36,322 nt of DNA from contig SXZI01000051.1 in NCBI GenBank assembly GCA_005788035.1, positions 1-36,322 on the forward strand. Reading direction: 5' to 3'. This DNA is from Bacteroidota bacterium. GTDB lineage: Bacteria > Bacteroidota > Ignavibacteria > Kapaibacteriales > UBA961. Positions within the stretch are counted from its first letter, which is position 1, and each line of letters starts with the position of its first letter. Shown piece after piece: positions 1 through 36,322 of this stretch. A program made the position numbers and the translations under genes. The notes beneath the pieces were generated by a model, which saw nothing but the letters and a program-made list of their open reading frames with translations, was not told the DNA's origin and searched no databases.

Positions 1-239
1 CCGCCACGAAGATCGAGTCCCAATTTCACACGATTCATTTTTGCAGTACGATATCTCTCGCCTTTTGCATTTTCAAATGCTTTCAATGCAGAGCTGTCCT
101 TGCCATGCAAAGCTTGATGCAGGGCTTGTGATTCTTCCTGCTCCAATAAATACGCATCAACGGTTGGCCATAAAATGACTGCAGCCGCAACAAGCGGGCC
201 CAAAATCAATAACCAACGTCTCAATTGTTTATTCTTCAA
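1..239 (-). CDS. secD: Protein translocase subunit SecD, N-terminal fragment (cut by window edge)
   Basis: Reverse-strand frame running off the left edge, about 79 residues visible. It begins with a short basic stretch, one hydrophobic segment (about residues 10-26, 'LLILGPLVAAAVILW'), then a polar region ending in 'RVKLGLDLRGG'. The 'LGLDLRGG' motif just after the first membrane helix is the hallmark of SecD, the inner-membrane subunit that uses the proton gradient to help pull preproteins through SecYEG. I chose the TTG at 237-239 as start because a GGAGG ribosome-binding site lies about 6 bases upstream and no in-frame ATG precedes it; the nearby ATG is in another frame and hits a stop at once. 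It follows the thiolase gene on the same strand after 99 bases. SecD versus a SecDF fusion cannot be told from this fragment. Confidence 0.88.
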   Translation of the reverse strand, partial: MKNKQLRRWLLILGPLVAAAVILWPTVDAYLLEQEESQALHQALHGKDSSALKAFENAKGERYRTAKMNRVKLGLDLRG

Positions 240-272
240 CGCTTTTCCTCCGACATTTCGGTATGGTGTTAT

Positions 273-286
273 TCGGCATAAGCCGA
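273..286 (-). terminator. Small hairpin between thiolase and secD
   Basis: TCGGC / GCCGA with an ATAA loop, in the 99-bp gap after the thiolase stop. The stem is only 5 bp and is not followed by a clear T run on the minus strand, so it is at most a weak terminator or leader structure for secD. Confidence 0.2.
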
Positions 287-338
287 GGATTCAAAGAAGT
301 GCGAAAATACAGTTTCGAGGGCAATTAAACCAATGAAT

Positions 339-1550
339 TTAGTGAGTGTCTGTCTTCTCAATGATCATTGCAAGGCCTTGCCCGACACCTATGCACAAAG
401 AAGCTATGCCAAATCGAATTTCTTGCTTCTGCATAGTTCTTGCCAAATGACCCGCAATCCGTCCACCGCTCATGCCCAATGGATGGCCGATTGCAATGGC
501 TCCTCCATGAATATTGACCTTATCGGTGGAGATACCCAATTCACGGATACAAGCCAATGCCTGTGAAGCAAATGCTTCATTAAGTTCGAAAAGGCCTATA
601 TCGTCTATGTGCATATTGGCCTTTTCAAGCGCCTTGCGAATGGCATAGACCGGACCGATGCCCATGATACGTGGATCCACACCGGCTGTTCCAGATGCCA
701 CATATCTAGCAATGGGTTTGAGTGCGTATTTCTTGACGGCTTCCCCACTTGCTAACATCATGGCCACCGCACCATCATTAAGTGATGATGCATTTCCGGC
801 AGTAACCGATCCGCCTTTTCTAAATGCAGGCGATAATGTGCCAAGTGCCTCGAGAGATGCATCACTCCGCGGTTGTTCATCAGATGATATGATGACGGGA
901 TCACCCTTTTTCTTCGGTATTGCAATAGGAATGATTTCTTCTGCGAAATGTCCGGCTTGCTGAGCCATAACTGCTCTTTGATGCGATGCCAATGCGAATG
1001 CATCTTGATCTTCACGAGATATGCCGAATTTCTCGACGAGATTTTCGGCAGTCTCCCCCATGGATTCAAGAGGAAACATTGATGCCATCGATGGGTTTGG
1101 ATAACGCCAGCCGAGTGCAGTGTCGAAAGCCGTCAGATTGCCAAATAATGCCGATCCTGTAGCATTTTTTGGGAATGAATACGGTGCGCGAGACATGGAT
1201 TCCACTCCACCGACAATTAAGACTTCGGCTTCGCCTGATTTGATTGCCCTGGCTCCTTGGATGATTGCTTCGAGTGATGATGCGCAAAGGCGATTTACTG
1301 TCACACCCGGAACTGAATATGGCAAACCCGCAAGCAATGCAGACATTCTAGCGATATTACGATTATCTTCTCCGGCTTGATTTGCACAACCAAATATCAC
1401 ATCATCAATTGCTTCTGGATTGATGCCTGTGGATTGCACAACTGCTTTGATCACATGCGCGCCCAGATCATCGGGTCTGATGGAGGATAAAGCTCCACCG
1501 TATTTCCCGACAGGCGTTCTGAGTGGTTCAATGATGTAAACTTCTTGCAT
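339..1550 (-). CDS. Acetyl-CoA C-acyltransferase (thiolase, PcaF/FadA-like)
   Basis: 403 residues, the normal length of a thiolase. The catalytic residues are all visible: the acylated Cys89 in 'NRLCASS', His356 in 'GHPLGMSGGR' and Cys386 in 'LCIGVGQG', plus 'NEAFA' near residue 327. The enzyme either cleaves a 3-oxoacyl-CoA with CoA (beta-oxidation, aromatic degradation) or condenses two acetyl-CoA. The stretch 'FGCANQAGEDNRN' and 'GWRYPNP' resembles 3-oxoadipyl-CoA thiolases (PcaF), but no other ring-cleavage pathway genes are present, so the substrate is left open. ATG start, 14 bases downstream of yidD on the same strand; it is probably the distal gene of the rpmH-rnpA-yidD transcription unit, an unusual partner for that housekeeping run. 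Confidence 0.93.
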   Translation of the reverse strand: MQEVYIIEPLRTPVGKYGGALSSIRPDDLGAHVIKAVVQSTGINPEAIDDVIFGCANQAGEDNRNIARMSALLAGLPYSVPGVTVNRLCASSLEAIIQGARAIKSGEAEVLIVGGVESMSRAPYSFPKNATGSALFGNLTAFDTALGWRYPNPSMASMFPLESMGETAENLVEKFGISREDQDAFALASHQRAVMAQQAGHFAEEIIPIAIPKKKGDPVIISSDEQPRSDASLEALGTLSPAFRKGGSVTAGNASSLNDGAVAMMLASGEAVKKYALKPIARYVASGTAGVDPRIMGIGPVYAIRKALEKANMHIDDIGLFELNEAFASQALACIRELGISTDKVNIHGGAIAIGHPLGMSGGRIAGHLARTMQKQEIRFGIASLCIGVGQGLAMIIEKTDTH

Positions 1551-1564
1551 GATATATGCTCCGA

Positions 1565-1774
1565 TTAGGGTACTTCATCTATTCCGCCGGGATGCCCCGG
1601 ATGACATTTCACAATGCGCTTGATGGCGAGCCATACACCTTTCAATGAACCGTATTTTTCTATGGCCTGCATGGCATAGACAGAACATGTTGGGTGAAAT
1701 CTGCAATTATTGCCAAGATATGGGGAAATTGCAAGACGGTAGAAACGCAAGATGAGAATAAGTACTGCCTTCAC
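1565..1774 (-). CDS. yidD: Membrane protein insertion efficiency factor YidD
   Basis: 69 residues with the full YidD signature: an amphipathic N-terminal helix '[14 protein letters not shown]', then '[19 protein letters not shown]' and the C-terminal '[17 protein letters not shown]'. YidD is a small inner-membrane-associated protein thought to assist YidC-mediated membrane insertion. Its position, 18 bases after rnpA, is the conserved rpmH-rnpA-yidD order of most bacteria. No yidC follows; a thiolase takes that place. Confidence 0.96.
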
Positions 1775-1792
1775 TGATTCTATCCTTTGTCA

Positions 1793-2185
1793 TTATTGCT
1801 TGCTAAAATACTGCATTGCCTGATGCAAAGCATCGTTAACTTGGGGTTTGATATCCACAGTTGCGGCTTCTTTGGGTGATTGCATTGGGGTCTGCCACAC
1901 AAATGCAAGGGTCATGAAGGGTATATGCGGATATTCAGCACAGAAAGATCGTACACATTCCCTGATGATACGTTTTATGCGATTGCGAGTGACGGCGAGT
2001 GGCACTTGTTTTTTTCTGACCGCACAAATCACGAAAAGATCCATATGACCACCCTGGGGCGCATCATGTTCCCCTGCATGAGAACGATCACGCACATGAA
2101 CAATGATTGAGTGGGATGCAAAACGCTTTCCCCGACGAAATGCCGCGGTTATTTGTTTGCGTCCTTTGAGTGCAGAAATGTTCAT
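1793..2185 (-). CDS. rnpA: Ribonuclease P protein component
   Basis: 130 residues from the ATG at 2183-2185. The core RNA-binding signature is clear: 'AVRKKQVPLAVTRNRIKRI', with the RNR motif and the following basic helix, and the N-terminal 'LKGRKQITAAFRRGKRF' that matches the family start. RnpA is the protein cofactor of RNase P, which trims tRNA 5' ends. A two-codon longer reading from a TTG (2189-2191) is possible but would start inside the poly-T tract of the upstream terminator, so I prefer the ATG. There is no clear Shine-Dalgarno sequence. A Gly/His-rich insert (around 'HAGEHDAPQGGH') makes it slightly longer than usual. It lies downstream of rpmH and is separated from it by an intrinsic terminator. 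Confidence 0.93.
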   Translation of the reverse strand: MNISALKGRKQITAAFRRGKRFASHSIIVHVRDRSHAGEHDAPQGGHMDLFVICAVRKKQVPLAVTRNRIKRIIRECVRSFCAEYPHIPFMTLAFVWQTPMQSPKEAATVDIKPQVNDALHQAMQYFSKQ

Positions 2186-2189
2186 AGGC

Positions 2190-2217
2190 AAAAAAAAGAG
2201 GGCCGCAATGGGCCCTC
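2190..2217 (-). terminator. Intrinsic terminator after rpmH, directly before rnpA
   Basis: Perfect 7-bp stem GAGGGCC / GGCCCTC with a 6-base loop (2198-2217), followed on the minus strand by eight T residues (2190-2197). It sits 24 bases after the rpmH stop and ends 4 bases before the rnpA ATG, so rnpA, yidD and the thiolase must be expressed by read-through or from an unseen promoter. It is a natural attenuator that would give more L34 than RnpA. Confidence 0.85.
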
Positions 2218-2241
2218 AAAACTACATCTATTTCAGGATTA

Positions 2242-2382
2242 TCAACCTGAAACGGTCAAACGATGGCGACCTTTCGCTCTTCTTCTAGAAAGAACCTTAC
2301 GGCCATTCTTGGATTTCATGCGAGCACGGAAACCATGCACATTTTTGCGCTTACGTTTACTTGGTTGATACGTTCTTTTCAT
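2242..2382 (-). CDS. rpmH: 50S ribosomal protein L34
   Basis: 46 residues, very basic, beginning '[20 protein letters not shown]' and ending '[14 protein letters not shown]': a textbook bL34, a small protein of the large ribosomal subunit. The ATG is at 2380-2382 and the stop at 2242-2244. A near-ideal Bacteroidota-type promoter (2419-2449) lies upstream and an intrinsic terminator downstream, so L34 can be made from its own short transcript with partial read-through to rnpA. Confidence 0.98.
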
Positions 2383-2418
2383 AGTGATATGCTATAATTG
2401 TTCACAACATCAGGATTA

Positions 2419-2449
2419 CAAAGATACAATCTTTTTCGATACTTACAAA
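2419..2449 (-). promoter_or_regulatory. Bacteroidota-type promoter of rpmH
   Basis: On the minus strand the sequence reads TTTG (plus 2446-2449), exactly 19 bases, then TATCTTTG (plus 2419-2426). This is the -33/-7 layout (TTTG-N19-TAnnTTTG) of the primary sigma factor of Bacteroidota. The inferred start of transcription near 2412 leaves a leader of about 30 bases before the rpmH ATG. Confidence 0.85.
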
Positions 2450-2584
2450 TCAAAAAATGCCATAAAACAGTAACCACAAAGAGAATTTTTAAACCATTAT
2501 GATTATTGCCGATGGAATTCCGGAAGAACTCATTCTCATTAGCAAAATACTAGGTTCAATGAGAGAGTATGGTTAATTAAGGCT

Positions 2585-4504
2585 TTATTTACCATGAAAA
2601 GTAGGTTGGCTTAGCTTCAGCAATGTTTCACAAAGTCCTTTAGCATCCAGTTTCAAATCTGCAAACAATTCTTCTTGGGTTCCATGATCCACGAATTCGT
2701 CGGGGATCCCCAAGGGTATAAGTGAGCCGGTAAATGTTTCACGAATGGCAAACTCAGCAACCGCGCTTCCAAAGCCACCTTGAATTTGACCATCTTCAAC
2801 TGTAAATACATGATCATGATCTGCAAATATGGATCTAAGAAGCTCTTCATCCAATGGTTTTACGAAGCGGGCATTCACTACAGTGACCTTTATGCCTTGT
2901 GCTTCCAATAATTCAGAAGCTATCATGCATTCATTTACCATTTTGCCAATACCTATAAGTGCAATTGCTTCCCCTTTCTTCAGAATTTCTCCTTTCCCAA
3001 TTGGAATGCTAAGAGGTGCGCGAAGTTCCACGCCAAGACCACTACCTCTTGGATAACGAATGGCTGAGGGACCTTCCGTATAGTCATACACCGCGGAATG
3101 GAGCATGTCTCTCAATTCTTGTTCATCTTTCGGTGCCATGACAATCATCCCTTGGATAAGGCGCAAATATCCAAGATCAAGCACTCCATGATGAGTAGGG
3201 CCATCGGCTCCAACCAGACCTGATCTGTCAAGTGCAAAAACCACATGCAAATGTTGCAATGCACAATCATGCACGATATTGTCAAATGCTCTTTGAAGGA
3301 AGGAAGAATAAATCGCACAGACAGGAACTATTCCTTCGCAGGCAAGTCCGGCAGCAAATGTCACAGCATGGCTCTCGGCAATTCCTACATCGATCACTTG
3401 CTCAGGGAAAGACTTTGCAAGAATATCCAGTCCAGTACCATCAGGCATTGCAGCGGTTATTCCAACAATGCGCTTATCCTTCGCACAAAGTTCAGTCATT
3501 GCTTCACCAAACACTTTCTGATATGTTGGAGGAACGGGTTTGGTTGGAGCGGGAGAAGGAAATGATTTCCCGGTTATCTTGTCCACCTTGCCGATTGCAT
3601 GAAGGAATTGTTTGTCTTTCTCTGCCGGTGCATATCCCTTCCCTTTTTGAGTGATGACATGCAAGAGCGTTGGACCTTTGGCATCTTTCAAATTGCGAAG
3701 CATGGTCACGAGATTATTGACATTATGCCCATTGATCGGTCCAAAATAATTGAAACCCAATGCCTCAAACAACATTCCGGGTGTAAGCAAAGCTTTTAAG
3801 CCATTGTCAACCTGATGTGCAACTTTTCGAATGCGATCACCGACAGTATCAATTTTACCTGCTATGTCCCAAATATGAGAACGTAATTTTGTTCCCGTTG
3901 GAGAAGAAAATATTTGAGAAAAATAATTGCTCAATGCCCAAACATTAGGTGCTATGGACATATTATTATCATTGAGAATTACAAGAATGTCTCTATTCTG
4001 CACACCGCAATTGTTCATTGCTTCATAAACCATGCCGCCTGTCATGGCTCCATCTCCAATGACAGCAACCACGCGATAATCATCACCGGTTAGATCACGT
4101 GCAGTGGCCAAACCTAAAGCAGCAGATATGCTTGTGCTGGCATGCCCAGCTCCAAATACATCATATTCACTTTCTTCTCTTTTCAAAAAACCGGAAAGAC
4201 CGTCTTTTTGACGAATTGTATGAAGTTGATCCTTTCTTCCTGTAAGTATTTTATGCGGATACCCTTGATGCCCAGTATCAATTACTATTTTGTCATGCGG
4301 GGTATTAAAAACATAATGAAGAGCAACAGTCAACTCAACAACACCAAGTCCAGCACCGAAATGTCCACCTACTTTGGTTATGGTATCCACCATATATTCA
4401 CGTACTTCATTGCTCACATCACGGAGTGCAGTCTCCGGCAAAGCTCTGAGATCGGATGGTAAATTTATATTCGACAAATAAGGATATTCGGTAGGAGCTG
4501 ACAT
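2585..4504 (-). CDS. dxs: 1-deoxy-D-xylulose-5-phosphate synthase
   Basis: 639 residues, full length. DXS condenses pyruvate and glyceraldehyde-3-phosphate with thiamine diphosphate, the first step of the MEP isoprenoid pathway. Visible marks: 'GGHFGAGLGVVELTVALHYV' near residues 46-65, 'IDTGHQGYPHK' at 75-85 (the usual form is WDxGHQ), the thiamine/metal site 'GDGAMTGGM' at 150-158 with the paired 'NDN' about 27 residues later, 'VGIAESHAV' with the activating Glu near residue 376, and 'GADGPTHHG' in the pyrimidine-binding half. ATG start. It lies 95 bases downstream of the aldo/keto reductase gene and upstream of rpmH, which has its own promoter, so dxs is probably transcribed apart from the ribosomal unit. 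Confidence 0.97.
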   Translation of the reverse strand: MSAPTEYPYLSNINLPSDLRALPETALRDVSNEVREYMVDTITKVGGHFGAGLGVVELTVALHYVFNTPHDKIVIDTGHQGYPHKILTGRKDQLHTIRQKDGLSGFLKREESEYDVFGAGHASTSISAALGLATARDLTGDDYRVVAVIGDGAMTGGMVYEAMNNCGVQNRDILVILNDNNMSIAPNVWALSNYFSQIFSSPTGTKLRSHIWDIAGKIDTVGDRIRKVAHQVDNGLKALLTPGMLFEALGFNYFGPINGHNVNNLVTMLRNLKDAKGPTLLHVITQKGKGYAPAEKDKQFLHAIGKVDKITGKSFPSPAPTKPVPPTYQKVFGEAMTELCAKDKRIVGITAAMPDGTGLDILAKSFPEQVIDVGIAESHAVTFAAGLACEGIVPVCAIYSSFLQRAFDNIVHDCALQHLHVVFALDRSGLVGADGPTHHGVLDLGYLRLIQGMIVMAPKDEQELRDMLHSAVYDYTEGPSAIRYPRGSGLGVELRAPLSIPIGKGEILKKGEAIALIGIGKMVNECMIASELLEAQGIKVTVVNARFVKPLDEELLRSIFADHDHVFTVEDGQIQGGFGSAVAEFAIRETFTGSLIPLGIPDEFVDHGTQEELFADLKLDAKGLCETLLKLSQPTFHGK

Positions 4505-4599
4505 ATATGTTATAAATGTGCATGAAATCTGAATCTGTGCATTCAGTCAAGTTATGTATAAGATTGACCGATAACGAATTGCGTATCGGCATGGTTCCA

Positions 4600-6084
4600 T
4601 CAATGCAATTTCATTCCGAGCCAATCTGCTCTATCATAAACGGATGTTTTTTTCTGAAGAGCTAATAAGACATCGTCTACATATTCCACCGATCGTGCTC
4701 CAATGAGCACTGATGAGGTTCCTTCTATTGAACGTACTGCATTCAGTGCGGCTTGAGAAAGAGGTATATCTGTAAAACCACCTGGGAATGTTTTATCCAA
4801 AACGGATCGAATATATCCCACTCTTTGAAAATCAGCATTGGAAATGGTGGCATAGTAACGAGTAATCAAATTTACCACTTTGCTCGTAAGGCCGGCTACT
4901 TTCAATACCCACTCTTGAACTTGGGGTTTTGCAACTTGATTTATTTCCGTTAAAGCTACTGCCATTTTACCCAGCATGCCATCACGGACTTTTGTCCAAT
5001 CATCCATCGATGCAAATTTATTCCAATTGACTTGCAGAGCATTCACCGATGTGATATAGGAGATAAGGAGGTTTTCCACTTCTTTATCCTGCACTCCTAG
5101 GGCTTCAACGTTCATGGTGAAAGAATGCGTAGCATGTGCAATTCGTTCCACTTCATGCTGGATCATTTCAAGATCAGGTAATTGCACTGTTTCTTTATCC
5201 GACAACCGAATCAGTTGTCCATTTCTGATTCCATTTAGAGGCCTATTAACTAGAGCTACAAGGGAATGTTTATGAGCAAACTCAATCAATGTGAGCGATT
5301 CATTTTCCTGATTCAATTCTGTGGATGCTTCCGGTTCGATTAAATTAAATGGAAATTGAATAATTTGAAAATGATGATCCTTTGATAGTTCATTTGCGAT
5401 TGCCAAGCATTGATCAGCTGAGCAAAACTCAGGATGATCAGTCGCATACGGAAATGAATTTGAAGATATGCCATAATAGCGAATCAATCCTTCAGAAACC
5501 ATATCCTCCATACATTCAAATGCGATGCGAATTCTGCGATAGAATTCATTGCGTTTTTCTTCAAGTGGCAGTTCCTTTGAGAGCGAAGGATCTTTGAAGA
5601 AATATTCTGGATTATGTAGCAACAAAGCATCAGCATAAGGAGTTGCCATTCTTCGCAAGCTTTCGCTTAACTGGGCTTTCAATATTTCAGGATGAATGCA
5701 ATGCCAAATATCTTCACCGATTTTTACCATATCAGGATAAGGATTTCCTGCTTCTTCTCTTGTTTTTGCGTCTTCAAGCAATGGGCCTTGTAGATAGCCT
5801 ATTTTTGTAATGATGACAAGATCGGAACGTTTCACGTCTTGTTCCAATGCCTTCATTACTTCGCCAATTAAGGATTCACTTGCTCCAAAAGAATAATTCG
5901 TGGAGGTGTCTATGAGATTGATGCCACTTGTGATTGCTTTCATCAAAGCCAAGGCATGTCCATCATTACCCAAAGCAATACGATATGTACCGAAACCTGC
6001 CTTTGAAACTGTTTGGCCACTCGGCCACACTTCATAGGGAAGTTCCGGGAATTCAGAGGCATATTCTTTTGTGGTGTCTGTCAT
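4600..6084 (-). CDS. Aldo/keto reductase family protein with a large helical insertion
   Basis: 494 residues. The N-terminal half is a recognisable aldo/keto reductase TIM barrel with the catalytic tetrad Asp59 and Tyr64 ('LIDTSTNYSFGASE'), Lys94 ('IITKIGYL') and His157 ('ALLLHNPE'). The cofactor-binding end of the barrel is at about residues 440-470 ('SSVLIGARSVEYV'). Between them, from roughly 290 to 430, is an insertion that looks helical and has no motif I know; normal family members are 300-350 residues. NAD(P)H-dependent carbonyl reduction is the family role; the substrate is unknown. It follows the outer-membrane protein gene after 42 bases and is probably co-transcribed with it and the glycosyltransferase. 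Confidence 0.85.
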   Translation of the reverse strand: MTDTTKEYASEFPELPYEVWPSGQTVSKAGFGTYRIALGNDGHALALMKAITSGINLIDTSTNYSFGASESLIGEVMKALEQDVKRSDLVIITKIGYLQGPLLEDAKTREEAGNPYPDMVKIGEDIWHCIHPEILKAQLSESLRRMATPYADALLLHNPEYFFKDPSLSKELPLEEKRNEFYRRIRIAFECMEDMVSEGLIRYYGISSNSFPYATDHPEFCSADQCLAIANELSKDHHFQIIQFPFNLIEPEASTELNQENESLTLIEFAHKHSLVALVNRPLNGIRNGQLIRLSDKETVQLPDLEMIQHEVERIAHATHSFTMNVEALGVQDKEVENLLISYITSVNALQVNWNKFASMDDWTKVRDGMLGKMAVALTEINQVAKPQVQEWVLKVAGLTSKVVNLITRYYATISNADFQRVGYIRSVLDKTFPGGFTDIPLSQAALNAVRSIEGTSSVLIGARSVEYVDDVLLALQKKTSVYDRADWLGMKLH

Positions 6085-6126
6085 GAAGATAATTGCGTGA
6101 GAAAACGATATACACAGAGTGTATTG

Positions 6127-6858
6127 TCAAAGTCTGTATTGAATGATCACAGCCGTCGTAATTCCACCAATCATTGATTCCACTGATTCCGTGATGGAAG
6201 ATGGTGTGAATAATTCACCGCGTTCATTATCTCTTCCAAGAAGATTGAACACAGTATATCCTGCGGAGATATTTACCGACCAACGATCTTCCACAATGCC
6301 TTCTATGCCAACTCTTAGTCCTGTGCCAAGTCTGGTTGCTGAAGACTTTCCGAAATATCTAGTTGTATCGGGGAAATCGGGTTTTTCATAATTAAGATTC
6401 ACTTCCAATTCAGTCGGCGCCATCATGGAAAGCCGAAGATCGAATCCTGCATAAGCTTTTGCATTTGCAAGAGGCAATTCTGCAAATGCATATTCAAAAC
6501 CTGTGAACAATGTTGGAATATGTATGGTATGGCTCGCTTGTATTGTATAAAATTTATCTGGCAATCGTTGCACGCCGTTCATGATATAATAATCCAAGCC
6601 GAATGGAATGCGATAGGTATTTTTTTTATCGATTCCCAATGTTCCTTTCAATGAAAATCCTGATTGCCAATTCGGGAAACCTCCACCAATCGCTCCTTCA
6701 CTTTCTTTTGGAAAGATTTTCTGATTCGCAGGGTTAGCACCATTCAATAGGAATGTTGTTATGCCAAAACCTACCGAAGTTGTGCCATCAAACAAACCAT
6801 CTGCTTGGCTTGGAAGGAATGCCACACAGGCAATGATAAAAGAAAGAAAACATTTCAT
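6127..6858 (-). CDS. Predicted outer-membrane beta-barrel protein
   Basis: 243 residues from the ATG at 6856-6858, chosen because an AAGGA ribosome-binding site lies about 8 bases upstream and a signal peptide ('MKCFLSFIIACVAFLPSQADG') then starts at once. A longer frame from a TTG at 6880-6882 would spoil that signal. The mature part alternates short polar and aromatic/hydrophobic strands with Gly-rich turns ('VGFGITTF', 'TRLGTGLRVGIEG') and ends in a strand 'TTAVIIQYRL', as expected of an 8-12-stranded barrel. I do not recognise a specific family. It starts 20 bases after the glycosyltransferase stop and is likely translationally linked to it. Confidence 0.75.
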   Translation of the reverse strand: MKCFLSFIIACVAFLPSQADGLFDGTTSVGFGITTFLLNGANPANQKIFPKESEGAIGGGFPNWQSGFSLKGTLGIDKKNTYRIPFGLDYYIMNGVQRLPDKFYTIQASHTIHIPTLFTGFEYAFAELPLANAKAYAGFDLRLSMMAPTELEVNLNYEKPDFPDTTRYFGKSSATRLGTGLRVGIEGIVEDRWSVNISAGYTVFNLLGRDNERGELFTPSSITESVESMIGGITTAVIIQYRL

Positions 6859-6878
6859 GCAGTACATCCTTAGAATGA

Positions 6879-7985
6879 TCAATCGAGTGTTTCTCGAATG
6901 CCATACGTTGTAGTTTCAAGGGAATTTTTTACCACAAGTTCACCAATGAGTCCCATTGAAATGAGCTGGACACCGACAATGATCATAGCGATGCCGAATA
7001 GTGCCAGTGGCCTTTGACTGAGAAATGTCAAGCCCATTGCCCATTCAACAGTGAGATAAATATTCACCGCCAATCCTATAAGCACCATGATTGAACCTAC
7101 GGTGCCAAACAAATGCAATGGTCTTTTCACATAACGAGTAGTGAACATCACCGTAAGCAAATCCAAAAATCCCTTGAAAAATCTGCTGAATCCAAACTTG
7201 GAATGGCCATACTTTCTTGGGTGATGCAATACGGGAATTTCTGTTACTCTGAATCCTTCCCAATGGGCAAGAGCAGGTAAATAGCGATGCATTTCACCAT
7301 AGACTTGCAATGTTTTCACTACTTCTTTTCGATATGCTTTTAATCCGCAATTGAAATCATGAAGTTTGATTCCACTCATGCGAGAAGTGACGAAATTGAA
7401 AAAACGTGATGGAATTGTTTTATGCCATGGGTCATGTCTTTTCTTCTTCCAACCGGATACCAAATCATATCCCTGTTCTAATATCTCAAGCATACCGGGC
7501 AACTCTTTTGGATCATCCTGCAAGTCTGCATCCATGGTAAAAACAAATCTACCTTTTGCTGCAGCAAAACCAACTGCCAAAGCAGCAGACTTTCCGCAAT
7601 TTCTTCTGAATCGAATTGCTTTATAACGTTGATTTGATTCGTGGATATCACGAATGACCGAAAAAGATGAGTCCGTTGAACCATCATCAATGAATATCAC
7701 CTCATAATGCCCTCCACTCATGCCGGGAAGCACCTCTTCCAAAGCATGATAGAGAGGACGCAACGATTCTTCCTCATTGAGAAGAGGAATCACGATGCTC
7801 ATGAATGGCTTTGAACCGGGATGTTTTCTCTGCGGATGTGCGTTCTTCTCCGAATGAGAATCAGGTTTCTCTATGGAATCAATCTCGCGCTCTATATTGT
7901 CAAGAGCCGGAGAAGAATGGCGTTCATGCCGCGAATCGGGTTTATTCCGATGTCTATGTCTTCGACGATGATGTTGATGTTCCAC
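6879..7985 (-). CDS. Family 2 glycosyltransferase (DPM1/GtrB/ArnC-like), with His/Arg-rich N-terminus
   Basis: 368 residues in the longest frame (GTG start). Residues 62-300 are a GT-A glycosyltransferase: 'MSIVIPLLNEEESL', 'IFIDDGSTDSS', 'FRRNCGKSAALAVGF', the metal-binding 'TMDADLQDDP' and 'LVSGWKKKRHDPW'. Two membrane helices follow at the C-terminus ('IMVLIGLAVNIYL', 'LFGIAMIIVGVQLISMGLIG'). Such enzymes transfer a sugar from a nucleotide donor to a polyprenyl phosphate on the cytoplasmic face. The first 60 residues are unusual, low-complexity and rich in His, Arg and Lys. The true start may instead be the ATG at 7800-7802 (Met62), where typical relatives begin; neither start has a good ribosome-binding site. 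Confidence 0.88.
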   Translation of the reverse strand: MEHQHHRRRHRHRNKPDSRHERHSSPALDNIEREIDSIEKPDSHSEKNAHPQRKHPGSKPFMSIVIPLLNEEESLRPLYHALEEVLPGMSGGHYEVIFIDDGSTDSSFSVIRDIHESNQRYKAIRFRRNCGKSAALAVGFAAAKGRFVFTMDADLQDDPKELPGMLEILEQGYDLVSGWKKKRHDPWHKTIPSRFFNFVTSRMSGIKLHDFNCGLKAYRKEVVKTLQVYGEMHRYLPALAHWEGFRVTEIPVLHHPRKYGHSKFGFSRFFKGFLDLLTVMFTTRYVKRPLHLFGTVGSIMVLIGLAVNIYLTVEWAMGLTFLSQRPLALFGIAMIIVGVQLISMGLIGELVVKNSLETTTYGIRETLD

Positions 7986-8119
7986 GGAAGATCAATGCGA
8001 GTGGACAAAAGCATAGATTGAATTGAGGGCGAAAATGGAATTCCTGCCAATCAATATGCTATAAATTACCTTTTCTATGGCTGAGAATCAACAAGAAACA
8101 CCAATCAATCGAAGGCATT

Positions 8120-9001
8120 TCATAAACTATTGATAAGTTTTGAGAAATGCTCATCAGTCAATTCGTAGCTTGAACTGCAATATTGACAAACAAGCTCCCT
8201 TTGCCCCTCTGCTTGCATGGACATAAGTTCTTTTTTGCCCAAAGTGAGCAATTTGCTCATGAACCGTTCCAAGGAACAACGGCAAAAGAAGTCCACAGGA
8301 GTATTATTGACCACTTCAATGGGGAATGGCATTGCCTGGCGGAGTATTTCTTCGGGGGAATAACCACTATCGAGTAATTCTTCGATTGGGGGCATTTCCT
8401 CGAGTGATCTTTGTACTTCAACGATGGCAGGAAGCTCAGCACCGGGCATGGCCTGCACGATTATACCACCTGAATGTACAATTTCGCCATCATCATTGAT
8501 TGTAACGCCTAAATTTACTGCCGTTACAATTTGTTCGGATTGTTCGAAATAATATGACAAATCGGATGCGATATCCCCGCGGACCAATTCTACAATACCG
8601 GTAACGGGTTCTTGTTTTTCATAGAGTATCTTCGAAACCTTTAAAAAACCTGTGCTAAGGGCATCAGAAAGTGAGGCAGGCATTGATTGTGATTCATCGA
8701 TGACCACAAATCCTCTGACTTCTCCAACCTGCATTGCTTCCGCAAAAATAAGCTTGACTCTACCAGTGCCCTCAGCTTGGACAATCACTCTCTCCTCACC
8801 CTTCAGAAATGAAGAAAGCAAAATCGAAGAAGTAAGAGTTTTCCCAAGTAAATAGGACAACAATGGATCAAGATCATGTTTGATTCGCGCCTGTTCTGTG
8901 GTATCCGTGGTTTTTGCAACCGCAATGCGAAACATCCCATTGCCAGACATTGCCCGGACGACGCGATCTCTGTGTTGATATGTTTTTTTTAGGTCATTCA
9001 T
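8120..9001 (-). CDS. hslO: Redox-regulated chaperone Hsp33
   Basis: 293 residues, the usual length. The N-terminal substrate-binding domain starts 'DRVVRAMSGNGMFRIAVAKT', and the C-terminal redox switch has the four zinc cysteines in the Hsp33 pattern: Cys240 and Cys242 ('FFCRCSLERF') and Cys272 and Cys275 ('VCQYCSSSY'). In the reduced state zinc keeps it inactive; under oxidative stress with heat the zinc is released and it becomes a holdase in the cytoplasm. It has its own divergent upstream region shared with the NlpC/P60 gene (59 bases). The gap to the downstream glycosyltransferase is about 130 bases. Confidence 0.97.
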   Translation of the reverse strand: MNDLKKTYQHRDRVVRAMSGNGMFRIAVAKTTDTTEQARIKHDLDPLLSYLLGKTLTSSILLSSFLKGEERVIVQAEGTGRVKLIFAEAMQVGEVRGFVVIDESQSMPASLSDALSTGFLKVSKILYEKQEPVTGIVELVRGDIASDLSYYFEQSEQIVTAVNLGVTINDDGEIVHSGGIIVQAMPGAELPAIVEVQRSLEEMPPIEELLDSGYSPEEILRQAMPFPIEVVNNTPVDFFCRCSLERFMSKLLTLGKKELMSMQAEGQRELVCQYCSSSYELTDEHFSKLINSL

Positions 9002-9060
9002 AATGAATTTCTATCCGTATTCAATGTAATTGGCATAATTCCTGCAATGATTTCGATACT

Positions 9061-9576
9061 ATGAAACGCACACTTTCCATATTGCTCATGCTCATCTTGA
9101 TGATTTGCTTCGCCTCAGGATGCCAATCATTGCATATGGCATCATCTGGCAAAAAGCAGTCAGTACCGAATTATGTGATTCCTGAATATCTGGAGCCGAT
9201 GCGTATGACAGTATTGCAAGAGGCATTGCGATATATTGGGACTCCATATTGCTATGGTGGCAAAACACCATTCTGTACGGATTGCTCTGGTTTTGTGATG
9301 CAGGCATATCGCGCTGTTGGCATAACAACACCTCGTACGGCACATGACCAATTTCTGAAATATGCATCCGAGGATGTCATTCCGGAACCAGGTGACTTGA
9401 TGTTCTTTCGATATGCAGACAAAGGAACCATATCCCATGTAGGTATCTATGCCGGTGATGATTATATCATTCATGCCTCAGAAAAGAAAGGCGTCGTTCT
9501 CACCACATTAGAATACATGCGCAAGCATATAGTAGGTTATGGACGCATGCCCATTCAAGAATACTCCTCAAAGTAA
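9061..9576 (+). CDS. NlpC/P60-family cell-wall hydrolase lipoprotein
   Basis: 171 residues, one of the few rightward genes in the left half. It has a lipoprotein signal peptide with lipobox 'FASGC' (lipidated Cys21), then an NlpC/P60 papain-like peptidase domain from about residue 50: catalytic Cys75 in 'TDCSGFV', His126 in 'ISHVGIY', and His138 in 'IIHAS' as the third residue. These enzymes cut the peptide stems of peptidoglycan (D-Glu-diaminopimelate bonds, as in Spr/MepS). Membrane anchoring in the periplasm is expected. The 3' end overlaps the end of the convergent Memo gene by 22 bases. Confidence 0.94.
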   Translation: MKRTLSILLMLILMICFASGCQSLHMASSGKKQSVPNYVIPEYLEPMRMTVLQEALRYIGTPYCYGGKTPFCTDCSGFVMQAYRAVGITTPRTAHDQFLKYASEDVIPEPGDLMFFRYADKGTISHVGIYAGDDYIIHASEKKGVVLTTLEYMRKHIVGYGRMPIQEYSSK

Positions 9577-10784
9577 GCTATCGAGCAGAAGCTCACAGCA
9601 GAAGCTGTATCGGGCTGATCCCACCATTGATATGAAAGTAATTCTGCCTGCTGAACACTATTCATGCTTTGAAGCAACATATAATTTGGTGAACAACCGC
9701 ACACCCTAGAATGATCCGCTGTATTGGCTATGCGAGCAAAGAATGCATTTGCATCATTATCGCATAATGCCTTCATCAATGCTTGATCATGAATAGTGAT
9801 ATCAGGCTTCAATGACTGCGCTTGATCAGCATCGCCGAATTTTCTGCCTATATGAGATAAATCACCACTGGATACGAATAATACGCGCCTATTTATTGCT
9901 GCGCAATATTCTTTTATGATGCAGATGATTTCATTGATACCATCATCATTGGGATGTTCTGCAAAAGAAAATCTATCATGCATGCCATTGACCAATATAG
10001 GCAATAATGAAAACGATGACGAACCATATGTATATTGCAAAAGCAATAAAACGAGTTCAATGGAATGATCATATCTGTGCTGAGAGTCATCTTTTGTGAG
10101 TGGCAGCATTGCTTTATCAAAAACATGCTCGACAAATGCTTTGTCGGTTTTGGTGGTTCCAAGCGGAGTTACAAAATCCTTTTCAGTAAATATAAAACGT
10201 CCTTCCCCACCATAATGCGAGGTAGCGAAAAGCACCACCAGCTCAGGTGCTTCACTCGCTTCCAAAGCTCTCAAAACTGATGCATAAACTTGCTTGCCTT
10301 CGGCCAATTCAACATGCGGTATAATGATTCCGGACAACTGAGATGTTGTTCTGACAGATATGGATTTTTTGTATTCATCAAGCATCGAGATAACTGAATC
10401 ACGTTGTTCGGGATATACTGTTCCTAAACAAAATGGATCCCTTATAGTCGATTCTCTGAAAGCTTGATCCATAACAGACTTCGTGTCATGAAACACTTCG
10501 TCGAATAAAAAACAACGGTCACTCATTTGGGCTATGACATCAAGTATTGCCTCAGCCTCAACCTGCCCTTCATAAGCTATATCTGCAATCTCCTCGCATG
10601 TTACGCTCACTTCTCTTTGTAGACAATCGAGTAATTTTATTGCATGCAATGCCAGTATCATGGGAGCACGAGAATACCGCAATGGATCATACATCAATAT
10701 GTATTCATCTTCTCCATGCACATGCTTCATGAGTGCGATGTCTGTTCTAATTTTTGGTAGTTTCGAGTAAATGGTATAATTCAT
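9555..10784 (-). CDS. AmmeMemoRadiSam system protein B (Memo family)
   Basis: 409 residues. Residues 150-409 match the Memo fold, related to class III extradiol dioxygenases: 'IIIPHVELAEG' (His157), 'FATSHYGGEG' (His190), 'FVTPLGTTKTD', 'YDHSIELVLLLLQ' (His240), 'FVSSGDLSHIG' (Asp308, His311) and 'VCGCSPN' (Cys362/Cys364). His157, His190 and one of the two Cys correspond to the metal ligands of human Memo. Residues 1-140 form the extra N-terminal domain often seen in bacterial 'AmmeMemoRadiSam system B' proteins. The reaction is not established. It is the last gene of a purK-cca unit: an AGGGGGA ribosome-binding site lies in the 12-base gap after the cca stop. The usual partners (AMMECR1-type protein, radical SAM enzyme) are not in this window. 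Confidence 0.85.
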   Translation of the reverse strand: MNYTIYSKLPKIRTDIALMKHVHGEDEYILMYDPLRYSRAPMILALHAIKLLDCLQREVSVTCEEIADIAYEGQVEAEAILDVIAQMSDRCFLFDEVFHDTKSVMDQAFRESTIRDPFCLGTVYPEQRDSVISMLDEYKKSISVRTTSQLSGIIIPHVELAEGKQVYASVLRALEASEAPELVVLFATSHYGGEGRFIFTEKDFVTPLGTTKTDKAFVEHVFDKAMLPLTKDDSQHRYDHSIELVLLLLQYTYGSSSFSLLPILVNGMHDRFSFAEHPNDDGINEIICIIKEYCAAINRRVLFVSSGDLSHIGRKFGDADQAQSLKPDITIHDQALMKALCDNDANAFFARIANTADHSRVCGCSPNYMLLQSMNSVQQAELLSYQWWDQPDTASAVSFCSIAYFEEYS

Positions 10785-10796
10785 GAAATCCCCCTC

Positions 10797-12245
10797 TCAT
10801 GATAATTGTGTCAAATGCTTTTTATAGTGCTTTGCTTCTTCCAGCCACTGATCCTTTTGCTGAAGCAATAATTTCTTCGCCTGTTCATGGTCATTTGGAA
10901 TAATGCCTTCCAATATCGCCTCCTCGATCATATGCTTGATATAACCAATTGCAGGTGATGGTTGCAATGAACACAATTCCATGATCTCTTCTCCTCTGAC
11001 CGGCGATTGGAATGCTCGTAATTGATCCCTCTCACGAACATCGAGAATTTTATTATATACTTTCTCATAATTTCTTAAGTAGCGTTCTGCTTTTTTGGAA
11101 TTCTTCGTTGTGATATCTGCTTTGCATAAGAGAAACAAATCGTCCAAAGCATCGCCTGCATGAACAGCAAGGCGCCTAATGGCCGAGTCCGTAACGCCAT
11201 CATCAACAAGAACCATAGGTCTTTGATGCAATCTGACAAGTGTTTCAACATAATTACTATGTTCAAGCGGTAATTTCATGCGTCTGAATATGCCGGATTG
11301 CCATCTGGCACCCAATTCTTCATGACCATGAAATGACCAACCTATCCCCTCTATGAAACGCTTTGTTTTTGGCTTTGCTATATCATGCATCAATGTTGCA
11401 AAACGCAGCCAAACATTGTCGGACATTTCACAGAGATTGTCGAGAACTTGCAATGTATGAAGAAATACATCTTTATGCGCATAACCATGATCGCCCACTT
11501 GAATCAATTCAATTCCTGACAATGACTCCAATTCAGGAAAAACATATTTCAGCAATCCTGTTTCGTGAAGAATTTTGAGTCCGATACTTGGTTTTTTTGT
11601 CTTCAACAAATTGATGAATTCATCACTGATTCGTTCTTGCGAAATAATCGAAATACGATCGGCCATCGCTTTCATTGCTTTGATCGCTTCCGGGTCTACT
11701 TCACACTCAAGCTTTGATGCAAATCGAGCGGCACGCATCATGCGTAGCGGATCATCACTGAATGTAATTACCGGATCGAGTGGCGTTCGCAATATTTTAT
11801 TTTCCAGATCAGTTTGGCCATCATGTAGGTCAATTATGGATCCAAATGAATCAGCTTGCAATGATAGGGCAAGGCAATTCACGGTGAAATCTCTTCTGTT
11901 GATATCATCTTCAAATGTCCCTTCAGTCACGATGGGTTTACGAGACTGTTCTTCATATTCTTCTTTTCTCGTTCCTACAAATTCCAACAGATATTCACCC
12001 ACGGGCACCAATGCAGTTCTGAATCGCTCATAGATCACCGCTTTTGAATGTTTTGATTCAGCCACAAGATGAGCAAACGCGATTGCATCGCCGACAACGG
12101 TAAAGTCTATGTCTTTGGAATCAATGCCGAGAATGCGATCTCTCACATATCCACCAACCACATAGATTGAATAACCATTGCGCTCGGCCAGATGCGCGAG
12201 ATCATGAATGATATCGGGAATATCTGTCAATACATGATACTTCAT
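10797..12245 (-). CDS. cca: CCA tRNA nucleotidyltransferase with HD domain
   Basis: 482 residues. The class II nucleotidyltransferase head is complete: 'YVVGGYVRDRILG', the metal-binding DxD in 'DIDFTVVGD', 'RRDFTVN', and the base-selecting region 'DPLRMMRAARFASKL'. An HD phosphohydrolase-type domain follows ('LMHDIAKPKT' near residue 290) and then a helical tail. The enzyme adds or repairs the 3' CCA end of tRNA; in some bacteria the work is split into CC-adding and A-adding enzymes, and I cannot tell which this is. The ATG is one base after the purK stop, so the two are translationally coupled. Confidence 0.95.
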   Translation of the reverse strand: MKYHVLTDIPDIIHDLAHLAERNGYSIYVVGGYVRDRILGIDSKDIDFTVVGDAIAFAHLVAESKHSKAVIYERFRTALVPVGEYLLEFVGTRKEEYEEQSRKPIVTEGTFEDDINRRDFTVNCLALSLQADSFGSIIDLHDGQTDLENKILRTPLDPVITFSDDPLRMMRAARFASKLECEVDPEAIKAMKAMADRISIISQERISDEFINLLKTKKPSIGLKILHETGLLKYVFPELESLSGIELIQVGDHGYAHKDVFLHTLQVLDNLCEMSDNVWLRFATLMHDIAKPKTKRFIEGIGWSFHGHEELGARWQSGIFRRMKLPLEHSNYVETLVRLHQRPMVLVDDGVTDSAIRRLAVHAGDALDDLFLLCKADITTKNSKKAERYLRNYEKVYNKILDVRERDQLRAFQSPVRGEEIMELCSLQPSPAIGYIKHMIEEAILEGIIPNDHEQAKKLLLQQKDQWLEEAKHYKKHLTQLS

Positions 12246-12246
12246 T

Positions 12247-13425
12247 TTACCAAATCCATGAAGATGCGGCAGAATATGCTTCTTTCGCGGCTTCGTCCAA
12301 TGTGTGTGAACATGTGGTCAAATGACCCATTTTGCGGCCTTTTCGACAATCTTTTTTTCCATACAAATGCACAGTGGTATGTGGATGCTTCAATGTATCA
12401 ACCGGGCTGTCAGGCACACCTGGCCCTGTTCTTGTTCCCAATAAATTCACCATCACCGCTGCAGGAACTTTCATATCGGGCGATCCAAGAGGGAGATTAA
12501 GAATCGCACGAATACAATTTTCAAATTGTGAAGTATGACATGCCTCTATTGTATAATGTCCGGAATTATGTGGTCGAGGTGCAATTTCATTAAAGAGTAC
12601 TTGTCCATCTTTTGCAAGAAACAATTCAATTCCAAATACCCCAATTCCATTGATTGCTTCCACGCATACTTTTGCCATCTCACGGGCTTTCTGCGCAATC
12701 TCATCTTCTACTCGTGCAGGGGCGAGGACAAATCTGCAAATATGATCTTCTTGTATTGTCTCAACGCATGGATATACCGCTGTTTCTCCCCTTCTATTAC
12801 GGGCAACCATCACTGCCAATTCTTTTGAAAAATACACGAATGCTTCGCACATGATCTCGCGAGGAGCTTCAGAATCTGTAAACCGATTCCATGCTGCTTG
12901 AATATCGGATGCTTGTTTGATTGTTGCATTTCCATAACCATCATAGCCAAGTGTTCTTGTTTTCATGATGAATGGATAACCATATTGATTGCCAAATGCA
13001 ATTGCATCTTCAACTGAATGGCAATCAGCAAATGGCGTAACTGCTATTCCTGCTTCTTGCATGGTTTGCTTTTGTGTGAACTTGTCTTGCACAAGTGCAA
13101 TGGTTTCAGGCAAAGGAAAGACGGGTCTTTTTTCTGCTATACGTGTAAGTATTTCAGGATCTATGAATTCATTTTCCAATGTAATGATATCAGAGGTCTC
13201 AATAAATGCTTCGAGTGCTTCCTCATCATTCCATCCGGTACCCCAAGATTGCTTTGTCATCAAACCTGCAGGTGAATCATCACCATGCTCAATGATTGCT
13301 GTTCGCATACCCATTTTGAATATATCTTGGGAAAGCATTTTGGCCAATTGCCCTCCTCCCAAGATACCTATGGTTTGAGGACGTGGTTCATATGTAGCAT
13401 AGATTGAAGGTAACATGTCTTTCAT
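12247..13425 (-). CDS. purK: N5-carboxyaminoimidazole ribonucleotide synthase
   Basis: 392 residues from the ATG at 13423-13425. PurK uses ATP and bicarbonate to carboxylate aminoimidazole ribonucleotide in purine synthesis. Seen: the N-terminal 'IGILGGGQLAKML', ATP-grasp features 'PFIMKTRTLGYDGYGN' and 'EIAPRPHNSGHYTIEA' (the latter diagnostic for PurK). A longer frame back to a TTG at 13465-13467 exists, but a good -7 element at 13440-13447 lies inside it, so translation must begin downstream of that: at 13425 or the next ATG at 13416. The partner purE is not in the window. It leads the purK-cca-Memo operon. Confidence 0.95.
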   Translation of the reverse strand: MKDMLPSIYATYEPRPQTIGILGGGQLAKMLSQDIFKMGMRTAIIEHGDDSPAGLMTKQSWGTGWNDEEALEAFIETSDIITLENEFIDPEILTRIAEKRPVFPLPETIALVQDKFTQKQTMQEAGIAVTPFADCHSVEDAIAFGNQYGYPFIMKTRTLGYDGYGNATIKQASDIQAAWNRFTDSEAPREIMCEAFVYFSKELAVMVARNRRGETAVYPCVETIQEDHICRFVLAPARVEDEIAQKAREMAKVCVEAINGIGVFGIELFLAKDGQVLFNEIAPRPHNSGHYTIEACHTSQFENCIRAILNLPLGSPDMKVPAAVMVNLLGTRTGPGVPDSPVDTLKHPHTTVHLYGKKDCRKGRKMGHLTTCSHTLDEAAKEAYSAASSWIW

Positions 13426-13439
13426 CCGGATTGGAATTA

Positions 13440-13468
13440 CAAAGATACGGATTTGAACAAACAACAAT
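13440..13468 (-). promoter_or_regulatory. Promoter of the purK operon
   Basis: On the minus strand TATCTTTG (plus 13440-13447) is a perfect TAnnTTTG -7 element; an ATTG/TTG -33-like element (plus 13465-13468) is 17 bases upstream, two short of the ideal 19. The predicted transcript start near 13434 leaves a leader of only about 9-18 bases before the two candidate purK ATGs. Confidence 0.55.
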
Positions 13469-13499
13469 CCGCCGCGAATTGAGGAACTCGCGGCGGATT
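13455..13499 (-). terminator. Intrinsic terminator of the giant T9SS-substrate gene
   Basis: Perfect 12-bp stem AATCCGCCGCGA / TCGCGGCGGATT with a 10-base loop (13466-13499), 21 bases after the stop of the 1,420-residue gene, followed on the minus strand by a T-rich tract (TGTTGTTTGTT). The stem is strong and GC-rich. The upstream part of the purK promoter overlaps the distal arm. Confidence 0.85.
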
Positions 13500-13520
13500 T
13501 GTATTCTGTGAGACTATGTA

Positions 13521-16500
13521 TCAGCGATTGATGGTAAAGGGCTTTACTTCCGTGAATGGGCCTGCCATGATTCTACAGAAATAATTGCCATTTGGCAATG
13601 CATCACTTGGAATGGCAAGGCGATATTCACCTGGTTCCAATATTTCATCAACTGCCAATGAGACGCGCTCACCAAGAGAATTATAGACTTCAACTGTGGT
13701 GGCTACTTTGAAACCAATGCTATAATCAATGGTAATATTTCCTGATTGCAATGGATTCGGTGAAACTCCTTTCAATGAAAATGCAGTGCTACCAAATGAA
13801 ATGAGTCGACCATTGATGAAACATGCATCCAATGAAACTGTTCCCGGCTTTGTTTTAATTGGTGTACAAAGCGAACGATCTTTGGTTGTTGCATCAGTGA
13901 TATCAATCATATATGTTGATGAATCACTCATCAAAATCTTGAAATCTCCAATGATGAAATCACCATTATTTGGATTAGTGGATCCTGTTGCTTTGATTGA
14001 AAGACCATCGGTGGACTCAGTAGCAGTGATAGTCCAATTTGGAAGGCCCGGCCCTGCTTTGATCGAACCTGTTTCATAAGCCATCATGTCTGAATCATAG
14101 TGAAGCTTCATATCAATGGATCGCACCTGTGTTACAGGCCATTTTGATTGATCCTGTGTACTGCCTTTCACAGCAATGGTCTTCACTGTTCCTGCTTTGA
14201 TTTTGTCCATTGCACTCGGTGATACTTCGAGCAAAATCTCAACAGAGAATCCAAATCCGTCCAATTCAATGAAATCAGTACGGATATTACCTTGTGCATC
14301 TTTGAGATTTGTTGGAGTGACAAGTACTTGTGCCTTATAGGGTCTTTGTGCATCCGGCGAGAAAGTCACGCCAACGATATATGAATCACCCGGCTTAATA
14401 GTAATCGGATATGTTTGTGGATCCAATGTGAATGAACCAGCATCTGCACCGATCAATTGCATATCTCCAATGATCAAATCATCAGTTCCCGGATTTGTGA
14501 TGGTGGATGTCAATCGCTTGTCATCGCAGAAAATCACATTTCCATAAGAAATAGGTGTAACTTTGATGTCAGGATAACGCGTTTCAATACCTGTACCAAT
14601 CACATCCACATTTGTGATGATTCTTGGTTCTTCGATTGTTCTCGTTCCCGGGGCAGCATCATTGTTGATGTCAACAGCTGTTATTCTTTGACCAATATCA
14701 GTTGGTTTGAATTTTACGGGGATTACCAATTCTCCACTAATCGGGATAGAAACATTTGATGGCAATGTTGCGGGAGAATCCCATTCAAAATCGGAGGCAT
14801 TTGGTCCGCTTGCACTAAAGTCCATGGACTCAATAAACAATGGAGCACTTGTGCTTGTATTCTTGATAATCACTACGCCATTGTTTGCAGAATAACTTCC
14901 AACCAAAACCGGGTTTTGGAATATATATCCTGTTGCTTGAATTTTAGGTAGAAAGCCATATCCTTTTAATGTTCCTATTGCTGAACCGGCATTATTTGCG
15001 CTTGCAGTGATTGTTGTTGTATGATCAAATTCACTTGTTGGTTCATATTCAATCTGGATAGTGACTTTATCTCCATTATTTCTTAAGACGAATGGCGCAG
15101 CATCACTTACAGGGGGATTGACATTGATGATTCTAAAATTAGTGTTTGCGGGTGTTGCAAGTTCAACTTTAGTCACATTTGCTGGAGCAGATCCTGAATT
15201 CGTCACATAGACTTCCTTCATCAATACTGTTCCCTGACGACGTTTGCCCCAGTCTTGATCAGTAATAATCAATCCAGGTTGAATGCCTGTACCATACCAT
15301 GTAGAATTTGGCGAACAATCATCACCATAAGAATCCGACTCGAATACGGCGATGATCGTATCTGATTTCTCTTGAGTCGGGTTGAAACAGATTGAATTGA
15401 AAAATACATTCGCCTTCGGTGCAATCTTGAATGGGAATGCAGGATTTGAAGGTGATGATACGGTGAATGGCAGGCTCACACCTTTGATGCCTGTGACTGT
15501 GAGTGTATCAGTACCTGTATTTGAAATTTTCAAACCAACAGAAGCATTGTCATCCTTGCATATTTTTTGATTTATGGGTACTCTACCCGCATTCCATTGC
15601 GGTTCAACTGCAATGCAAGGTCGAACGCCTTGACCTTTCAATGGCCATTTGAATTCAGCACATTCGGTTTTTGCCATCAATGAATCAATGTCGAATGTTT
15701 TTTCATCCGGCATTTCTCTAATCGGAGTGTAAGCTATCTTCACATCACGACTTTCACCGGCTTTTAAAGGTGTGGTATCAGCGCTTATGAGCTTGAACTC
15801 TTTGCCAAATCTTGTTTTGATTTCTTTGAGCTTTATCTCATTTGTGCTTTCATTTTTTAGTTGAACCGTCATTTCTTTGGTTGTACCCAGACGGACGCGA
15901 CCGAATTCGACAGGATCCGGATTCAGTGCAAGTTTATCGACTGTATAACGCACACTGTCGATCGTATAATTGCCGGCGCGATCCATCACGACAAAAATCG
16001 CGAATGCATCTTTTGTTTTGTCAAGCACTTTGAATTTGAATTGGAATTCTTTCACTTTTGGGTCAACCACGATTCGATCAGCAGTGATGAATTCCAAAGC
16101 ATAATTCGTTGAAACGGAGTCGATCATTTCTATGGTTGAGATACCTTGATCAATTTGTGCTGTGTCCGGTGGCGGACCGAATGAACGCACTTCTGTTGCT
16201 GTATACGTGAAGTCACCACAATCTTCTTCGAATGTGAGAACGGGTGGCAATGTATCTATTTCGTCAAGTTTTCTGATGGCCATTGCTGCTGGCCAGCCAT
16301 AGGAGTCGAAGGAACTGAAACCATAGATATACCCACCGAATCTAGTCTGACTTGTTACTTTGTGAGGGCCGGGTGCAACATTTATATTCTGCCAAAAGAG
16401 ATTGGTTCCAGGGATGCGATTTGACAAAAATGTGGGTTGTCGAATCCAAATAGGCTTGCCATCCAATGTTACTGACTTGAGTTTTTTCTGTTCTGCATCG

Positions 16501-17783
16501 GTTGAATCTCCCTCTGCAACAACATTGAACCAATTAGTACTAAACGCACTGTTTGCAGGAGATTGAAAAACCGTTGCTTGAATATATTGCTCTTGGGGTG
16601 TAACGATGATCATGAATGGATCGAATTCATCACCTAAATCCCAATTGGCGGAGTAGGAATATTGCATGACCAAAATTGGTTTATCGGCTTCCCAAACTGA
16701 AGTACCACGGAAACCTTCAACCAATCCACGACCTACATATTGATTGAAATCCTCAAAAAATTCACCGGCATTCAAAATTCCCTCACGTTGACCAAGCAAG
16801 TCGCCACTTACTTTATCATAGTATTTCATTTTCCAGCGTGTTTGATTCTGAGAGGCAATAACACGGAAAAAATCACCTTTATTGTCTCGTTTATATTCTA
16901 CTGTTGCATACCGTTTCCCCCATGCCTGTACAGGAGGGAGCATTTCAACAATATGATCTCGCCCATTTACATTTGTAGCAGGTATCATGCATCGTTCTTG
17001 ATAAGAAACCAATCCAATGGGTTTGTTGGATGTAATCTTTGAGCCTGACATGTCAAAGACGCCACGCGTTGATGCTTCACCTTTCACATTGAAGATTTGT
17101 CCTTTCATCAATGTTGCTTTAATGGTCTTTCCAAGGCGATTTCCTTTTACTGTTTTAGCACCTGCATTAGCTGCACCCCTACCTCGTAGGAGGATGGAGA
17201 TTTCAGTTTCATCCTCTGAGGCAACAACAGTGAAACCTGTAGCCCATCTGCGAACTTCATTGAAGTCATAATAACTGAGGTGAATATATTCCGTTCCCCA
17301 AACACTTGTGGGTAATGCAAGGAATCCTTCTGAAGTCACCGGCTTTGCATTCAATACATACACGGAAATTGGAGCATCTGCAAAAACATGCACGGCAATG
17401 TCATCAGGCACTTCACTAGAAGTTACTTCCCATGCAGTGGAAACGGAACCGTCTCTCGTGCTGAATGTCACAACATCCAAAGCACGTAATGCTTTCTTGC
17501 GACTAAAGCCCTGACCCGGAACTTCAAGTGTAACGACGGTATTTGTGGAGCCTGTCACATATATTTCAATGGCATTTAACGGTGCTTGAGCATTATCATT
17601 CATTGGGATAGCAAACCAAAAATCTTTCCCTTGAGCTGAATTATTCAAGACAGCTTCTGGTGCGGGAAATTTCTTCGCCACTTCTGGAAAATTTTGTCTG
17701 TGTGATTGCGCTTGCAATCCAATTACATTCATTGCAATGGCAAGCAAACAGACGAGAATTCGTACACCACTGTTCATTCTCAT
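13521..17783 (-). CDS. Giant secreted protein: IgGFc-binding-like domain, choice-of-anchor-D repeats, T9SS sorting domain
   Basis: About 1,420 residues. Order of parts: signal peptide ('VRILVCLLAIAMNVIGLQAQ'); about residues 45-410, a region starting 'GKDFWFAIP' that resembles the IgGFc-binding protein N-terminal domain of secreted bacterial proteins; about 620-1120, at least five Ig-like ASH/choice-of-anchor-D units, each with a 'FGxVxLGTT...VTVxN' style opening ('EFGRVRLGTTKEMTVQLKN', 'KEVYVTNSGSAPANVTKV', 'TSTITNPGTDDLIIGDM'); a cohesin-like stretch about 1180-1330; and the final 86 residues form a T9SS type A sorting domain ('SPNPLQSGNITIDYSI', 'VYNSLGERV', 'LPNGNYFCRI', ending 'VKPFTINR'). 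It should be exported by Sec, then moved across the outer membrane by T9SS and anchored or released; adhesion is the likely role. The start is the ATG at 17781-17783; a GTG just before (17786) and an ATG at 17777 are alternatives. Confidence 0.9.
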   Translation of the reverse strand: MRMNSGVRILVCLLAIAMNVIGLQAQSHRQNFPEVAKKFPAPEAVLNNSAQGKDFWFAIPMNDNAQAPLNAIEIYVTGSTNTVVTLEVPGQGFSRKKALRALDVVTFSTRDGSVSTAWEVTSSEVPDDIAVHVFADAPISVYVLNAKPVTSEGFLALPTSVWGTEYIHLSYYDFNEVRRWATGFTVVASEDETEISILLRGRGAANAGAKTVKGNRLGKTIKATLMKGQIFNVKGEASTRGVFDMSGSKITSNKPIGLVSYQERCMIPATNVNGRDHIVEMLPPVQAWGKRYATVEYKRDNKGDFFRVIASQNQTRWKMKYYDKVSGDLLGQREGILNAGEFFEDFNQYVGRGLVEGFRGTSVWEADKPILVMQYSYSANWDLGDEFDPFMIIVTPQEQYIQATVFQSPANSAFSTNWFNVVAEGDSTDAEQKKLKSVTLDGKPIWIRQPTFLSNRIPGTNLFWQNINVAPGPHKVTSQTRFGGYIYGFSSFDSYGWPAAMAIRKLDEIDTLPPVLTFEEDCGDFTYTATEVRSFGPPPDTAQIDQGISTIEMIDSVSTNYALEFITADRIVVDPKVKEFQFKFKVLDKTKDAFAIFVVMDRAGNYTIDSVRYTVDKLALNPDPVEFGRVRLGTTKEMTVQLKNESTNEIKLKEIKTRFGKEFKLISADTTPLKAGESRDVKIAYTPIREMPDEKTFDIDSLMAKTECAEFKWPLKGQGVRPCIAVEPQWNAGRVPINQKICKDDNASVGLKISNTGTDTLTVTGIKGVSLPFTVSSPSNPAFPFKIAPKANVFFNSICFNPTQEKSDTIIAVFESDSYGDDCSPNSTWYGTGIQPGLIITDQDWGKRRQGTVLMKEVYVTNSGSAPANVTKVELATPANTNFRIINVNPPVSDAAPFVLRNNGDKVTIQIEYEPTSEFDHTTTITASANNAGSAIGTLKGYGFLPKIQATGYIFQNPVLVGSYSANNGVVIIKNTSTSAPLFIESMDFSASGPNASDFEWDSPATLPSNVSIPISGELVIPVKFKPTDIGQRITAVDINNDAAPGTRTIEEPRIITNVDVIGTGIETRYPDIKVTPISYGNVIFCDDKRLTSTITNPGTDDLIIGDMQLIGADAGSFTLDPQTYPITIKPGDSYIVGVTFSPDAQRPYKAQVLVTPTNLKDAQGNIRTDFIELDGFGFSVEILLEVSPSAMDKIKAGTVKTIAVKGSTQDQSKWPVTQVRSIDMKLHYDSDMMAYETGSIKAGPGLPNWTITATESTDGLSIKATGSTNPNNGDFIIGDFKILMSDSSTYMIDITDATTKDRSLCTPIKTKPGTVSLDACFINGRLISFGSTAFSLKGVSPNPLQSGNITIDYSIGFKVATTVEVYNSLGERVSLAVDEILEPGEYRLAIPSDALPNGNYFCRIMAGPFTEVKPFTINR

Positions 17784-17796
17784 CACGCTCCGTGAT
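17782..17796 (-). promoter_or_regulatory. Hairpin enclosing the ribosome-binding site of the giant T9SS gene
   Basis: ATCACG-CTC-CGTGAT is a perfect 6-bp inverted repeat. On the transcript the GGAG ribosome-binding site spans the loop and the stem edge, and the stem touches the start codon. It could limit translation initiation, or be chance. Confidence 0.35.
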
Positions 17797-17894
17797 TGTA
17801 TAGAGTAAAATTGATCAATTTCATATTGTAAAATACCTCAAAATCCTCATTAAGCCAATTATCCATTTGGAATGTGGATATCTCAATCCCAATG

Positions 17895-18758
17895 TCAATC
17901 ATTGCCAGACCATGCCATATTGTCGATGAGCCGTGTCTTGCCCAAAAAACCAGCTACGAGTAGGACAATTTCATCTTTTTCAGAAAACTCATCAGGCATT
18001 TCAAGAGTATCACCCAAAGCGGCATTGCAATACTGGATCTCAAATTCCGGGCATGTTGCAAGTATAACTTTCATCTGTTCTTCTATACTTATTCTGCTGC
18101 GAATACCTTCCCGAATAAGTGATAGACCTGTCTGCAGTGCCGATTGTAACACCAAAGCTGATTTTTTTTCTTCTGGGCTTAGATATACATTACGTGAACT
18201 CATGGCCAGGCCGGAGGATTCGCGTAAAGTTGGAATCACCTGTATATCGATCCCCATATTTAAATCCTTCACCATCTGCTTGATCACCAAAGTCTGCTGA
18301 TAGTCTTTTTGTCCAAAATAGGCCGCATCCGGCTTCGTGGCTGCAAATAACTTTGCTACTACTGTTGCAACACCCTCAAAATGCCCCGGTCGATACAATC
18401 CTTCGAATGATTTGCTTATGTTGCCAATTGTAATGGTGGTTTGATATTCAGGGGGATACATTTCATCAATCGAGGGTATAAACACATACTTGCCACCTGC
18501 TGCCGAAATGATGGCGATATCTCGCTCAGGGTCTCGAGGATAGCGCTCAAAGTCTTCCTTCGGTCCAAATTGCAGGGGATTCACAAATATGGTTGTGATC
18601 ACTATGTCATGATGTTTGACTGCCTCCCGAATAAGCGAGGCATGCCCTTCATGCAAATACCCCATGGTTGGAACACAGGCTATGCTCTTCCCTTCTTTGC
18701 GAAGCGCATTGGAAATAGACTGCATATCAGAAATTGAATGTATTACGTTAAGGGACAT
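17895..18758 (-). CDS. panC: Pantothenate synthetase
   Basis: 287 residues, typical length. PanC joins pantoate and beta-alanine with ATP to make pantothenate, the coenzyme A precursor. Motifs: 'VPTMGYLHEGHASLI' with the HIGH-like His36-Glu-Gly-His39, 'IFVNPLQFGPKEDFERYPRD', 'GQKDYQQ', and the KMSKS-like loop 'LAMSSRN' near residue 195. ATG start at 18756-18758. The start codon is only 3 bases from the start of the divergent hypothetical gene, so either the two share an extremely short control region or one of them is transcribed from within the other. No panB or panD is seen here. Confidence 0.97.
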   Translation of the reverse strand: MSLNVIHSISDMQSISNALRKEGKSIACVPTMGYLHEGHASLIREAVKHHDIVITTIFVNPLQFGPKEDFERYPRDPERDIAIISAAGGKYVFIPSIDEMYPPEYQTTITIGNISKSFEGLYRPGHFEGVATVVAKLFAATKPDAAYFGQKDYQQTLVIKQMVKDLNMGIDIQVIPTLRESSGLAMSSRNVYLSPEEKKSALVLQSALQTGLSLIREGIRSRISIEEQMKVILATCPEFEIQYCNAALGDTLEMPDEFSEKDEIVLLVAGFLGKTRLIDNMAWSGND

Positions 18759-18761
18759 ATC

Positions 18762-19550
18762 ATGGTCAACATTTCAATGATTGGATTCTTATTATTGTCG
18801 GGGTTCTTTGACTACACTGAAAGTCATGAACAAAAACCACACAAATATACCACCAAAAACAAGTCAGAGAGTAGTCTCTTTGATAGTCTGATGAAACAAT
18901 GCTTCAAAAACAATGTCCTCCGCTGCGACTCATGCGATACCGTATCGCTCAGGCGATATTTGGAAGAATCATCAGCTCGCATTGAAAATGGTGGGCGCAA
19001 TCAACAAGCAAGACTTTGCTCTTTGATGAATGTCTATCATGCTTGGTTGATACTAAGATTATGTGCATCCAATGGCTTGCAAAGAATCTCGAATGATTCG
19101 ATGTTCTTGTACAATGATACATTGATGATTGACAGATCAAGATTCACTCTTGCAACTTTACGAGCAAGCATACTTGAGATGGCTCAAAAAGAACAATTGC
19201 AGATTTGGTGTTCTTTATGGGATGGAACTGTTTCCGGGGCTTCGCACCCAAAGAAGGAATTTCATCCCCAAACATATTCATCTACAATCAAATCAAAAGC
19301 AAAATCGTATTTCAAATCTACACATGATGAATATGTATTGGATAGATCTAAAGGAATATTAAGCTTATCGGAATCATTGCTGCGTGAATTGTCACTCATC
19401 AAGGGATCTAGCATGCGTGAGACACCTTATATCCTGGAATTGATACTTCCTTACATTCCCGAAATGGACGCAGCATATTGCCTTGTGAATAAACACATGC
19501 TTCGTGTGAGAAGCATGATAGTTTCTGACAGAATACAAATGGTTCAATGA
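18762..19550 (+). CDS. Hypothetical protein, 262 residues
   Basis: I do not recognise a family. The ATG at 18762 is preferred because AAGGGA lies about 7 bases upstream; the protein then starts with a hydrophobic stretch ('MIGFLLLSGFF') that may be a weak signal peptide or anchor, followed by a basic, Ser-rich region, a CxxC ('RCDSCDT', near residue 47) and mixed alpha/beta sequence. No competing long frame lies on the other strand, which supports it being real. It is one of few rightward genes here, divergent from panC with a 3-base gap and convergent with the recombinase gene (ends overlap by 7 bases). A short hairpin (19496-19517) falls near its 3' end, inside the coding region. Confidence 0.55.
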   Translation: MVNISMIGFLLLSGFFDYTESHEQKPHKYTTKNKSESSLFDSLMKQCFKNNVLRCDSCDTVSLRRYLEESSARIENGGRNQQARLCSLMNVYHAWLILRLCASNGLQRISNDSMFLYNDTLMIDRSRFTLATLRASILEMAQKEQLQIWCSLWDGTVSGASHPKKEFHPQTYSSTIKSKAKSYFKSTHDEYVLDRSKGILSLSESLLRELSLIKGSSMRETPYILELILPYIPEMDAAYCLVNKHMLRVRSMIVSDRIQMVQ

Positions 19551-20506
19551 ACGAATTCCAGCATATGTAATGCTTGATGCAATCCTGCTTCGTGTGCTTG
19601 ATGGGTTAAATTCAGATACCGCTGTGCTATGGAAGGTGAAACTATGCGCATTCTTTGCATGATTTCTTCAAGGTCTTGTCCTGCCAATGCCATGATGCAA
19701 CCGGCGGTATGGCGCAAAGAATATGGCGACAGTACCTTTTGTCGATCAGGTGATATACCGGATTTTTTCATTCGCTTTTGAAAAGCATCACGTAATCCAC
19801 GAACGCTCATCCTGCAGCCTAATGAGCGATTACTCAAACTGTGAAAAAGTGGGGCATCTTGGATCATGACTTCAGGGAATCGCTCGTGCAAATAGCTCGA
19901 TAAAGCTTCGCTTGCAAAATGAGGAAGTTTCACCTCGCATTGTTTTTCACTGATTGCCTCTGGTAGCTTGATCACCGAGTTCATGGATAGCGTTTGAGTA
20001 TCGGCAATCGTCAAGCTCAACAATTCCTGTTCTTTCAACATAGATCCGAGCATGAATGAAAACAATGCTTTATCACGCAATCCATGCATACTTTGCATAT
20101 CCATTGTATCAAACAACATTAACAATTCATGAAAATTGAAAAATGATGGAATTGTTGAGATGGGATTTTTTTGTGCATGAACATGCTTCGCTGGATTTCG
20201 TGGAAGAACTTTCACTTCCACCAGATATTGCGAAAATCTTCTCAATGATGTAAGATATGTCGAAATGGAAGGAGATTGCAATTTCTTGGTTTCAATCAGA
20301 TGAGATTTATACCGTTCAAAATCCTTGATACGAAATTTGAATTTTCTGTCCTGGATCACAAATGACAAAAAACATCGCAATGAACGTGAATATGTATCTG
20401 CTGTATGGGGTGATGCTGATTTACGAATATGGGATTCAAATACTGAAATATGCTCAGCGAGAACGGCATTTCTAAGTGTGACGGGTTGATACATGTCATT
20501 GATCAT
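19544..20506 (-). CDS. Tyrosine recombinase/phage integrase family protein with altered catalytic residues
   Basis: 320 residues with the XerC/XerD layout: an N-terminal SAM-like core-binding domain (about 15-110, 'TADTYSRSLRCFLSFV', 'STYLTSLRRFSQYLVEV') and a catalytic domain (120-315). The C-terminal active-site block aligns well by spacing: Arg265 and His266 in 'YSLRHTAG' and Tyr297 in 'IAQRYLNL', 32 residues apart as in XerD. But the first catalytic Arg is replaced by Lys158 ('GSMLKEQELLSL'), the His of HxxR is Tyr262, and the His/Trp of 'LGH' is Ile288. It may be inactive in strand cleavage, have changed chemistry, or work as a partner subunit. It starts 19 bases after the VWA-OmpA gene and could be read from the same transcript. 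No flanking repeats or other phage genes are seen. Confidence 0.85.
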   Translation of the reverse strand: MINDMYQPVTLRNAVLAEHISVFESHIRKSASPHTADTYSRSLRCFLSFVIQDRKFKFRIKDFERYKSHLIETKKLQSPSISTYLTSLRRFSQYLVEVKVLPRNPAKHVHAQKNPISTIPSFFNFHELLMLFDTMDMQSMHGLRDKALFSFMLGSMLKEQELLSLTIADTQTLSMNSVIKLPEAISEKQCEVKLPHFASEALSSYLHERFPEVMIQDAPLFHSLSNRSLGCRMSVRGLRDAFQKRMKKSGISPDRQKVLSPYSLRHTAGCIMALAGQDLEEIMQRMRIVSPSIAQRYLNLTHQAHEAGLHQALHMLEFVH

Positions 20507-20525
20507 GCTTCACCTGTATTCTTCC

Positions 20526-21845
20526 CTATTTGCCAATGATGATCACTTCTGTTCGACGATTCAATCGTCTGCCAAATTCGGTTGCATTGCTTGCGATGGG
20601 CTTTGTATCTCCAAAACCGGCAGACTCCAATCGCTTTGGGTCTATGCCTTTCTTTATGAGATATTGTCGCACCGCTTCTGCACGGAACATAGAGAGTTTG
20701 CGATTCAGAGACTTGCTTCCTCTTGAGTCAGTATGACCTTCAATGCGAACAGACACTTTAGTCCTATTCAGAAGAAATTCACGCAATATTTCCAATTCAT
20801 AGACCGAATCCGGAAGAGTTGAACTATTTGTTTGAAAGAGTAGATTCTCAATAATGAGTTTTCTTCCCAATTCAACAATTGGAATGATTTTCTTGACAAT
20901 CTCTCTTTTCTGCTCATCGATAATACCAACACTCAATGAATCAGGGATAGCTGTTTTATCTGAACGATATGTGATCGCAAATAGATTTGTAAGCTGCGTG
21001 GAATAATCATCAAGAATCGTTGCAAAAGGAGTAGAGATGTCAAACATGGAACCACGTGTACCCTCGGTCAATGTTCGATAGTCTTGCAATACGGGAGGAA
21101 CAATCGTGAATAATCTAATGGAATTATCTTTTAATGTTTGAATAATTGATTCCGTTGTTTGCAATGTTCTACCCTGTCCTCGCTCGCCCTTCTGATGATA
21201 TGGTGCATCTGTAATAATGATTGCTACTTTGTTCGCGGCTGGTCTGAATTTCATTTTCGACATGTCGGACAATGCTTCGAGAGCATTTTCTTTATCATCT
21301 CCGCCACCTGTTGCCCATACACCTGTGAGCCATTTACCGAAATCTTTTACATTGTCTGTGGGATTATAAACTTTTTCTACTACATCAGAAAAAAGAACAA
21401 GTCCTACGCGATAATCAATGCCTTTTGCGGAAACATTCCCAACAAACTTTTCTATATTATTTCTGATTGCATTGATATATGTACCCATTGTGGCTGTAAC
21501 ATCAAGCACGAAAACGAAGTCAATAGGAATATTTTCTTTGAATGAAATCTTCTCAATTGAAATAACTTTCTTTGTGACCCCATTTTCAACCACTGAAAAT
21601 TCTTTTGGATTCAATGTATCCAATGCGGTACCATTTGCTTTTACCGCTTCAACAATCAATTTCACTTCAGGGAATTTCGTGATGTCTATGTTTTGAATAG
21701 CCATCCGAATATTACCTTCACCCATTTTCAAGCGTGCTGACTCTGCCGCTTGTTTTGCTTGCGCTTTGACAGAATCTGTTTGGGCATGCAAACATGTTGC
21801 AGAAATAAACAGGAAGATTGTAAGAATGGTGGCGAAGAGATTCAT
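20526..21845 (-). CDS. VWA domain protein with C-terminal OmpA peptidoglycan-binding domain
   Basis: 439 residues from the ATG at 21843-21845; the signal peptide ('LFATILTIFLFISATCLHAQ') follows directly, whereas a longer TTG-started frame would cross a terminator hairpin. Residues about 45-100 are a small beta domain like those before VWA domains ('LNPKEFSVVENGVTKKVI'). A von Willebrand A domain follows (about 105-290) with a MIDAS-type 'DVTATM' and 'IIITDAPY'. The last 110 residues are OmpA-like, with 'RIEGHTDSRGS' and 'AGFGDTKPIASNATEFGRRL' that bind diaminopimelate of peptidoglycan. It would be periplasmic or outer-membrane attached, binding the cell wall at one end and a protein partner through the VWA. 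Last envelope gene of the leftward cluster. Confidence 0.88.
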   Translation of the reverse strand: MNLFATILTIFLFISATCLHAQTDSVKAQAKQAAESARLKMGEGNIRMAIQNIDITKFPEVKLIVEAVKANGTALDTLNPKEFSVVENGVTKKVISIEKISFKENIPIDFVFVLDVTATMGTYINAIRNNIEKFVGNVSAKGIDYRVGLVLFSDVVEKVYNPTDNVKDFGKWLTGVWATGGGDDKENALEALSDMSKMKFRPAANKVAIIITDAPYHQKGERGQGRTLQTTESIIQTLKDNSIRLFTIVPPVLQDYRTLTEGTRGSMFDISTPFATILDDYSTQLTNLFAITYRSDKTAIPDSLSVGIIDEQKREIVKKIIPIVELGRKLIIENLLFQTNSSTLPDSVYELEILREFLLNRTKVSVRIEGHTDSRGSKSLNRKLSMFRAEAVRQYLIKKGIDPKRLESAGFGDTKPIASNATEFGRRLNRRTEVIIIGK

Positions 21846-21857
21846 AATCGTGGTCTT

Positions 21858-21898
21858 ACAAAAGAAACCCCCTGACAAGATAACACCTGCACAGGGGG
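21858..21898 (-). terminator. Intrinsic terminator inside the envelope cluster
   Basis: CCCCCTG / CAGGGGG, a perfect 7-bp stem with a 17-base loop (21868-21898), followed on the minus strand by TTTCTTTTGT. It lies 22 bases after the stop of the 465-residue barrel gene and ends 13 bases before the VWA-OmpA start, with no promoter visible in between; it probably sets partial read-through. Confidence 0.7.
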
Positions 21899-21920
21899 AA
21901 CACTGTTCTGAGTATGCACC

Positions 21921-23318
21921 TTAAATATTAAGGCGCAATACTGGTGAAATCATAAATACGGACTGATCAAATGGTCTTGATTCGCTACGCAATGGAATTG
22001 AATAACGAGCATCCAAATACAACCATTCTCCGAGCAATGGAAGATAGAGTCTTCCTAGAAATATCTGATTTGAATATTGTGCACTCAATCCAAATGGGAA
22101 TGTTGATTGATTACGATATTCAACTTTGGCATAGAGCCAATCCAAAAATTCTGTTGGATGGAAGAATGTCAAACCATCGACTTTATCATTCAATGCAAAT
22201 GGACCTGTGTCATTCCCAAGACGATTCAAGGCAACTTCACGAACTTCAGTATAATTTATACCCAAGTCAAAGCGCACATAGTTTTCAGGATTCTCAGGAT
22301 CGAGCCACCAGTTATAGAACAATCCGGTATTGCCAGTAATTCTCAACAAAGGTGCAACTACCAATGGATCGCGTGGACTTGCAGGATTGTTTTTGAAATA
22401 AGCTGCATATGTGGCACGCTCAACGGTTTTGAGTGTGTCTATGCCTTGTAATGGTACCTCAACATGAAATGTGATACCAAAGTTTGGTTCGAATGGTGCA
22501 TGAAAATCAAAACCAAAGATTCCTTTTCCGCCATATGCTGCATTCATTCTACGTTGCGGCAAGAAATTAAGCATGCCGTTTGACGTATCCTGCATACGAT
22601 ATCCCATACCGATATGAAAATGCAATAAGTTTGGAATGGCCTTGCGTGTTGCAATATCTTCATTGACATACAAAGGATGTTGAACCATCACTTTTGCTTC
22701 ACCGGAAGAGATAAAAGGTAATCCTGCACCTTCGGTACCAATCACGGAACGAATCCAATATCCATCTTCTTTACCGATTTTAAGTGTCTGCTCAAAAGCG
22801 GACAATGAATATGAATGGGTTGTATTCGTTGGCATTTCAAGATAATTTGTAATTGCTTCAATCTGCGCTTGTGATGGAGCAGATGCAACCGGAACATCTT
22901 GATAGCAATATGGTCTCTTTGGACTAATCAACGTTGACACAAGTGTTTTCAACTTGGAATCAACTTGATCCGCTGTCATCTTTTCTTTTCCGCATTCAAT
23001 CAAAAGAATATTATAATCAGGATTCTTTGGATCTTTAATCGGAGCTGATGTTATGAGAATTGTTCTCATATCCAGATTTTCTGCGGGCCTACCGTCCAAC
23101 TTGAATACCTGGAAAATCTGCAATTGCAAATTCGGCTCGCAAACACTCCAACGGGGAAAATAGGGCAATAAGCCGGGATCTACGGACTTCAAACTTGCCA
23201 ATGCAAGCGAATCACTAGTCTGGGCTTGTGCGGTCATAACTCCAAATCCGCTCATCGAAATGATGCATAGGAGGAAGAAATGCAAGTAGCGTTGTTTTAT
23301 CATGGTTTTCATCACCAT
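21921..23318 (-). CDS. Outer-membrane beta-barrel protein with N-terminal soluble domain
   Basis: 465 residues, no family recognised. A signal peptide ends near residue 33 ('GFGVMTAQAQ'). Residues about 40-210 are a soluble domain with several Cys ('WSVCEPNLQLQIFQVFKLDG', 'LLIECGKEKMTADQVDSKL'), predicted to face the periplasm. From about 230 to the end the sequence alternates like transmembrane strands ('LHFHIGMGYRMQ', 'FGITFHVEVPL', 'YVRFDLGINYTEV', 'LYAKVEYRNQSTFPFGLSAQ', final 'FMISPVLRLNI'). Start chosen at the first ATG; two more in-frame ATGs (residues 3 and 6) are possible and no strong ribosome-binding site is seen. Second barrel gene of the GldM-like cluster, 62 bases after the preceding one. 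Confidence 0.75.
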   Translation of the reverse strand: MVMKTMIKQRYLHFFLLCIISMSGFGVMTAQAQTSDSLALASLKSVDPGLLPYFPRWSVCEPNLQLQIFQVFKLDGRPAENLDMRTILITSAPIKDPKNPDYNILLIECGKEKMTADQVDSKLKTLVSTLISPKRPYCYQDVPVASAPSQAQIEAITNYLEMPTNTTHSYSLSAFEQTLKIGKEDGYWIRSVIGTEGAGLPFISSGEAKVMVQHPLYVNEDIATRKAIPNLLHFHIGMGYRMQDTSNGMLNFLPQRRMNAAYGGKGIFGFDFHAPFEPNFGITFHVEVPLQGIDTLKTVERATYAAYFKNNPASPRDPLVVAPLLRITGNTGLFYNWWLDPENPENYVRFDLGINYTEVREVALNRLGNDTGPFALNDKVDGLTFFHPTEFLDWLYAKVEYRNQSTFPFGLSAQYSNQIFLGRLYLPLLGEWLYLDARYSIPLRSESRPFDQSVFMISPVLRLNI

Positions 23319-23380
23319 TTATATCAAGTAATGTTCAAATCAAATGTTATCGACACTATGCCGACGCATTTCTTGCTGAA

Positions 23381-25174
23381 TTAGAAATTAAACAGCATTT
23401 GTAATGATGGAAGAACGATTGTTTGTTCTTCCCATGGTTTTGGATCGCGAAGAGCAGTCTGGAAATATTGTGCTTGGAAACGTAAATCAAATCCATTCAC
23501 AACAGGAACTTGTGCCCATACATCACCTGAAACGCAACCATCAAAAAACTGCATGGAAGCACCCCAAGGCACTGTGCGAGATCTATTCATAAATTCAATA
23601 CGACCTGAAAGACCAGCAACTACTTCTGAACCTTTTAGTCCACTCATCGCTGCAACTTTCAATTGATCAAAACGATTGAGAATTGCCAAATCTTCATAGG
23701 AATATTGATCCACTTGACGATTCTTCTTTTCGTAAACCGGACGACCATTATTGTCATTGCCATTTTGTTGTTCCAATTCAGCATAACGTTGAATGACATA
23801 CATCGTTGCTCCAAGTTTGAATCGGAAGAATGCTGTTCTGTCAATATCAACTGCAAATGAATAATGCGCTTGGGCATGGAAGCGCGGCAAATAACTCAAA
23901 TCAAGATTTCTGTATGAAGCCGAGTCAGATGTTCCACTTGTATTTCGACCTGCAAACATGAACTGTGTCGCAATCGGATTGACTGCTGCGGGACCAAATA
24001 CATAGCTTCCATTAAAATTGAACACACCACCTTGATTAAGAAGCTTAATTGGGAAATCAAGTGACCCATAAATACCAAGTCCGGCATTTGTCAATTTACG
24101 TTGTGCACTGAATACATCTGTAGCCAATGAAGACCAACCATTTGTTGGAAGAACAATTCCAAATTTGTTTGATTGCCACATGACATTGAGCGTCATGCGT
24201 TCACTCCACAATGATGGATAATTGATCTCGGGCATTCCATAGCGAAGCTCAACTCCATATAATGGAAGATGCTTATTATACACTCGCTTTACTGTAGAAT
24301 CGCCTTCACCTTCTTCAGGAATGAGATTTCCCTCTTCATCAAATTCTTCGAGTTTCCCATAATGACGGAAACGAATCAAATCGAATAATCCAATAGTCAA
24401 TTCATTGGGCGCATTATATTCTTGTGGTTGTCCATCGGTGATACGCAGATATTGCTGTATATCATCTTCATTGATTGGATATGTTGTACCATATTTCTGA
24501 GGGAGAAATGTAGCATCTGCTCCAATTCCTTGAGCTTCAGCAGTGATGTTTTCAGCATCATTCTGAAGAATTTTTCTCTCAAGATATTCATAGAGCGTTT
24601 TTGCAATTCCAAGTGTATCCGGAGAACTCACTTTTTGCAAATCATTCGCCAAGAAAATACCCTTTGGAGGATCAATGATTTCATCAATCTTAGCAACCAT
24701 CTCTTTATTGCCAGATGTAAGCAATCCGATGATTTCAAATGGTTCGCCAACTCTGAATCGAGTTGTTACAACATAAGCACGGCTAAAGAGCTCATCTTGC
24801 CATTTTGTATAGAGACGATAGTATTTTTCATATTCTCTATCATCATTGTTCATGTTGCCACCACCATTGTTCTTCAAGAAGAGTGCAACATCTGCCTCAC
24901 CTTCATCAATGGCTTCTTGAATAGCATCCTTTTTCTTGGATCTATTGGCAGCAGCATTAGCTTTTGGCTCAGGTACGCCCAATAAGGGATTGATTGCTGT
25001 TACGGTTGGATCATCAACCTGAAACAGGAATACATTAGAGTATCTATAACTCTTGAATTTTCCGAGGATTGATCGGATCTGTGCAGTTTGTTGCGCTTGC
25101 ATTTGCACTGCAGCAAAGACCATCAGGCAAAGCATGGGAAGTACTGCCATTGGTCGAACAAATCTTGAACTCAT
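23381..25174 (-). CDS. Outer-membrane beta-barrel protein with charged N-terminal domain
   Basis: 597 residues, no family recognised. Signal peptide 'LPMLCLMVFAAVQMQAQ'; residues 30-290 are a highly charged domain with Lys/Asp/Glu runs and an Asn-rich segment ('KNNGGGNMNNDD' near 105), including 'RVGEPFEIIGLL' and 'TLYEYLERKI'; from about 300 the sequence becomes strand-like ('LPLYGVELRYGMPE', 'NFNGSYVFGP', 'FRFKLGATMYVIQRY', 'GFDLRFQAQYFQTAL') and ends in 'LQMLFNF', with the terminal Phe favoured by the BAM machine. ATG start with GGAG about 10 bases upstream. It lies 44 bases after the GldM-like gene, which argues for a shared transcript and shared function. Confidence 0.75.
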   Translation of the reverse strand: MSSRFVRPMAVLPMLCLMVFAAVQMQAQQTAQIRSILGKFKSYRYSNVFLFQVDDPTVTAINPLLGVPEPKANAAANRSKKKDAIQEAIDEGEADVALFLKNNGGGNMNNDDREYEKYYRLYTKWQDELFSRAYVVTTRFRVGEPFEIIGLLTSGNKEMVAKIDEIIDPPKGIFLANDLQKVSSPDTLGIAKTLYEYLERKILQNDAENITAEAQGIGADATFLPQKYGTTYPINEDDIQQYLRITDGQPQEYNAPNELTIGLFDLIRFRHYGKLEEFDEEGNLIPEEGEGDSTVKRVYNKHLPLYGVELRYGMPEINYPSLWSERMTLNVMWQSNKFGIVLPTNGWSSLATDVFSAQRKLTNAGLGIYGSLDFPIKLLNQGGVFNFNGSYVFGPAAVNPIATQFMFAGRNTSGTSDSASYRNLDLSYLPRFHAQAHYSFAVDIDRTAFFRFKLGATMYVIQRYAELEQQNGNDNNGRPVYEKKNRQVDQYSYEDLAILNRFDQLKVAAMSGLKGSEVVAGLSGRIEFMNRSRTVPWGASMQFFDGCVSGDVWAQVPVVNGFDLRFQAQYFQTALRDPKPWEEQTIVLPSLQMLFNF

Positions 25175-25218
25175 TATCTGCTTTCTCCGGGATTACGTGG
25201 GGGATAGCATGAAAAAAA

Positions 25219-27417
25219 TTAAAATACGATGTTAAACTTGCAAGACTTGGATGCTTCAGGAGATGTTTCTCCACTTGGCAATTGTGCAGCAGCCTTGGCT
25301 TGTATCTTGATAGAACCTCCGGTTCCGCGTGGTATTGGAAGCTTTCCATCGAGTCTGTAACTCTGGGTCCACTTTCCACTAGTAAGCTTTGGCTCACCAA
25401 CTGGTACCACTTTGTAACCTTTGATGTTCTGTTCCTTCACTTCAAACTTGACACCTTTGATAGTTGCAGTGATGTCGGCATAAGTTGGCGCCTTGATTTC
25501 GACATTCACGAAGAATATCGGAGTCTTAGCATCCGTGATGCGCGATGCATCTCCACAAACAACACGTGGGCGCTTCGGACCTGGTTGCGCTTCAACTGCA
25601 CTTGAGCCATCTGTTGGGAATATCTGAACTTGAATTGACTGATCTTTTGGATCTTGCCAAACAATGCGAACACTAACGCGATCAGCATCAATCGGAATAT
25701 TATATCCATCATTTGCTCCAACTTGCAAGCCAACGACCGGTGATTTCTTGGTCGTACCATCAATGATGGTTCTAAATTGGCTACCCGGAATCGTGCTTCC
25801 TGAAGTTGGAACGGCAGTGAATTCAACTGCATCACCCTTGGACAATGACTTGACCAATCCGGTGATTTCTTCTTCATTTTTCACATCATCGCCTTCTTCA
25901 GTTTTGACTGTTGCCAAACCGGTTGCGAAGATTTTCAAATTCATTTCTTCAACGACTGTCTTCCCTGCTGATGACAATGAAGCAGTCATTTTATATTCAC
26001 CTGGTGATAAATCACGGTTGATTTCAACTTTATAGCGACCAGCTTTTCCATTCGTGCTCGTAGGTCCAACTTTGGTTATGCTCACTCCTGATGTTGAACC
26101 ATTGAATTGAATGGATGGAGTTGCTTTATCATAAAGGTTAGCTACGAATGTTGCAACGTATTTTCCGGCTTTGTCGAATGAATACAATTGACCATTGTCA
26201 TCCCAAGTGATAATTGGATCTTCTTGCTCAATCTCTGGTTGCTGAACAAAAATGTCAATCTCAATGCTACCCTTATTTTGGTCAAATGTGGTATATCTAC
26301 CCGGTGATAGAAGCTTCGCGATATAGCCGAATAAATCGATCCGGCTGGTATTTTGAGCAACTTTATCACCTCCACCATCAATGACTTTCTTCTTAGCGGC
26401 TTCCAATTGATCATTGAACTTGTCGAGATCCAATGAACCATTTGCAAAAGCATCTGCTGAAGGAATACCTGTTCCTGATAATTGATCTGATAATTGGCGC
26501 TGAACGCTTCTCAAATCCTTTACCTTCAATTGAACAGTACCAATATTTACTTTTTGATCATCTTTCAATGAATTGAATTTCTGTTCAGCAGAAATACCCA
26601 TGATACGATTCGTCTGTGAACTGAAACGCAATTTATACCAACCCGGTTTGCTCGGTGGTTGGAAATTGCAGACAAAAGCTCGTTTTGTCAATTTTCCATT
26701 GTTCGATTGACGTAGTCTATCTGTTTTCTCTACTGAATAACCAAATATGCGATTCACTCTCGCAGAATCAGGTGGAGCAAATTGAGCAATATCACCTGTT
26801 TTCACTGATGACTCACCATATGATGGCTCTTTGAAATCCTTCATGGATTTTGTGCTCAATTCCAATTTGCGAGTTGCCTGCAATTCCCAAGTTTCTGTTG
26901 AGGTTGCATTCGGCGGATTCGCAAGTCTCATCCCCGATTGTGGAGATGATTGAACTTTCTTGAATTCAGAGGCCGGAGGTGAAGGAGGAACATCCACTTC
27001 TTTACTTGGATGAAAATACACCTCATACTGCAATTCCTGAACATTCGCGAGTTTTTTGAGTGTCTCTATTTTTTCTTTTTTCTGAGCATCATCCATTCCA
27101 TCCATATTCAATGCTGATGCAACGTCTGTAACACCAACTTCGATATAATATGTACGAAACTTTTTGAAATACTTTCTTTGCTCTTCTGGGAGTTTTTCTG
27201 ACAAAACAATGGCATCCTGAGGTCTCGTATTGATACCTTCGGTTCCAGCACCTGACTGCAACTGCGTCAGAATACTCTCAACGATGCGCATTGATTCCTG
27301 CTGCTTTTTTACTAGATGCTCCTCAGCTTCATCGCGTTCAACGATGATGATGAGAAGTTCCAGAATAACTGCAAGATAGAGAACGAAATAAACCTTTCCG
27401 GCTCCGCCTTTTGACAT
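25219..27417 (-). CDS. GldM/PorM-like protein: one TM helix plus long periplasmic multi-domain region
   Basis: 732 residues. The N-terminus has a single membrane helix about residues 9-26 ('VYFVLYLAVILELLIII') with a buried Glu20 and then a charged helical segment ('VERDEAEEHLVKKQQES'). The rest has no further TM: a helical part to about 150, then several beta-rich, Ig-like modules ('GKYVATFVANLYDKATPSI', 'AGRYKVEINRDLSPGEYKM', and a C-terminal module ending 'KSCKFNIVF'). This layout is that of GldM/PorM, the periplasm-spanning shaft of the T9SS/gliding motor, although sequence identity is not obvious and it is longer than usual (about 520). Good GGAG ribosome-binding site about 8 bases before the ATG. 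Inference: first gene of an envelope cluster. GldL, GldK and GldN are not seen next to it, so a different anchored periplasmic protein remains possible. Confidence 0.5.
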   Translation of the reverse strand: MSKGGAGKVYFVLYLAVILELLIIIVERDEAEEHLVKKQQESMRIVESILTQLQSGAGTEGINTRPQDAIVLSEKLPEEQRKYFKKFRTYYIEVGVTDVASALNMDGMDDAQKKEKIETLKKLANVQELQYEVYFHPSKEVDVPPSPPASEFKKVQSSPQSGMRLANPPNATSTETWELQATRKLELSTKSMKDFKEPSYGESSVKTGDIAQFAPPDSARVNRIFGYSVEKTDRLRQSNNGKLTKRAFVCNFQPPSKPGWYKLRFSSQTNRIMGISAEQKFNSLKDDQKVNIGTVQLKVKDLRSVQRQLSDQLSGTGIPSADAFANGSLDLDKFNDQLEAAKKKVIDGGGDKVAQNTSRIDLFGYIAKLLSPGRYTTFDQNKGSIEIDIFVQQPEIEQEDPIITWDDNGQLYSFDKAGKYVATFVANLYDKATPSIQFNGSTSGVSITKVGPTSTNGKAGRYKVEINRDLSPGEYKMTASLSSAGKTVVEEMNLKIFATGLATVKTEEGDDVKNEEEITGLVKSLSKGDAVEFTAVPTSGSTIPGSQFRTIIDGTTKKSPVVGLQVGANDGYNIPIDADRVSVRIVWQDPKDQSIQVQIFPTDGSSAVEAQPGPKRPRVVCGDASRITDAKTPIFFVNVEIKAPTYADITATIKGVKFEVKEQNIKGYKVVPVGEPKLTSGKWTQSYRLDGKLPIPRGTGGSIKIQAKAAAQLPSGETSPEASKSCKFNIVF

Positions 27418-27459
27418 ATCTTGACTCCGCTTGAAGACCTAAGACAGTAATGCAATGAT

Positions 27460-27603
27460 ACAAATGCCAATCGTGATTGTCATTTGTCTTTGTTTAAGTG
27501 TGTTGTATTGATGCCATAAGCCCTGTGATCACATCACAAGGCTTACTTTCATCATGCATACCACGAATAAATCCGTGGTAAGCTCTTTGGTCGAAACCAA
27601 AGA
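27460..27603. other. Run of four hairpins in an intergenic region
   Basis: Four perfect or near-perfect inverted repeats in 144 bp: 27460-27487 (7 bp + 4 bp, one mismatch, 4-base loop); 27517-27545 (TAAGCC c TGTGAT cac ATCACA a GGCTTA, 6+6 bp with one mismatch); 27559-27580 (TACCACG / CGTGGTA, 8-base loop); 27584-27603 (TCTTTGGT-cgaa-ACCAAAGA, 8 bp). None is followed by a convincing T run on either strand. They lie after the small Cys-rich gene and before the GldM-like gene, so on the minus strand they may form a structured leader, a processed RNA, or a block between transcription units. Confidence 0.6.
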
Positions 27604-27611
27604 ACTCTAAT

Positions 27612-27845
27612 TTAGTTTTTAGGTGCTACTTCTTTCTTTGTATTGTCAGCAGAAGTTTTTGAGCAATTGTCGCCCTTCGCTTCTTTTGAACTCATCTTCT
27701 TTTTGCAGCAAGCCATACCATCTTCTTTGGAGGCTTCTTTTGCACATTCTGCCTTTGATTTTGTACCGCAATCAGCAGTCATAATTACAGGCGCTGCGAT
27801 GAACGCACTCAATACAAATGCCATGATCATATTTTTGGCTCTCAT
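27612..27845 (-). CDS. Small secreted Cys/Lys-rich protein, 77 residues
   Basis: Not recognised as a named family. A signal peptide covers about residues 1-24 ('NMIMAFVLSAFIAAPVIMTA'), leaving a mature peptide of about 53 residues that is 20-25 percent Lys and has five Cys: Cys26, Cys34, the pair Cys46-Cys47 ('GMACCKKKM') and Cys61. ATG start with a GGAG ribosome-binding site 5 bases upstream. The Cys and Lys content suggests metal binding or a disulfide-stabilised periplasmic peptide, but no specific role can be claimed. It borders the candidate origin on one side and the hairpin run on the other. Confidence 0.75.
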   Translation of the reverse strand: MRAKNMIMAFVLSAFIAAPVIMTADCGTKSKAECAKEASKEDGMACCKKKMSSKEAKGDNCSKTSADNTKKEVAPKN

Positions 27846-27865
27846 GGTAACTCCATATGGATATA

Positions 27866-27874
27866 TGTGGATAA
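27866..27874 (-). promoter_or_regulatory. DnaA box (perfect)
   Basis: TGTGGATAA on the plus strand, the reverse complement of the perfect box TTATCCACA. It lies 21 bases upstream of the small secreted protein gene start, within its likely promoter region. Confidence 0.75.
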
Positions 27875-28078
27875 TTCTACTGAAAGAACAAGAGGTTCTT
27901 CGTCACTGAAACGCAATATATTGATTAACTACCCCATGGACAAAGAATTTTTCGATTCAAAGGTGCTCTGAATCATCACCTGCCATTAATATGACAATGG
28001 AATGACCGTATTCCTAACAAGGTAAAATCAAAAGTTATCAACATCATCTAATGACTTGAAACATCACATCCTATGCGT

Positions 28079-28087
28079 TTTTCCACA
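28079..28087 (+). promoter_or_regulatory. DnaA box (TTTTCCACA)
   Basis: TTTTCCACA fits the general DnaA-box consensus TTWTNCACA and has the same orientation as the perfect box at 28128-28136. Confidence 0.6.
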
Positions 28088-28117
28088 TAATTCCATAGTT
28101 TAGGGGGTTATTCTCAT

Positions 28118-28136
28118 TGTGAATAAGTTATCCACA
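28118..28136. promoter_or_regulatory. Inverted pair of DnaA boxes
   Basis: TGTGAATAAGTTATCCACA: a box on the minus strand (28118-28126) and a perfect box on the plus strand (28128-28136) separated by one base, giving a 19-bp near-palindrome with a single mismatched pair. It ends 13 bases before the start codon of the cysteine desulfurase gene. Confidence 0.75.
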
Positions 28137-28149
28137 TTTCCTGATTTTG

Positions 28150-29280
28150 ATGATCTATCTTGATAATTCGGCCACGACGCACATTGATGAAGAAATTTTG
28201 GATGCAATGTTGCCCTGGATGAGGGATTTTTTTGGAAATCCATCTTCGGCTTATGCACTTGGGAGAAAAGCTAGAGTGGCAATTGAAGAAGCAAGGGAGG
28301 AAATTGCTGCATCAATGAATGCTCATCCTGCAGAATTACTATTTACAAGCGGGGGAACTGAGGCAAATAATGCGATTTTGAAAAGTTGTTGCATCGAATC
28401 AGGACTCACAAATGCATTGGCGATTTCAGCGATTGAACATCATGCTGTTTCTCATCCATCGGAATGGCTTGCAGTTCAAGGATTTACAGTAAAGATACTT
28501 GGGGTTGATTCGCTTGGGATTGTAGAACAACATTGGTATGAAGCATTGCCTTCAGAGAATACGCTTATTAGTATCATGCAAGCAAATAATGAGACCGGTG
28601 TGATACAACAGATTGATACGATACGCGCAATGATTCCTGAACAATCATTCATTCATACAGATGCCGTGCAGAGTTTTGGGAAAATACCTATCGATGTCCA
28701 GCAATTGGGCATTGACTTTCTTTCCGTATCCGCCCATAAAATTCATGGTCCTAAAGGAATTGGGGCCATGTATATCAGAAAAGGAATTGATTTTAAGTCT
28801 CATCAGCATGGTGGTGGACAAGAGAGAAACAGAAGGGCCGGCACCGAATCTCCGGCTTTGATCGTGGGTTTCCAAATTGCGGTACGCAATGCCATCCGTG
28901 AGATGGAATCAAGACATCAACATATGCGATCTTTGCAGCTACTCATGCGTTCTTTGTTGAAGGAACACATACCGCAAGCAAGAATAAATACACCCGAGAA
29001 CCCCGCTTCAAGCCTACCTTCCATCATGAATGTTTCATTTCAGCATATCAATGATGGAGAGGCGATTCTCCAATTAATGGATATGGCTGGAATAGCAGTG
29101 TCAAACGGATCGGCATGTGTATCGGGAAGCCAACAGCCCTCACATGTATTGAAGGCACTTGGGTTGAGCGATCAAGAGGCAAAAGCCGCAGTTCGATTCT
29201 CTTTTAGTAAGGATAATACTGAAGAGGAAATCACTGAGGCAGTATTGGAACTGAAACATATCATTGCTTCTTTGTCTTGA
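28150..29280 (+). CDS. Cysteine desulfurase (NifS/IscS type)
   Basis: 376 residues from the ATG at 28150 (a TTG one codon earlier is less likely). It is a PLP-dependent aminotransferase-fold enzyme that takes sulfur from cysteine for iron-sulfur clusters or tRNA thiolation. Seen: 'YLDNSATT' start, 'GGTEANN' at 68-74, 'IEHHAV' at 95-100, 'HTDAVQSFGK' at 169-178, the PLP Lys197 in 'SAHKIHGPKGIG', and the catalytic Cys323 in the flexible loop 'SNGSACVSGSQQPSHVL', which marks class I (NifS/IscS). No iscU or other cluster genes adjoin it. Its 3' end overlaps the convergent ComEA-like gene by 20 bases. Its start lies next to a DnaA-box pair, so DnaA could affect its transcription. Confidence 0.95.
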   Translation: MIYLDNSATTHIDEEILDAMLPWMRDFFGNPSSAYALGRKARVAIEEAREEIAASMNAHPAELLFTSGGTEANNAILKSCCIESGLTNALAISAIEHHAVSHPSEWLAVQGFTVKILGVDSLGIVEQHWYEALPSENTLISIMQANNETGVIQQIDTIRAMIPEQSFIHTDAVQSFGKIPIDVQQLGIDFLSVSAHKIHGPKGIGAMYIRKGIDFKSHQHGGGQERNRRAGTESPALIVGFQIAVRNAIREMESRHQHMRSLQLLMRSLLKEHIPQARINTPENPASSLPSIMNVSFQHINDGEAILQLMDMAGIAVSNGSACVSGSQQPSHVLKALGLSDQEAKAAVRFSFSKDNTEEEITEAVLELKHIIASLS

Positions 29281-29806
29281 TTGGCTTATCACCAATCTGC
29301 AAGTATGGTTTCATCTTTGCGAATTTCTTATCTCCGATTCCTTTCACATTCATGATGTCCTCAATAGTCGAAAAGGATTGCTGCTTACGATAAGCAAGTA
29401 TTTTTTCCGCAGTAGATGGACCAATTCCGGGCAATTGCATGAATTCTTGCGCACTTGCAGTATTGATATTGATTATGCTCGGTTGTTTTATTGTTTTTTG
29501 GGGATATGTCGGCCTGATTCCGGCATCAAGTAAAGAAGGAATGGTGTCTTTTGTTGAGTCTACCGAAAGCATTTGCTCTAGTCTTTTGTCTTCGGCTTTT
29601 ATGATACTATCGATGATGAAATGAGCACGAGTCATGCCATCGTGAGCTCTGATTCCCTGCATGCTTATGACCCCTGTTCTTCGAATAATCATGCCCGTCA
29701 ATCCACCACTGATCAATATAATCAAGATTACAACTTCTTGTCTTGTCATACCGAAAGCAGATTGCAAAAGCATCCGTAATTGCTCTCCGACCTTTTTGCT
29801 TGTCAT
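29261..29806 (-). CDS. ComEA-like membrane-anchored helix-hairpin-helix protein
   Basis: 181 residues from the ATG at 29804-29806, which has AGGGGA about 8 bases upstream; a longer GTG-started frame would overlap dnaJ. It has one membrane helix near residues 24-42 ('VVILIILISGGLTGMII'), a linker of about 75 residues, and a C-terminal pair of helix-hairpin-helix motifs: 'ININTASAQEFMQLPGIGPS' and 'FSTIEDIMNVKGIGDKKFAK'. ComEA-type proteins bind incoming DNA at the outside of the inner membrane during transformation. The linker is longer than in many relatives and no other competence gene is nearby, so DNA uptake is only the family-level guess. Distal to grpE-dnaJ, 28 bases after dnaJ; 3' end overlaps the cysteine desulfurase gene. 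Confidence 0.88.
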   Translation of the reverse strand: MTSKKVGEQLRMLLQSAFGMTRQEVVILIILISGGLTGMIIRRTGVISMQGIRAHDGMTRAHFIIDSIIKAEDKRLEQMLSVDSTKDTIPSLLDAGIRPTYPQKTIKQPSIININTASAQEFMQLPGIGPSTAEKILAYRKQQSFSTIEDIMNVKGIGDKKFAKMKPYLQIGDKPIKTKKQ

Positions 29807-29834
29807 TGAAATGTCCCCTGAAATCGTTAATCGA

Positions 29835-31016
29835 TCAACCGGAAAAAGCACCTTTCATTCGTTCAAAAAATGCGGATGAGCCATGCCCTGAATGCTCGTC
29901 TCCATAGGTTCTTTCCGGATTAATATGCTCGGATTGAGCCAGTTCTTTCAATATTTTCTTTTCATCACTTGACAGACTTGTTGGAACATGTACATTCACA
30001 TGTACATGTTGATGACCTCGTCCGCCGGCCTGCAAATGCTTTATTCCCTTTTCCTTCAATGTTATAACAGTGCCTGGTTGAGTACCTGCTTTTACTTGTA
30101 TTTCTTCAACACCATAGAGAGTCGGGACTTGAACTTTCGCGCCCAAGGCTGCTTCAGGATAACTTACAACCAACTCGAAGAGAATATCATCTTGCTCGCG
30201 AATGAAATGCGGATGATCTTTTTCTTCGATCACGATGAGTACATCCCCTGCCTGACCGCCGCGTTTACCGGCATTGCCCCTGCCTCGAAGTGGTATATAA
30301 TTACCTTCGCTTACTCCGGCCGGAATATCAACGGTTTCTGTGGTCTCACCCGTGATTCTTCCTTCACCGGAGCATGTACCACACATGTCTTTGATGATTT
30401 TTCCTGAACCTGAGCAATTTGCACATGGTGCGATATTCACAAATTGACCAAACATTGAACGAGATATTTGGCGTACTTCACCGGCGCCATTGCATGCCGT
30501 GCAAGTTATATATCCCGAACCACCTTTGGCACCTGTTCCAGAACATGAATCACATGTGCAGTATTTTTTGATTTTCAGCGTTTTTGATACACCCATAGCA
30601 ATCTCTTCCAATGTCAATTGCATGCGAACACGCATGTCCTGACCGGGCTGCCCCATGGATTGGGATCTTCTTTGCTGTCCACCACCAAAAAATTCATCAA
30701 AAATGGAATTACCGCCGCCACCGCCAAAGAATTGATTGAAGACACTAAACACATCATTCATGTTTTGATATGAATGAAAATCTTGCCCGCTCTTCATGCC
30801 ATCATGACCATATCTATCATATCGAGCGCGTTTATTGTCATCACTCAATACTTCAAAAGCTTCAGTTGCTTCTTTGAATTTTTCTTCGGCTTCTTTATTG
30901 TCCGGATTGCGATCTGGATGATATTGCAATGCTAGCTTTCTATATGATGATTTAATCTCATCGGCTCCAGCCTGCTTGCTCAATCCGAGCACTTCATAAT
31001 AATCTCTTTTACTCAT
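29835..31016 (-). CDS. dnaJ: Chaperone protein DnaJ
   Basis: 393 residues, type I DnaJ with all parts: J domain 1-70 with His33-Pro-Asp35, a Gly/Phe-rich region about 75-115 ('[17 protein letters not shown]'), four zinc-finger CxxCxGxG repeats (Cys155/158, 172/175, 198/201 and 212/215), and two C-terminal beta-sandwich substrate domains. It brings unfolded clients to DnaK and stimulates its ATPase in the cytoplasm. It follows grpE after 14 bases in a two- or three-gene operon; dnaK is not in the window. The third repeat reads 'CANCSGSG', normal for the family. Confidence 0.98.
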
Positions 31017-31030
31017 TGCATTCCATATAA

Positions 31031-31570
31031 TTAATCGGGACTTCCGGCTGATGTGACAACCTTCGTGTGCCGTATCACTTTTTCTCTCAATGTATATCCA
31101 CGCTGAATTTCTTGAAGAATATGCCCCTCAGGTGCATCATTGGAAGGCATATGTGCAAGTGCTTCATGCACTTCAACATTGAATGGCTCTCCTGGTGAAG
31201 TTACAATAGGTGAAACTCCTGCTTCTTCGAATATCTTAATTGCTTTCGCATAAATCATCTCCACACCTTTCAAAAACCCATCAGGATCTATGGATTGTTT
31301 TGCTGCCTCCAAAGCTACATGCAAATCATCAACAACCGGAAGCATTTTCAGGATGAGATGCTCATTCGCAAAGTCAATGAGGTCTTGCTTTTCCTTCATT
31401 GTTCTTTTGCGATAATTCTCAAATTCAGCTGATTTTCTCAATAATTGATCGCGAAAATCATCTCGTTCAAGAAGGATGCTCTCCAATGCAGACAACTCAG
31501 TTCCAGAGTTTTCTGCTGATTCACCTTTGTTTTGCTCGTCAGATGCAGACATGTCTAAATCTTCATTCAT
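31031..31570 (-). CDS. grpE: Nucleotide exchange factor GrpE
   Basis: 179 residues. An acidic, disordered N-terminus, a long helix ('[19 protein letters not shown]') and the C-terminal beta domain with '[20 protein letters not shown]' and '[20 protein letters not shown]' and '[18 protein letters not shown]' are the GrpE signatures. It releases ADP from DnaK. ATG start; first gene of the grpE-dnaJ-ComEA-like unit, with a TAnnTTTG element 45 bases upstream. No CIRCE operator (TTAGCACTC-N9-GAGTGCTAA) was seen ahead of it. Confidence 0.97.
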
Positions 31571-31614
31571 CGGTAAATACCTTTTCGATTATCAGCCCTT
31601 AGGCACATTTTTAA

Positions 31615-31622
31615 CAAATTTA
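31615..31622 (-). promoter_or_regulatory. -7 element for grpE-dnaJ
   Basis: TAAATTTG on the minus strand fits TAnnTTTG. No good TTTG lies 19 bases upstream (the sequence there is CTGTTT), so the promoter is tentative. It would start transcription about 38 bases before grpE. Confidence 0.4.
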
Positions 31623-31739
31623 CGGCTAAATTCGCCGAAAAACAGGCAGAACTGACGATATTTTTAATCATTCATTTTATTTCAGTTGGAATTTCCGAGA
31701 AATGATTTGGAATTTAGACTTACGTTGTCGAATTTTACC

Positions 31740-31747
31740 TAAATTTG
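31740..31747 (+). promoter_or_regulatory. -7 element for the RNase G gene
   Basis: TAAATTTG on the plus strand fits TAnnTTTG and lies 53 bases before the ATG of the RNase G gene. No TTTG stands at the ideal distance; a TTG is only 12 bases upstream. Together with the grpE element it suggests divergent promoters in this 229-bp gap, which otherwise shows nothing. Confidence 0.35.
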
Positions 31748-31799
31748 CCATAGTATTAGTTTACTCTCAAATGAGTAAAGATCTCGAGCAAAGGATTGA

Positions 31800-33635
31800 A
31801 TGAAAAAAGAAATTTTGATATCGTCCACATTGAATGAAACAAGAATCGCAATCACCGAACATGGTGAATTGGCTGAATTGTTTGTGGAAGTCCCTGAGAA
31901 GGAACGATATGTGGGTAATGTATATATGGGGCGTGTGGAAAAAATCATTCAGGGAATGAATGCTGCTTTTATTGATATTGGTTTGAATCAAGGTGCATTC
32001 CTTCATTTTTCCGATGTGGATTCTTCGCTGGAGGAATCATTCAGCACCGATGATGAAGATGATGGTGATGATATAGTTCGCAGTAAATCCAAACCGGACA
32101 AAGGTTTGATTACGATGAATTTCGCTCCGCCTCAACAAACACATATTCCTGCTTCAGATATTATCGAAGCAGATGTGAATGAAATGATAGCAGAATTGCT
32201 TGATCAACCGACGATTGGCAAACCAAGGGGCTTCAAGGCATTTATTGCATCCCTCAAACAACATACATTCGCTCCGATTCAAGTTGATGAAAAGCCTGCA
32301 TTGTCAGATGCAGCGGCAATTGCATTGCGTTTGAAGAAGATGCCTGAAAAACAGGGCAATGCCAAACCATTGCCAACTTTCAGCACAAAACGTTCCGGTA
32401 CAATCAGCATCAATCTCCAACCCAAGCAAACAATCATTGTACAGGTTGTTCGAGAAGGTTATTCATCCAAAGGGGTGAGAGTCACAACCAAGATTGGCTT
32501 GCCGGGAAGATATATGGTATTGCTCCCATTCGAGCAATTGATAGGCGTTTCAAAAAAAATACCATCAATCAAAGAGCGTAAAAGATTACGGTCAATAGCA
32601 AAAACATTCGTGCCTGATGGAATCGGCTGTATCATAAGAACAGCGGCTGAGGACAGAACAGAGGTTGAATTGCAAAGAGATTGGGCTTTGCTCATGGAGC
32701 AATGGAAGGAAATGGAAGCCAATGTAATGAAGGCAAAAGCTCCTTCGCTGCTATACAAAGACAAAAGTCTTGCAGGCAGTGTGATTCGCGATTTGTTTTC
32801 CGAAGATGTTCAAAGAGTTGTGTTCGACTCAATGCATCAGCATAAAGAGACCATGAATTACTTGGGAATAGCCGATCCGGATTTGCAGTCCAAGGTGGCT
32901 CTCTATGAAGGCCGCAAGCCACTTTTTGACTATTTCGGCATAGAAAAGTCGATACGCGAGACATATGAAAGAACCGTTCGACTTCCCAGCGGTGGCTCTA
33001 TTGTGATCGATCAAACAGAAGCATTGCATGTGATTGATGTGAATAGTGGCCGATCCTCTGCGGGAGAAGCCGAGCAGGAGAAGATCGCATTCAAAACGAA
33101 TATGGAAGCGCTAAAGGTTGCTGCAAGACAATTGCGACTTCGTGATATCGGTGGAATGATCATCATTGACTTCATCGATATGCAACTCGAGGAAAATCGA
33201 AAGAAAATTTACAATGAGATGAAGCGAGAGTTACTTAGAGACAGGGCAAAAACAGTTGTCTATCCTATCACACAACTTGGTTTGCTACAGATTACCAGAC
33301 AAAGAATTCGCCAGGCAATCTCTGAACGCCTCTCTGATACATGCCCAACTTGCGAAGGTGCAGGAAGAATCCCTTCTCGATCATTGATTTTTCAAGAAAT
33401 CGAACATTGGATTCGCTTGTTTAGAGGCCAACAATTGGATTTTGGCATAGATTTGCATGTACATCCTGATATGGCTGCATATCTCACCAAAGGACCAATC
33501 TCAAGACTGTCGAAACTGATGATACGATATCTCATCCGCGTACACTTGACAATTGACGATCGATTGGCCCCGGATGATTTCCGTTTTTATTCGATGAAAA
33601 CTTTTACCGATATTACTGCTGATTATTTGTTGTAA
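31800..33635 (+). CDS. rng: Ribonuclease G/E family endoribonuclease with insertion in the S1 domain
   Basis: 611 residues against about 490-520 for most RNase G. The S1 RNA-binding domain starts normally ('YVGNVYMGRVEKIIQGMNAAF', 37-57; 'FIDIGLNQGAFLHFSDV' to 73) but is interrupted by about 130 residues (76-205) with an acidic run ('STDDEDDGDD') before it resumes at 'VQVVREGYSSKGVRVTTKIG'. The catalytic domain is intact: metal-binding Asp413 ('IDVNSGRSS') and Asp457 ('IIIDFIDM'), then the zinc-link Cys515 and Cys518 ('CPTCEGAGRI'), spaced as in E. coli RNase E. It matures 16S rRNA and degrades RNA in the cytoplasm. ATG at 31800. The H1-like gene follows after 10 bases and is likely co-transcribed. 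Confidence 0.93.
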   Translation: MKKEILISSTLNETRIAITEHGELAELFVEVPEKERYVGNVYMGRVEKIIQGMNAAFIDIGLNQGAFLHFSDVDSSLEESFSTDDEDDGDDIVRSKSKPDKGLITMNFAPPQQTHIPASDIIEADVNEMIAELLDQPTIGKPRGFKAFIASLKQHTFAPIQVDEKPALSDAAAIALRLKKMPEKQGNAKPLPTFSTKRSGTISINLQPKQTIIVQVVREGYSSKGVRVTTKIGLPGRYMVLLPFEQLIGVSKKIPSIKERKRLRSIAKTFVPDGIGCIIRTAAEDRTEVELQRDWALLMEQWKEMEANVMKAKAPSLLYKDKSLAGSVIRDLFSEDVQRVVFDSMHQHKETMNYLGIADPDLQSKVALYEGRKPLFDYFGIEKSIRETYERTVRLPSGGSIVIDQTEALHVIDVNSGRSSAGEAEQEKIAFKTNMEALKVAARQLRLRDIGGMIIIDFIDMQLEENRKKIYNEMKRELLRDRAKTVVYPITQLGLLQITRQRIRQAISERLSDTCPTCEGAGRIPSRSLIFQEIEHWIRLFRGQQLDFGIDLHVHPDMAAYLTKGPISRLSKLMIRYLIRVHLTIDDRLAPDDFRFYSMKTFTDITADYLL

Positions 33636-33645
33636 GAGGTACAGC

Positions 33646-33900
33646 ATGGCAACAGAACATTATCAGGAATTGCTCAAGCTTGTGCAAAGCTTTGAAAAGG
33701 ACTTCGACAAGTTCTACAATGCGCGCAATAAGGAGGCCGGTGTTCGCCTTCGCAAGCACATGCAAACATTGAGAGAAGCGGCTCGCAGCATCAGAGATGA
33801 TGTGCAAACTGCGAAATCCACTTTCCCCATCAAAAGGGAAGATCTCTCTCTACGCAATGCGCAAAGGAATCCTGCATCCAAAAATCCTGATCAGGAATAA
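33646..33900 (+). CDS. Histone H1-like (Hc1-like) small protein
   Basis: 84 residues, basic and helical. The segment 'YNARNKEAGVRLRKHMQTLR' matches the pattern (KGNKxAGxRARKxLxxL) of the chlamydial Hc1-like proteins widespread in Bacteroidota, which are annotated as histone H1 and may bind DNA or RNA. The C-terminal tail ('RNAQRNPASKNPDQE') is polar and less Lys-rich than in Chlamydia. ATG with a GAGG ribosome-binding site about 7 bases upstream, 10 bases after the RNase G stop, so the two are probably translated from one message. Confidence 0.75.
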   Translation: MATEHYQELLKLVQSFEKDFDKFYNARNKEAGVRLRKHMQTLREAARSIRDDVQTAKSTFPIKREDLSLRNAQRNPASKNPDQE

Positions 33901-33951
33901 ATTCCCCATCCCGCATTAACGGGAATCTTTGTGAATTGTCTATAGAATCAC

Positions 33952-34794
33952 ATGGACTTACGGCTCATTTTGATCCTGACGGGGATCATTGTCAGTTTTC
34001 TTTCACTTGCCCTACTTGTAACACTGCAGGTGCGAAGGAGTGTGAGAATTGGCATCCGCGCTCTACGCGAATTGTCGATAGGGAGTACTTCTCACTTTTC
34101 AATTGAAGGGTCCCTTCAATCCTGTCCGGAACCCGTTCGGAATTATCTTCGCATGGCGATGGGCAATTCCAAACGATTAATCCACTTCGCCCGCATTAAA
34201 CAGATTGGAGAATTCAGAACTTCGCCTGATGGAGATTGGTCTCCCTCCCGTGCGGACGGACATTACCTTGCAACAAAACCGGGATTTATCTGGAAAGCCC
34301 GATTCGGTGGGGGTTTAATACCTTCAAAGATTGCCTGGCTTGAATTATTGGATGGACGCGGATTTGGTTCTGTTAAATTTCTCGGTCTATTCACATTATT
34401 GAATCCCTCAGGCCATGAGGCGGATACTTCCCTTCTTACCCGTTATCTTATGGAATCGATATGGTTTCCCACGGCATTGCTTCCCAGTAATTTACTGAGG
34501 TGGAATCCCATTGATGAGCATTCCGCTGAGGCAGTCCTGCATTATGGCTCTATTCATGTATCAGCCGTGTTCACATTCAATGATCGCAATGAAGTGGTGA
34601 ATATAAAGACCGAAGACAAATACAGAGATTTCAGAAGTTCCTTCGAAAAAGCTACATTCACCCTACATTGTAGTGAATTTCGGGTTTTTGATGGTATGAC
34701 CATCCCGACTTCCGTTGAATTCGTGTGGAATCTTCCAAAAGGGGATTTTTCATATGGGAAGTATACAGTGGTGCAAACCAACTATGAGTTTTGA
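33952..34794 (+). CDS. DUF6544-like membrane-anchored protein
   Basis: 280 residues. A hydrophobic N-terminal helix ('LILILTGIIVSFLSLALLVTL', 4-24) is followed by a globular domain whose start 'CPEPVRNYLRMAMG' and 'FARIKQIGEFRTSPDGDW' resemble the DUF6544 family, along with 'YLMESIWFPTALLPSN' and the C-terminal 'DGMTIPTSVEFVWNLPKGDF'. Function of the family is not known. It lies 51 bases after the H1-like gene and may be read from the same transcript; a short TCCCG/CGGGA hairpin (33909-33924) lies in the gap. Confidence is high that it is a gene and moderate for the family name. Confidence 0.75.
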   Translation: MDLRLILILTGIIVSFLSLALLVTLQVRRSVRIGIRALRELSIGSTSHFSIEGSLQSCPEPVRNYLRMAMGNSKRLIHFARIKQIGEFRTSPDGDWSPSRADGHYLATKPGFIWKARFGGGLIPSKIAWLELLDGRGFGSVKFLGLFTLLNPSGHEADTSLLTRYLMESIWFPTALLPSNLLRWNPIDEHSAEAVLHYGSIHVSAVFTFNDRNEVVNIKTEDKYRDFRSSFEKATFTLHCSEFRVFDGMTIPTSVEFVWNLPKGDFSYGKYTVVQTNYEF

Positions 34795-34831
34795 CGAAAC
34801 TTTTTCTTCGATTTGAGACTTTTCCTCATAC

Positions 34832-34862
34832 CCTGACAGCTCATCAAAAAACACTATATTTG
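34832..34862 (+). promoter_or_regulatory. Promoter of nuoF
   Basis: TATATTTG at 34855-34862 fits the TAnnTTTG -7 element; 19 bases upstream is CCTG (34832-34835), a partial -33 match. A transcript starting near 34869 would have a leader of about 30 bases. Confidence 0.5.
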
Positions 34863-34900
34863 TTCAATGATTTCCTTTGATGTTTAAAGGCTCACAATTC

Positions 34901-36232
34901 ATGTATACCAGTCCTCATCTTGTTATTCCCCAGATTAAAGATCTTCACAAGATCGATGTGTACACAGCCAATGGCGGATATGAGCAGCTTCGTAAAGTGC
35001 TCTCATCCAAGTCTCCTGATGATGTCATTAACGATGTGAAAGCCTCCGGCTTGCGCGGTCGTGGTGGAGCATGTTTCTCCACAGGCATGAAATGGAGTTT
35101 CATGCCAAAGGCTAATGACAAACCTAAATATCTCGCAATCAATGGCGATGAATCTGAACCGGGGTCATTTAAAGACAGACAAATTCTTGAATATAACCCT
35201 CATCAATTGATTGAAGGTATTCTCATCGCAGGTTATGCGATGGGTATCACAAAAGCATTTATCTATATTCGTGGTGAATATCACAAGTGGGTACGTTGCA
35301 CTGAAGATGCAGTTAAAGAAGCCTATGCAAAAGGCTTTATTGGCGAAGGAATGAAATCCGCATTCGGTTCTTCATTCAGCATGGACATTGTTGTTCATAA
35401 AGGAGCGGGTGCTTATGTATGCGGCGAAGAAACTTCACTCATGAATTCAATCGAAGGTGAAAGAGCATATCCTCGATTCAAACCTCCCTTCCCTGCAAAT
35501 AAGGGATTATGGGGTTGCCCAACAACAATTAACAATGTTGAAACACTTGCCACTGTTCCTGCCATATTCGCAATTGGCGCAGATGCATATAGTAAGATTG
35601 GTGCGGCGAAACATCCTGGGACTTTGCTCTTTGGCTTGTCCGGACATATCAATAAACCCGGCGTTTATGAATTACCGACAGGTATTCCATTGAAGGAATT
35701 GCTCTATGATATCGGTGGCGGAATTCCAGGTGGAAAAAAGATCAAAGCAATCATACCCGGCGGAAGCTCAATGCCTCCAATTCATCCTGATGAGATAGAT
35801 CGCGTATTGATGGATAATGAGTCCTTGAAAGAATTTGGATCATATATCGGAACAGCCGGCGTGATGGTGATGGATGAAGATACAGATCTTGTGAAAGTGC
35901 TTCTCAGACTCGCTCATTTCTATCATCATGAATCATGCGGACAATGTACTCCATGCCGCGAAGGTTGCGGTTGGATGGAAAAGATTTTGAAGCGCATGGT
36001 AAAAGGTGAGGCCACAACACATGATGTGGATTTGCTGTTCAGTGTTGCTTCAAACATCGAAGGTAATACCATCTGTGCATTGGGTGAAGGCGCTGCATGG
36101 CCGGTCAAAGGATTCTTGAAGAAATTCAGAAGTGAATTTGAGCAAAGAGCGAAACCAAGTCGCGAATTCTTCTCATTGAATGTCGTTCACGGAAAAGAAG
36201 CCACGCGAAATCAATTGATTTTGACTCAGTAA
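34901..36232 (+). CDS. nuoF: NADH-quinone oxidoreductase subunit F
   Basis: 443 residues from the ATG at 34901, preceded by AAAGG at 10 bases; an earlier in-frame ATG at 34880 has no ribosome-binding site. NuoF carries the FMN and NADH sites and the N3 4Fe-4S cluster of respiratory complex I. Seen: the NADH/FMN-binding 'LRGRGGACFSTGMKW', 'NGDESEPGSFKDR', 'GAGAYVCGEETSL', and the cluster ligands in 'ESCGQCTPCREGCGW' with the distal Cys in 'NTICALGEGAAWPV'. The gene has its own promoter and is closed by an intrinsic terminator, so it is not in an uninterrupted nuo operon here; related hydrogenase or formate dehydrogenase subunits share this fold, but the length fits NuoF. Confidence 0.95.
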   Translation: MYTSPHLVIPQIKDLHKIDVYTANGGYEQLRKVLSSKSPDDVINDVKASGLRGRGGACFSTGMKWSFMPKANDKPKYLAINGDESEPGSFKDRQILEYNPHQLIEGILIAGYAMGITKAFIYIRGEYHKWVRCTEDAVKEAYAKGFIGEGMKSAFGSSFSMDIVVHKGAGAYVCGEETSLMNSIEGERAYPRFKPPFPANKGLWGCPTTINNVETLATVPAIFAIGADAYSKIGAAKHPGTLLFGLSGHINKPGVYELPTGIPLKELLYDIGGGIPGGKKIKAIIPGGSSMPPIHPDEIDRVLMDNESLKEFGSYIGTAGVMVMDEDTDLVKVLLRLAHFYHHESCGQCTPCREGCGWMEKILKRMVKGEATTHDVDLLFSVASNIEGNTICALGEGAAWPVKGFLKKFRSEFEQRAKPSREFFSLNVVHGKEATRNQLILTQ

Positions 36233-36252
36233 CATGATTGATCGATGAAAAC

Positions 36253-36284
36253 AAAGGATGTTTCAAGAATGGGACATCCTTTTT
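36253..36284 (+). terminator. Intrinsic terminator after nuoF
   Basis: AAAGGATGT / ACATCCTTT, a 9-bp stem with a 12-base loop (36253-36282), and a run of five T on the plus strand (36280-36284). It starts 20 bases after the nuoF stop. Confidence 0.75.
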
Positions 36285-36314
36285 CCATATCTCCCAAAGC
36301 AGCAAGAGGAAACA

Positions 36315-36322
36315 ATGGTAGA
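36315..36322 (+). CDS. Possible start of the next gene (cut by window edge)
   Basis: An ATG at 36315 with an AGAGGAA ribosome-binding site 5-11 bases upstream, running off the window after two codons. It is on the same strand as nuoF; nuoG would be a natural guess but nothing in eight bases can show it. Confidence 0.3.

Follow-up and report, generated by a model that had tools for sequence, protein, structure and literature searches.

A family of catalytically degenerate Xer proteins in Kapabacteria and related bacteria, probably DNA-binding pseudoenzymes

The closest well-described relatives of the protein analysed here are XerC and XerD, with which it has fold, length, domain order and clear homology in common (100 bits with the NCBIfam XerC model). 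The family to which it belongs, which we call the third Xer family, differs from both in scoring far under the equivalog cut-offs, in forming a clade of its own and in not keeping the catalytic sextet RKHRHY. In a comparison set of 21 proteins, made up of Kapabacteria XerC and XerD together with E. coli XerD, the six catalytic columns are invariant in all 21. The streptococcal XerD-like protein, from a different phylum than the hosts of the third family, is a bacterial Xer relative described as not acting at dif and situated in an scpA/scpB neighbourhood; no streptococcal XerD-like family is among the NCBIfam matches of the third family, in a library that may hold no such model. A Xer group of Rhodothermales (the L220-type sibling) is the nearest clade to the third family: the two group together in the tree, and both carry an Arg immediately preceding the His position. 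The sibling differs in that RKHRHY is complete in most of its members, being degenerate in the Salinibacter family, and in our data it is present in Rhodothermota only.

According to a survey of prokaryotic tyrosine recombinases (PMC8138268), subgroups vary at the first Arg and the first His of the catalytic set, and the CTnDOT integrase (IntDOT), which has Ser at the first catalytic Arg, is active because a relocated Arg takes over. Many third-family members, those with sextets beginning SK, likewise have Ser where the first Arg would be, whereas IntDOT is the integrase of a mobile element, with an arm-binding domain, and keeps the rest of the catalytic set. In eukaryotes, Crypton-derived DUF3504 proteins, yeast Cbf2/Ndc10 and Gcr1 have tyrosine-recombinase folds in which the active site has been lost and which serve in DNA binding or regulation (PMC3212892). 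They are transposon-derived and fused to other domains; the likeness to the proteins described below may be one of shared fate and not of specific kinship. Dead tyrosine recombinases acting as DNA-binding proteins are thus known from eukaryotes; the third Xer family would be a bacterial chromosomal case.

The window, the whole stretch of 36,322 nucleotides analysed (contig SXZI01000051.1 of a Bacteroidota bacterium), contains one member of this family. Its catalytic positions were assigned by alignment with E. coli XerD, and for Lys158 and Tyr297 the codon itself was also read:

19544..20506, minus strand: gene encoding the window's member of the third Xer family, a tyrosine recombinase of 320 aa with a degenerate catalytic site
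20033..20035, minus strand: codon (aaa) of Lys158, where XerD has the first catalytic Arg, R148
19958..19960, minus strand: codon of Glu183, aligned to the catalytic Lys (XerD K172)
19721..19723, minus strand: codon of Tyr262, aligned to the box-II His (XerD H244)
19712..19714, minus strand: codon of Arg265, the box-II Arg, kept (XerD R247)
19643..19645, minus strand: codon of Ile288, which fills the His/Trp position (XerD H270) and immediately follows Arg287, conserved in the family
19616..19618, minus strand: codon (tat) of Tyr297, at the nucleophile position, kept (XerD Y279)

The reading frame starts with ATG at position 20506, with a motif resembling a ribosome-binding site, AGGTGA, just 5' of it. 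The product contains an N-terminal SAM-like core-binding domain (PF02899) followed by the phage integrase fold (PF00589, E 2.4e-14), both over the Pfam cut-offs, which places it in the tyrosine recombinase/Xer superfamily. A phmmer search of the PDB retrieves E. coli XerD (1a0p, E 4e-6) and archaeal XerA (5hxy). The protein is an orthologue of neither XerC nor XerD: it scores 99.8 bits with the XerC NCBIfam model (cut-off 335) and 84.5 bits with that of XerD (cut-off 330), and in trees it falls outside both clades, which answers the question of its placement raised in the preliminary description. Its sextet reads KEYRIY instead of RKHRHY, so the set R-K-H-R-H/W-Y needed for a competent tyrosine recombinase is incomplete. 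The alignment with XerD confirms the substitutions at Lys158, Tyr262 and Ile288 and the retention of Arg265 and Tyr297; the loss of three catalytic partners described earlier therefore stands, except that a fourth had been overlooked, Glu183 in the Lys column, which lies in a beta-hairpin where the alignment is less certain than at the other catalytic positions. The pattern of substitutions is far beyond chance, since it recurs in orthologues at 31–87% identity and the dN/dS value between the window gene and its nearest relative is 0.18.

In a search of 60 relatives and the genome of origin, XerC/XerD-like proteins match at about 25% identity, and a separate, closer gene, 31–87% identical, is present in about 38 genomes. 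A scan of a species-level genome collection yielded 97 stretches with genes for relatives. The 80 best of these were kept; they come from Kapabacteria, Kryptonia, Ignavibacteriota, Chlorobiota and Rhodothermota. Several lineage names rest on the record titles of metagenome-assembled genomes and are liable to error. One contig titled Armatimonadetes (L080, JADZEY010000020.1) carries a gene that groups firmly with those of Kapabacteria, and is probably mislabelled or from a mixed bin. Among 396 genomes of the phylum, 86 match the family profile at E <= 1e-40, with exactly one copy each. Two proteins among the weakest of these 86 (L159 and L160, 148–166 bits), with the full RKHRHY set, were treated as an outgroup. 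Members of the third family score about 180 to 480 bits with profile A2, carry an Arg at the position of XerD G269 and have usually lost the first catalytic Arg; the window protein shares these properties and scores 369 bits. Y39, L43, L70, Y84, R144, D145 and D169 are invariant in the family, which also conserves a group of Arg residues largely missing from XerC and XerD (R41, R90, R227, R236, R239, R285 and R287). The median net charge is +16, versus +8 for XerC/XerD.

At least one catalytic residue is gone in 87 of the 88 family representatives. The preliminary description had proposed that the same substitutions be sought in relatives, and would have had to give way if these kept the canonical set; instead, catalytic losses are common to the family, the first Arg being absent from 85 of the 88 representatives and kept in three, and the complete set is found in one. 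The box-II His is kept in 36 of 88, the second Arg in 54, the Lys in 82 and the Tyr in 78; 35 have His at the His/Trp position. Ranked by conservation, the six catalytic columns stand at 103, 32, 148, 104, 128 and 42 among 303 columns. The sextet is mostly SKFRIY in Kapabacteria and is SKYKLY in Kryptonia; Ignavibacteriota have SKYRLY, SKHRLY, SKFRLY and others, Rhodothermota SKHTHY and, in several members, SKHTHS without the Tyr, and Chlorobiota SKHRHY, SKNRHY and RKHQHY. The 88 representatives have 31 distinct sextets. The most extreme, NAGRPF, SKQTPD, TKQSPS and TKDRFI, are encoded at loci shared with lineage mates, and their bearers are therefore true orthologues and not stray decayed genes. 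The first Arg is present in a subclade of Chlorobiota (L149, L145, L150 and L151) nested among Ser-bearing relatives, which means either a reversion there or several independent losses elsewhere; one of its members, from Chloroherpetonaceae (L149), has the full RKHRHY and is the sole complete row. On the tree, the minimum numbers of changes from canonical to lost at the six sites are 2, 5, 5, 5, 2 and 6, and the Tyr, lost in 10 of the 88 rows, requires at least six state changes. The family thus offers many natural experiments on Xer residues that serve roles other than cutting.

In a tree built without the six catalytic columns (quick mode, SH-aLRT support), the third Xer family forms a single clade, separate from XerC and from XerD, and its internal branching largely tracks the host lineages. 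Twelve close pairs have dN/dS values of 0.015–0.28, that of a pair lacking the Tyr being 0.25. The tree, the copy counts and these ratios show a monophyletic family with a single copy per genome, mainly vertical descent and purifying selection, its catalytic residues having been lost piecemeal, lineage by lineage, while the conserved Arg residues and the structural positions beyond the catalytic set have been maintained in the alignment. That the gene is a decaying pseudogene or the left-over integrase of a mobile element is scarcely credible, although catalytic residues are missing and some relatives have no gene at all. The low dN/dS values indicate that family members are not pseudogenes, intact single reading frames are found in 86 genomes, and the clade is ancient, with loci conserved lineage-wide; the selection and synteny data refute this reading. 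A mobile-element origin is likewise ruled against by the single copy per genome and the lineage-conserved neighbours, in keeping with the earlier remark that marks of mobile elements are absent.

Two neighbours flank the gene in the window's genus only:

20526..21878, minus strand: gene of a vWA-OmpA protein, 19 bases before the start of the Xer gene
18738..19550, plus strand: convergent reading frame of 270 aa with a weak DUF547 match (E 0.004)

The latter and the Xer gene share seven bases at their ends. With panC, the DUF547-like frame, the vWA-OmpA protein and unassigned, probably surface-located proteins as neighbours in the window, the envelope cluster of the preliminary description holds loosely, but this context is confined to the window's own genus. 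The sets of neighbours are, by lineage, vWA-OmpA/panC; AI-2E/amidase/ppk; SpoIIE/leuS/GT2; HPPase-E2/secA/recN; and acyltransferase/ACPS, with the order HPPase-E2-Xer-secA-recN in Rhodothermota and Xer-leuS-GT2-ABC in Ignavibacteriota. Because the local cluster changes from lineage to lineage, it gives no clue to function, and a functional partner suggested by the neighbourhood was dropped, the neighbours being constant within lineages and different between them. Two other genes of the window may be mentioned: positions 13521–17786 (minus strand) encode a surface protein of 1421 aa that combines an IgGFc-binding domain and Ig-like repeats with a weak sorting tail for type IX secretion, and positions 25219–27417 (minus strand) a protein of 732 aa with an N-terminus that looks GldM-like by eye only and has no Pfam match. 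In one genome of the window's genus (G001, L203), the Xer gene is cleanly gone and the vWA-OmpA and DUF547-like genes remain adjacent; a second, more fragmented genome of the genus (G004, L204) has the same arrangement. The gene is thus not universally essential.

AlphaFold, run with family alignments, gives the full two-domain fold for the window protein (mean pLDDT 93.2) and the same order of secondary structure elements for a Rhodothermota member lacking the Tyr (mean pLDDT 90.4). The fold is therefore predicted to be intact in both. Foldseek matches in the PDB include XerA, Cre, the integron integrase IntI, XerH and others.

Family members might still be active recombinases or DNA-nicking enzymes with an altered active site, with the missing Arg and His residues supplied from other positions, for which there is precedent in the relocated Arg of the CTnDOT integrase and in the shifted Arg that accompanies a His-to-Tyr change in IntDes, both described in PMC8138268. 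The Lys and Tyr are preferentially retained (about 90% of members) and the position of Arg265 holds Arg in all aligned Kapabacteria, each more than expected of a simply useless site; in addition, Arg285 and Arg287, conserved and absent from XerC and XerD, lie beside the old His position, near the former active site. However, most members lack three of the six positions, both His residues are gone in Kapabacteria and both Arg residues in Rhodothermota, and the Tyr has been lost repeatedly at conserved loci. The substitute Arg of the CTnDOT integrase presumably stands two residues before the Lys. This position is occupied by Gln in 70 of the 88 representatives and by Arg in seven, and is not Arg in the window protein, which in its 320 aa has no arm-binding domain either; compensation of the CTnDOT type was accordingly rejected on the alignment. 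Nor did Arg287 arise as compensation, since the fully canonical sibling clade has it too; a putative Glu159–Arg287 salt bridge occupying the former pocket was considered. A family of still active enzymes is in our judgement very improbable, and the window protein is unlikely to retain activity; some members may do so, particularly those of the Chlorobiota subclade with the first Arg.

Selection has maintained this one gene across a large group of bacteria, while the parts of the site that were lost differ between lineages, which suggests DNA binding and not cutting. We consider it probable that the window gene is an ancient paralogue of XerC/XerD turned pseudoenzyme, which has kept the two-domain DNA clamp and given up cutting and joining. 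Of the two roles put forward in the preliminary description, a repurposed DNA-binding protein or a non-catalytic partner of XerC/XerD, their common part, a role without catalysis, is the preferred interpretation, and the proposal as a whole is partly supported. The net charge, the conserved Arg residues and the fold make DNA binding by the family plausible. Such a protein would still bind DNA, as a dimer or complex that does not cleave its site, probably a short palindrome or one resembling dif, and would act through binding alone; most likely it would serve in regulation or in chromosome architecture, and next most likely in a Xer synapse, as a subunit that does not cleave. No earlier description of the family was found in the open-access literature on degenerate or inactive Xer proteins, nor, under the terms looked up, in the survey PMC8138268. 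A dead chromosomal Xer protein of bacteria, spread over several classes and formed by stepwise parallel loss, appears to be undescribed in the searchable literature; among the proteins annotated as XerC/XerD in these phyla, one kind is probably not a recombinase.

Canonical XerC and XerD were sought elsewhere in the genome of origin, as had been advised, and both are there as complete genes (L002, XerC-like, and L001, XerD-like), together with a further recombinase of 374 aa with RKHRHY. The third gene could encode a non-cleaving partner that assembles with XerC and XerD at dif or a site like it and sets which strand is cut; in Rhodothermales its partner would be the active sibling that remains. 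In engineered half-active synapses, an inactive subunit controls which strand is cut. The Xer fold is predicted to be preserved up to and including its final helices, and the family is close to the active sibling clade of Rhodothermales; both are consistent with such a role, as is the distribution of the genes: among 90 Rhodothermia genomes, 43 carry XerC and XerD without the third gene, two (f32) carry both and 45 carry the third gene without XerC or XerD of the canonical type. Canonical XerC and XerD are missing from all 45 Rhodothermales-like genomes with the third gene, and the 43 with the reverse pattern belong to other families of the class. The counts are, however, confounded by phylogeny and amount to only one or two evolutionary events. 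XerC, XerD and the third gene coexist in Kapabacteria, in Chlorobiota and in the two f32 genomes, the two genomes of the window's genus without the gene have the rest of the locus intact, and in the Salinibacter family the sibling is itself degenerate. A partner role of this kind, the main rival to the pseudoenzyme reading given above, is rather unlikely. More specific, and a long shot, is the proposal that in Rhodothermales the dead Xer protein and its active sibling form an asymmetric pair that has one non-cleaving subunit and resolves chromosome dimers through a single strand exchange, with the same subunit regulating XerCD in Kapabacteria and Chlorobiota. Many of the 45 genomes without canonical XerC and XerD carry a sibling with RKHRHY. 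The absence of canonical XerC and XerD raises the question of how chromosome dimers are resolved in these Rhodothermales. The siblings of the Salinibacter family (L258–L261; genomes G196, G363, G377 and G418) have lost catalytic residues independently and have the sextets RPDRFV, RPQRLY, RRDRLH and RKDRYR; each of these genomes thus has a pair of degenerate Xer proteins and lacks canonical XerC and XerD.
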